NCBI RefSeq assembly: GCF_965363235.1
Contig: NC_134850.1
Span: forward strand, 40,916,602-40,980,601
Reading direction: 5' to 3'
Source of the DNA: Mytilus galloprovincialis
Taxonomy: Eukaryota > Mollusca > Bivalvia > Mytilida > Mytilidae
Length of the DNA: 64,000 nucleotides
Shown: in pieces, positions 1 to 64,000 of the stretch
Position numbering within the stretch: the stretch's first letter is position 1
Layout of the letters: each line of letters begins with the position of its first letter
The notes under the pieces: generated by a model
Database searches by the model: none
Seen by the model: only the letters and a program-made list of their open reading frames with translations
Told to the model about the DNA's origin: nothing
Translations under genes and position numbers: made by a program

Positions 1-486
1 TGGTTGTTGGATTGCTGCCCCTGAATTAGTAATTTTTAAGGAAATTTTACCGTTTTTGGTTATTATCTTGAATATTTTTATAGATAAAGATAAACTTTAA
101 ACAGCAATAATGTTCAGCAAAATAAGATCTACAAATAGGTCAACAGAACCAAAATTGTCAGTTGATCCTTTAAGGAGTTATTGTCCTTTATAGTAATTAT
201 TTTACAATTTTCATAAATTTTGTAAATTTTTGTAAATTTTTACAAATATATTCCTCTGTTACTAACGGGCCAAGTTCATAATAGATAGAGATAATTGTAA
301 GTAGCAAGAACGTTCAGTCTTTACTAAAGTAAGAACTTCAAACACATCACCATCACCAAAACACAATTTTGTCATGAATCCATTTGTGTCCTTTGTTTAA
401 AAGAGGGACGAAAGATACCAAAGGGACAGTTTATTTAATATGCACAAAGACCAAGGTGAGCGACACAGGCTCTTAAGAGTCTCTAG
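1..486 (+). repeat. Helentron-like tandem-core repeat, 3' part (family 1)
   Basis: This is the right-hand part of the family seen complete at 58110-60695, cut by the window edge. It shares that copy's core text (a 'gctgcccctgaatt' block, then 'agatagagataaac', then a 'cacatcaccatcacc' block). It ends with an AGGTGAGC box, a short hairpin around 'aggctcttaagagtct', and CTAG at 483-486. A 3' hairpin followed by CTAG is typical of Helitron/Helentron-type ends. No coding sequence is visible. Confidence 0.7.
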
Positions 487-1493
487 TTCAATTTCACATG
501 GGGAATATTGCATTTACTTATTTCAAGTTTGTTTGTGCTAGAACATTTTGAACAAATCCCCCTGTTCAAGTTTCTGAGCTCTGCATTAATAGATTTAATA
601 ATCGGAATATTAGTGGAAAGTAGAACTTGATCAAAGCATACATCAATATATTTCAACAGGTAGGCTGCATGAATTATCTTTGAAACAAACCCCACAAAAT
701 GCATACACAATAAGTGGATCATTTTATATTAACAACTATTTCAATATCTATACGTACAAACAGACAGTATCCACCTAAAAAAAACTGTCAAAGCTCTACT
801 TTTTTGACTGACGTGCTTAACCTATAATGCAACGTGCCCTTCTATCTAGTAACACGATTCTCGCTTCTAAAAGATGTTTAAGTCGACAAGCTTTTTTGAA
901 AATCTAAAACTTATTGAATTTGATGGACATGTATATAAACAGAGGTATCATGTTGAAGACGAGATATGTGTCAAAACGTTACAAAAGATTTGTCGCAGAA
1001 CTGACAGCTATTTTTATTTAAAACTTACATTGGTCTAACAGTTCTTGTATTCTTCCGCTGACATTGATAAATTAAGCAAGATATATGATCAGGGTTGTTT
1101 TTGTATTAGGGGGTATTCTCAAATTGAGATTCTAGTGTGCAGAATAAATTTTCGGTAAGTAAAGTCAGTATTCATTTACTATATTTTCAACTAAAATCTT
1201 TTGTCACGTTAAGTTTTAGTTGAAATCAAAATAAATACAAAAACGATGAAATATTTTTTTGTTTATTAAATTGTATATAAATATTATCTTTGAAGTGTAA
1301 GGGAATATTTGAAGTTTGGCCCTTTGCTGTTTATGAATGAAACATCACAAACAAGAGTTTGTGTGACACCATGCTCCGCTCGCATTATCTAATGCCCATA
1401 TTCAGCAAACCTAGAAATTAGGGTAAAACTCATAATTTGCCACTGTTTCAGGTTAGAGTGAAGGTTTTCGCCTGTTTAAAAAACGTTTAAACC

Positions 1494-1715
1494 CGATGTA
1501 TGTTTTTGCACTTGTCCCAAGTCAGGAACCTTTTGTTCAGTGGCTGTCGTTTGTTGGTGTGGTTTATAAGTGTCATTTTAGGACCTTTTATAGCTTAATG
1601 TTCGATGTGAGTCAATGCTTCGTGTTGAAGGCCATATTTTGACCTATAATGGTTTACATTTTTTAAGTTACAACTAAGATGGAGAGTTGTCTCATTGGCA
1701 ATCATACCGCATTTG

Positions 1716-1757
<42 letters not shown>
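1494..1757 (+). repeat. Dispersed repeat family A plus AT microsatellite
   Basis: This copy belongs to a repeat scattered through the window (also near 3662, 30300, 35132 and 62280 on +, and near 7085, 31192 and 38222 on -). Its hallmarks are 'gtcccaagtcagga' near the left end and 'gagttgtctcattggcaatc' near the right end. An uninterrupted AT run follows at 1718-1756. No open reading frame is conserved between copies. The class (SINE or other) is not resolved. Confidence 0.6.
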
Positions 1758-1762
<5 letters not shown>

Positions 1763-2355
1763 ACTAAGTGTCAAGTTGAAGTGACTTCACTTATAAATAC
1801 CTCAACTTAAAGGAATACTCAGATTAAATATGTAAAATTTGACTTGCCTGACCCATAGATATAGGATATTTTATGTCTGACCGTTGTAAAAAGTGCTTTT
1901 GAATGCTTTTGATAACCAATTGCCATAAGGCTTGTCGACTAAACATTTAAATTGAATTGATATATAAAAAAGGCAACTGTGGTGGTATTACGCAATGGCT
2001 GTCTGTGTGCAGCAGTGAAACCGGTTGGACAGTAAATATGTGCATGGTTTTGACCATAACTTTTCACGTATTTTTTGTCTAAATGAAACAAATAAATAAA
2101 TATATCAAAATAGGTAAAATACATATACATTTATGCAATAGGAAATACAATCCATAACTTCATAACTATTTTTATCAGCAGATGGAGCTAACTTGTGTTT
2201 AGAAATGTATGCATAATATAGAAGTTGTCCATTAAAAAGTATCCCGTGGAAGGCAGCCATTATAATAATAACATCTAAGTTAATCCCAAATACAATTACT
2301 TTTTGTCAAAAAGAAGCAACCGATCCTTCCTGTACTTAAACAGGAATTTTGTAAG

Positions 2356-2435
2356 CACGTGTCTTCCTCGTTAAAGGGGGTATTTGTAATAATTAACATT
2401 TTAACTATTATCTGATTGAAGAATCTGCCCACGTG
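2356..2435 (+). promoter_or_regulatory. Two CACGTG E-boxes upstream of the Hes-like gene
   Basis: Perfect CACGTG hexamers lie at 2356-2361 and 2430-2435, about 215 and 140 bases before the predicted ATG at 2571. bHLH repressors of the Hes family bind E-box and N-box sites of this kind and often repress their own promoters, so autoregulation is plausible. I found no clear TATA box. Function is inferred from position only. Confidence 0.35.
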
Positions 2436-2570
2436 GTGGACACAATACGGTTACAATAATGGCTAGCTCCGGGCTAAAACGGAAATTTTAAAAGGAAGCG
2501 TGTTTTAAAGACTTCAAAAGAGGATTAAAAAGAAGGTAACTTAATGAATAAAATTTCAATTTAAAGAAAT

Positions 2571-5500
2571 ATGTCGTTGATGACACACGATAAATTTAAC
2601 AGGCAGCCGGTAAGTGCTTTTAATGCAAAATGTGCATATGTTTCATAGTTGCAATATTTACCGTTATGTTATTGTCAAAAATGACAATGTTTTTAATGCA
2701 GAATGTGCATATGTTTCATAGTTGCAATATTTACCGTTATGTTATTATCAAACATGACAATGTTAAAGTAATGCAGAATGTGCATATGTTTCATAGTTGC
2801 AATATTTAGCGTTATAGTATTGTTAAACATGACTACATCAATGATTGACATTCGCACGATAAAAAGGAAGATAATTTTGAGAAAATGATAATATTTCGAT
2901 CTGATACTGAGAATTCGTTTATTTTTTTTAGAGTAACAATTTTCATGGATTAAAAACAAATGTGTGTTCGTGTTTTATTGGAGTAAAGCATACAAAAAAA
3001 GAGGTGCGATTTAATCCATCAATATACAAGTTTGTGTTTTTCCTAACTTTGATGACAAAATTAGGAAAATTTGTTATGTGTTGATTGCTTTTTACTTTTT
3101 GTTTTAATTTTTACACAAAATCCACAAAAAAGTATACATTGAACAATAATGAATTCACAATATATTTTCTTACCAGCATGCAGTAGCAGCATAGTTATTA
3201 ATATTAATATATCGAAGAAAAATAAGTTATTAGAATGGAAGTTATAGAAACAATTGTCTTGGAAAGATTTAAAAAATAATGTAGAGAAAATAAGTGGAAA
3301 AACAATAATGTAAAATTTTATTGGCGTTTTCAATTAGTGGTTCCAAAAAAAATAATCTGTAAAGATATTAAAATACAAATTTATATATTATTATAATTAT
3401 GTTAAAATAAAATAATTATGTTTTAGACCCGGAAGCATATAGCGGAACGTCAAAGAAGAGCTCGGATAAACCATTTACTGGAACAATTAGAAATTCTTAT
3501 TTCTCCAGGAGATAGCGATGTAAGTTCAGTTATTTTTGCCAGAGGCATTTTATAAAATTATTACTACTACGAAATTATAAGTAAACATATTATCTAAGTA
3601 TATTAATGTTGAGGAAATTCATTTTCTAATTATCCTAGGAGAATGAAGGTCAATAGTAAACATAGTTTTCTCGTTTGAATTGTTTTACATTTGTCATTTC
3701 GGGGTCTTGCATAGCTGACTATGCGGGACGGGCTTTGTTCATTGTTGAAGGGCCTACATTGACCTATAGTTGATACATTCTGTGTCATTTGGTCTCTTGT
3801 GGAGAGTTGTCTCACTTGCGATCACAACAAATCTTTTTTATATTGAACATTAGTTACAAATTAAATCAATCGAAAATAAATGAAAAATAGATTTTCTGAT
3901 TTCCTGAAAATTTATGTCATACTTATGAAACTTGCGAATGTACAGAAACTTACATTAATGTTTAAATAATTCGAAAAGGATCAATTGTTATTTCGAAAAT
4001 ACATATGCTATTTGCCATGCTTAAATTTGGAATATCCTATAATAAATTTATACATATATTGACTGAGTTTTACAACGAGCTAATCGTTACTTTCAAAACA
4101 ATTATATTTATATTCAAGGCTTTCAAGCTTTTGTCTTTTATTTGATTTCCCACTTCTACATCTTAAAACGTATCGTTCAATGTTGTCCAGTACTAAATTC
4201 AGACTGAATCGATTCTTCTTCTGTAGTTTTTTTAAGGACGGCTTTTCTTTCGCCAATTTTAAAAATCCCGCACTTATATACATAGCAAGCAATTGGACTG
4301 GGTTTGCTCTTTATTCTGATGTTTGTCTCTTTGACACATTCCCTGTTTCCTTTTTCCCTTTTTTTTTTTACATTTTCATGAACAAAGTATTAACGTAAAG
4401 TATTATCAAAAATGTTTGTACTTTTAGGGCTCACCAGTAAAACTAGAGAAAGCTGAGGTATTGGAAAGAACAGTTGAATACATCAAAAGATTAAAAACTG
4501 GATCTGCAGGTAATATGATGTAAAGTTTATAAAAAATCCCAGTTTGCAATCAATAGGTTGATTATCCTTCGGGTAGTCTCTTAGTGGCCAGCTGAGGCCC
4601 GTCGCCGAATGTGCGATTTTCTCGCTGTACTGAAGACTTCAATGGGGCTTTAGGTTGTTTTATCCACTATGGTCGGGTTGCTGTCTCTTTGACACATTCC
4701 CAATTTCCATTCTGAATTTTATCTCAGTCTCTGATGGTATCGACAATTGCGTGTGTTTTCACAGTAATACAGTTTATTTTCCACTACGTACATTATGAAC
4801 AATTTTAAGCGAATTGGACAAGTGCAAACATTTTGCGTTGATAGAGGTGGAAAGCACTTGTTTGCAAAACAAAAGATACAGCAAAATAAGAAAATCAAAC
4901 CAGAAGTACGAAGTTAGTATATATTCTTTTCAAAAAGACTTAATGTGTACTGATTGATACATTAATCTAGGAAGACATGGCTTATTTAATATTTAAAGTT
5001 GGGCTTCGAACTACCTATCAGAAACTTTGAGAATCAATAATGGTTAGATTAGTGCATATTGGTTTCGTTTGTTTTCTAAGAACATGTTTGTGTGCTTAAT
5101 ACGGATCGGACGAATCAACTGATTTTTTGGTTTCTGCCATTGTTGTACTGTTGAACTGTAATGGCCTGACCACTAAGTATAACCAACGATTGGGCTCCAG
5201 CAACAAGAATATCAGGTGCTGATAATTTATTCTCAAACCAATCTAACAAATGGTAAAAAGCTGAATAACAAATAAAATACAATTTTACAATGTGTTGAAT
5301 TAATGTTTCTAGTGTATGAAATGTCCAAAATAATTGATTGCACAGCCCGTTGAATCCGAGAAAATGTTGTACTTTCAAGAACGGTTACATTTCCAGTATT
5401 TCACGGAGAAAAGGTTCAATCATACGAATGGCAATTTGAAGGCTTTAAATACAATGTTATATAATTAACCCACTCTGTGGTTAGCCACGAATTGTGTCCA

Positions 5501-6795
5501 AGATGACGTCTCGACGAAATGTTCCTCGTGATCGTTATGACCTTGCAGTTTTCATGTAACGGATACGTGTGAGAGAGGGAAAGGTAGCGACTGTACGATG
5601 TTTTAACGTTAAAGATGAATAATCCTCCTAGACTGGAACACATAAATAGATTAAAAATATAATCAAACGAACTATATAAATTACGGAACGGTGTAACAGA
5701 ATATGAACTACTTTAGTGTGGTTCAAAGTTCAAAAATGGTGAAATCTGAGAAGACAAACTCCACCTATCAACATTCTTAATGTGCCTGTCCATAATCAGG
5801 AGCCTGTAGTCTAAGAATAGTTTTTCATTGTCTATTATCAGTCATAAGATTATAACTTTCAACCTGCCCGTAAAGTCTCTCTCTTTATTGTTTGGTTCAC
5901 ATTTTGTTATATTGGGATTTGTATAGCTTACTTGATTGTATGGGTTTTGGATGGTCATTTTTGACGAAAACAAGAATGATTTATGGCATGATATACAAAG
6001 ATATATAAAGTATAATTGACCATGCATAAAAGAACTACTTATATTCCTACTTATATTCTTCTCTTCAGCATTTGCATGATATCTTTAACTTAAATGGTCG
6101 ATAAACATTTAAAAAATACGATGCATCCGAGAAATGATACATAAGAAGTGATAACGGGAATCTCCAAAAATATTGCGGTAAAAAACAAACATACTTAAAC
6201 TGACAATACATGGTCTAGATAGCATGACTTGGTACTTAATGCAAACAAACATTTTTCATCTAGACGATGTGTTTGAAACTAAAATATACTTCAAAAACAA
6301 TGCGCTCTTCCTCATGTCAGTCGCAGGCAATGTTTCTTTGAAGGGTTATTTTTTTTTATCAAACATTAAACACTTCAATCTGACTGACATCATTTACTAA
6401 GTATCATGATGCTTTTTTCATTTTCAGACACTACCTCAACTTATTTATTTGGATATATGAAATGCCTGGATACTATTGGTCGATATCTGGATGATGCTCA
6501 TATACCACAGTCAATACTATACAACATCCAATCGTACCTGTTATCCAATGTAAACACAAGAAACCATTCACCTCCAGAAACAAACAATGATGACGGTGTA
6601 TATAGTTGTATGAATCAACAGATTCGGGACGAAGAACAACAAATGCACGTGGGAATTGATAAAGATATTTCATCGTCGGTAATTGAAGTATTTTGCAAAA
6701 CTGAAGATGAAGACACCGATAATAGACCTACCGCATCAGATTGGTATCCAGGAAATCATATCATTAACAATGAAGAAGTTTGGAGACCGTGGTAG
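2571..6795 (+). CDS. Hes/E(spl)-type bHLH-Orange transcriptional repressor, four exons
   Basis: Exons 2571-2609, 3427-3519, 4428-4509 and 6428-6795 join in frame across GTAAG/AG-type junctions to give 193 residues. The ATG at 2571 has an in-frame TAA three codons upstream, which supports this start. Residues 14-28 are the basic region (TRKHIAERQRRARIN). Helix 1 follows, then a loop across exons 2-3, then helix 2 (KLEKAEVLERTVEYIKRL, 49-66). Residues about 78-113 match an Orange domain (YLFGYMKCLDTIGRYLDDA...). The protein ends exactly in WRPW (190-193), the Groucho/TLE co-repressor motif. Family members repress target genes in the nucleus, usually downstream of Notch. The basic region has His17 where canonical Hes proteins have Pro, so this is a divergent member. 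Introns carry dispersed repeats. Orthology to a named Hes gene cannot be fixed from sequence alone. Confidence 0.93.
2619..2833 (+). repeat. Three tandem ~70-bp repeats in intron 1 of the Hes-like gene
   Basis: The block 'aatgtgcatatgtttcatag' recurs three times at about 70-base spacing with few differences, each followed by a TGACA-containing tail. It begins about ten bases after the exon 1 donor. It is non-coding and looks like a local minisatellite. Confidence 0.8.
3662..3832 (+). repeat. Dispersed repeat family A in intron 2 of the Hes-like gene
   Basis: This contains the family words 'gaattgttttacatttgtca', 'gctgactatgcggg' and 'gagttgtctca', and ends in a degenerate 'gcgatcacaac'. It lies wholly inside the intron 3520-4427. 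Confidence 0.6.
4510..6427 (+). other. Intron 3 of the Hes-like gene
   Basis: This is the longest intron of the gene (1918 bases), with donor GTAATA after 4509 and acceptor TTTTCAG ending at 6427. Short reading frames on - within it (for example around 5115-5378) show no recognisable domain, so I do not call a nested gene. Confidence 0.7.
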
Positions 6796-6973
6796 TGTAA
6801 TTGATACATGAATACTGTCTTCAAGTATTCAGTTCAATATTGGTGCTTTCATACAAGACTTGGTGCAACGCTTAGTGCAGTAAATGATTCTGTTTTGTTA
6901 TGTTTATTAAAATTTTGCGATATTTTTGTTATTTTACTTTTATTTTTGAATTATTTAAGAATGCAAAAAATGA

Positions 6974-6979
6974 AATAAA
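6974..6979 (+). terminator. Poly(A) signal of the Hes-like gene
   Basis: AATAAA lies 179 bases after the WRPW stop codon and is followed by an A-rich run. It is the first canonical signal downstream and gives a short 3' UTR. Confidence 0.55.
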
Positions 6980-7084
6980 GCCAAAAAAAAAAAAAGCCCA
7001 AGATTTGAAGTCCCTTATAAAAGTTAAAAGATGCAGAAAGGCAGTCCGTAAACATTAATAAATAGGAACAGCAACATTAGATAA

Positions 7085-7270
7085 ATATAGATAAAAAGAT
7101 TAGGTATGAGAGCCAATGAAACAACTCTCCATCTAACAAACAATTTTACTGAGGTCAAATAACAAAATTGAACCACAAAACACACAAAACGTATGCGTAT
7201 TTTAAACTATGACAAATGCACAAGAAATAAAATAATGAATACATTATATACACAAAAGAAGCACTAAAAT
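7085..7270 (-). repeat. Dispersed repeat family A, reverse orientation
   Basis: The reverse complement contains the family A end ('gagttgtttcattggctctc' type text near 7105-7130). The copy is diverged and its left part is hard to align by eye. Confidence 0.45.
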
Positions 7271-10200
7271 AAAATAAAATAATTGCACCAAAAAATACAA
7301 TAATTATTTTGGATAACAAATATCCTTCATCAGTAACAATTTTCCAGTGTATGATTGTCGTATTAAATGGACCAAATCAGTCAATAATCTTGAAATCATC
7401 ACAAATTTCAAAAGCAAAAACAGAACAGAACGAAATTGGTTATCCCCTTTAGAGAAATTTTATATACCACAATAATGTAGATCATGAGCAAGAACAACGT
7501 TTTAATATAGTAGACTTCAAGGTGCATTCTATAATTTCGATAATATTTATTTTAGCTTTAGGAACCATGTGTTATCCGTTAGTTAAACTTGGGCTTTGGG
7601 CTATGTTTTAGTAAATAGTACCGAATTCAAAGGAAAATTCAAAATGGAAAGTCCCTACAAAAATACTAAAACACACCAAACGACTGCAAAACAACTGCCA
7701 TATTCCTGATTTGGTCCATGCATTTCCTTATGTAGAAATGGTGGATTAAACCTGGTTTTATAGCTAACTAAACCTCTCACTTGTATGACGGTCGCATTGA
7801 ATTTTAATATAATGACAACTACGAGTGAGCAGAACAAACCGACATACATGTAATAGGTAAAAACTGGGGTACAACAGTCAACATTGTGATATAATCATAA
7901 TCACTGTTTAAAGAAATAACTGTTTCAACAAAGAAATACAAAATGGCAAATAGACAAAGTACATAAGCAAAAATGAAAGACAAGAAATCAAATTATACCA
8001 TAGCACTTTAACATAATGGCGGGATGTATAAGTACCGAGCTACGTCATAAGTATATCATGAAAAATGGACTAAACAGTAAAGTTTAAACATATAAAAGGA
8101 CTAAGAAAGGGAACTTTAACAACGTCAGTACCTATAGAATCTAAACGTCAATACTGTCATGTACAATTTGTCAAGTTAGTGCGGAATATTTATTAACAAG
8201 GTCTAGGTATCTTCCAATGAACTTTTTGGAAAACAGGAGGAGTTGTTCTTTGGTATAAACATGGCTTAACAAATTTCTGTGCAGACACTGGTTACTTTTT
8301 TTTTTTTAAATTTGAGTCGAAAAGTAACTACGGGTACTCTTATATTGGTATTTTGTGTCATATGTTTAATTGTTGTTGATTTAAGTTAAGTTTATTTTTC
8401 CGCAGTTTTTAGCTTTGTACCGATATGATGAGTCTAGCCCATTGCAACTGATTTTTACAATGTATTCTAATGATATGCTGTCAATGCAAGTTGTAATAGG
8501 TTTGGTAGTTGGACACTCACAAAGTTATCGTATTTATCAGCCATATTCTTATGTGCCTGTTCCACGCCAGTAGACAGCTAGTGGTTGCCATTGATTTTTT
8601 TTCGTGTAATGCTATTAATTTAATCAAGCCGTTAGTTTTCACTGAGTTATTTTTTTCAAATTAGTCTCAAAACCCTTTCAAAACTTACCATTCGGGATGA
8701 TTTGTGTGCATTGTTACGACTTTTAATATAGCTCTATGGAACCATGACTTGTTCAATAAAAAACTTTGTCTTTGTTGAGATTATGTAAAACATAGCTATA
8801 GAAATCCCCTTCACAATTATGCCGTTTCTTAGCTGTGTTTAATGTTTGCATAAAGGAAAACACCATAAATTTATCATTTTGCATCATTTTCATATAATTG
8901 GTGCATATATATATAATGATGTAATTCGAATATATTTTGTCTATTTCATTTATATTTTTATTCTATGCATTTCCATAGATTATGTGCAAAATAGTTCTCA
9001 AAATCTTTATTTTCTTCGGCCAAATACCGACCTTCTTATCCCTTCTCCTTTTATCTGCATCACAGGTGTTCTAACTTGAACTGACTTTTTTCGATGATGT
9101 TTATTGTTGAATTAAACTGTCTTTCATGACCCGTGTATTGTCGACATATTATAGCCATTATCTTGATTCTTGTATAACTCCTCTTCGGCCTTGTTGGTGG
9201 CTGTTCAACTGATAAATCATAGCATTATCAAGTAAAAAGGAGACAAATTACAAGTCTCGTGCCGATCGGAATGCTTACTTTCCTTTCTTCAGTTATCCTT
9301 TCACTGAATGTGACGTAATGCTTTGATTGGATAAGACGGTCAACCCCTTTTGAATAAATTTTAATTCTAATTTTGTTTGCAAGGAAACTTTGACAAAACA
9401 CTTCCCCGAAGACAGTTTAAATTCATTTTGATAGATGTTAAGATCTCTTTTGTTGCCAAACACCTGGAAATGAGATTTTAATTTTCGTTTTCACTGAAGC
9501 TCGCGTTCGTTTTTATAACGGTTGACTTCTTTTGTAAATTGTTAAATAACAATTTCTTCAAATGGCTAAAATTAAAGATAATTTTATTTTCCCTTTCAAA
9601 GAAATATTACGAGGAAAATTACCAATTCGAACTCATGATTTTATTTTTTTAGATAACTATTAATAAGAAATTAAATTATATCAATTTTATTAGGATATTT
9701 AAAAAGATATACTCTAAAAAAAGAGTTATTAACTTTTATTCTCAAATTCGAAAAAAAAACCATTAATGATATAAATGTATCAACACCAATATTTTAGATG
9801 CTGATAAACTATAAGTGTAAGTTTAAGATTTCAATAACAGTACTTTTGCAATTAAATTTTGACATTAAAAACACACTGGAAGAAAAATGCTTCGTTTGGG
9901 TATTTTTTTTAACCTCATTGTGAGATAATATCAACCGCTGTGGAAGTAAAACATAATTTCTACATGACCAATTTTGGTAGTTTAAGTGCGATTAAGATTT
10001 TAAGTCTATTGGTGTTGATTTGTGAGAAATTGCCATTTTGCTGAGATACAACAATCAGGATGCGTATGCGACTCTGAGAAATTTTGGTTCGATTTTTCTC
10101 AATAATTTTTGTGATAATTTATACTCAATATTTTGACTTGTCCGCGCTCGGAATAATTTCAGATGATAATTTTCCTACCCCAAAAATTATTTCTTCCATG

Positions 10201-10317
10201 AAAATAATTACCAAAACACCCACAACTGATAAAAACACTGTTATATAGCAAAATAAATGGAAAATCTCTTTTCCAGCAAAAAAGGCATTGTGATCATATT
10301 ATGTTAATCGCAATTAC
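7271..10317. other. Intergenic, little recognisable
   Basis: This AT-rich stretch lies between the Hes-like gene and the NHL gene. A piece of repeat family C (reverse, about 7690-7770, with 'taaacctggttttatagc') is visible. The reading frames here are short, low-complexity and without domain signatures. I see no gene. Confidence 0.5.
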
Positions 10318-10323
10318 TTTATT
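10318..10323 (-). terminator. Poly(A) signal of the NHL gene
   Basis: The + strand TTTATT is AATAAA on the minus strand, about 100 bases after the stop codon of the NHL-repeat protein. Confidence 0.45.
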
Positions 10324-10423
10324 TTGTTTATCAATTTTTTAACAGTCAATCCCCATACATGGTTCTTAACTTTAACGTGTAGTATCTTATCACATTCCAA
10401 GTTTTTCCTCAACACTTAATGAC

Positions 10424-11572
10424 TTAGTAAACATTTTCAATACCAAGCAAGAAAGCATCACCGCTTTCTTTATTACACACTATTAGACTATTATTCGTTT
10501 TGTCGTAATGTATTCCGATTGGATCTTTCAATCCATTTGATTCATTGAGCAGTTCTCTATGATGTTTCCCATCAGGGGAGATAACTAAGACATTGTGAGA
10601 AGAACTACCAACCACGTATACATTGCCATCATTGTCAGTTGTTACACCCATGGGCCATTCCAGTTTTCTGTCTTCGAACTCCCACAGAACCAATCCCGTA
10701 AAGTCACAACAATATAATAAATTTTTCTCTAAATCAGTGACAAATAATTTTTCGTCCGTGGCTGCTATGTACCCGATATCTGCTGTCGGACTAGGAACAC
10801 GCCTTATTGTCTTTCCTGTGAAGTCAATTTCTTCTATCTTTTCATCAAAACCGACATACAGCAGTTCATTCCGATAAGTAACTTGGAAACACATTCCATC
10901 AACTTCGATTTTATTGTTTACCTCACCCGTTGCAACACAGATAATCTCAATGTAATGTCCATTTGGAAACGTCACAGCAACAGTTTCATCATCTATGGCC
11001 GATAATCCATTCGCGTTTCCGGTAAGTGTGATATATCTGATATTTCCGTCCGCCTCCCTGATAACTAAACCGGTATTACGATTTATGAATATATATTTGT
11101 CTTTGAATGTGATGCAGTCTGTTATCCATATATCAGCATTTGACTCTTTTATTTTTAATCGTTCTCTCAATGTTACGTGAAAAGACAGGGGCAACGTAAT
11201 GATAGACTTATTTCCATATCCATGTTTATTATCTGCAAAATAATACAAGTGGTGATCATAAACAAACAATGTTTACAGAGCAAATTAAATGTTCCCTTAT
11301 ATCTTAGTAAAAAAAACCCCAAGAAACACACATGAACATATTATAGTTGTAATTTAAAGTAATGAATTTGTTTGATTGTCAGATTATAAGGGGTGGCGGG
11401 TATACTTCAATGAGACAATAATATAACCCAACGATAAAAATAGCAAAAAATATCGATATAGCAACCAAACTAATTGCGTACGACATGGATTTGTGTCAAC
11501 TAGAAGTTCATATTTACCTTTTATTTTCCGAACGGGAGAATTAGTTTCTACTTTTGTATTAGAACATCCCAT
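10424..11572 (-). CDS. NHL-repeat beta-propeller protein with N-terminal MGC acylation signal, two exons
   Basis: Exon 1 runs 11572-11518 and encodes MGCSNTKVETNSPVRKIK plus one base before a GTAAAT donor. Exon 2 runs 11232-10424 after a TTTTGCAG acceptor, and the phases match exactly (G plus AT makes Asp19). The protein is 287 residues. Residues 211-229 (WPMGVTTDNDGNVYVVGSS) are a clear NHL blade. Further blades precede it, and a last one (about 255-280) contains GIHYDKTNNSLIVC. Such propellers form the C-terminus of bivalve TRIM2/3-like proteins, but no RING, B-box or coiled coil is encoded here. Gly2-Cys3 after the initiator Met fits N-myristoylation plus palmitoylation, so I infer membrane anchoring. 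Exon 2 alone has no Met near its 5' end in frame, which supports the splice. Ligand and role are unknown. The alternative is an exon of a longer TRIM gene with a different first exon. Confidence 0.8.
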
Positions 11573-11829
11573 TCTGAATGACTATCAATATCATTTGTTT
11601 TCAGGAAGATTATGAAGGATATCTCCCTGTAAACAAAAGAGTCAATTAAAATGTGTAGAATGGACAAATGAAACATTATTACAAATCTCAATTTTGTCGT
11701 TTTAAAAAGAATGCACAAATGAAACATTATTACAAATCTCAATTTTGTAGTTTTAAAAATTAGGCCGCTCAGAAATAGAAGATGTGTTAGGATTGTAAAA
11801 GAGAAAGACATTTTTCTTATCATAATATC

Positions 11830-13232
11830 CAGTCTTTCAATAGCTTAGTACAAGGAATATCCAAGACTTAAGAAATCATCGAAAACACTACCAAGTCAGT
11901 AACAAGGTTATAATTACCAATGTTATTTCAACTGATCGGGCGTAGCTTATGTTTGAATTTGCATAAGGACAGTCTATTTGAAGATGTGTGTGATAAGGAT
12001 GATTGCCATTATAATTGATATTGAGTTCTAATTACCTGTAAGTGTCACCAAACGCATATACAAATGAAGTGAGTGTATGATATGGGACGAATAACTGGAC
12101 ACTTCAGTGATGAGTTTATCCAAAAACACCTGCCTATAGATGGACTGGTCTAAAATGAGAAAAATGTATTTATTAACTATCGATAGCACATGGGTTTGTT
12201 GTTATATTTATATTATGTTAGCATAACAATCAGTCACCTTAACAAAGTTAAGAGTTTAATGTTCTTTGTATGATAGCACGGACTGGTCATTCGCGGTAAA
12301 AGTTAACATTGAAAATACATTTTCATAGCTTGACCATTTGAAGCTCAGTCTTAGTGTAGTGAAGTTCCCCCTCCCCCTGTGTACATGTTTTGTTTAAGCT
12401 TATAATATTGTAAGTGCATCATGTTTTTTTCTGCAGATGTTAAAAAGAACATTATGAAAATATGTTTTTGTGATATGAATGATTCTATTTCATTATTTTT
12501 CATTGTAGATATGTTTGTAAGACATGTATGCTGCAGCGGTCTTAGTGTGCTGGCAAAGTGATTTGAGGACAGGCGAATTATTTGATAATAAAACTTTGCT
12601 GCACTCGTCTAGGCAAGCTGTTTCCCATAGATATGTGTTTGAGTTTTTGTTCATAAATACTTGATTTGCGTTTGAGGGCACGAATATGAAAATAATAAGT
12701 ATATATGTATACATTGTGTGTTGCTTTATGTAATTCACTTGAAATTTATACGATACATTTCTACAAAATCAGTACTCTAAATAATATATTTACAATAGTG
12801 GTTCAAATAGTAAACTTAAGCTATACTTACATTCACTTTTTAAATGTTTTCCAACATACTCATTATGCTATTACAGTGAATCAAATGACTAGACAAGCGC
12901 TACTACCTTAAAACAAAAGGGTTGATATACCATAAATGATTCAATACAATTAGTTGTGTCTAACAATTATAAAAACAGTACATGATTGTTATGCATTGAA
13001 AATACCTATACTTTCCATATCCACGTTACAAACTAAGATGCATACATTTTGTTCGCTTTGATCCGACTATGTCTGAAAATTCGACACTGTAAATACAGCA
13101 ACGGATGTGTTTTCTATCACCATAACATATCGGGTACTTTAAAGTCTTTATTAATATTTTTACAATGTCTCTTGAAACAAGTCTTTCACAACTATTTGTT
13201 ACATAACATTTTCACTTAGATATTTATCGTAT
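11830..13232. other. Intergenic, nothing recognised
   Basis: AT-rich sequence upstream of the NHL gene. Short frames on both strands have no domain signature and no repeat family that I could match inside the window. Confidence 0.4.
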
Positions 13233-13239
13233 TCTGATC

Positions 13240-13397
13240 AGTGGCGGATCCAGGGGGGGGGGGGGGGGGGGGCGTCCGGGGGTTGGAACCCCCTTTTTTG
13301 GCCGATCAATGCATTGAATGGGAGCATATAGTTGGAACCCCCCCCCTCTACTCTGGGTTGGGAACCCCCCTTTTTAAAATGGCTGGATCCGCCACTG
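13240..13397. mobile_element. 158-bp GC-rich TIR element with poly-G tract
   Basis: The ends are perfect inverted repeats, AGTGGCGGATCCAG at the left and CTGGATCCGCCACT at the right. Both sides are bounded by CTGATC (13234-13239 and 13398-13403), which looks like a 6-bp target duplication. The interior holds a 20-G run at 13253-13272 and paired C-rich blocks, so single strands could fold. There is no coding capacity. It is a MITE-like unit, and very GC-rich against its AT-rich surroundings. Confidence 0.7.
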
Positions 13398-13535
13398 CTG
13401 ATCTTATGTAACAGTCAATTTAAGCCTTCGTCGGTTGCAACACAATATTCGTGTTATTGCTTCAATATCCCTATACTAAGGTTTTCTTTATTTTATAAAG
13501 CTCTTTAAATTTGAGACTGTCATCAAATTGAGAGG

Positions 13536-13740
13536 GTTAGGGCTATAAAACCAGGTTTAATCTACCATTTTCTACATTTGAAAATGCTTGTATCAAGTCA
13601 TGAATATGACAATTCTTGTCCATTCGTTTTTGATGCGTTTTGTTATTTGATTTTGCCATGTGATTATGGACTTTCCGAATTGATTTTCCTCTAAGTTCAA
13701 TATTTTTGTGATTTTTCTTTTTGTTATTAATTGGTGGTGA
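13536..13740 (+). repeat. Dispersed repeat family C
   Basis: The sequence starts at 'ataaaaccaggtttaatcta' and ends in 'caatatttttgtgatttt'. The same order of words recurs at about 26028-26205, and in reverse near 7690-7770. It directly precedes a retrozyme fragment here. Confidence 0.5.
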
Positions 13741-13744
13741 CATG

Positions 13745-13950
13745 CATAATTGGCTTTCTACCTCAGGCATAGATTACTTTAGCTGGATTTGGCAAAACTT
13801 TTAGGAATTTTGGACCTCAATGCTCTTCAACTTCGTTCTTAATTTGGCCTTTTTAACTTTTTTGGATTCGAGCGTCACTGATGAGTGTTTTGAAGACGAA
13901 ACGTGCGTCTGGCATATATACAAAATTTATTCCTGGTATCTATGATGAGT
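13745..13950 (+). mobile_element. Retrozyme fragment (partial unit)
   Basis: This covers roughly the last 200 bases of the ~363-bp unit that forms the array at 22554-25690, in opposite orientation to that array. It carries the hammerhead at 13873-13914 and ends with the unit text 'cctggtatctatgatgagtt'. It lies beside the decayed reverse transcriptase that begins near 13960. Confidence 0.75.
13873..13914 (+). ncRNA. Type I hammerhead ribozyme, slightly decayed
   Basis: The layout is CGTCA (stem I), CTGATGA core, GTGT-TTTGA-AGAC (stem II with one mismatch), GAAA core, a short palindromic stem III region ACGTGCGT, C at the cleavage position, then TGGCA (stem I). The cores are intact; stem I and stem II each have a weak pair. 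Self-cleavage is inferred from the motif. Confidence 0.7.
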
Positions 13951-13959
13951 TTATTTCTA

Positions 13960-15780
13960 GGATCATAAATTCAATGCTAGTACGAGCCTGAATAATGCCT
14001 CCGAAAAAAGTAAGAGCAAGACGGTCAACGGTTGCTTATATCGGTTCTTCCCCAAGCATAGCATAGATGGCTTTTTTTGCTGCTCTGTTTGGCAGTCCCT
14101 GTATTTGTCTACGAACCTAATCAATCTAGCTTGAGTATGTCAGTTTTTGTATAGTTCATTATCTCTTTAACATACAAGCACATATGAATTGCATAAGTTT
14201 GCCATGTTTCATTGCAACTACTAGTGACATTCCATTACGTGCATGCATGCTTGGTTCTAACATTGCGTAGACAGTTTCTTTGCTGGTTTTGACCTATCTT
14301 CAATGTTTAATTATTTTTTGAAGTCTCTGACTAGTCCTAGATGTTATGTTTCTGACCTTTCCTCTATATTTTTATTTTCAAGCTGAACAAAGATATTTTC
14401 ACATTTTGGTGTTTTCGGCACTATACTAGTATCTGACTATTTGGATTAATTGTGACAAGGTCTTTCTTTGTGGTACCATGTACACTATCTAATTAGGATT
14501 GTATCGCATGCTATAACTAGCTAGTTGTGCTTAGTCGTCAGCGCAAGTTTGTGCCACTACACTTATGTTGCCTATTGTTGTCCCTTAATCATCTAAGATA
14601 CTGTTGTAACTACAATCCCCGTCCCTTTCATAAATATGACCTACCGCATTAGACTATTTATCGTTTTTTTTATAACATGAGCAACACGACGGGTGTCACA
14701 TGTGGAGCAGGATCTACTTACTCTTCCGGAACACCTGATATCACCCTTATTGATGGGGTTCGTGTTGCTTATTCTTTAGTTTTCTATGTTGTGTCATGTG
14801 TACTATTGTTTGTCTGTTTGTCTTTTTTTAATTTTTAGCCATGGCGTTGTCAGTTTATTTTCGATTTATGAGTTCCTCTGGTATCTTTCGTCCCTCTTTC
14901 GTATCTTTTGTAGGGTATCGTTGAAAGCTTTGATCTTTGACTTACTCTATAGTCTCTGTTTAAACTGCTGTGACTTTACTTTAACTTTAACTGTAACGTG
15001 TTTATATATGTTTTCCTTAAAATCTAGGTATCGTGACACAGTTTATGAAAGAGTATTTCATGATCAAATGTGCCAAAAGCTTTTTGATGATAATGTCATG
15101 AGAACAAGTAGTGCAAGCATTTCTTTATAGTAGTCTACACATTGAGTTACAATAAAGGCTGCATTAAGTGAGGATGAATTTTTGGTAAATGCATGTTGAG
15201 AATTCCTTTGTTGTGGTAGAGGCTTGGGTTCTATTCTGTCTTAAAGTATACTTTCAATCAATGTGAAGGAGTTTGTCACCGTTATGCCTATGTAGTTTTC
15301 GGGATGTCTCTGATCTTTCTCACTCTTGAGAATATTAGTTAACACACCTTCTTTCGGTGTTGAAGGGACATCCTTTCTGTAAAAATAAGGCTAATAATGT
15401 TAATGATGTATTGTAGTAGTTCACTTTGCATACTTTTTAGGTGTTCAACTGATATTCCATCGGCTCCTGGACTCTTTCCAGTTTCCAGCTTTTGAATGGA
15501 TGATGTTACTTCCTCTTCATATGTTTGTTTTATTTCTACGTTCCTACTGATTACTATTTGCTTAATCATTTCATTCTGCATAGAGGCAAGTATGAGCTTC
15601 TTGTTGTTGTTATTAGTTTTATCGTCAGTTTGGAGATTTTTGTACAGACCTTGAAGTAGTTTTTCCATCCTGCCAGTATATCTTCAGGTTCTGACTGGTC
15701 TTTTGTATAATTCTCATAATGTGTGTGGTCAATTTTTTCTTGATACCTCTTTGATTGTTTATGTTGTCGTTTTAACAAGC
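13960..15780 (-). pseudogene. Decayed non-LTR retrotransposon, reverse transcriptase region
   Basis: On the minus strand, several shifted frames carry RT signatures in the right order. A linker region (15780-15570) is followed by GKSPGADGISVEHLK (near 15460), then NYIGITVT and FTKNSSSLNAAFIVTQC (about 15280-15150), then DHEILFHKLCHDT (about 15060-15025). A C-terminal block, LPNRAAKKAIYAMLGEEP, lies near 14110-14030. Stops and frameshifts separate these blocks, and a family E repeat is inserted at about 14650-14960. No endonuclease domain is evident in the window. The clade (CR1/L2-like or other) cannot be settled by eye. It is not functional. Confidence 0.75.
14650..14960 (+). repeat. Dispersed repeat family E inserted in the RT pseudogene
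   Basis: The left part holds an inverted pair, AGCAACACGA and TCGTGTTGCT. It continues with 'tagttttctatgttgtgtca', 'ccatggcgttgtcagtttat' and 'ctctggtatctttcg', words also found near 20690-20880 (-), 27510-27720 (-) and 55128-55275 (+). It separates two parts of one RT, so it is younger than that element. Confidence 0.6.
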
Positions 15781-15789
15781 TATCTTAAT

Positions 15790-16849
15790 TTTATCAATAA
15801 AGGAGTTTTTCCGAGATTCATAACCCCTAAGTTGCACACGTCTTAATACTAGTAGTCTTTTTGTTGCTTTACCATTTTACTGCTTTTCCCCTCATTGTTA
15901 TGCGTATCTGATTTTCATTCGAAAAATACTATTTTGGAATGTTTTGAAGCCTGACTGATTTCGTCGTTCGAAATTCAGTTTTTAACTGTTTTTGAAATTC
16001 CTGTAATTCGGTATGGCTTCATTTCCCACCGTTTGTAATATGTTTGTTGACTTATCCATTTCTTCAGCCGATGACCTAAGATTGTTTATGTTAATTTAGT
16101 TAAAGACTTTCCTGTACCTGCACGGTAGGTTAAGTGTCCGGCTAGGATCGTGTTTTTTTCGAATGATTCTGCCCTTTTTTCGAGTGTAGTTCGGGCTTTT
16201 TCGAATGAAGAAAGAAGTGATAAAGTCAATTAACTGTTAATTCGTAACTATAATAGTTTTTTACATGACTACCCAACTTATTTTGATTACTAAACATGTT
16301 TTGATTAAAAATCATAATTTCCTTGTTTCTAACAAAAGAAAAGTGTTTATTATTGTGCGGTCTTTTTGGAGAGAAACTGTGAAATCGTCCGGTTTTTTTT
16401 TTAAAGAAAAATGTGATAAAAAAGTATTTTTAACTTGAAAAAAATAACTTTTTCTTGTTTATAACCATAATCAAGTGAAGGGCAATATCATATCTTCCCA
16501 ACAAATCACAAAACCATATTGTTAGGGTGACCAAAATGAACCTTTTTTTAGTTAATTCTGTTCTGTAAACGTTCTACCACAACTTTCCCGTATTTAATTA
16601 GAAATTATTGGATCCTTTATAAAAAGGTATATCTTATAAATTTTAGATTTTATTTTTTGAGTTATTGGATTTAATTAAACAAAATGGAGCCTATGTCCCT
16701 CACTTTGGTATATGTGCTGCAGTGCATAGGAACCAAAGACACTCTTCAACTTTAAAGACAAGAATAGAATTCATGGCAAAATTCTCTGTTTTGGTTATGG
16801 TGAATTGCTTGTAATTCTTACTTTACTGAACATTTTTGCTGTTTACAGT
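15790..16849. other. Intergenic with a short repeat (family G)
   Basis: At 16115-16205 there is a repeat containing 'gtgtccggctaggatcgtg' and TTTTTCGA words. Its reverse complement occurs at 18147-18212. The rest is AT-rich with no recognisable gene. Confidence 0.45.
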
Positions 16850-16992
16850 TATCTCTATCTATAATGAACTTGGTCCAGTAGATTCAGAGGCAATGTTTGT
16901 TTTTTTTTAAAGTCAATGGACGACGAAGACGGACAGCGACGAACGCCAAGTGATTGGAAAATCTCACTTGACCTTTCTGGGACAGTTGAGCT
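16850..16992 (-). repeat. Deleted Helentron-like family 1 copy, reverse orientation
   Basis: The reverse complement reads as the family 1 left end ('ggtcaagtgag', then 'cacttggcg' and GTCC/GTCG words) joined to a core piece containing 'ttcattatagatagagata'. Most of the core is missing. Confidence 0.5.
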
Positions 16993-16999
16993 TAAAGGG

Positions 17000-18146
17000 G
17001 TGATTTTTTACAGTTTTCAGACAATATTTTTAACCTGCTTTATTAAGGTTTCACGAAACATTGGTGACTGGTTTACATAGATTAAGGTTAGTTTTTCATA
17101 AATTTTTGATGACATTGAGAAATTATTTATAGGTTTAAAAACAAGTGAGAACGGATATCGCTTGGTATCAACTCTAGTTTTTCAATTTCAATAAAATACG
17201 GCGAGTTTATTCTATTTGAATTTAATATCAAATAATTAAATATCAAACGGTATCCAATTCTTACAAATAGTTAAACCTATTCGTAGTAAAATGGGCAATA
17301 CTCTCATTGTGTTAAATCAAAAATTAGGCAAATCCTTCAAACGAAATATACATCGTCTTAACCTTTGAAGGTCATCAATGACCTAACAAATAGCCAATGA
17401 TATGCCGTAATATAATCTCATGATTCTGGATAAGAATCAAATTAGCTCAGATTTTCGTATCATTTTTTCGCTTCACACTCTGTGCAGCTTAACACACTAT
17501 ATGTACGAACGTCTCATCCAAAATGTATATGCTTACATTAGATTGTTGGCATAATAAAAATATAATGAATATGTAATTTATAGAAAGTGACAAACAACAA
17601 TATAAACAATGGTGTTTACATGTATAAAGTTTAATCGTAGTGAACCATTATCAAACTGATGAATGCATTTGTTTCGTGCCTTAAAAGGTACTTAATTTGA
17701 ACTCTTTTTTACTGTTTTTAAACGTAAATACACTGACATTTAACATTTTAAGCTTTGGAAATTTGCATTATCACCGGATACATAAACATGAATTTACTCA
17801 ATTTAGTCTCAAAATGTCGTTTTCAATGCATTACAGGAATTTTTGTTAAGTATCTGTATATCTATGGATATAAGGATTCCATGTATGCATTTTTATCGAC
17901 ATTTGCATCGGTATGTGTATAAAATTGTCTTTATTCTGTTCTTTCGAATATAAGCATTGTAAGGCAAAATTCATCTTTTTTAACCAAATTTTAATCAGAT
18001 TGATAATGTATTTTATATCTTTAATATTAACACATCTTGTATATCCTTGTATGTTAAACACAAGTTTCCATATCACGTCTTGTCAGAAATGAAGTCTATT
18101 TGTTTACTTTTTTTGTTCATAATCACTCAAAAAAAGGTGGTCACTC
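17000..18146. other. Intergenic, nothing recognised
   Basis: AT-rich sequence without a convincing coding frame or internal repeat. Confidence 0.35.
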
Positions 18147-18212
18147 TCGAAAAAGCCCGATCAAATCACTCGAAAAACCACGATCCTAGCCGGACACTAT
18201 ACCTACCAAGAC
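18147..18212 (-). repeat. Family G repeat, inverted relative to 16115-16205
   Basis: The + strand reads 'cacgatcctagccggacac' flanked by CTCGAAAAA words, the reverse complement of the block near 16130. The open frame across 18047-18457 is made of repeat sequence and shows no domain. Confidence 0.55.
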
Positions 18213-18884
18213 CTGTATCACCTACCCCTTTAAAATCCCAGTTTTCCATCGGACGTGACTGCGTATTTATACAACCCCGCAAATCCAAGCTGACGGCATT
18301 GTTTAGCATGGATGACCAAGCGGGAGAGATGAAATCTATAAGATGGCCATATTTCTTTACCCTAATTAACCTTTTGGTGGCGACAAGCTCAGAAAGACAA
18401 TATATTTGTAGGATCTACGTTACACAATATCGGCATGACGGGGACATTTGGGTATAGCTATATACAATTTTCAACCAAATATTTGTAGTTACTGTTATAA
18501 GACATGATATCTGAACTTAGTTAGAAGCTAACCATTTACAGTCTTAGTAGATTGTAGTTTGCGTAAATATACATAGCAAATCTTCCGTTTGAGCCCCTCT
18601 TGAACAACCAGAGACATACATGAAGGGGTAAAAAAAATACGCTTTCTTGTATAAGTAACAAGTATACAACGCTTTCATATTTGGTTTCACAGTCTAGACT
18701 CGCTGTTGCGATCGTTAACCAGGTACTAATCTCATTAATTAGTAGAAATAAATTTGGTTATTCAACATGATGTCTCAGTATTTAAATATACAAAAAGAAT
18801 CAATAATGTCCACATTCTACTGGTATTGTATCGTTTTTAGTTCATCGGTGCTTTTTCTGTGCTGGTTTTTATTGTAACTTCTGT

Positions 18885-19010
18885 TGTGTAATTTGTTAAT
18901 CTACTGATACTGGGAGGGTTGATATCTCACAAAATGAGTTTAACCTCCCCCTTTCCGAGACATACACATTTTGAAATGTCCGTCCAAAATCAGGAACCTC
19001 GTCAGCCATA
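18885..19010 (+). repeat. Dispersed repeat family F, partial
   Basis: It contains 'gggagggttgatatctcac', 'agtttaacctccccc' and 'aaaatcaggaacc', matching the order of words in copies at 33095-33400 and about 47370-47680. Confidence 0.45.
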
Positions 19011-19436
19011 TTTTAATGCATTTCTTTTCTAGATCATTTTGTCTTCAAGTGTTACTGTTAAATTTATTCACAACTTTCTAGACCATTTACAAGCATACCA
19101 AATATATAATATCATGAATACAAGAAGGGAAGACAAATATATATTACAATAGGTTTGATGTTAAGGATGTCCACTTTCGATACAGAATAGCTCATAAACG
19201 AAAAAAAGGGAGAACAAAATCATTTTTCGTAGAGTAACAGGCAGTCTACCTTATAACAGAAAACGTAAGGAATGGCGACAAAGGGAGACGCATGAGAATA
19301 ATAACATATTGAAAAACAAATATCCTGTACGTAAAATAAAACTAAGTGTGAAGCTTATTTCGATGAAATGAAAAGTCTTTTGTAGTATTTCTTAATGTCT
19401 GTTTTAAATTGCAATGAAAGGAAACAATACTAAAAA

Positions 19437-19442
19437 TTTATT
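19437..19442 (-). terminator. Poly(A) signal of the coiled-coil gene
   Basis: AATAAA on the minus strand lies only a few bases after the TAA stop at 19450-19448. It implies a very short 3' UTR unless a more distal signal is used. Confidence 0.4.
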
Positions 19443-19447
19443 ATATG

Positions 19448-20113
19448 TTATTCTGTTGTGTGTCTCGAATGTCGCGATTGTAAACTACTCTCTCGCATGT
19501 CCACAGTTATGTGTTTACCGTGTCTGTCTACACGTATTTTGGGGTTCATTTTCTGTTTGAAAGCTTCATAAAACTCTGTAGTTTCCAAATTTCTGTCCGC
19601 AATGAAATTAGATTTAGTTTGACTTTGTTCAGTTAAAACTTTACGCAATATTTTCTGTACTCGGGTTGGATCAACTTGTCTGATTTTTCTTTCTATTTCT
19701 TTTTCAAAGTTCCTTCGATCGTACCCGCCATGATAGATTCTAATTTCTTGGGCGAAATGTCTTGCAGCTTTAGGAGACTGTACCCAAGGTCGTTTATATC
19801 CTCTTTTCTTAAGTGTGTCAAATTCTTTTGCTCGGTATTGATCGTTCAAAACACTTTCATAACCTTTTAATCGTTTGTGAGAGCGGTCTGATCGTGTTAA
19901 CATGCGATCAAGAATATTGCTTTTAAATCTTTCCTCCTTTTCAATTATTTTCTGCATTGTGTTAAGACGTGCTTCTTCTAGCATGTTAACCCTGTTCGCA
20001 CGTGCTCGTGTCTTTGAGGTTATCTCATCAAGTCTTGAAAAAGTTACTTTCATATCATAAAATGGCTTTTTTATTTGGCTTCTTTTCATTTTGAATTTGT
20101 TATCACCAACGTT
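19448..20113 (-). CDS. Basic, probably coiled-coil protein of unknown function, terminal exon
   Basis: The exon begins after a TTTTTCAG acceptor (AG at 20115-20114) and ends at the stop at 19450-19448. The first Met in frame is at 20089 (MKRSQIKKPFYDMK), giving 213 residues. An upstream coding exon cannot be excluded, because the frame stays open back to the acceptor. The composition is rich in Lys, Arg and Glu, with long helical stretches (about residues 15-75 and 130-175) that look coiled-coil. There is no signal peptide or membrane segment in this exon. A conserved-looking core is AQEIRIYHGGYDRRNF. I do not recognise the family. Long frame, biased composition, clean acceptor and nearby poly(A) signal support a real gene. 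Confidence 0.6.
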   Translation of the reverse strand, partial: NVGDNKFKMKRSQIKKPFYDMKVTFSRLDEITSKTRARANRVNMLEEARLNTMQKIIEKEERFKSNILDRMLTRSDRSHKRLKGYESVLNDQYRAKEFDTLKKRGYKRPWVQSPKAARHFAQEIRIYHGGYDRRNFEKEIERKIRQVDPTRVQKILRKVLTEQSQTKSNFIADRNLETTEFYEAFKQKMNPKIRVDRHGKHITVDMRESSLQSRHSRHTTE

Positions 20114-20213
20114 CTGAAAAACGTAAACAATAAAATAAGACAGGAGTATAAACATACATTAAAATTATAGCAAAACGATAAAATCAATATCATTAATACT
20201 GATAATAGCCAAA

Positions 20214-20684
20214 TTAGACACCTATCTTATTTTCGATTTTGATCCTTGTCGTGTTTGAACACTGGACATAACGACGTATGTCAGATTCGAAAAAAAAGCT
20301 AACCTTTCTGGTGCATCTGGCATCACTTTTTGTTTTGACGAGAGCACGAATTGATAAACACCAGGCCTTTATACACTCTGTACAAGTTATTTTTTTCTTG
20401 GAATAGAACGGATATTGTGAAATTTGTTTGTACATAATATATTTCGTTTTATATATTTTTCACGTGTTAAAATACTTTTGATTTGTCATTTTCGTGTATT
20501 AAATAAAGGTAAAGGTAACGTTTCGATTCGACATAATGAATTTTGGTATGTTTTATAAGATACTAATATAAGCAAAAGCATGAATATTACTGAGCGATTA
20601 TAGTAAAAAGTAAAAAACAAATTAGATTTTGTTCAAATGATTCCACTAGTTTTAATTTGATTACATTTGCATTTAATGACTCAT
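20214..20684. other. Upstream of the coiled-coil gene, no clear exon
   Basis: A minus-strand open frame at 20435-20214 could hold an upstream exon, but I see no domain and no splice site that decides it. The rest is AT-rich. Confidence 0.3.
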
Positions 20685-20880
20685 TGATAGCAAAAGAGGC
20701 AACGATACCAAAGGGATATTCAAACTTATAAATCGAAAACAATCTGACAATGCTATAGCAAAAAAAAAAAAAAAAAAAAAAAAGGAAAACGCCGAAAAAA
20801 CTAACATTAGTACACAAAACACAACATAGAAAATTAAAGATTGATCAACACGAAAGTTGTGATCGATGACCTTATCGTTA
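20685..20880 (-). repeat. Dispersed repeat family E, reverse, with poly-A tract
   Basis: The reverse complement matches family E ('ctttggtatcgttgcctctt' and 'tctatgttgtgttttgtgta' type text). A ~24-base A run at 20760-20783 interrupts it. Confidence 0.55.
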
Positions 20881-20889
20881 TCATAACAA

Positions 20890-21829
20890 CAAAAATGACA
20901 CAAGAAACACATACTCTGATGCTCATGCTGATATAAAAATCAAAAATATTAATGATTGTGTCTATCTTTAAGTTTCAGATACTCAAATACTTGATATGGT
21001 AGTATCTATGTTTCTATTTTCTGAAATAATAGGTCACGGTTTTTTCCTCAATGATAACTTTTAACAATGCTTGTAACTGTATTAGTTCAGTTATAATGTA
21101 AATAGTTATTTGACTAGTGTTGTTTTTTTTTTTACATATAAATGAGAGAAAGAAGACACAGTAATGTAAATATAGATTAAAACGTACTCACTCGAAGCCT
21201 CAAAACTTCAGCTTTACCTAGTCACTTTCAGATATTGAACACTCTTACTTCACAATATCACCAATTCAATATTGATAAATAGTCAAGGTATGTAAAAAAG
21301 TTATAATCTCAAGTCATTCCCGTCAAGATTCATTTATTGACACCCTGAAAATGACATGTTGACATATATCTTTTAAATGAAAGTTATCAACTTCTACAAT
21401 CCTTTTAGCATATTAATACACCCGGTTGATAAATATATACACTAAATCGTAAATTTCAAAAAGAATTTTAAATATCTACATAGTCTATTCAAAAGAAATT
21501 AAAATACGATATTGATAGCCAGCTACGGTGAAATCTATAACTTTTGGCTACAAATATTGAAACAGTTTAAATATTTACAATTGATAAGTATTTTCCTTTT
21601 TAAACAATTGATATTAGAAAGTTTAAGTTCAATACATTTATTTTATCTGATATGTTCTATGTACGTAAAAGGTTAAAATATGTTTTTACGTAACATTAAT
21701 TTTAAATAGAAATGCGCCATTTTAGGTAATTGAGAAATATAAATAATATGGTTCAATGATTTCAAATTTCGTTCTGTCAATCGTCTATGTTATATTGTCA
21801 AATAGAATGTACTTGTACTTTGTCGTTTG
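20890..21829. other. Intergenic, nothing recognised
   Basis: AT-rich sequence with no coding frame of note on either strand. Confidence 0.35.
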
Positions 21830-22212
21830 TAGATGCTTCTGTTGAATGGATAAATCTGTATCGATGCCACTGCTGGTAGAGATTTATTTCCCCGGCTGAA
21901 GGTATCACCAGCCCAGTAGTCAGCACTTCTGTGTTGACTTGAGTTATCATTGATATGTTCATAATTATAAATTAACTGTTAACAAAACTTTGAATTTTGG
22001 AAAAACTAAGGCTTTTCTGCCTAAGGAATAGATTACCACATATGTATTTGGTAAAACTTTTAGGAATTTTTGGTCCTCAATGCTCTTCAACTTCGTACTT
22101 TATTTGGCATTTTATAACACTTTGATTCGAGTATCACTGATGAGTCTTTTGTAGACGAAACGCGCGTCTGGCGTAAATATTGAATTTTATTCCTGGTATC
22201 TATGATGAGTTT
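21830..22212 (+). mobile_element. Single retrozyme unit, plus orientation
   Basis: A full-length diverged unit reads on + from 'atgccactgctgg' through 'cctcaatgctcttcaacttc' to 'cctggtatctatgatgagtt'. It is opposite in orientation to the array starting about 340 bases downstream. It carries a hammerhead at 22132-22173. Confidence 0.8.
22132..22173 (+). ncRNA. Type I hammerhead ribozyme with weakened stem I
   Basis: The cores CTGATGA and GAAA, stem II (GTCT-TTTGT-AGAC) and the ACGCGCGTC stem III/cleavage segment are intact. Stem I is TATCA against TGGCG, with one mismatch, so activity is probably reduced. Confidence 0.75.
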
Positions 22213-22598
22213 TTTGCAGAAACAAAAATAAGCTTTAGCAAAAAAACATTATTCAAAATTTTGGTATTATTCAAAATTTTGATAATTATTGTTAAAGAAA
22301 TAAAGAATATATCTCCCTCATGCAATGATCTCATTCATTGTTCGACTTTGTTTTAATAAGCTTTGTATTTTCAAATGTGTTGACCTCGACTATCACCACT
22401 GAAGAAACATTTATTGTCGAAATGCACAGCTTGTGCATATAATGTGTATTATTACTCTTATTGTATAGGGTTACAACATAATAAAGTCATAGCATAGATG
22501 TAATACATATATGGTCATAGCAAACACAGACATGCAATATGAATACAATTTAATATAAATAAACTCATCATAGATACCAGGACTAAATTTTGAACATA

Positions 22599-22640
22599 CG
22601 TCAGACGCGCGTTTCGTCTATAAAAGACTAAACAGTGACG
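22599..22640 (-). ncRNA. Hammerhead motif, array unit 1, core destroyed
   Basis: The minus strand reads CTGTTTA where CTGATGA is required, and the last base of stem II is altered. The remaining layout is recognisable. It should be inactive. Confidence 0.7.
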
Positions 22641-22953
22641 CTTGAATCCAAAAAAGTTAAAAAGGCCAAATAAAGTACTAAGTTGAAGAGCATTGAGGAC
22701 CAAAATTCCTAAAAGCTTTGCCAAATCCGGATAGGTAATCTATTCCTGAGGTAGAAAAGCCTTAGTATTTCAAAAATTTTATAAACAGTTAATTTATAAA
22801 TATAACCATATCAATGATAATTCATGTCAGCACAAAAGTGCCGACTACTGGACTGGTGATACTCTCCGGGAAATAAATCTACACCAGCAGTGGCATCGAC
22901 CCAGTGGTTGTAAATAAACTCAACATAGATACCAGGACTAAAGTTTGTACATA

Positions 22954-22995
22954 CGCCAGACGCGCGTTTCGTCTACAAAAGACTCATCAGTGAGG
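22954..22995 (-). ncRNA. Hammerhead ribozyme, array unit 2
   Basis: CTGATGA, stem II GTCT/AGAC, GAAA and the ACGCGCGTC segment are intact. Stem I is CCTCA against TGGCG, with one C/C mismatch. Confidence 0.8.
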
Positions 22996-23316
22996 TTCGA
23001 ATCCAAAAAAGTTAAAAAGGCCAAATAAAGTACTAAGTTGAAGAGCATTGAGGACCAAAATTCCTACAAGTTTTGCCAAATCCAGCTAAGGTAATCTATT
23101 CCTGAGGTAGAAAAGCCTTAGTATTTCAAAACTTTTAAATTTTGTAAACAGTTAATTTATAAATATAACCATATCAATGATAATTCATGTCAGCACAAAA
23201 GTGCCGACTACGGGGCTGGTGATACCCTCGGGGAAATAAATCTCCACCAGCAGTGGCATCGACCGACTAGTTGTAAATAAACTCATCATAGATACCAGGA
23301 CTAAATTTTGTACATA

Positions 23317-23358
23317 CGCCAGACGCGCGTTTCGTCTACAAAAGACTCATCAGTGACG
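23317..23358 (-). ncRNA. Hammerhead ribozyme, array unit 3
   Basis: All elements are intact on the minus strand: stem I CGTCA/TGGCG (five pairs, one U-G), core CTGATGA, stem II GTCT/AGAC with loop TTTGT, core GAAA, stem III palindrome ACGCGCGT, cleavage after the C of GTC. The very short stem III suggests it works as a dimer of two motifs. Confidence 0.9.
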
Positions 23359-23679
23359 CTCGAATCCAAAAAAGTTAAAAAGGTCAAATAAAGTACTATG
23401 TTGAAGAGCGTTGAGGACCAAAATTCCTAAAAGTTTTGCCGAATCCAGCTAAGGTAATCTATTCCTGAGGTAGAAAAGCCTTAGTGTTTCAAAAATTTTA
23501 AATTTTGTAAACAGTTAATTTATGAATATAACCATATCAATGATAATTCATGTCAGCACAAAAGTGCTGACTACTGGGCTGGTGATACCCTCGGGGAAAT
23601 AAATCTCCACCAGCAGTGGCATCGACCGACTAGTTGTAAATAAACTCATCATAGATACCAGGACTAAATTTTGTACATA

Positions 23680-23721
23680 CGCCAGACGCGCGTTTCGTCT
23701 ACAAAAGACTCATCAGTGACG
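23680..23721 (-). ncRNA. Hammerhead ribozyme, array unit 4
   Basis: Identical in all paired and core positions to unit 3. Confidence 0.9.
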
Positions 23722-24042
23722 CTCGAATCCAAAAAAGTTAAAAAGGTCAAATAAGGTACTATGTTGAAGAGCGTTGAGGACCAAAATTCCTAAAAGTTTT
23801 GCCGAATCCAGCAAAGGTAATCTATTCCTGAGGTAGAAAAGCCTTAGTATTTTAAAAATTTTAAATTTTGTAAACAGTTAATTTATAAATATAACCATAT
23901 CAATGATAATTCATGTCAGCACAAAAGTGTCGACTACTGGGCTGGTGATACCCTCGGGGAAATAAATCTCCACCAGCAGTGGCATCGACCGACTAGTTGT
24001 AAATAAACTCATCATAGATACCAGGACTAAATTTTGTACATA

Positions 24043-24084
24043 CGCCAGACGCGCGTTTCGTCTACAAAAGACTCATCAGTGACG
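24043..24084 (-). ncRNA. Hammerhead ribozyme, array unit 5
   Basis: Identical in all paired and core positions to unit 3. Confidence 0.9.
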
Positions 24085-24405
24085 CTCGAATCCAAAAAAT
24101 TTAAAAAGGTCAAATAAAGTACTATGTTGAAGAGCGTTGAGGACCAAAATTCCTAAAAGTTTTGCCGAATCCAGCGAAGGTAATCTATTCCTGAGGTAGA
24201 AAAGCCTTAGTATTTCAAAAATTTTAAATTTTGTAAACAGTTAATTGATAAATATAACCATATCAATGATAATTCATGTCAGCACAAAAGTGCTGACTAC
24301 TGGGCTGGTGATACCCTCGGCGAAATAAATCTCCACCAGCAGTGGCATCGACCGACTAGTTGTAAATAAACTCATCATAGATACCAGGACTAAATTCTGT
24401 ACATA

Positions 24406-24447
24406 CGCCAGACGCGCGTTTCGTTTACAAAAGACTCATCAGTGATG
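24406..24447 (-). ncRNA. Hammerhead motif, array unit 6, weakened stems
   Basis: The catalytic cores are intact, but stem II has GTCT against AAAC (one lost pair) and stem I has CATCA against TGGCG (an A/C mismatch). Confidence 0.75.
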
Positions 24448-24768
24448 CTCGAATTCAAAAAAGTTAAAAAGGTCAAATAAAGTACTATGTTGAAGAGCGT
24501 TGAGGACCAAACTTCCTAAAAGTTTTGCCGAATCCAGCTAAGGTAATCTATTCCTGAGGTAGAAAAGCCTTAGTATTTCAAAAATTTTAAATTTTGTAAA
24601 CAGTTAATTTATAAATATAACCATATCAATGATAATTCATGTCAGCACAAAAGTGCTGACTACTGGGCTGGTGATACCCTCGGGGAAAAAAATCTCCACC
24701 AGCAGTGGCATCGACCGACTAGTTGTAAATAAACTCATCATAGATACCAGGACTAAATTTTGTACATA

Positions 24769-24810
24769 CGCCAGACGCGCGTTTCGTCTACAAAAGACTC
24801 ATCCGTGACG
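24769..24810 (-). ncRNA. Hammerhead motif, array unit 7, core mutation
   Basis: The first core reads CGGATGA instead of CTGATGA, a change at an invariant position, so activity should be lost. All stems are intact. Confidence 0.75.
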
Positions 24811-25132
24811 CTCGAATCCAAAAAAGTTTAAAAAGTTCAAATAAAGTACTATGTTGAAGAGCGTTGAGGACCAAAATTCCTAAAAGTTTTGCCGAATCCA
24901 GCTAAGGTAATCTATTCCTGAGGTAAAAAAGCCTTAGTATTTCAAAAATTTTAAATTTTGTAAACAGTTAATTTATAAATATAACCATATCAATGATAAT
25001 TCATGTCAGCACAAAAGTGTCGACTACTGGGCTGGTGATACCCTCGGGGAAATAAATCTCCACCAGCAGTGGCATCGACCGACTAGTTGTAAATAAACTC
25101 ATCATAGATACCAGGACTAAATTTTGTACATA

Positions 25133-25174
25133 CACCAGACGCGCGTTTCGTCTACAAAAGACTCATCAGTGATG
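25133..25174 (-). ncRNA. Hammerhead ribozyme, array unit 8, compensated stem I
   Basis: The cores and stem II are intact. Stem I is CATCA against TGGTG: both sides differ from the CGTCA/TGGCG consensus, so that a G-C pair has become A-U and pairing is kept. Confidence 0.85.
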
Positions 25175-25494
25175 CTCGAATCCAAAAAAGTTAAAAAGGT
25201 CAAATAAAGTACTATGTTGAAGAGCGTTGAGGACCAAAATTCCGAAAAGTTTTGCCGAATCCAGCTAAGGTAATCTATTCCTGAGTTAGAAAAGCCTTAG
25301 TATTTCAAAAATTTAAATTTTGTAAACAGTTAATTTATAAATATAACCATATCAATGATAATTCATGTCAGCACAAAAGTGCTGACTACTGGGCTGGTGA
25401 TACCCTCGGGATAATAAAGCTCCACCAGCAGTAGCATCAACCCAGTGGTGGTAAATATACTCTTAATAGATACGAGAACTACATTTTGTACATA

Positions 25495-25536
25495 CTCCAG
25501 ATGCGCGTTTCGTCTACAAAAGACTCATCAGTGACG
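25495..25536 (-). ncRNA. Hammerhead motif, array unit 9
   Basis: Cores and stem II are intact. The cleavage triplet is ATC instead of GTC, which still fits NUH, and stem I has one mismatch (CGTCA against TGGAG). Confidence 0.75.
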
Positions 25537-25716
25537 CTCGAATCCAAAAAAGTTAAAAAGGCCAATTAAAGTACTAAGTTGAAGAGCATTGAGGACCAAA
25601 ATTCCTAAAAGTTTTGCCAAATACAGCTTAGGTAATCTATGCCTGAGGTAGAAAAGCCTTAGTATTTCAAAAAATTCAAAAATTTGTAAACAGTAACCCT
25701 TTAAAAAAAAAAAAAT

Positions 25717-25855
25717 ACACACTGAGATTTAAAAACCAAAAATAACACACTGAGACTGAAATCGAAATTACACTGAGATTTAAAAAAATAAAAAACACAC
25801 ACTGAGAATTCAAAATTACACACTGAGATTTTAAAAAGACACACTGAGATGTCAC
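25717..25855 (+). repeat. Minisatellite with 'acacactgagatt' core
   Basis: Five or more imperfect copies of a 20-30-base unit built on 'acacactgaga' plus an A-rich spacer, directly after the retrozyme array. It is non-coding. Confidence 0.7.
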
Positions 25856-26027
25856 TTTAAACAAATTGTGCTTTGTCTATATGCTTTTTTGTGCTTCATT
25901 GTGACTTTTTTTTTTACAGCGATTAAGATTAGAACACAATGTTGAATGCCGTACCCCTTTTTGACATTTTTACCTATTATGTCTGTTTGTTATAATCACA
26001 AATCGTTGTCAATATAATGGAATTTGA

Positions 26028-26205
26028 TATAAAACCAGGTGTAATCTACCGTTTTCTACATATTAAGAAAATGTCTGTAGAAAGTCAGGAATATGTTAGT
26101 TGTTATCTATTCGTTTGAATTGTTTCAGCTTCGATTTTCACATTTGATTAGGGACTTTCCTTTTTAAATTTTGATCGGAGTTCAATATTTTTGTGATTTT
26201 ACTTT
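26028..26205 (+). repeat. Dispersed repeat family C
   Basis: It begins 'gatataaaaccaggtgtaat' and ends 'ttcaatatttttgtgatttt', matching the copy at 13536-13740. A weaker piece follows near 26575-26660. The open frame at 26193-26435 starts inside this repeat and has no domain. Confidence 0.5.
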
Positions 26206-26929
26206 TTACACATGTTCTGAGAAATCTGTTGTGCTACCTTGAAATAGAATTGCAAGTTTTCTATGATTTGTTTATGAACAATAAACTTCATGTTTCTTTT
26301 CTGTTCTATGTGCAGTGTTACGGCTGGTACATGCAACACTGCGACATTTCCATGATCGTATATGGTCAATACGAAATACTAAAAAAATCATTTCTACACT
26401 ATAATTATGTTTTGTACCACGTTCACTGTACATAGACGATATCAATCACTTTAAATTACCAAACAACTGATGGTCTTTTTACAATATTTGCAATAACATT
26501 CAAAGCTAGTTGATCCTCACTAGCAATCACTAAGGTAACTCTGTTATATGACAGTTGTTTTCCATTCATCTAGTGTTTTTGGGCTTTTGATTTTGCCATT
26601 TGATGATGCTTTTCGATATACTTTCCTTAGAGTTCGATACTTTTGCTATTTTTTTCTCTGATTTTCACTTATTGTTTCATTTGTGAACATTGATTGTTAA
26701 CACAAATCTGCTTTTCTGTTGTTTCTTTAGAAGTAAATTATTTTATGCAAAATTTATGTTGTTACATGCTGTGGAACAATAAAAATCCCCACTTTAAATG
26801 ATATAGAAGCCTTTAATGACACAGAAACGTTTACAATACGGTTTGTAACAGTAGCCAAATCATATCGAAAGCCATTGTCTGTCCGTACCAAGAAGAATGA
26901 CAGTTAAATTAGTTCCTTATCAAGACAAA

Positions 26930-27412
26930 TTACGTGATCGGGAGACTGGTCTGACTCAATCAACAAGCATGCTCGGGATAGTCTACCTTGCTCTCCATCG
27001 ATCTGACTTTCTACCCGAGAGTTTTTGACATGTCAAAAACATTCGAGTAAGGATCGAGAAGCAATTCACTCGAGTGAGATCGAGAATTCGTCGAGAAACG
27101 GTCGAATTGATCGGGAAAGGATTGTGTAGAGATCGAGTTTGGTCGGAATACAAAATTATTACCGATCAGTACTCGATCATTTCGACCTTTGCTCGACTAA
27201 TGTCAGATCATTTCCAGATTGACTCGACCAATGGCCGATCGCTTCCAGATCACTGCGACTTCTATATTTATTTTATCCCAGACCAATTCGACCAATACCA
27301 GATCCCTTCGCGACCACATTCGACCACTCTTCGATCTCTACTCGGCCATACACGAGAACACATGACTGCTACACGATTCTCTAAAAGTGTGTGCAGATCT
27401 GATTAACTCAGC
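26930..27412. repeat. CGATC-word low-complexity element
   Basis: The block is built from short, degenerate words such as TCGATC, GATCGAG, CGACCA and CCAGATC in changing polarity. It includes a 20-base palindrome (GTTTTTGACATGTCAAAAAC) near 27025. It resembles the interior of the elements at 46436-48196 and 49330-49945. The 110-codon open frame inside is a by-product of the repeat. Confidence 0.55.
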
Positions 27413-27509
27413 TTCCGCAAAAATATATTGGCAACATTTTTATTTATTGCACAAAAATTCCTCCCTGTACAGTACGTGTCTTAATTTTTGCAAGTAGAGG
27501 TAACATTTT

Positions 27510-27720
27510 AAATAAGAGGCAAAAGACACCAAAGGACAAATTAAACTCAAAGGTCGACACCGACACAGTCATAGCGATAACGAAACCCGTCGAGAAGACA
27601 AACAGCAGTCCACATAACATAGAAAACTAAAAACTTAGTAACATGTAACCCCAACAAAACCTGGAACACCTGAGATCTTCCCAGGTTTTGTTGGTTTACG
27701 TGTTGCTATATGTGCATGCG
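27510..27720 (-). repeat. Dispersed repeat family E, reverse
   Basis: The reverse complement contains 'agttttctatgttatgtgga' and the CAACACG/CGTGTTG-type ends seen in the 14650 copy. Confidence 0.5.
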
Positions 27721-28485
27721 TTTTTGACAGTTCACAAAAGGTCAGCAAACTCTAGAAGATGCATTTGTTTCTGCTGCTGTAACGTTTAACAAACTATAAC
27801 AAACGGCACACAACGTTTACCTAATTTTGATGAGAAAAACATGCACTCTTGATCTCTTGATAGATATATGTCATTCAGAAAAGGTATCACTCCAGGAGAT
27901 TGAAATTCTACCTTGGGTAAAATTTTGCGGAAATATGTGACATTTTTGCCCTCGTTTGCAATATTTTTCAGAAAATACATGCAGGTTGTTGCCATACAGC
28001 AAAACAGCAAAAAGAAAATGAATATATCTAACCCTTCAACTACTGGATATCAAATCTATGAACAATACTGATTACATACTTATGCACAATACCACTGCCT
28101 CACCTATATTTCTCGGCGCCTGTTGCTGTCTACATCATCTTCTATGCACTCTTCAAGCTCCGTCACAGCCTGTCTCTCTGAGCTCTTACCACCTTGCCCA
28201 CAAATCCAACTGCTTTATTTCTATGTAGATATTTTAAATGACCCCCCCTTTAAATGTATGATTTTACTCGGACCTTCTGCTGAATATAACTGAATAAACG
28301 GAGAGTGTGTCCAGCTAGCATATATAACATTATAAAGGGTCATTACGCAAGAACGGCCACCAAATTCGCATTTGAACTATGTTTTATGTTAATAAGCATT
28401 GTGTATACGTTTCATCAAATTCGGTTAAGGCAAAATAAAATTAGAGAACGGAAACTAATATTGTTGGGACGTACGTACGGACAAG

Positions 28486-29090
28486 GTTAACGGTCCGTGT
28501 ATATCTGCGTCCATTCGTTTTTCGTTTTGAAATATCAAAAACAAAAAACAAAAAACGAAAGTGTTTTCATTTTTCGTTTTTGATTTCATAAAAACCAAAA
28601 TGAAAAACGAAAGTGTTTTCATTTTTCGTTTTGCTTAAAAACCAAAACGAAAAACGAAAGTGTTTTCATTTTTCGTTTTTGATTTCTTAAAAACCAAAAT
28701 GAAAAACAAAAGTGTTTTCGTTTTTCGTTTTTGATTTCACAAACAAAAAACGAAAAACAAAAGTATTTTCATTTTTCAATTTTGATTTCACAAAAACTAA
28801 AATCGAAAAATGAAAGTGTTTTCATTTTTCATTTTTGATTTCACAAAAACAAAAAACGAAAAACGAAAGTGTATTTATGTTATCTTTCCAACACAGTTTA
28901 ATTGTCATTCAAAAAATGACAATGTTGTCATTTGTCATTCATTTAAAGGTCGTTAAAGTATACATGCACAGCGGTTGTCAGATCAATACTACTTTAATCG
29001 AAGATAATGTCGACGGATGCAAAAGTCTTTATCAATCTAAACAATAAGGGTGCGTGATCTTTACTTTTTAAGGTTGGAGAGGTTAATCTA
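28486..29090 (+). repeat. Repeat family H, plus copy (CGTTTTT minisatellite with unique tail)
   Basis: It starts near 'ttaacggtccgtgtatatct'. It holds about six ~55-60-base units of AAAACGAAA/TTTTCGTTTTT words (28510-28870), then a unique tail encoding the same short frame as its partner at 48660-49310. The partner is a near-identical reverse complement. DNA-level identity is high throughout, so the shared reading frame is not evidence of coding. Confidence 0.75.
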
Positions 29091-30295
29091 AGATGATAAT
29101 GTTGTAGCGTAACTAGCCTCTTTTACAAATAAAGCAAACTATATATTGTTGGCGAGGGAAGGGCTCAAGGACTCCAGAAAAACGGGAAAAAATGATACAA
29201 AATCTTTCACACCCTTTCTTAATCTAAAGCGCAAGTTTTAATTTATCTATTTTATTATGTTCTGGTCTCGGAGCAAAATATATAGATACAGTGTAAGACT
29301 TTTAGTATTTACATGTATGAACAATATCAAAAGACATATGTAGGATGATGAAAAAAATAATGTAATCCACAAAGTCAAGTGTGTGGCTATTGTTAGTTTA
29401 AACATATTTATTAATAGTGGATTGGAAATTTTCTCACCGGAACGGGGATCGAACCAGGAACTTATGTTTTTGTATAGTCCGATGCACTAACCTATGTTAC
29501 TTTTGTATAATGAGGATCAATGGTCTAGTTCCTCGTTGAAGACCCTCCAGCTCCTTTCAAGATGAAGAACAGGCATAAAAGCCCTGTTCATTAATAATTT
29601 GTATTTTTTCTATATATTGTGTGCGATTTTGTCCCGTGTACATTTACTCCACATCTCTTTATTTTCTATTTCGGACCTGGACACGGCTCAATGCTAGTTT
29701 AGACCTCCAATGTTAAAGGTCATATGTTTTTTTTTTTTAATTATTTGATGCCGTGGGATTGGGATTTTTAGCTTTAATGTAAACCATGTCAGGTTTTTAA
29801 CTTGTATTTACAGCAAAGATAGCCAGTTTTGTGTTCTGTAATATACTGTAACAGTTTAATTTTACTTGTCCGGTCGCATCGGAAGTTCCGAACTTCTCAA
29901 AACATTTTCCGAACAATATCTGGACGTCGGTTTCGTCGGAATGTACAATTGATAAACCACACATGAACGTTCTTTAGTCTTCGTAGATCTATTCTAACTT
30001 GAAGTCTTTTTGAGTCTACGACAAGCAGAATATGATATTTTATACCATTAAATATTGAAGCCATAGTCATGAAGATCGATTACTTGATTGATGTTCCGTT
30101 AACGTAGCCGCAGAAAAAAAACGCGAGAGCTACTTTTGAATATTTCTACAATTTTAAGTAGTTTTCCACTCACAAACACAATAATATTTTCAACATTTAT
30201 TAAAATATTTTTTTTTTACACTTTTTAACTTTTATGTTGTTTTAAAATATCAATTTGACTTGAATTTGGGATCCCGCTAACATGTTTAACCCCGC
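29091..30295. other. Intergenic, nothing recognised
   Basis: AT-rich sequence without a domain-bearing frame. Confidence 0.35.
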
Positions 30296-30592
30296 CACAT
30301 TCAAAATGTATGTGCCTGTCCCAAGTCAGGAGCCTGTAATTCAGTGGTTGTCGTTTGTTTATGTGTTACATTTTTGTTTTTCGTTCAATTTTTGTGCATA
30401 AATAAGTTAGTTTTCTTGTTTGAATTGTTTTACATTGTCATTTCGGGGCCTTTTATATCTGACTATGCGGTATGGGCTTTGCTCATTGTTGAAGGCCGTA
30501 CGATGACCTATAGTTGATAATTTCTGTGTTATGTTGGTCTCTTGTGGAGAGTTGTCTCATTGACAATCATACCACATCTTCTTTTTTATATT
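30296..30592 (+). repeat. Dispersed repeat family A, near full length
   Basis: A long copy with 'gtcccaagtcaggagcc', 'gtggttgtcgtttgtttatg', 'gactatgcggtatgggcttt' and 'gagttgtctcattgacaatc' in order. Confidence 0.7.
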
Positions 30593-30649
30593 TATATGAG
30601 TATATTAAATAAACATGTATATACCAAGCTAAGTCAGTTTATATCTTGT

Positions 30650-31190
30650 TTTTCGTCTGACTATACAAAAGGCGAGGAGAGCTACTTGATAGATCAGGTT
30701 GACTGATAAGCTGTCTATATAAAGTAATGGGACAATGCATGGCATGAAGACATCACCAAATCACCGTATGCAATACTCAAAAAGACATCCAGAGCTTACC
30801 ATATAGTCATCAACTACCCACCAACAGGCCGTGAGCTTTGGTTGGCTCTTAACTCAAATCCAAGAGCACAGCAAAATGTCAAAATATTCTATTCAAACTG
30901 GGTGACCTGGGAGAAAAACATTGAAATTTTCCAAAGAAACACACACACCCCTCAACTTTTAATAAGGAGATTTGGTATTAATGCAAATGAGTCAACTATC
31001 CAACAAAGTTCAAATGTAGTGGTTGTAAGCAATTATATATAGGCAACCATATAATCTTCAACAATGAGAAAAAACGTACGGTATTGTCGGCTACAATAGT
31101 CCATGAATTTAAAAATATGAAACAGTTCAATTGAGAAAAATAACAGCCTATTTTAAAACAACATGAATTACGAAAAACACATATAAAAGA
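30650..31190 (+). other. Possible decayed coding fragment, family unknown
   Basis: A short frame (30842-31042, 66 codons) and the sequence just before it look less AT-rich and less repetitive than their surroundings. I recognise no domain. It could be a transposon remnant. Confidence 0.2.
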
Positions 31191-31191
31191 C

Positions 31192-31290
31192 ATCAACAAA
31201 CGAAAACCATTGAACTACATGCTCCTGAGTTGGAGCAGGCACATGCAATATATTGTGGCGTTTAACATGCTTGTAAACAGCTGGGACAGT
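31192..31290 (-). repeat. Dispersed repeat family A, reverse, partial
   Basis: The reverse complement gives the left half of family A ('ctccaactcaggagcatg' variant, then 'gttttcgtttgttgatg'). Confidence 0.45.
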
Positions 31291-32144
31291 TTTGTTACAG
31301 CACAGCATAAGCACAAACTATACAAATCAGTGGAAAAGGGCTTAACGTATGAGATCGATACAAAACAGAAGCGAAAAAAAAAGGTCTAACAAAAACACAT
31401 ACCGAATGTGGCAGGGTATTTTTACCTCGTTTTCAAACAATCAAAGTACTGAAGTACTGAACATCGAAAGACTGCAAGTTCTTTTGGATTGTCACAAGCA
31501 CTTGTCTCAGAAAAAAAATCACATCTCTATACTTGAAAGTGAAGTTAATGTACAGATATATTTTTTTTGAAACTCAGTACACATATTCTATATCATATGA
31601 TCTTTTTAATTTCAATGTCAACTATAGAGTTCTGACCCTCAATTCCACGGTCCACTAGACATGGAAAATGATAGTGCGAGTGGGGCATTTATGTGGTATG
31701 GACACATTCTTATTCAAATCCTTTATTAAAGAAGTCAGTAAATTTACTACAGATAACACTACATTTGTAAATTAGACGAACTAATCTAATCAAAATGTAT
31801 ATCTCTAATTTCGTAATACTTATGTGTATGAGAAAATTAATATATATATTAATTTTAATAAGATTGTTGAACGAACGCGTTCAATCTTAGGATTTTATTC
31901 TCGTCAATTTTTCCGACCGAGCAGAGCGAGTCGAAAACAATTAAATAGACGTCTTTCAAGCCAAAGTTAATATGTTTGCTATACACACATATGATTTTAT
32001 TAAACTTGGTTATCAATTGTTAATCAAAAATACAGTCCTAGATAATAAAAAATCATGAAATATTTGGTCTAGTAATAAAAAAAATCACACAAAAAACAGT
32101 AGTTGTCGTTTGTTGATGTCGTTCTCGCTTCTCGTTTTTTTTTT

Positions 32145-32872
32145 AGCTCAATGGCCCGAAGTGTCAAGTGAGCTTTTCTTATATCTTGGCGTCCGTCGTC
32201 CGTCGTCGTAACTTTTCAAAAATCTTCTCCTATGAAACTACTGAGCCAAATGCAACCAAACTTAGCCACCATCATCATTGGGATATCTAGTATAACAAAT
32301 GTGTCCGGTGACCTTGCCAACTAACCAAGATGGTCGCCATGGATAAAAATAGAACATAGGAGTAAAATGAAGATTTTGGCTTATATCTCAGAAATCAAAG
32401 CATTAAGAGCAAATCTGACATGAGTAAAATTGTTTATTAGGTCATTATCTATCTGCCCTGAAATTTTCAGATGCATCAGACAACCTGTTGTTATGTTGCT
32501 GCCCCTGAATTGGTAATTTTAAGAAAATTTTGCAGCTTTTGGTTATTTTCTTGAATATTATTATAGATAGAGATAAACTGTAAACTTCAATAATGTACAG
32601 CAAAGTAAGACCTACAAATAAGTCAACATGACGAAAATGGTCAATTGACCCCTTAAGGAGTAATTGCCCTTTATAGTCAATTTTTAACAATTTTCATAAT
32701 TTTGTACATTTTTACAAAATATTTTCCACTGAAACTACTAGGCTAAGTTCATTATAGATAGAGATAATTGTAAGCATCAACAATGTTTTGTAGAGTAAGA
32801 TCTACGAACACATCACCATCACCAAAAACACATACACCAAGGTTAGCGACACAGGCTCTTCAGAGCCTCTAG
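32145..32872 (+). repeat. Helentron-like family 1, single-core copy
   Basis: It starts after a T run with AGCTCA and a paired GGCCCGAAGTGTCAAGTGAGC-like hairpin (diverged). The 'cttggcgtccgtcgtc' leader and one core unit follow. It ends with a 'ggttagc' box, the AGGCTCTTCAGAGCCT hairpin and CTAG at 32869-32872. Confidence 0.75.
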
Positions 32873-32884
32873 TTATATATAGAG

Positions 32885-33080
32885 TTTAGACCTTTGGTTT
32901 TCCCGTTTAAATGGTTTTACACTAGTCATTTTGGAGGATCCTTATAACTTGCTATTCGGTGTGAGCCAAGGATTCGTGTTGAAGAGGTTACTTTAACCTA
33001 TAATAGTTTCCTTCTACACACTGTGACTTGGATGGAGAGTTGTCTCATTGGCACTCATGCCATGCACATCTTCTTATATC
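32885..33080 (+). repeat. Dispersed repeat family A variant
   Basis: It contains 'aatggttttacactagtcat', 'tggagagttgtctcattggc' and an ACTCATGCCA variant end. The same subfamily occurs at 47020-47205. Confidence 0.5.
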
Positions 33081-33094
33081 TATATATTCTTTCG

Positions 33095-33400
33095 ATATTT
33101 TTGATTGGGGTCTGGAGCTGGCATGTCAGTTACTGCTAGTAGTTCTTTGTTAATTTATGAATCATATTCGTTTTATGTAGTTTCTTTTGTTTACTATTTT
33201 GTCATCGGACTCGCATTTCTTTTAAACTGTTTTTCTCTGTGCATATTGTTGTGTGTTTGTTTATTCTACATGAGCTAGATATAAATGTATAGCGGGAGGG
33301 TTGAGATCTAACAAAGCATGTTTAGCCCCGCCGTATTTTTGCGCTGTCCCAAGACAGTAGACTCTGATCTTTGTTAGTTTTTTTTATGTTTTTTTTTGTC
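33095..33400 (+). repeat. Dispersed repeat family F
   Basis: It contains 'tctggagctggcatgtcagt', 'gggagggttgagatctaaca' and 'gctgtcccaagacag' in the same order as about 47370-47680. Confidence 0.55.
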
Positions 33401-33574
33401 TAAGTTAAGTGTGACGTCCATTTTCACATTACTAGTATATATTTTTATTTAGAGACCAGCTGAAGCCCGGATTTTCTCGTTGTGTTGAAGACTCATTGGT
33501 GGCCTTCGGCTGTGCTCTTTGGTTAGGCTGACTGTTGTTTCTTTGACGCATTTTTTATTTCCATTCTCAATTTT

Positions 33575-33616
33575 ATTGATTGATCAATTGATTGATTGAT
33601 TGATTGATTGATTGAT
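33575..33616 (+). repeat. GATT microsatellite
   Basis: Tandem ATTG/GATT tetranucleotides with one interruption. Confidence 0.9.
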
Positions 33617-33987
33617 CATTTTACTACAAGCAAAAGTCATGATCATTTGAGAATCCTTTAGTTAATTTCACCAATGAAACTCGACATTAATGTTTGTCTT
33701 AATATTAAATTTCTTTGTAACCTCTAAAATTACCGTCTGATTATAATAAGACACGCAAGAATAAAAAAAAAATATTTGGCCTTCAATGTCTCAACCTTTT
33801 TTTAATGTGAGTAACTTCATTGTTCACTTAGATTTCGATTTTGATATTGTTTTTGCAAGTTTCCATAATAGATTTCCGGTAATTGTTCTGCATAAAACCC
33901 TATGGGAAAGCACATTAACTAAATTTTCCAAACGTTTATTGGAACCTAATGATTTGGCAAGGTGTTGCAACCTGTAATGTAAAAAAG

Positions 33988-34241
33988 TTACAGCCGATTG
34001 CACTGAGTGTGTAGGCAAAGGTAGCCTATCCTTGGTTAGCTTGCTTGTATTATTAGGTTAGGTAAACTACCCTCCTTTAAGAGTAGATTAGTTCGACAAA
34101 TAACCAATCAATCTGTCTGTAGGACTAGGCTCCTTCTACAGGAGGGTGGTATACCTTACCTAGTTACTTCATAGTTCAGCTAACAAACAAGCGATCCAAA
34201 GATATTACCTTTGTCTACACACTCAATGTAATCGGCTGTAA
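33988..34241. mobile_element. 254-bp hairpin MITE
   Basis: The ends are TTACAGCCGATT and AATCGGCTGTAA. The two halves remain imperfectly complementary for most of the length (CACTGAGTGTGTAGGCAAAGG against CTTTGTCTACACACTCAATG). No protein is encoded. The target duplication is not clear, so the superfamily is unassigned. Confidence 0.75.
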
Positions 34242-34249
34242 TGAAAATG

Positions 34250-35130
34250 CGGAGTTTGTGAGACCAGGCTCAAGCAACCAGTCGGTAGCAGTCAGTTTTC
34301 AATTATATAAAAACAAATATTGCATAAGACTCAAACGTACTTAAAATGTTTTTATTAATATATAACCACTATATCATCAGTTTTTAAAATATAATTAAGC
34401 AGTCAAAGACACTTTTCAATGAATTTTAAAATTTCATTTCTGGTTTATTTAAGAATTGAATGCTTTTTTCATCGAGGTGTAAAGCGATGACCAAAATACA
34501 TTTTGTATGAAAAGCGGAAGCGCTTCATTCTGAAAATGTACGCACGGTCAACGCTTTTACAACCCTATGAAGTTACAAAAAGAAGCATTCAATATTTATA
34601 ATTACATGTTTTAGCTAGGATCATGAAAACACGATTTTTATCAAGTTTTTATTAAATTCACCTTTGCACTTTATTGTGGGACATCGTGTCATCATGAATA
34701 ATGATTTTCGTTGTGTAATGTAACATGAGATGTGCAGTTAGCCAATCAGAATAACGAATTATAATGAAACATATATCTTATGTTATTACAAGTGTGGACA
34801 CAGATGAGTGTGGATAGTATGTTTGAATGTTTGACAGTGTTTTATGATAAATGTAGTTCTATGATTTTCCTATATGTGTTATTAACTGTGTTGCACGATG
34901 ACAACCAACCGGAGCATTAGGAGTATTGTTTTTTTTATATTTAGTTTAGTTTTTATGTTCAAGACAGGCATGGAAGAGACACTAATTGCATTAGTTACCA
35001 AATGATTATGATAGAATATGTTCCACATCTTTGATTTTGGATACATTTTATAGCTAGGAGAGCAACACATAATAGGTTCAATTTTTCGTGATTTTTTTTA
35101 ATTGGGAGATGATATCTGAGAACATGATAT
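34250..35130. other. Intergenic, nothing recognised
   Basis: AT-rich, with no supported gene on either strand. Confidence 0.35.
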
Positions 35131-35131
35131 A

Positions 35132-35395
35132 AGGAGCCTGTAATTCAGTGGTTGTCGTTTGTTTATGCGTTACATATTCGTTTTTTCTTTATTTTTTGTA
35201 CATAAATAAGCCTGTTATTTTTCTCCTTTGAATTGTTTCACATTGTCATTTAGAGACCTTTTATAGCCGACTATGCTGCATTAGCTTTGCTCATTGTTGA
35301 AGGTTGTGTGGCGACCTGTAATTGTTAATTTCTATGTCATTTTGGTCTGTTGTGGAGAATTGTCTCATTGGCAATCATATCACATCTTTTTTTAT
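35132..35395 (+). repeat. Dispersed repeat family A
   Basis: Starts at 'aggagcctgtaattcagtgg' and ends at 'ttgtctcattggcaatcata' followed by an AT-rich tail. Confidence 0.65.
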
Positions 35396-35435
35396 ATGTA
35401 TTTGCTAACTATTTGTATGGTTCTATTTATATATA

Positions 35436-36626
35436 CTGAGTGCCAATGAAAACGCAACACTTGGTTTTTCAAAAATAAAATTTATATTAGAAATCATGAT
35501 CTTTCAAAATGAATTGTTCTTGAAAATTAACAATTCTAACAATAGATCGATATCAAACAAAAATGTTTCATTGTCATCTTTCGGGCGCAATAGATAAACG
35601 AAACATCCAATGTCGAATCATCAAATCACAGTCCTAACAAAAAATGTTACAACCCTGTTGTGCAGCGCAATCTCAACAGCGCCGTGGAATTTATCCTCCC
35701 GGACATTTAATGTGATCTCGAGGAATGTTATTCCACTTGTCCCGCAAAGCAAACTCAAGCTGACTTTTTGATATTGGTGGTGGTTTTCATCGTCTAAACC
35801 ATGTCAAATCTGATGCAAAATTTGCTCTATCGGACCTAAATCTGGCGAAACGCATGACTTTTGGCCAAGGCGGGTGCCAAACGTCTATGTAACCACCACT
35901 GACGATTTTTGGTACATAATAAATGATTTTTGGTCTACAGAATTCGATGTTTACGCCAGACGGCCGTTAAGATGTCGGCTGTGGTGCTCTTTAACTGTTG
36001 AATTTGTGCGCAAATGGTGCTTTACTGAAATTGCTCCAGAGGATCTACCGTGACCACCATTGAACTCTCGTGACCTTTGGACATCCATCAGAGTCGATAT
36101 CAGATATGTTAAAGACCAAATGTATCGGTTTTGCTGAGCGTTTCTTGCTTTTTGAACCCCGGTATGTGGCTTATCATTAACTGATCCATTTTTGTTGAAT
36201 TTGTGGATGATTTGGGTTATTGTAGAGGCTACAGTCTTCTCGAAATTGTATGTTGTGAAAGGCTTCATTAAATCATGCCAGAAACTGCATGTCGCTGGTT
36301 GTCAGAAAGTCCTGGCATTTACTCAGATGTTTATTGCAGTTTCCTTACAATAAGGGCGGGAAAATTCATGACATTAGCCAAGCTTTAAATGACAAAATCG
36401 TGAAAATGGTGCGTATATTGAAAAGCGGTGAACTCGGTTTATGTCCGTTCAAAATAACCCTTACTTCACATTTGTCATTTGTTCCAAAAATCACCCAACC
36501 CTAAAGTTGTCGACAATTGTCTTTAAAGTCATTTTCAAACATCTTTACAAAGTTGTAATATAAAATAAATAAAAATTATCAGACTTTTTTGAAAAACAAA
36601 AGTGTTGCGTTTTCATTGGCACTCAG
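35436..36626 (-). mobile_element. Degenerate Tc1/mariner-type transposon
   Basis: Long terminal inverted repeats begin CTGAGTGCCAATGAAAACGC at the left and are mirrored at the right (ending at 36626). TA lies on both sides (35434-35435 and 36627-36628), as expected for Tc1/mariner. Length is 1191 bp. The interior carries a broken transposase on the minus strand. Confidence 0.85.
35800..36268 (-). pseudogene. Tc1-like transposase remnant
   Basis: The minus frame from 36268 shows a helix-turn-helix stretch (STITQIIHKFNKNGSVNDKP) and then NAQQNRYI, as in Tc1 N-termini. Further on, near 35860-35820, a second frame reads VSPDLGPIEQILHQI followed by a stop. That is the SPDLNPIE motif carrying the last catalytic acidic residue of the DDE triad. 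The middle of the catalytic domain is shortened and frameshifted, so the protein cannot be functional. Confidence 0.75.
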
Positions 36627-36629
36627 TAT

Positions 36630-38220
36630 ATCTTTGTGGTGGCTTGTCAGTATTAGTAAAACACTTTAAAATGTTGAATTGATCCTCAGATTAGAAGAAA
36701 TTTATTGGTTTTTAGTAATGACAATGCCTAACATGATGCTTGGGCCTGATGAGCTAGAAAGTAAGCTTCTGTGCTGTTTTCTATCAATTCTTTGATAATA
36801 TCTCCTTCAAAGCTGGTGAAAGCAAAACTAATTTGGTCAATGGACAAATAATGTTTGGTTCAAACAAAAAATAAAATGCTTTTATCTCCCTGTTACTTAC
36901 ATTGTACATAGAAATGATAATACTTGGGGACATCCTTGTACATGAGAGTTGTCTGTAAAATCTTTATTTCACAAAGAATGAATTGCATAACAATGAACCG
37001 AGCTCAAAGCAAAGCACTTTAATAATACACTTAGACAGAGAGCTCAATCCAGTGATATACTTTGTACTACAGGTCCTTCATGAACATCCATCAACCAGAA
37101 TCATATCTCAATAAGATGCCATTCTACATGGTTGGATCAGAAGTCCTGAAAAAGACATGATTTTTTTTTTTATCGTATTTAAAGTATATATGCATAGGTT
37201 AAAACTTTCACAAATTTGTGGTATAATCATTCAGTGTCTGGCAACTATCAATTGCTTCATGCACAAACTGATATAGGTTGAGCATGAGTGCCCCTCTGTT
37301 GGAAATAAAAACATACCTCCACCTAATTTTAGTCAACTGATGAAGAAACATTCAAAACTATAAAATGTTGTCCAAGACTTGTCAGTGTCTATATATAGCT
37401 ATTCACCATCGCCACTGAATCAGTGATATATGTACACATAAATACATGTAAGACTAAAATTAAAGTACATATATAAGACTAAAACTGACATTCGGTCTTT
37501 ACCTTCATTCCCCAAGTCCTGTTCAAATCTAATTCATGATAAAATAAAAATTACAACCAATGAAATCAAAGGCGAATTAAGAGGGCCCCCCACCTTGTCT
37601 GGAAAAATATGGTTGATTATTTAGAGGACCACTGGAGCATAATCAGAGTGGGCCCTCTCTTAGGCAGTCAGTGGGCCCGCACTTATGAAAATTTCTGGAT
37701 TCGCCACTGGAAATATCCCTCTAATAGACTAGCGTTTAAATCCCAGTTTTCTAATATGGTAGCTAGGTGAAACCTAAAACTAAAAAATTTGAAAAAAATA
37801 TTTTAAATATATTTCAAATGCATGTATATGTGATAATATAAATTCTCCAAATTTCACTGTATTTTCCCTTTTGATGTTTTTCAACTATAGCCAGTTAGGT
37901 GTGGGTTGATGTTTGATTGTTGTACATCTTATATATCGACATGAGATTTGTTTATATACATAATACTTATTTCCCTAAATTCAAATAAAATAGATGTGAG
38001 AAATTAAAGGAAACCATATGCAAATATTAAAAAAATAATTTGCATTTGTTCTGTTGATTGATAGTGGTACACATATGAAGAAATGGTGAAATCACTTATA
38101 TATAGTTCTGATCAAAGTTTCATGATAGACATGCATGGTAAATAAGTAGTAGGTTGTTTGAAGTTTGCAGCATATTCAACTTTGAAAATCTTTTTCAGGT
38201 CTACAATCCATATAAAAATC
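36630..38220. other. Intergenic with one small repeat
   Basis: At 37571-37708 there is a GGCCC-rich patch between 'ggcgaatta' and 'ggattcgccactgg', a possible small inverted-repeat element. No gene is recognised. Confidence 0.35.
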
Positions 38221-38221
38221 T

Positions 38222-38335
38222 GTATATATGTGGTATAATTTCCAATGAGACAGCTTTCCAGAGGTTAAAATAACAAAGTAATTATAGGCAACCATACAGC
38301 CTTAATAAGTGAGAAAAAACAGTCTAGACATGTTA
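38222..38335 (-). repeat. Dispersed repeat family A-related, reverse
   Basis: It contains 'ccaatgagacagctttcc' and 'ataggcaaccatacagcctt'. The same words recur at about 39740-39840 and 31035-31070. Confidence 0.45.
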
Positions 38336-39734
38336 ATTAAGCAACAATTAATGTAATGGCCTGATTTGCAACTTATAAACAACAGGTTTGGAACCCTCCC
38401 CCCAAAAAAAATCAAAGAGCAGATTGCTCTGAGGGATACGATTGCCGTTGTTTTGTTGACACATGTACATGTATCTGGATAATATTATTTTCAAAACTAA
38501 TTCAACTGCACATGTAAAATAGTTACAAAATAGCCAATCCCGGATAAAAGTGTATGAACAATGCAATTAGGCCTATTGTGTTTTATTTTTGTACTATCAA
38601 TTCCAAGTTTACTTTCCACAGCAGTCACTGAGACTCAGAGTGAGAGAAGGTATTTCACTTCGTATCTTATCACCTATTTTCCTACGTTAATTCTAGGAGG
38701 AACCCCATTCCTAACTTTTTAATATTTAATTTCCTTTCGGTCAGTGATCATGACTCCTTTCCGTACACATTTATCGGTTTAAATTTCGATAATTTTTAAT
38801 ATAATACACTTCATTGACAGAACGAGCTAAAACTCGACGTATTGTTTTAATTCAGAATTCACGGAAGTTACTTCCAGAAGGGAGACAACTCGAAACAATA
38901 ATATGGAAGACTCCATTTCGCCTGAAGGGGTGTTCTACAATGTGGACTATATGTATTTTAATTTAAATGATGCATATGATTTAAAATTATGCAACAATAA
39001 TAACCTTCAATAGCAGACATACATAGAAAAGATCCCATGAGTTTAAAATTAATTAATTGAGTGGGGAATCCAGAGCAACCATTCAATCGAAAACCCCTCG
39101 AAGTCAAGAAAACTATACGCATGCGCATAATTTCCAAAAAAAACCTGGAGCAATAACGTATATTAAATGTTTATTAACAATCTAGATAGTTCTCTATTTC
39201 TTTATGGAAGTACAATCTCAAATATCAGTTTCATAAAGGTAAAATATAAGAAAAACTCCACTTCAGTTCTTATATGACAGAAATAGATTTATCGGAATTC
39301 AGAGAACTCTCGCATTTTATCAAACTGGGAATTCCCTCTAACGTGTTTCTAAATTTAGAAAAACACTAAATATAAATACTGCGTAATTCTGATTTTCCGT
39401 ATTGTTAAAAACACGCATATAAGTCAAGGGAATTATCAAACATGAAGATTATGAAAAGAACATTATAGGAAAGTTGTTAAAGTTCAATCCCTTTGTTTGT
39501 TTTTACCTTTTAAAGCAAGACAATCATAAGAATCTGAGATGTTCCTTAATGTTTAGAATAAAACGATTGACGTGAGGGCAATGCTCTGAGCCACCAGTAT
39601 AAGTCTACAGATTGCTTGAAAGCAATCGTATCCCAAAAATTGTTCCAATGAAGATAAAGGCAAGCCTGGAGGGGATTCATTACATTTGGAACAACTTTTC
39701 TGAAGGATGGATACGTATAAAAATTAAAATATGT

Positions 39735-39905
39735 AATAAGATTGCCAATAAGACAACTACCCACAAATGTTCAAATGACAAAGCAATTATAGGCAACCAT
39801 ACAGCCTTCAAAAATGAGGGAAACTGTCCAAACATGAAAAGTATACATTAATACAATTGAGAAGAGAAATGGCCTGATTCACAATTCCACTAATAAACAG
39901 GTCGG
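39735..39905 (-). repeat. Dispersed repeat family A-related, reverse
   Basis: Shares 'ccaataagacaactaccc' and 'ataggcaaccatacagcctt' with 38222-38335. The open frames around 39546-39851 on both strands come from this repeat. Confidence 0.45.
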
Positions 39906-40149
39906 GAACATCTACCCTTCAAATAAACCAGATGCTCCACAGGGCGCAGCTTGATACTACAGCAGAGGCCGAACCCTGAACAGTTGGGGCAAGTATGGAC
40001 ACAACATTAAAGCCTGATACAGCTCTGAATTTGGATTGTGATCAAATAGTCAAAACAGAATAGGTTTCTGACACAGAATGAATGTAGTCTAAGAACTTAA
40101 AACATTTAATTTTAAATTGGACTTTTACCTATTGTGGTCCTTTATCCAA

Positions 40150-41190
40150 AAATTCTTAAGGGTTCCGCGGAACCCAGTGTCTCGCCTACTTATGCTGTTA
40201 ATTGCAGGCTCAACAAAAGAGGAATAAAATCAATAAAAATATTCCTCTTGATACTATCTTATGATTCTAGGAAGCTTCTGTCCAAGTTTGGTAAAAATAC
40301 AGTATGTTTTGAAAACTTTAACTGCAGACTGTCTGTAACGTAAACTGGAAGAAAAACTAAGTCCATTTATAAGTAAAATACAGATACACAGGTACAAAAT
40401 TTTTTACAAAATTTTCTTAAAGATACTAGCTTTTGATCATAAACAAGCTTCTGTCCAAGTTTGGTACAGGTCCAAAATAGTATAAGAAAGTTATTAAAAT
40501 TTTAAAAACTTTAACCACAGAGTGAATGCGTTGTTTTCTTGCAGAAAATCTAAGTCCATTTAAAAGTAAAATGCACAAAAAAATGGATTTATTTGTTAAC
40601 AAAATTTACTTCTGCATACTATGTTATGATCATAAAAAAGCTATTGTCTAAGTTTGGTACAAACCCAGGATAGTTTTAAGAAAGTTATTAAAATTTCAAA
40701 AACTTTAACCACAGAGTGAATGTTGTTTCCTGGCAGAAAAACTAAGTCCATTTTAAAGTAAAATATGGAAAAAATGGAATTTTATTTTTCCAAAATTTCC
40801 TTCTTGATACTATCTTATGATCATAAACAAGCTTCTGTATAAGTTTGGTACAAATACAGTATAGTTTAAGAAAGTTATTAAAATTTCAAAAACTTTAACC
40901 ACAGAGTGAATGTAATGTTTCCTGGCAGAAAAACTAAGTCCATTTATAAGTAAAATACGGAAAAAATGGAATTCTATTTTCACAAAATTTACTTCTGCAC
41001 ACTATGTTATGAACATAAACAAGCTTCTGTCCAAGTTTGGTAGAAATCCAGTTTAGTTTAAGAAAGTTATTAAAATTTCAAAAACTTTAACCACAGAGTG
41101 AATATTTGTTGACGCCGCCGACGACGCCGACGCCGACGGAATGTAGGATCGCTATGTCTCGCTTTTTCGACTAAAGTCGAAGGCTCGACA
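40150..41190 (+). repeat. Tandem ~190-bp repeats with terminal hairpins
   Basis: About five imperfect units recur, each with 'aagcttctgtccaagtttgg', 'aactttaaccacagagtg' and 'aaaactaagtccattt'. The left end has GGGTTCCGCGGAACCC (40158-40175 region). The right end has a GACGCCGACG microsatellite and then TCGACTAAAGTCGA. The design resembles other tandem-core elements in the window. No coding potential. Confidence 0.75.
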
Positions 41191-41263
41191 AAAATCTTAA
41201 TACATGGTTTGAGGCACTTGTCGCAGAAAAAAATCCTATATATAGACTTAGGGGTCGACCATT

Positions 41264-41466
41264 TGATATTCTGGGGGAGGGGGCAGGAGGATTTGTTTTT
41301 GATCGGTTATTTATTTTTGTAATCTTAGAGGACAAATTATTCATTTTCTGCACTAGTGAATATAATAGTGATATTCTGAGGGAGGGGGCAGGAGGATTTG
41401 TTTTTGATCGGTTATTTATTTTTGTAATCTAAGAGGACAAATTATTCATTTTCTGCACTAGTGAAG
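41264..41466 (+). repeat. Recent tandem duplication, two ~106-bp copies
   Basis: The block starting 'gatattctg' with 'gggggcaggaggatttg' and 'ttctgcactagtgaa' occurs twice in a row with very few differences. Confidence 0.85.
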
Positions 41467-41591
41467 CAAGATTTTTCATTTTCATTAAAGCAAGGGACTG
41501 ATTATTCATTTTCACAACTGTATTTATGATATGCGAAAAACATACAATTTTCAAATGATTTTTTTATTATAAACAACATATTTGTGTTTCC

Positions 41592-41722
41592 TTTAAATTT
41601 TTATTTTGACATTTTTTTTTTTTGCATACCGAATGCTATAAATTTTTATTTTGACATTTTTTTTTGCATGCCGAATGCTATAAATTTTTATTTTGACATT
41701 TTTTTTTGCATGTTGAATTGAT
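41592..41722 (+). repeat. Three tandem ~47-bp repeats
   Basis: The unit is 'aaatttttattttgacattt', a T run, then 'gcatgccgaatgctat'. The three copies differ mainly in T-run length. Confidence 0.8.
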
Positions 41723-41739
41723 ATGCACGCAGTTGCGTG

Positions 41740-42983
41740 TTGGCATATAGGGAGCTATGCACCTGAATACAATTCAATTAAATATATTAAATAACTTGGA
41801 ATCCTCCCCCTTTATAAGTAAAGACAATCCATAACCTCAGAAATATTAATCTTAAATTTATATAAATGAAAAGTAAGCTTCCATAAATAAAATTCAACAT
41901 TGTTTCTTAAAATTGGTAAAAGTGGTATAGTCATACCCCAACATGTTGACCATAGATAGACAAACAATTCACTTGCATTCGATTCGCATTTGAACTATGT
42001 GTTTGTTAATGTAAACCGTTTCAAATGTGAATTAAACTAATTCAAATTAGTTAATGTCAATCCAATTCAAATTAGGTGTGAACTCAGTATGATTGTCAGG
42101 TAGTTTCAAACTGAAAGATACTTTTAAGGGAAGGGATAGAAACGGATAAAACCATGTGTGTTACAAACACTGTTTATTCAAGTCAGAATCCTGGATCTCA
42201 ATAGTACTTTCATAATGTCAAATAAAAACATGAATATGATAGTTACATACAATGCTACATGTATTTAATACGTATTAAATAACATTTATTTAAGTGATTG
42301 GTAATTCGGAAAAATCTGAAATTCAGGTGTAAATTGAGACAAACAATATCACTGAATGCAGTTTCTAGTCAAGTGACCAGCAAACATGGAAATTTACCTT
42401 TTGAATGAAAGGAGAACTCTTACATTGAAAATGAATGATGTAAATCTAGATTCTAATAATAGCCGAAGGGAGCTCACATTCACAACAGTTAAAGCATTGC
42501 TGAATTAGTGAACAAAGCATTTTTCTCATTAACTTGAAAATCCACCTATTTTTATAATGGAAAAAACCCGAATTTTAAGGCATAAATTATAAAATTCCTG
42601 ATAAAAAGCGGTGCTGAGCATGCATGTAATATGCTTGAAACATATTCAAAGAATAAAGTTTTATAACTTCCTAATGTCATTTCCAAAATTTATCAAAACC
42701 TAAATCTTACTGTGGATTCTTATATTTTTCGTGGATGTCAATTCTCCTGGAATTTTTGAAAACTTGCATATTCATCGATATTTGATTTTGTGGTTTTAAC
42801 AATCCAGACAGACAAATAGCAATAAGGTGTTTAGGAAAACATGACCTAAAACCTCCTTCATATAAGACAAAAATACATGGGAACTCATACTGAATGGTCA
42901 AATGTGTTCAATATGAAAATTGCAGTTAAGATGGTAAAATCACAAATCAGCCGTTACTGTAAATGGACTATGACTTTTGAGCA
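41740..42983. other. Intergenic, nothing recognised
   Basis: AT-rich, with no supported gene or repeat. Confidence 0.35.
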
Positions 42984-42991
42984 AATTTAAA

Positions 42992-43874
42992 AGTAGTCCG
43001 AGATTACTCTGACGTCCAACGGCTGTTTTGCCAGACAAGCTGGGGCCGTGGGACGTCAGAGCTCGTCCCATATCAAAAAGTGGATATTTGCCCACCCAAA
43101 ATAGTTGCGCTGCTTCGCCGCTTCTGATGCCGACTGACGGCCATGGAGTTATATAAATCGGGCACCAATCTGTTCATTTTTCATTTATCTCTTCATTTAT
43201 GTAAGTTTCACCTACCTGCCAACCTTTATTTTTCCATATTTTAAGTTTTCACAGAGACCCATCAATTTCGACATTTTGCCTTTCATTTTCAAAGATAATC
43301 ACGTGACCACGAGAAAACAGTGTTGATTTATGCAAATGACCATAATGTAACACCTCGTTCATTTACGATGCAAGTTATCTAAATGTCCGAGAGCTTCCGA
43401 TTGTAACGTGGTCGGAACTAAATGCTTCATACCGATCTCCTGTAAAGGAGGTGAAAAATCGTGGTCGGCTACTAAATGTTAAACCTCGATCTCCTATATA
43501 GGAGGTGATAAAATATAAATATTTGCATATTTTGAGTCTCGAGACCACGAACTCTCTCGTAACTTGACATCCATTTGAAAGTGAAAGTCAAAATGCCGAA
43601 ATCGATGGGTCACTGTGAAAACTGTTAAAATATGGAAAAATAAAGGTTGGCAGGTAGGTGAAACTTACATAAATGAAGAGATAAATGAAAAATGAACAGA
43701 TTGGTGCCCGATTTATATAATTCCATGGCCATCAGTCAGCATCAGAAGCGACGAAGCAGCGAATCTATTTTGGGTGGGCAAATATCCACTTTTTGATATG
43801 GGACGAGCTCTGACGTCCCACGGCCCCTGCTTGTCTGGCAAAACAGCCGTTGGACGTCAGAGTAATCTCAAACT
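42992..43874. mobile_element. 883-bp foldback element with 8-bp target duplication
   Basis: Arms of about 290 bases (42992-43285 and 43580-43874) are near-perfect reverse complements, separated by a ~290-base spacer. Exact AATTTAAA copies flank it (42984-42991 and 43875-43882). An 8-bp duplication fits hAT-like transposition, among others. The spacer has two tandem copies of a block with 'cgatctcct' and 'aggaggtga'. No transposase is encoded. Confidence 0.85.
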
Positions 43875-43889
43875 AATTTAAAGGGAAAT

Positions 43890-44940
43890 GACAGGGAAGG
43901 GGCCAAATAGTGTTCAAGGGGAGCAAATGCCCTTTCATTTGGTATGCAGGTTTCAAAAATAGAGGGAGAATAAGAGGGAAAGTTGAGTCATCTTATTAGA
44001 CTTCAGTTAAATAATGACTTATGAAGTTATGTAGACTTACCCACTAATTCAAAAAAAAAACAAACCCACAATACTCAGAACTATGTCTAATTCACTTTGA
44101 CTACTGATATGCAAACCTAAAAACAGAAAAATATATCATAAAATAGTGATTGAAAGATTCATAACACTTTGAAGGGATAATTCAGACACGTGTTACACGG
44201 GGAGCATGTTTGTTTACAAATAATAATGTCACGTGATCGCGCAGACCTCACATGTTGCATCGCCCTTACAATCCACTAATACATAACCCATTATCATGCA
44301 AACATGCAACGTGAATGTGATTGGTTATCAAATAATACAGAAATAATGCATGCACAGTTTATGAAGAAATTAGTTCATCAAATAGATCGATTTTCACTTT
44401 TGACACGAATAGGTCGGGTTGACATTTCTGTCATCGGGGATAATATTGAGATAAATGGGATAAAACTGACCGTCAAAAAGGTCTAGAGAAGCACATCAGT
44501 AGAACCTTAACATTAATAAGTAATACTTACCAAAATTTCTCTAATTAATAAACTATATAACTGAAATTTCACAAAGATAACGGTAAATAATTTTGATGGT
44601 GGTGGTGATGCTGGTTAAATTGGCGCGAAATAATATTCTTACTCCTATTGCTTTACGTAAAAAAAAATGTATAGAATTGAATTTGACTAAAGTTGAACAT
44701 AAAAAAACGTGAATATGCAAAAGCCTGGTAATATATTAATGATAAAAGTGTGTATAAATTTCTGTAAACGAATTTACCCGTATACTTCACTAAGAATTAC
44801 ATTTGAGCGCAAGGAGATCTTTATTGTGAATCGGTTTATTAACTCAGGGTCGAAGTTCAACATGTTTATATTAACGGAATTTTTTTGCGTTGCTTTTAAA
44901 TCATTGAGGCCATCTATTTTTATTACGGGTTTCCACATCT
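43890..44940. other. Intergenic, no supported gene
   Basis: A 60-codon open frame at 44304-44486 has ordinary composition but no domain. I do not call it a gene. Confidence 0.3.
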
Positions 44941-44944
44941 TTAA

Positions 44945-45350
44945 ATCGGAATTATAGAAAAAATGGAATGTTGTTAGCAGAATCAAAACAGAAATGATGA
45001 ACACTGCAACATTTTCAGCAAAACATAAATAGGATGGAGTATCTGTGTATTCACATTATTTGAAAACTCTCCTTATTCCTATGAAGCGTGTGCTTTACAT
45101 CGAGGCTTGTGCTTTACATCGAGGCTTTCTATGCTTATCATCGACGCCACAGTACTTCAACCAATCAGACAACGTTTATTTGGGGCATTCGACCTGTTTT
45201 AACTCAGATTTTGGAATTTTTTAATCGAAATTATAGAAAAATGGAATGTTGTTAGTACATATAAAATAGAAAAAGATGAATACTATTAGTTAAAGCAAGT
45301 TTGGATGGGGTTCTGTGTATTTACATTGTTTGTACAACTCTCCTTACTGA
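44945..45350 (+). repeat. Direct duplication (~110-130 bp) with short tandem between
   Basis: The blocks at about 44945-45080 and 45215-45350 share 'attatagaaaaatggaatgt' and 'aactctcctta'. Between them 'gtgctttacatcgaggct' is repeated twice (about 45090-45127). Confidence 0.65.
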
Positions 45351-45879
45351 TGCCATATTTTGGAATTTCCGTGACCTAAATGGTTCGCGAAAATTAATAT
45401 TTTTATATATAGTATAGTAATAATTAGTTATATAAAGCCAAAATCAATCGCTTTCGATATATTACACAGCGTACTGCCCGCTTTACATTTTAAATAGTCA
45501 ACACTTGGAGTGTTTATAGAATCGTAAATAATTGATTTTTTTTAATGATGGCAAAATTGCACTATTGGGTGAAATAGCTTTCCTTATTATCGGCATCCTG
45601 TCAAATAGTTCATGAAAAGTAATAACAATTCTGCATTAAAAGAAAAGAAAGTTGCACTCGTGCTTTAACTTTTTTTTGCCACACAAAACTGTTTTTACAA
45701 AACATTCTACCTCTGAACTAGTGGATTTCGCTTAAATATGACTGGACAAAAGGTTTATTTTTTGTATTCAAAGTATGGTGGGCAAGTAAATTATTTATTA
45801 ACTTAAAAAAGATTGATCCGTGCTATAAATTAACTTGTAATTTTGATCAAGTAGGCCCTAGATCTAAAGCTTACGTTCT

Positions 45880-46300
45880 CACCTAGAGCAGATAAAAGTA
45901 TTGCCGCAGAATTTTTTTATTAACTGTCTGGTAAGGGTTTTTGTAGGGTATACGACCTCAACTTTAGACCTACTTTAGAAAAAAAACCTAAGCAGAACAA
46001 CACCCTGGATTTTTCTACTGTAGACCCCAGCTACCCAGCTTTCCTTTGCACCTAGTGAGGACAATTTTTTTTACATTTTCGGTAAGGATGGGGTTCGGTG
46101 TTCGACCCCAACTTTGGACCTATCTTTGAAAAAAAATAAGCTAAACAGCAACCTTGATTTTTTTTCTCCAGCAGACATCAGCTACCAAGCTCCCCTTTAC
46201 ACATTGTTCGGACAGAAGTATTTCCGTAGACATTTGTTTATTAACTTTTATGTAATGATGGGGTAGGGTGGGTAACTGCGGTCCACTTGAAAAAAAATTA
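45880..46300 (+). repeat. Diverged tandem repeat, ~160-bp unit
   Basis: Two and a half units share 'cgacctcaacttt'/'cgaccccaacttt', 'gctacccagct'/'gctaccaagct' and GGTAAGGATGGGG-like words. Divergence is high, so the array is old. Confidence 0.6.
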
Positions 46301-46435
46301 CAGGGACTCCAATGTGGTGTGGTCTATGCAGAACAATTACCGGAAATCTATGGTAGTTTGCAAAATAATAGTCTTTTTTTATAATGTGATATATAAAATG
46401 TTGGTAAATAATGAAAGCATGCTTCTGAATTATAA

Positions 46436-48196
46436 CCCAGTCCCACTAGGCCACGATCGCACTACGATCTGTGAAAAAAAATGCAAATTTTGATGATCGT
46501 GGTACGATCGTGTAGGTCGCAGTAAGGTCGTACCACGGTCGTGGTGAGGTATTCAAGATCGTGAAGAGCGTGGCCAACTTTGAACATGTTCAAAACAATC
46601 GTGGTGCGGTCGTGGCGAAATTAGGTCGTAGTAGCAGCGTAGTGAGAGCGCACTAAGATCGTAGTAGGATAGCAAAGGTCGCTGTACAATCGTAGCGAGA
46701 GCGTAGCGAAAGCGTGATTCTATTCGGAAAGATTGCGCTACGATCTCACATCGACGTTATCACGACCTTACTACGACCATCACGTTCTCACCGCGACCCA
46801 ACTACGCTTCCACTACGACTTTACCACGCTGTTCACGACCATAGTACGATTCTAGCACGCCCTTGCCGTCCTCATCACGCTCTTCTCACGACCTTACTAC
46901 GTTCACACTACGACCATCATTTTTATTGTCATTTTCACATAAAATATATAAAAAAAAACTCCCTAGATTTTGTTTGTCTGAATGTATTTATCCATTTGCT
47001 CTAACGTGCTTCTCGTTTTTATATAGATTAGACCGTTTTTTTTCCCGTTTAAATGGTTTAACATTAGTATTTTTTTGGGCCCTTTATAGCGTGCTGTTCG
47101 GTGTGAGCTAAGGTGAGCCGGACCTTGGCCTATAATGGTTTACTTTTATAGATTTTTACGTTGATGAAGAGTTGTCTCATAGGCACTCATACCACATCTT
47201 CCTATATATATTGACACATCTGTGTCATCTCTGTTATCGTTCACTAAAATATCGTCATTTGAGCTTTATGGACCAGCAATAGGTTGTAATTTAGGTTTGA
47301 TTGGTCGTTCCGACATCTCTTGATGACAAGTATTATACTACTTATGTGTATAGTATCAGTTTAATTGAAGTCTGGAGCTGGCATGTCAGTTAACTGCTAG
47401 CAGTCTATTCTTATTTATGTATTATTGTCATTTTGTTTATTTTCTTTAGTCACATCTTCTGACATCAGACTCGGACTTCTCTTGAACTGAATTTTAATGT
47501 GCGTATTGTTATGCGTTTACTTTTCTTCATTGGCTAGAGGTAAAGGGAGAGGGTTGAGATCTCACAAACATGTTTAACCCCACTATTTTTGCGCCTGTCC
47601 CAATTCAGGAGCCTCTGGCCTTTGTTAGTCTTGTACTATTTTCTATTTTAGTTTCTTGTGTACTATTTGGGGTTTAGTATGGCGTTCATACCTTGCTCCC
47701 TGTGCCTCTACATCAACCCTACCACCACGCCCACGTGTTCTATTAGATTTTGGTGGCATGACTGTATTGTTTCCGAGAAATCTCCGTTTTAATCAGAAAC
47801 AGAAGGAATGGAACTATATTGATATGAAACACGATATTGACGGTATTGCTGAGAACGTAGTAAGATCGCGGTATGAACGTGGTATAATCGTGGTAAGAAC
47901 GTGCTATAATCGCAGTAAGATCGTGTTGCAATCGGATAACTCGTGGCATGGTCGTAGTGAGAACGTGAATAGCGTAGAAAGATCTTTATAAGCGTAGTGA
48001 GGTCGCAGAATAAGCGCGGTGAGAACGTGGTTTAATCGTAGCGGGATCGTTGTAGAAGCGTAATTAGGACGTAGTAGCATCGTGAAAGCAACGAAAATTT
48101 AACATTTTCATGCCGCTCATACCGCGACCTCACCACGATCTAAATTTATTTTAGATCGCGGTGAGCGTGGTGCGATCGTGGTCTAGTGGGACTGGG
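46436..48196. mobile_element. Foldback TIR element filled with CGATCGTGGTA-type words
   Basis: The ends are inverted repeats: CCCAGTCCCACTAGGCCACG at the left, mirrored at the right ending at 48196. The interior (46455-46920 and 47835-48180) is almost entirely 10-11-base degenerate words on the theme GATCGTAGTAAG. The words read one way to about 46735, then the reverse way to 46920. The right part repeats the first polarity and turns again at about 48118-48150. The middle (about 46925-47830) is unrelated repeat (families A and F) and looks inserted. No coding capacity. Confidence 0.75.
47020..47690 (+). repeat. Dispersed repeats A variant and F inside the foldback element
   Basis: 47020-47205 matches the family A variant at 32885-33080, and about 47370-47680 matches family F at 33095-33400. 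The order and spacing are alike at both loci, so A-variant and F may be parts of one longer element. Confidence 0.55.
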
Positions 48197-48199
48197 GCA

Positions 48200-48655
48200 T
48201 TAATAGACATAGAAATAAAGAGAAACCATATGATAACCAATAGCAATCTCCAAGAGACAAACTAACGTTCATTAAGGCAACTAGTATGATGGTCTGGATT
48301 CGGGGTTCTTAATTTCTGTATTCTGTGATATTTTATGCCATATTTCTCTATTCTTTATACTTTTTGACAATTATTCTCTTATCATTACATTTTAACACCA
48401 TTATTCTAGCTATTTTATTTATTTCTTGGTCCATTGTCTCTATTGTTTATATTTTTTGTCCACTATTCCCAATTCCATAATCCCCCATCAACGACCTCTA
48501 GTTAATGTCACCTTATTGTCTTCACAAATAAGCAAAATTAATACCTTATAGGCTCCTAATGACAAACCAATTTAATATCCCATTTTGAATTGTGAAATTG
48601 CGGAAATTTTGAAAATTAAATCAAGCAAAATACATTATCGTCCTCGTAGTTCGTA
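48200..48655. other. Intergenic, nothing recognised
   Basis: AT-rich with TTATTCT-type words. No supported gene. Confidence 0.35.
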
Positions 48656-48659
48656 AAAT

Positions 48660-49310
48660 ACTGAAAGATGGATCTTGGTCATCAATTCTAATAATCTTGG
48701 ATCGACCTTTCTAAACTTAAAAGTAATAAAGTTCACGCATCCATATTGTTCCGATTGCTAAAGACTTTTGCATCCGTCGACATTATCTTCGATTAAAGTA
48801 GTATTGATCTGACAACCGCTGTGCATGTATACTTTAACGACCTTTAAATGAATGACAAATGACAACATTGTCATTTTTTGAATGACAATTAAACTGTGTT
48901 CGAAAGATAACATAAATACACTTTCGTTTTTCGTTTTTTGTTTTTGTGAAATCAAAAATGAAAAATGAAAACACTTTCATTTTTCGATTTTAGTTTTTGA
49001 GAAATCAAAATTGAAAAATGAAAATACTTTTGTTTTTCGTTTTTTGTTTGTGAAATCAAAAACGAAAAACGAAAACACTTTTGTTTTTCATTTTAATTTT
49101 TAAGAAATCAAAAACGAAAAATGAAAACACTTTCGTTTTTCGTTTTGGTTTTTAAGAAATCAAAAACGAAAAATGAGAACACTTTCGTTTTTCATTTTGG
49201 TTTTTATGAAATCAAAAACGAAAAATGAAAACACTTTCGTTTTTTGTTTTTTGTTTTTGATATTTCAAAACGAAAAACGAATGGACGCAGATATACACGG
49301 ACTGTTAACA
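48660..49310 (-). repeat. Repeat family H, minus copy
   Basis: Near-identical reverse complement of 28486-29090, including the CGTTTTT minisatellite (48920-49270) and the unique tail. The homology ends at 'acggactgttaa' on the right and fades near 48660 on the left. Confidence 0.75.
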
Positions 49311-49329
49311 CTTAATACCCACTCCGAAG

Positions 49330-49945
49330 CGGCGGGGAATAAAAATTTTGGAAAAAATGTGCATACCCAACCAATTCCAAATTATCTCTACAACCCATAT
49401 ACGATCTGGTCGATCTGGTATAGTCGAGATCCGGTTGACATCGTGAATAGTTGATTTGGCCAAATAAAAATATATGTGTGGTTCCAGTAACCCTACCGTC
49501 CCTACTTTTTCGGCTTAAAAATAGCCTACCCTAAAGATTTTATTGTCATTTTTCATTAAGCACTGTTAAAGTCAGAATGTTGCTCCCATAGACTCAACGT
49601 AAAAAAAACCCCATAAAATAAAAAAAAAAATCCCTACCTACCTACCCTAACTTTTTTTTTACGATGTAACTGGAACCACACATACTTTTTTATTTGGCCG
49701 ATCTTTACTCGACTATCTAGACCAAATTGATCGTGAATTGATCGGAATTATTGAATAAGTATTCATTTTGTTGTCGGGATGAAGTCGTGATGGAGTCATT
49801 TAGGAGTCGTGAATGGTCGAGTTAAGGTCGTGTACAGTCGGATGGCGGTCGGGTAGAAGTCGTAAATAGGCCCGAATCAAGAATGTGGTTGAGCTTGGTC
49901 GTGGAAATTTGGACAATCGGGATCATCGAGTTGATCTGATCGGCA
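49330..49945. repeat. CGATC-word low-complexity element, interrupted
   Basis: It has words such as GATCTGGTCGATCTGG at the left and GTCGTGAATGGTCGAG, GATCGG at the right, up to about 'cagtgtgaacctagc'. It is split by the small TIR element at 49458-49699. Of the same general type as 26930-27412. Confidence 0.55.
49458..49699. mobile_element. 242-bp MITE nested in the CGATC element
   Basis: The ends GGCCAAATAAAAA and TTTTTATTTGGCC are inverted, and the inner pair TATGTGTGGTTCCAGT / ACTGGAACCACACATA extends the inverted repeat to about 30 bases. No protein. CGATC-type words continue on both sides, which shows nesting. Confidence 0.8.
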
Positions 49946-49949
49946 GTGT

Positions 49950-50908
49950 GAACCTAGCTTAAAGGAAATACACAAAGAGACAACCATTGACGAGAATTCT
50001 CAATTTTTTTTTAACCGTTTCTTTAAAATCGTGAGCATCGTGTTTCAACAAGAAAGATAACTCATGTGTCAGTATTAATATTATGCCCATCATTATGTAA
50101 TAATCAACAGTAATTAATTGATTTAACCACTTTTAAACTGTTAAAGCATACACATCATTTCTGAGAAAACTGAACATGTTGTAACTTAATTTATGACAAA
50201 TCGAGGCAATCGCAAATGGAAAAGACCAAGCTGAGATGAAAATGATCAATAAAGTGATGTCTGTTTTATACAGAGAAAGAGGTGTTTACTCTTTCGGTGA
50301 AACAAGTCCTACTACAATCGGTGCTCGTGTGATTTCGATTCCCTTTACTCTTTTGTCATCTGTTTATTAATCAATTGTTAATTTGCATTTATACATTGTC
50401 TGATAGACTTTTGAACAGTGGTTAACTACCTAGAATTATAAGACTGTCATATATTATTAAAAGATAATAACGGTTTCAATTCATCACTTTTACTAGTACT
50501 TTCACTGCTTTCACAGATCTTCAGGTAATGTGACTTGTATATAAAACATATAAACAATATAAATATATAAACAAGTCTAAATTGAAAACTACGTTCAAAC
50601 CTATGATTGCGTTGGATAAAAACCGCAATTTTTATACGTGTGCATGTAAAACAAATTTCGTTGTAGAAGGGTCTAAATACAGCACAAACAACATTTTCCA
50701 AAAGACCAAAAAAGTGAAAACGTATATTTAAACAAAACGCATTTGACTAACAGGTCGAACAACAGATGTTCTTAAACCCTGCTGACTGCCATTGGCGATT
50801 GCCAAATAAAATTGATCACGAGATGTAACAAAATGGATCTTAATATAAATTTAATACTAAACAGAACTGTTTGTGTAATCCATTCAAATCTATCGCTATC
50901 TTTACAAC
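49950..50908. other. 5' flank of the Penelope-like element
   Basis: AT-rich sequence with no recognised gene. I looked for a direct copy of the sequence after the element (a pseudo-LTR) and did not see one. The 5' boundary of the element is unknown. Confidence 0.35.
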
Positions 50909-53677
50909 ATGGATAGCGCACAGCATTTCAAGAAATTAAGATCTTTAACTAAAAAGAAACTACAAACTGAACATCATTTATCTAACTTACAAAATTATAT
51001 TCAAAGTAAAAATGTACCAAAAGGTTTAAACATCAAAGTGAGTCCCCAGGCACCGGGACATAAATCCAAAAGATTCATGAGCCGTTGGAATGAAATTCTG
51101 TTTAACTGTTCAATCCAGCTTCTTCAACTGTTACTTTCTTTTACAACCACAAATTACAAACAAATTGTAAATGAAATATCAGATATCATCAACAATAGTA
51201 ACATTTCTCGTGACGATTTAGCAATAATTAAACGTCGCCTCGCAGATATTGAACAAATTGAACTATCGAAACATAAAGAAAAACAAAGGAATAAATTTCA
51301 AAGAGATAAAATTCACACTGTCCATTTAAATCAGCATATGAATGATATTAATACAACAAACCATAAGATCCCTAGAAAAAGAAAATTTAAAAGATGGAAA
51401 CAAAAAACTGAAAGCATTGTTGTAAATTTGTCATCTAAAGAACTTACACGTGCTGAGGAATCTCTTTTAAGTCTTTTAAGTAAAGGTTTAAACTTCTGTC
51501 CTATCCCATCAACTGTAAATAACTTTCAGCTAGACGAAGACCTAGACCAATTCGCTAGACGTTTACGCTTGAAAGATTTTTTCTACAATAGGGGCAAGAA
51601 AAACCTTGAAGAAGCCGGATTAACAGATTCAGATACCGACACCAATGAAGAAGTCACGCCCATCCCAAAATTTAGAAAAAAAAGTTCATGGAAACCACCA
51701 AAGAGTAAAAATGATAACTTGGAGTCATTCATTAACTACGTGAGGTCTGATATAAAGTCCTGTATAACAAATACAAGAAATTATAATTTATCCAAGTCAG
51801 AAAGTATAGCTTTGAAAGCGTTAAAAGATCAAGAGGATATTGTAATAAAACCTGCCGACAAAGGGGGCGCTGTGGTTGTCATGAATAAAACAGATTATAT
51901 AGCAGAGGGGAATCGCCAACTTTCTAACTCCATTTTTTATAAACAATTAACCACAGATCCAACGCTTAATACTATTCGAAGGATCAACACCATCCTTCAA
52001 GAGATGTTCGACAATAAGCATATAGACAATGACACCTTTGATTATCTCCGACCTCTTGAGAACGAAGCAAAGGCCGGACGATTCTATATGTTGCCTAAAA
52101 TACATAAAACGGGCAATCCAGGTCGACCAATTGTGTCAGCGAATAGTCATCCAACTGAAAAGATATCAGAATTTGTAGACCATCATCTAAGACCTCATGT
52201 GAAAGAACTACCCTCATTCATTCAAGATACAACTGATTATCTCAAGAAAATGGAAAGCCTCAATCCTCTACCAAGCAATACTATACTTGCATCCATGGAC
52301 GTGTCTTCTTTATATACCAACATTCCACAAGACGAAGGAATAGTAGCGTGTGAAGAGGCATGGAACACTCGTAGTGAAAAAAATCCTCCTACTGAGTGCC
52401 TTGTTACACTTCTGAAACTAGTACTGGAGAATAACAACTTCTCTTTCAATGAAAAACACTATCTCCAGATAGGCGGTACTAGTATGGGCACAAAAATGGC
52501 CCCGTCATATGCCAACATATTTATGGGCCAACTTGAAAAACGCCTCTTGGCTAGTGCTCCATATCAGCCCTTATCATGGTTCCGATTCATTGACGATATT
52601 GATTTCAAATGGACAGATTCACAAGAACATCTTAATGAATTTCTAGAACACTGTAACTCTTTCCACCTTTCAATAAAATTTACATATGAATCATCTATGG
52701 AGAAAATAAACTTCCTCGATACTACGAGTTACATCAAGAACGGAACCATTATAACGGACCTTCATACCAAACAAACGACAAACATCAATTTATTTCTCCT
52801 AAAAGTTGCCATCCTAAACACTGCTCCCGTGGTATCCCATTCAGCCAGGAATTGCGAATCAAGAGAATATGCTCTACTGAAAATACGAAAAATGCTAGAC
52901 TTGCACAACTTCGTAAACATCTAGTTGTTCGAGGATACAATAACAACATCATTGATAGCGCTTTCGATAGAGCAAACAGAACTAGTCGCCAAGAACTTCT
53001 TGAGTACAAAGATAAGAATAAAGCAGCTAACAGAACACCCCTTGTACTCACCTACCATCCTGATTTTAAAAATGTGTCATCCATTGTTCAGAAGCATTGG
53101 AAAATTAATAGAAAATGATTTAAATCTAAAAAAAGTATTTTCATCACCACCAGTCATGGCCTTCAGAAGACCTAAAAACATCCGTGACAAATTAGTGACA
53201 TCTGTATTAGCAAAGCAGCCTAATCCATCGCCCGGTTGCTACAAACAATGTGGTCGAAGGAATTGTTTGTGTTGTAAAGCTGCCAATACAAGCAGTTCTT
53301 TCATCAGCTCCGTTACTAAACAAAATTATACCATCTACTCTAATTCCAACTGTAAAACGGAGAACTCAATTTATATATTAATATGTGACACTTGTGGCAT
53401 TCAGTATGTGGGAGAAACAATGGACAAATTTAATATTCGGCTCAATAACCATCGTTCATCGTACAAAATCAACAAAAACTGTCCTCTCACAAGACATCTT
53501 CGTTCAACGAAACATCCTTTTGATAATGTTACTTTCCAAATTATAGAAGTCAACACCGAATGGGACACCACGGCGAGAAGGAGAAGAGAAAACTTTTGGA
53601 TCCACCAACTCCACACTTTAGAACCTGATGGTCTTAACGAAAAAGACGAAAAAAGATACAGGAAAGATAAAGAATAA
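50909..53677 (+). pseudogene. Penelope-like retroelement polyprotein (RT + GIY-YIG), nearly intact, two frameshifts
   Basis: An ATG at 50909 opens 671 codons. The N-terminal region includes SLLSKGLNFCPIP; then come KPADKGGAVVV (residues 314 on), LPKIHKTGNPGRPIVS (395 on), MDVSSLYTNIP (D464), GTSMGTKMAPSYAN and the RT catalytic FIDDID (560-565). After about 52775 the homologous frame moves to a second frame, in which CHPKHCSRGIP and RIKRICST are read. Near 53100, in an A run, it returns to the first frame, where the frame continues to 53677. That part has a Cys-rich knuckle (CGRRNCLCC), then a GIY-YIG endonuclease region with YILIC, YVGET and a later ENFWIHQ that would supply the catalytic Glu. 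The two 1-nt shifts compensate, but they leave a stop at 52922-52924. Known Penelope-like elements use this RT and endonuclease for target-primed insertion. Apart from the shifts it looks young. The subclass is not resolved (Neptune- or Poseidon-like). Confidence 0.92.
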
Positions 53678-53756
53678 TTTAAAACAAAGCATCGTCCTTT
53701 TAATCCCGGAATATTGGCCAATGGACGTTGCTAACTTCACCTACCAATTATGTATT

Positions 53757-53925
53757 TTCAAGGTAGCTAAATCCAAGTGCAACATATACATTGAGCTGCA
53801 AAATTTTCTTATTTTCAAAGCAGCTAAATGCAAGTGCTCATAGACATTGAGCTGCAAAATTTTCTTATTTTCAAGGCAGCCAAGTGCAACATATACATTG
53901 AGCTGCAAAAGTTTCTTATCATCTC
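53757..53925 (+). repeat. Three ~60-bp tandem repeats after the Penelope-like frame
   Basis: 'acattgagctgcaaaa' plus 'tttcttattttcaaggcagc' recurs three times. It begins about 80 bases after the stop and probably belongs to the 3' region of the element. Open frames across it are repeat-derived. Confidence 0.8.
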
Positions 53926-53944
53926 CGATTTCACCTGGATAGAT

Positions 53945-53986
53945 GCACGCTTGATAAAGCTAGTTGGTCTAGCGAAATATTGCGTT
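53945..53986 (+). ncRNA. Candidate decayed hammerhead ribozyme in the Penelope-like 3' region
   Basis: The order is ACGC, TTGATAA, one extra A, a perfect five-pair stem GCTAG/CTAGC with loop TTGGT, GAAA, a short ATAT palindrome, then GCGT. ACGC can pair with GCGT as stem I. The first core departs from CTGATGA at two positions that pair with each other in the hammerhead (C3 and G8, here U and A). Penelope-like elements are known to carry hammerheads near their ends. The deviation and the extra A make activity doubtful, and chance is possible. Confidence 0.35.
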
Positions 53987-54059
53987 TATTTTCATTATTT
54001 TGTAAATATTTTAAACATTCTTATATTTACATACTAAATAGTGTGTTAAAATTACATTG

Positions 54060-55030
54060 TTAGGCAATCTATATCTATATATATATATATATACCAGTTG
54101 GAATTGAACAACAGCTACCTTTCATGAAATCACCGACCAAATGTACTGCAGATGCAAGTCAAGACAGATCAAAATCTGCCGAAAACGGTTACAAAATACA
54201 TAGTTTTGCAATAGCTGGCGGAACACCACACATATATCTGCCGTACTGGATAGAAACATAATTTTATTAAAACACAATCGGTAACATAGATCATTTACCG
54301 TATCTGTGGTAGTAAAATCGACATAAGCTGGTAATATATAATAATTGCTAGTTTACAAATTCAAACTGAAACGATATAAATTTTGTATGTTATTGTCATA
54401 CTTTAAATTTAAAAAGAAAAATGGTCCTTTTCATTTACATATTGTCACATTTCAAGTTTCGCGCCCTTGTAATTTAGATATACTAGTCAAAGGATGAAAA
54501 ACGATAATCTCAGCATTATGCGTATCTGTTTCGTTTACTTCTTCTTTAACCACGGGACTTTCTTTCGAATTTTGCCACCAAAATCTTTATCATCTGCATC
54601 TGTAATTTGATGGCTACGAGCCATAGGTGAAAGGAACTAAAACGAAATAAATCATATCATTAAAACAATTTCTACAGGAAGAATAGCTTGGCTGCAAGAG
54701 TGAAAAACTGGACTATCACGAAACAAGCCTATCTATTTAAAACCTTAAATCAAATACTAGATATCAAAAGCATAAAACTTTAACCTCAACTTGAAGTACA
54801 TATACTAGGTGATAGACTTCCAAATTGATTTCTCTTTGTGTCCTGTTCAGATGCACATTCAGCTATGTCATGCTATAAAGCAGTATCAGTGACGTCAGGT
54901 GTTGTAATTATATTTTAAAATACAAGTACCATGTAGAGCAAAATCTGATTACTTTTGAAGAGCACCTTAGATCAACCCCCGTTTTTCGGTGGAGTTCATA
55001 GTTTAGTTTTAGTTTTAAACATATTTATTT
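54060..55030. other. Intergenic, AT microsatellite only
   Basis: A short TA run lies at about 54072-54093. No gene or known repeat is recognised in the rest. Confidence 0.35.
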
Positions 55031-55127
55031 ATAGTGGATTGGGAAACAAGTTTTGCAACTTATATTAATCCCTTTCCACTTTGCGGGTGCGAGTGCTGTC
55101 TTGTAGCGGCATTAGCCTACTCTTTTT

Positions 55128-55275
55128 CATATATTGCTCAGTCTTTAGTTTTTTATGTTGTGTTATTTGTTCCGTTGTTTGCCTTTCGGTCGTTTTTCGT
55201 TTTTGCTTTGATATGGTCAGTTTGTTTTCGGCTTATGGGTTTGCATCTCCCTTTGGTATCTGTCGCCTCTTCAAC
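55128..55275 (+). repeat. Dispersed repeat family E, partial
   Basis: 'tcagtctttagttttttatg' and 'ctccctttggtatctgtcgc' match the family order. It runs straight into a retrozyme piece. Confidence 0.5.
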
Positions 55276-55515
55276 TTCGTTCTTTATTTGGCCTTTTAAA
55301 CTTTTTATTAAATACAGCTAAGGTAATCTATGCCTGAGGTAGAAAAGCCTCAGTATTTCAAAAAATTCAAATATTTGTAAACAGTAAATTTATAAATATA
55401 ACCATATCAATGACAATTCATGTCAGTACAAGCACAAAGAACGCTGATGAGTCTTTTGTAGACGAATCGCGCGTCTGGCGTATATACTAAATTTAGTCCT
55501 GGTATCTATGATGAG
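55265..55515 (+). mobile_element. Rearranged retrozyme unit
   Basis: It contains the unit text 'cttcaacttcgttctttatt', then a piece in the opposite sense ('ctaaggtaatctatgcctga'), then a truncated hammerhead and 'cctggtatctatgatgagtt'. Part of the unit appears to be inverted, suggesting template switching or recombination. Confidence 0.65.
55443..55480 (+). ncRNA. Truncated hammerhead motif
   Basis: CTGATGA and stem II are intact, but the second core reads GAAT and the 5' strand of stem I is replaced by unrelated sequence. It should be inactive. Confidence 0.65.
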
Positions 55516-55885
55516 TTTATTTACAACCACTGAGTCGATGCCACTGCTGGTGGAGATTTATTTCCCCGAGGGTATCACAAGCCCTGTAGTCAGCACTTTT
55601 TGTGCTTGTGCTGACATGAATTGTCATTGATATGGTTATATTTATAAATTTACTGTTTACAAATATTTGAATTTTTTGAAATACTAAGGCTTTTCTACCT
55701 CAGGCATAGATTACCTTGGCTGTATTTGGCAAAAATTTTAGGAATTTTGGTCCTCAATGCTCTTCAACTTCGTACTTCATTTGGCCTTTTTAACTTTTTT
55801 GGATTCGAGCGTCACTGATGAGACGAAACGCGCGTCTGGCATATATACTAAATTAGTCCTGGTATCTATGATGAGGTTATTTGTA
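55516..55885 (+). mobile_element. Full retrozyme unit with deleted ribozyme stem II
   Basis: A complete unit reads on + from 'ttacaaccactgagtcgatg' to 'cctggtatctatgatgaggt'. Its ribozyme segment at 55813-55842 goes straight from CTGATGA to GACGAAAC: about ten bases, including one arm and the loop of stem II, are missing. The copy cannot self-cleave. Confidence 0.8.
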
Positions 55886-56137
55886 CGCATTGTTCTATCA
55901 TTGAATATAAATATATATGTGTTTATCGCACCGCGGGTAAAATATCACGTTGTGATTGGTTTAGCGCCGTCACGTGGTGACCCCCTATGAGACCGTAGGG
56001 GGTTAGTAAATTTCATAGGGGGTTCATGACGTCACGTCCTACTGTTAATGGTGACGTCGTCAATTGATGTTATCGTATTTCATTGTTTATTTTTCTACAA
56101 AACTCAGCAGGAAAAGTCCTGCGTGCGATAAATTCGT

Positions 56138-56276
56138 TATACGGTTCACTACTGACCCCCTACGAATCCATAGAGGGTGAGTAAAATCCATAGGGGACTC
56201 GGCCTACGGCCTCACCCCCTATGGAATTTACTAACCCTCTATGGATCCGTAGGGGGTCAGTAGCAAACCATATAAC
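56138..56276. mobile_element. ~139-bp near-perfect palindrome
   Basis: Arms of about 60 bases face each other around a self-complementary centre (AGGCCGTAGGCC-like). Each arm has ACCCCCTACG..TCCATAGAGGGT. A related word set (CCCCCTATGAG, GTAGGGGGTTAG) lies at 55980-56030, so the whole 55930-56280 region may be one foldback element. Confidence 0.8.
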
Positions 56277-56289
56277 TTATAGTGTTCAA

Positions 56290-57238
56290 CTCAGTTATTT
56301 TATTGTTGTTGTTAATTTGTTTATGTAACAAGTATAATGTTATTTATATGACAAATAAAGATTATTATCATTGCCTCTTCGTCTAAGATATATGTTGTTA
56401 TAAAAATAAGGTTTTGCAATACTTCTTCATTTATTGAGTGATAATTAAAACATAAATGGTAGAATAATAAGTTTATCCACGTACCTCCTCATCCAAATTA
56501 TGTTTTATAACAAAAGCTGCTGAAAGTCTTTTTTGATCTACGTCATCCTTATATTTTTCAAACTGAAAATAAAACAACCGTATTTCACGTCTTCGTATAC
56601 AAAGTTTTAAATTGGACATGTTGATAAGGTTTGACTATACTTAAAACCGCTTGTTGTTTCGGTCGCCGTAAATCAGGTAAAACAGGCCGTTAGCGTTCTC
56701 TTTTGGGTTCACGTTTTGATAGCTTGTGCGGGTATTGTTTTGTTTATTTTTGAGGACAATATACGGAAACATGTAGAGTAGTTGTTTATATCCTTACATT
56801 TCGTTTATGAAGGATATATATAAGGTTGGTATCTCTTTGACGGTTAAAACACGTCTTTATTTATCAATATATGATGCTATTAGAATATTATAAGAGGCTA
56901 TGTATCTCCCGCCAAACCCCAACACCCTTAAAAAAAATTGTAAGTGTTCATGTAAATTCAAGATGATAAAACTGTATTTTGCATATTTACTTAATGACTG
57001 TTTCCAACCTTTTGCCATAGTGTATCCATTTATAAAGGCATTACCATTTCTATCATAGAAAGAGGAATTTATACACATACCACATTTTCGTTGTCTTCTA
57101 TGTCTTTAAGTGAAAGATAAAGGACCATGAACTTTAAATGCTGATCAGTTCTCTGTCCTTGGTAACGAACTGTAATTGAAATATACATGATTTCAGAAAT
57201 ATATGCATATGTAAATCAGTCTTAGATTCATGATTTTT
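56290..57238. other. Intergenic, nothing recognised
   Basis: AT-rich. No supported gene on either strand. Confidence 0.35.
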
Positions 57239-57239
57239 T

Positions 57240-57635
57240 ATGGCTCCGCAGCGAAGTTGTCGGTGCCATATAGTTTTACCCCTGTCCGTAATTCCGCTAT
57301 TCTGTCATTCCTCAACAAACCATTATACAGAGTTTTTTTTCTAAACGCCTTCAGATATTGGGCTGAAATTTGGTATGTTAGTTCACCATGATGAGTTACA
57401 GATCAAGTTTAAGTTTCGTTCCGCTTTTCTAATTTTTGCCGAAATTACCGGCTTGGGACTTTGATAAATTGTTGAAAATCACAGTTATACGGTTTTTTTT
57501 TCAAAACGCCTTCAAATTGTGAGTTGAATTTTGATATGTGGGACAACCATCATGTTTGTGTCAACATATGTTATTGAAATTGCAGTTTTTTAATTTTTTG
57601 AGACGGAGCCATTCGTGTCGCTTTGACACATCTAG
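57240..57635 (+). repeat. Helentron-like repeat, family 2
   Basis: It follows a T run and starts ATGGCTCCG. The inverted partner CGGAGCCAT lies at 57604-57612, close to but not at the right end. Then comes a hairpin (GTGTC/GACAC, 57615-57629) and CTAG (57632-57635). The interior holds two diverged units with 'aacgccttca'. This asymmetric inverted-repeat plus hairpin layout is that of non-autonomous Helentrons. Confidence 0.7.
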
Positions 57636-57904
57636 CTTATTGGTTGTTATTGGATTTGAACTTGCTGCCAGTTACTGCCAGAACTCTCAGGTCTGTACTA
57701 AGTGTCTTTTTGCTTTTGGGATGTCTAAGTACCCGTCCACATGCATCCCTCAGCCACACCCACTCTTTGTTTTTGTTAATTGTATTTCTAATTGTATACA
57801 ATTGATGAGTTAAGCCTTTTTCAACTGATTTATATGGTTTGTTCTTATATTTGGTACTGTTAAACCACTGTACCGGGTTAGGGGAAGGGTTATTAAAGTG
57901 CTTA

Positions 57905-58012
57905 AACACATGTTTTACCCCGCCACATTCCTTATGTGCCTGTACCAAGTCAGGAGCCTTTAGTTCATTGGTTGCCGTTGGTTCATGTCTTTTACATATT
58001 TGCTTTTCCCTG
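57905..58012 (+). repeat. Dispersed repeat family A, left part
   Basis: 'cgccacattccttatgtgcc' then 'accaagtcaggagcc' and 'ttggttgccgttggttcatg'. Confidence 0.5.
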
Positions 58013-58109
58013 ATTTTGACTAGTTACAAAATCCCTGAAATAATTAAGATCTTTTTTACAGATTCACTGATTAAATTCAGGGAATTTGTTAATAAGTTTA
58101 TTCATTTTT

Positions 58110-60695
58110 AGCTCACCTGGCCCAAAGGGCCAAGTGAGCTTTTCCCATCACTTGGCGTCCGTCGTCGTCGTCCGTCGTCCGTCGTCGTCCGTCGTCGTTA
58201 ACTTTTACAAAAATCTTCTCCTCTGAAACTACTCGGCCAAATTAAACCAAACTTGGCCACAATCATCATTGGGGTATCTAGTTTAAAAAATGTGTGGCGT
58301 GACCCGGCCAACCAACCAAGATGGCCGCCATGGCTAAAAATAGAACATAGGGGTAAAATGCAGTTTTTTGCTTATAACTCAAAAACCAAAGCATTTAGAG
58401 CGAATCTGACATGGGGTAAAATTGTTTATCAGGTCAAGATCTATCTGCGCTCAAATTTTCAGATGAATCCGACAACCCGTTATTGGGTTGCTGCCCCTGA
58501 ACTGGTAATTTTAGGGAATTTTTGCTGTTTTTGGCTATTATCTTGAATATTATTATAGATAGAGATAAACTGTAAACAGCAATAATGTTCAGCAAAGTAA
58601 GATTTACAAATAAGTCAACATGACCAAAATGGTCAGTTGACCCCTTTAGGAGTTATTGCCCTTTATAGTCAATTTTTAACCATTTTTCGTAAATCTTAGT
58701 AATCTTTTAGAAAAATCTTCTCCTCTGAAACTACTGGGCCAAATAAATCCAAACTTGGCCACAATCATCTTTGGGATATCTAGTTTAAAAAATGTGTGGC
58801 GTGACCCGGCCAACCAACCAAGATGGCCGCCATGGCTAAAAATAGAACATAGGGGTAAAATGCAGTTTTTTGCTTATAACTCAAAAACCAAAGCATTTAG
58901 AGCAAATCTGACATGTGGTAAAAGTGTTTATCAGGTCAAGATCTATCTGTCCTGAAATTTTCAGATGAATCGGACAACCTGATGTTGGGTTGCTGCCCCT
59001 GAATTGGTAATTTTAAGGAAATTTTGCTGTTTTTGGTTATTATCTTGAATATTATTATAGATAGAGATAAACTGTAAACAGCAATAATGTTCAGCAAAGT
59101 AAGATTTACAAATAAGTCAGCATGACCAAAATGGTCAGTTGACCCCTGAAGGAGTTATTGCCCTTTATAGTCAATTTTTAACCACGTTACGCGCGATGTT
59201 CGTACATGTAAGCGTAACACAACGTCGAGGATATTTCGTAACGTTCAAACCAAAAATTCGACTAAAACGTTGTTTTTAAGCAAGTGCGACATTCTTGTAA
59301 GACTCCGCAAAATCGACGGTGCTTTTTAACTACTTATCGAAAATTGATGTATTTTAGTTTTTTGAAAAATTAAGAAAAATAACATTTTAAAAAATCATTA
59401 AATTCTAACATTATAAGAGCAGTGATAAGCAAACAATTGACGTTAATTTGAGTTGAGTTCGTTTTTACGTCAAAAAATGGTGATGCGACAATGTTGTAAG
59501 CCAGTGAAAAATCGCTCATAAATTATCATATATCATTTTTCAGGATATTTGTCCTTAAATTCATAAAATTAAGCAAATTAACATTGATGTAGTGAATACA
59601 AAAACTAAACTTTTTTTCATTTTAGATGTATGTTTTTTGTTTCTCAAAACTGGAATACCAATTTTTTTTCCCGTGGGACAGATTTGCCCTTGTAGTATGG
59701 AACGCGGTTTTTTTCTATGACGTCATCATAACGTCATAAAAAATGCATAAAAGACTGAAGGAATCATTCTGTTTAATAATGGAAAAAACTGTTTTACAAA
59801 ATATTAAATAGTTTTGACGAAAATCATAGTTCAGTGGTTACAATAAATGAAATATGTTACGCGGGACAACCTAAAATTCGCCGTTTTTTTTAAGTGAAGC
59901 TTGTCGCATGCAGCATAAAACATAGTTTCAACAATTATTTTTTTCGTTTTTATATTAAAAATTGTTACTTTTTAAAATACGTACAATAGCATTGAATATG
60001 ATATCACAAAATTATATATTTTGGACTTGCATCTTGCCAACTACACCGAATTTTCAATGAGGTACGAATATCGCGCGTAACGTCAACCATTTTTTCGTAA
60101 ATCTTAGTAATCTTTTACAAAAATCTTCTTCTCTGAAAATAGAACATAGGGGTAAAATGCAGTTTTTGGCTTATAACTCAAAAACCAAAGCATTAAGAGC
60201 AAATCTGACAGGAAGTAAAATTGTTGATCAGGTCACGATCTATCTGCCCTGGAATTTTCAGATGAATCGGATAATCGGTTGTTAGGTTGCTGCCCCTGAA
60301 TTGGTAATATTAAGCAAATTTTGCTGTTTTTTTGTTATTATCTTGAATATTATTATAGATAGAGATAAACTGTAAACAGCAATAATGTACAGCAAAGTAA
60401 GAACTAAAAATAAGTCAGTATGACCAAAATAGTCAATTGACCCCCTAAGGAGTTATTGCCCTTCATAGTCAATTTTTAACAATTTCCTTAAAATTTGAAG
60501 ATTTTCAATAACATTTTCCGCAGAAAGTACTGTTATAGATAGAGATAATTGTAAGCAGCAAGAATGTTTAGTAAAGTAAGATCTACAAACACATCACCAT
60601 CACCAAAACACAATTTTGTCATGAATCCATCTGTGTCCATTGTTTAATATTCACATAGACCAAGGTGAGCGACACAGGCTCTTTAGAGCCTCTAG
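58110..60695 (+). repeat. Helentron-like family 1, full copy with three tandem cores
   Basis: The left end is A plus GCTCACCT (58111-58118) in a GGCCCAAAGGGCC hairpin, followed by a GTCCGTCGTCGTC stretch. Three core units of roughly 490-580 bases follow (starting near 58208, 58708 and 60115). The inverted partner AGGTGAGC is at 60663-60670, then a hairpin at 60676-60691 and CTAG at 60692-60695. The third core is preceded by an unrelated TIR insertion at 59184-60084. The open frames at 58253-58955 are repeat-derived and differ only where the core units differ. Confidence 0.8.
59184..60084. mobile_element. ~900-bp TIR element nested in the Helentron-like repeat
   Basis: ACGTTACGCGCGATGTTCGT at the left is matched in reverse at 60062-60083 with one change. 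AACC(A) flanks both sides (59180-59183 and 60085-60088). The preceding core unit shows the uninterrupted site at 58678-58682 with the same flanking text. No transposase frame is visible, so the element is non-autonomous. Confidence 0.85.
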
Positions 60696-60810
60696 TTTTA
60701 AAGTATTTCTGTGAAAAAAGCCTACTACAGTAACACTCAATATGTTTGAGGTTTTATTTTAATATCAAGTGAGCAGTTTTCATGCACTATACAACTGACA
60801 TACTGTAGAA

Positions 60811-61760
60811 CAATGGCTCAGACACAGAGGTCTTTAAATCAAGAGCAAACACAAACACAAAAGTTACTTCAAATAATTGAGGGAAAATTAAAGTGCAACA
60901 TATAGAACTGGGGAAAATATGATGAAATTATGGAACATGTTGTCAATGAGCCACAGAAAGAAGAGTTCAAGACAAAACAAGCTCTTACATTGTCTTATCA
61001 CTACATTTTTTGTAAGAAAGTTACTATTTATTATAGTTCTTTTCTGTAATTACTGTATAAAATAAAACCAATTATATCAAATTTTTAAAATCAAATATAA
61101 AAACGGAACATAAGTTGATTGCTGTCATTAGAGAAGAAAAACACATATGTAAGGTATAAGAAATTGAGTGGGTTAGGATATGTGATCCAGTGGCAATATT
61201 ACATGCATATCAGAGCAAGAGCATCTTATTGCTGCATGAAAATTGATAGATAAAAAGCAAATAAGTGTTGTATTATTACATGTATAAATTTACCTACAAA
61301 ATAACATTAATATTCACAAAATAATAATGAAATAAGATAACAGAAAATATACATGTAGATAAGAATACTGTGTTTTGTACTTGCATGTTTATAAAGTTCT
61401 AACCAAGCAAAAATAAAAAGTTTTACTTACTTTGGTCATATATCAGATAAATGTATTGTATCACAATTTCTTAACTTTCTCAACTCTTTTAATCCAAATA
61501 AAGTAAATATTTTATTAAATGTAGGTATGAAGTTCTTCAATTTGGAGCTTTGAAAAATCGTTAAAAGCGCTATTCATCAGATGAAGATGTATTAGAAATA
61601 TTATGTATGTCTTGAAGACATGTACAGGATAGTTCAGAAAATTCACATATCAATAGGTCATGGTGGTAGGGACAAAATGGTATCAAAAGTACACAAATGT
61701 TTCATTCAAAGCTTTAGAACTTACAAGAAACTTTGAGAGGAATGCCAACTTAAAAAACTT
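60811..61760 (+). pseudogene. Decayed integrase-type protein (KRBA2-like), broken
   Basis: A first block (60811-61000) reads MAQTQRSLNQEQ... and, after a stop, NWGKYDEIMEHVVNEPQ. A second block (about 61525-61750) reads YEVLQFGALK and then DMYRIVQKIHISIGHGGRDK followed by EECQLKK after a stop. The second matches the HHCC zinc-binding segment (H..H..C..C) at the front of retroelement-derived integrases such as the KRBA2/GIN type. About 500 AT-rich bases separate the blocks. Stops and missing sequence make it non-functional. The assignment rests on motif memory only. Confidence 0.5.
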
Positions 61761-62089
61761 AGAGCTGCTACAGTAAAGGTATTATTGTTAAGTCTATGAT
61801 AAGCAAAGAGTTCAATTTTCCTAGTACAGGTTGATTTGATACAGACATGCATTGAAAAGCAGGGCAATTATGTAACAGTAGATGTCACCCAAACTTGCCA
61901 TGCAAAAATAAGTAAATTAACAGTGGTCAAAATATCCGTTTACATGACTTTTAGTCATTAGCATTATATGTACTAATTCCAGCTCATAGTGTTTAATAAA
62001 CAAATATATTTCAAAATCATTAGTGATCATTAGTCTATTATTATCTTAATAAGAAAAACACATTTCTAATAGCAAGTTATACTTAATTG

Positions 62090-62275
62090 AAATCAGTGAT
62101 TTTACAAAATCTCTAGCTCTATTTTCAGTGATTTTGTAAAATCCCTAAAATTTCAGGGATTTTACAAAACCACTGAAACTGTTAGTGATTTTACAAAACC
62201 ACTGAAACTGTTAGTGATTTTACAAAATCACTGATTAGTCCAGTGATTTTACAAATTCACTGTAACATATATACA
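62090..62275 (+). repeat. Palindromic tandem repeat, GTGATTTTACAAAATCAC theme
   Basis: About six imperfect copies of a 28-35-base unit built on 'agtgattttacaaaa' and 'cactgaaactgtt'. The units contain both a motif and its reverse complement. Confidence 0.8.
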
Positions 62276-62279
62276 TTCA

Positions 62280-62710
62280 GTCGTTAGTTTTCTCATTTGA
62301 ATTGTTTTACTTACATTTGTCATTTCGGGACTTTTCATAGTTGACTATGCATGCAGTATGGGCTTTGCTGATTGATGAAGCCCAAACGGTGTCCTGTAGT
62401 TGTAAGTTTCTGTGTCATTTGGTCTCTAGTAAAGAGGTGTCTCATTGGCAATTACACCCCATCTTAATTATTATACAAACGGTATGGGTTTTTCTATTGT
62501 TGAAGGCCGTACGGTTTCCTACAAATTAATTGCTTACATCCACTTCATTTGAATTTTGGTCGTAATTTATCTCAAAGACAATCCTACCACATCTCCTTCT
62601 TATCATATAGGTTTTGCCTTTATTGTTTTTTTTTTTACATAAAGCAGGAAATTCGTTTTTTCGTTTGATTTTTTTTACATTTGTCATTTCTGGACCTTTT
62701 ATAGCTGACT
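62280..62710 (+). repeat. Dispersed repeat family A, two partial copies in tandem
   Basis: 62280-62470 has 'gaattgttttacttacattt', 'gactatgcatgcagtatggg' and 'gtgtctcattggcaattaca'. 62475-62705 repeats the 'tatgggtttttctattgttg' to 'caatcctaccacatc' part and the start of another copy. Confidence 0.55.
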
Positions 62711-62848
62711 ATTTTATAGCTATTAAAGGTACGTACAATACAATAGTTTTACCAAAGTTAAGTGATAAATCTAATTTTAACTTAATAGATATAAATGATC
62801 ATGTTAAAGTAACCTTAAGACGTTAGAAAGTATATATTAATATCTTAC

Positions 62849-64000
62849 TATCGATTTTCCTTGAACTATTTCCAGATAAAACTTCAGAAATTGGCTTAAC
62901 TTTAACAATATGTGGCAGAGTTGTTCTCACTTTAAATTTGACATCATAATCTTCGTGATTTGTAATGGTAATGGTGCCATCACAGTCTTCTTTATAACTG
63001 CCTGTAAAATTAATGAAAAGAGAACATTTTAGGAAAAGATTGGAACTTTAAACTGTTATTTTTCTGATATTTAACATTACTAATACAATTAACATGTACA
63101 TGTCGGCAGCATAGAAGGCTATACGAAAATATAAATATAAGTCAAACCCTAAAAACATAACTTTAGTGTGACGCTTAAAGCGATTTGTTTTTTTTAGATT
63201 TTATACTACGAAAATTAGATTTTATACTACGAAAATAGGCTACTTTCAAAATATGTTGGTGACTATAGATAAATCCAATGTTGAAACATCTTCTGGGTGA
63301 CGGTTGCACAGGCACTCGTCTCAGAATTTTTTTCCCTATATACCTTTATATAACAAGGTATATAGGAAATTTATTTTCTGAGACGAGTGCCTGTTGACGG
63401 TTGTGCGGCGATGATATTTCTAGCATGTATATACAATCCAAATAGTACCTCCTTCAAATTGTTATCATTTGTTTAAACTAAATCTTAATCGAGAAAATAA
63501 AATTGCAAAACACTTGACGAAGAACAACAGATTTACTAGTTATGAACATACATTCGTCAATACATGTGAAAATGCATAAGGCTTTAGGTCTCTATACGCA
63601 GCTAAACATAGCTAATTTTGTTCATACAAAGGAAACAAAATTTTCATTGAAATGGCCTTTTACTTTTAAAAAGAACCAAGAATTAGATTCAATGTAGTAT
63701 TTCAATTGCATACTTCTCACATATAAAATTAGTTCTTAACTGTACACAAGATAGCACACTTGAAACTAAAAATTATAATTAAGTTTATAACCTTTTATTA
63801 AATTGTATGACGAGTAAACTGACTAAAAATAACTTGTTTACCTTAGTAACTGTATAAATAGCTTAAATTTTAAAACATGAGATTGATAAATTAAATCCTT
63901 ACCGGACATATGAATAACTGAATTTGGTTCAATTTGAATTTTCATATTGAATATTTTCTTCCAGTTAAATATTTTTTTCAGAAATATTTCGACACAATCA
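62849..64000 (-). CDS. MSP-domain (VAP-like) protein, two exons, incomplete
   Basis: Reading on -, one exon runs from the window edge to 63903 and ends before a GTAAGG donor. The next runs 63001-62849, from a TTTTACAG acceptor to a GTAAGA donor. The phases agree: one base plus two make the joining Gly codon. The joined reading includes IQIEPNSVIHMS, then GTITITNHEDYDVKFKVRTT and VKPISEVLSG. This resembles the major sperm protein fold found in VAP, MOSPD and nematode MSP proteins, where FKVKTTAP and V.P.SG..... are hallmarks. VAP-type domains tether membranes or bind FFAT motifs, but the key residues for that cannot be judged here. If the 62848 donor is not used, the frame ends at a stop at 62825-62823. 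The 5' part is outside the window and later exons were not found. Confidence 0.55.
63307..63394. mobile_element. 88-bp hairpin MITE with 9-bp target duplication
   Basis: CACAGGCACTCGTCTCAGAA at the left is mirrored at the right, and the halves stay nearly complementary through CCTATATACCTT to the centre. TGACGGTTG flanks both sides (63298-63306 and 63395-63403). A 9-bp duplication is typical of Mutator-like elements. It lies in the intron of the MSP-domain gene. Fragments with a similar end (GGCACTTGTCGCAGAA) occur near 41213 and 31498. Confidence 0.8.

Follow-up and report, generated by a model that had tools for sequence, protein, structure and literature searches.

A tandem array of probable non-LTR retrozyme origin in Mytilus galloprovincialis and the common 3' end of its dispersed copies

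We suggest that a tandem array at positions 22556-25694 of the window, i.e. of the whole 64,000-nucleotide stretch of Mytilus galloprovincialis DNA analyzed here, is very probably a copy of a known Mytilus non-LTR retrozyme that was inserted by reverse transcription from a fixed start and subsequently grew in register. Because non-LTR retrozymes have been published for M. galloprovincialis, the array is most likely a locus of this known element in the species in which the element was described. The kind of element is thus already known in this mussel, and what is added here is (i) the pattern of ends in four copies and (ii) the apparent growth of the array in place.

A tandem array with one hammerhead motif per unit

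Tandem Repeats Finder gives a period of 363 bp with 8.7 copies and 95% matches over 22556-25694, in agreement with the tandem unit of ~363 bp in the original prediction, and alignment to the unit places the RNA sense on the minus strand. No stop-to-stop ORF of at least 120 aa is present in the array, and the G+C content is 0.35 in both 2-kb segments that hold it (22001-24000 and 24001-26000).

A search for the 32-nt hammerhead core that allowed up to three mismatches gave 12 sites in the window, compared with none in 100 dinucleotide shuffles. Nine of these occurrences lie on the minus strand of the array (core starts at 22604, 22959, 23322, 23685, 24048, 24411, 24774, 25138 and 25500) and the cleavage sites are spaced by 355, 363 (five times), 364 and 362 nt. 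Together with the matches to the Rfam type I model, this bears out the earlier claim of one minus-strand motif per unit in nine copies. The covariance search that had been proposed as a check gives matches of RF00163 (Hammerhead_1) to seven of the nine motifs in a scan of 21500-26500 at E ≤ 1, two of them above the gathering score of 34 bits, i.e. those of unit 2 (22953-22996, 36.7 bits) and unit 8 (25132-25175, 34.9 bits). In the same scan, the motif of unit 9 is matched by RF00008 (type III) only (25502-25540, with 26.3 bits where the cut-off is 48.5), while the motif of unit 1 has no Rfam match at E ≤ 1. When the whole window is scanned at E ≤ 1, where E-values are larger than in the scan of 21500-26500, RF00163 matches six of the nine motifs and RF00008 one. 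Exact-pattern scans of viral contigs gave no locus for the hammerhead core, the 3' tail or the cleavage junction. A 15-letter string from the core gave no match in a full-text literature search, which says little since papers rarely print sequences.

The state of each motif was read with a strict scan demanding CTGANGA, GAAA, at least three pairs in stem II, at least one pair beyond A-U in stem III and at least four of five pairs in helix I. Five of the nine motifs in the array pass (22959, 23322, 23685, 24048 and 25138, corresponding to units 2, 3, 4, 5 and 8) and a single motif passes outside the array, at 22137 on the plus strand; as a control, 20 windows shuffled in 200-base blocks gave two matches in total. 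All three of the units originally singled out as fully intact, i.e. units 3-5, pass the scan, but they are not alone in doing so. The minus-strand motifs of unit 3 (23316..23359), unit 4 (23679..23722) and unit 5 (24042..24085) are intact and score 32.5 bits each, which is under the Rfam cut-off, and the motif of unit 2 has an intact core and one mismatch in helix I. Unit 8 is also intact and carries two changes in helix I that jointly keep a pair, converting G-C to A-U, and unit 6 has only one of these two changes; as a single case, this pair-keeping double change is suggestive only. The remaining motifs are altered: that of unit 1 (22604..22635) has a changed core with three mismatches, that of unit 6 (24405..24448, 26.2 bits) has lost one pair in stem II and one in helix I, that of unit 7 (24768..24811, 26.2 bits) has a changed core base, and that of unit 9 (25500..25531) has lost one pair in stem III.

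As read from the sequence, stem III consists of an A-U and a C-G pair closed by the loop GCGC. The segment ACGCGCGU is self-complementary, and two hammerheads could therefore pair as a dimer, as has been published for amphibian motifs (PMC7229834). If the intact motifs alone cut, a transcript of the array would release three monomers of 363 nt (22959-23321, 23322-23684 and 23685-24047) and, from 24048-25137, a trimer of 1090 nt.

Folding predictions were also made for the putative RNA. The circular fold of unit 4, the only one of the folded units 2-5 that was compared with shuffles, is no more stable than its shuffles (z = -0.7), and the antisense circle likewise lies within the shuffled range (z = -0.9); the idea of a stable self-paired circle was rejected on these values. 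The minimum-energy fold of the isolated 44-nt motif is a competing hairpin at -13.1 kcal/mol, compared to -5.7 kcal/mol for the hammerhead pairing.

Comparison with published retrozymes

Cervera and de la Pena 2020 (PMC7229834) describe repeats of 350-390 bp in M. galloprovincialis that together hold about 5000 type I hammerheads, and the original prediction was correct in stating that retrozymes are reported in mussels. According to the same study, a cloned M. galloprovincialis repeat self-cleaves at about 0.1 per min, circRNA levels on northern blots are high, notably in gonads and mantle, and mussel retrozyme RNA is circularized by RtcB. Metazoan non-LTR retrozymes are described there as tandem repeats of ~150-450 bp with a G+C content below 50% and without LTRs or protein-coding regions. 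The array shares with the published M. galloprovincialis elements the type I hammerhead, present once per unit, the tandem arrangement and the low G+C content, and its unit of 363 bp lies within their size range. In the description of these elements in PMC7229834, nothing contradicts the features of the array; the likeness to these elements, whose circRNA sequences are MN642551-MN642576, is one of description. In total, a type I hammerhead with a very short stem III, tandem units of 363 bp, low G+C content and a mussel host support that the array fits the published non-LTR retrozymes.

More distant parallels exist. The satellite retrozymes of newt and axolotl (~330-350 bp, PMC7229834) likewise consist of tandem type I units with a very short stem III and a palindromic tetraloop; their host is unrelated, and the likeness is one of description. 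Penelope-like elements with minimal hammerheads (PMC7229834, PMC7761336) also carry type I motifs in tandem copies and have been proposed as retrozyme helpers, and they encode a reverse transcriptase, whereas the array has no ORF of at least 120 aa. In passages of PMC10886601, retrozymes appear as a comparison only.

Dispersed copies with a common 3' end

When the unit was compared by BLAST with the 64-kb window, to which all copy counts refer, three loci (B, C and D) were found in addition to the array (A). In the following, unit position 1 is the base that directly follows the cleavage site. Copy B (21861..22215, plus strand) runs from unit position 60 across the cleavage junction to position 46 and lies in the opposite orientation to the array, tail to tail with it; its hammerhead (22131-22174, plus strand) passes the strict scan. 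Copy C (13755..13956, plus strand) runs from position 209 over the junction to position 47, and its hammerhead has a changed stem II and scores 28.9 bits. The main sense piece of copy D (55444..55882, plus strand) comprises 1.2 units from position 332 to position 47, with two decayed hammerheads at 55444 and about 55815 (plus strand). On the 5' side of this piece, alignment to the unit reveals an inverted piece (55311..55431, minus strand, unit positions 124-243), which is preceded by a 40-nt sense piece (55267-55306, plus strand, unit positions 277-316). Including these 5' pieces copy D spans 55267-55882, and its outermost sense piece starts at unit position 277. The inverted piece resembles a twin-priming inversion.

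The 3' ends of all four loci fall at almost the same point of the unit, i.e. at position 48 in A, 46 in B, and 47 in both C and D; the 3' tail of the array (22556..22603, minus strand) aligns to position 48 with a last base that is perhaps a chance match. The 5' ends vary, being at positions 170, 60, 209 and, for the main sense piece of copy D, 332. Four ends within 2 nt on a circle of 363 nt would be expected by chance with a probability of ~5e-7 if ends were uniformly distributed, in a test that was picked after the ends had been seen. Past the 3' ends, the first 8 bases differ in all four copies and the longest string shared within 40 bases is 5-6 bases; with such unrelated flanks, the four copies look like separate insertions. 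All four copies cross the cleavage junction, which argues that the template was circular or multimeric rather than a cut linear monomer.

These observations bear on the possibility that the array is a plain satellite, built by unequal exchange alone and carrying the ribozyme as a passenger without a present role. A mobile step would be needed to account for the three further copies dispersed over the 64 kb, which share their 3' end but not their surroundings, and M. galloprovincialis expresses such repeats as circRNA (PMC7229834). We therefore regard the plain satellite as improbable, even though within the array the ribozyme is as variable as the rest of the unit and, as described below, a block of derived bases suggests growth in register.

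No target-site duplications above chance were found, the longest exact strings shared by the 40-nt flanks of the four copies being 4-6 nt, a length reached in 69-99% of shuffles. Metazoan retrozymes are stated to have target-site duplications longer than 4 bp "when present" (PMC7229834), and because of this wording a missing duplication does not exclude membership among the retrozymes. The absence of a duplication either counts against a simple target-primed insertion or reflects the age of the copies.

Alternatively, the copies could have spread as DNA, with circles from the array re-inserting elsewhere and the shared 3' end representing a recombination hot spot or the end of a DNA element. 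DNA circles released from tandem arrays could likewise be the source of copies that cross the junction, and the lack of target-site duplications above chance at the four copies is in line with such a route. A constant 3' end combined with variable 5' ends and an inverted piece on the 5' side, as found in copy D, is typical of target-primed reverse transcription. Given this pattern, and given the abundant RNA circles published for M. galloprovincialis (PMC7229834), we consider a spread as DNA very improbable and favor insertion by reverse transcription.

Conservation of the ribozyme was compared with that of the remaining unit. Among the units of the array, 10 of 44 hammerhead sites are variable as against 65 of 319 sites elsewhere, so that the ribozyme shows no extra conservation. 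Relative to the array consensus, the hammerhead and the rest differ at 2/44 and 44/306 positions in copy B, at 4/44 and 12/158 in copy C, and at 11/50 and 27/360 in copy D, the hammerhead of which carries a deletion. Selection on the ribozyme was therefore considered and set aside, there being no clear signal either within the array or between copies B, C and D. A hammerhead as variable as the rest of its unit fits decay after insertion.

Probable growth of the array in place

Ten sites in the unit have two states that are each present in two or more units of the array, and seven of these ten fit one block of shared derived bases. Sites 53, 55 and 57, which copies B and C do not cover, are derived in units 2-7 and of the ancestral type in units 1 and 8 and in copy D. 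Sites 244, 275, 286 and 301 are derived in units 3-8 and of the ancestral type in units 1, 2 and 9 and in copies B, C and D. The three remaining sites (117, 118 and 328) are patchy and fall outside this pattern. The distribution of the seven sites is that of six unit lengths carrying derived bases, lying in register inside an older insertion of ~2.7 units. In-register growth through unequal exchange or conversion would account for these seven sites; no such preservation of register would be expected from retrotransposition into the array. On these grounds, a later, satellite-like expansion of the array at its present site appears to have taken place. The original prediction had set a retrozyme against a satellite: the retrozyme part is supported, but the two are not alternatives, the copies pointing to retroelement-like insertion plus later satellite-like growth.

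A model for insertion and spread

Combining the features of the copies with the published data, we infer the following sequence of events for the array: (i) the intact hammerheads are predicted to cleave minus-strand transcripts after GTC, which would give 363-nt monomers, (ii) a host RNA ligase would close the monomers into circles, a process that has been published for this species, (iii) another element would provide a reverse transcriptase, with a Penelope-like element as its most plausible source, (iv) reverse transcription would start at one fixed place ~47 nt downstream of the cleavage site, (v) the enzyme would travel round the circular RNA, or along multimeric RNA, producing copies that share their 3' end, differ in their 5' ends and in some cases exceed one unit, (vi) unequal exchange or a related kind of recombination would enlarge the inserted copy without loss of register, and (vii) the units would then decay like ordinary repeats.

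As a tentative extension of this model, about which we are slightly more doubtful than confident, mussel retrozymes in general may insert by reverse transcription of circular RNA from one point ~47 nt past the cleavage site, perhaps for more than one round. The part of PMC7229834 covered here does not describe a fixed 3' end or later growth in place, and two of its passages, on target-site duplication, target and integration, say nothing of a fixed 3' end. In PMC7761336, retrozyme repeats are noted to show no conserved motif that would help to deduce the helper. If the extension is true, the fixed 3' end would be where the helper reverse transcriptase recognizes its template or is primed, and the helper could be identified by comparing this end, genome-wide, with those of autonomous elements. 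A constant 3' end, found here in four of four copies, would if it holds genome-wide be a pointer to the helper, and rolling-circle reverse transcription would become testable from sequence alone.

A Penelope-like element and other features of the window

Penelope-like elements as a group encode a GIY-YIG nuclease. One such element lies at 50879-53677 on the plus strand, with its reverse transcriptase domain (PF00078, 48.7 bits) in the ORF 50879-52924 and its GIY-YIG domain (PF01541, 28.8 bits) in the ORF 52925-53677 of the same frame. The stop between the two ORFs indicates that the element is broken. A third ORF in another frame (52690-53118) resembles, by eye, the stretch between the two domains. 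Among the best 120 of 2662 matches to the Penelope-like protein, the top-ranked named ones are from Mytilus edulis and M. trossulus. Penelope-like elements have been named a strong helper candidate for retrozymes and coexist with them in the published M. galloprovincialis case (PMC7229834), as they do here. A search for sequence in common with the retrozyme gave nothing in the Penelope-like element, in its flanks or in the spacer 22216-22555, and the link between retrozyme and Penelope-like element is thus one of co-occurrence only.

Two further hammerhead-like stretches were noted by eye: a degenerate minimal one at 53945-53990 (plus strand) downstream of the Penelope-like element, and one at 22395-22441 (plus strand) in the spacer that separates copy A from copy B, in which CTGAAGA and GAAA accompany a stem III-like hairpin and helix I pairs poorly. 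Both were rejected as hammerheads, having no Rfam match at E ≤ 1 and failing the strict scan. An ORF of 235 aa at 19448-20155 (minus strand) matches a protein labeled Mytilus galloprovincialis with 99% identity over 95% of its length, in keeping with the host. At 62093-62266, a short fold-back unit is repeated in tandem with a period of 29/58 bp, and matches there to miRNA models lie below the curated cut-offs. Two tandem arrays with a period of 52 bp and 7.0 copies each are found at 28514-28872 and 48918-49281, and by eye their consensus units look like reverse complements of each other.
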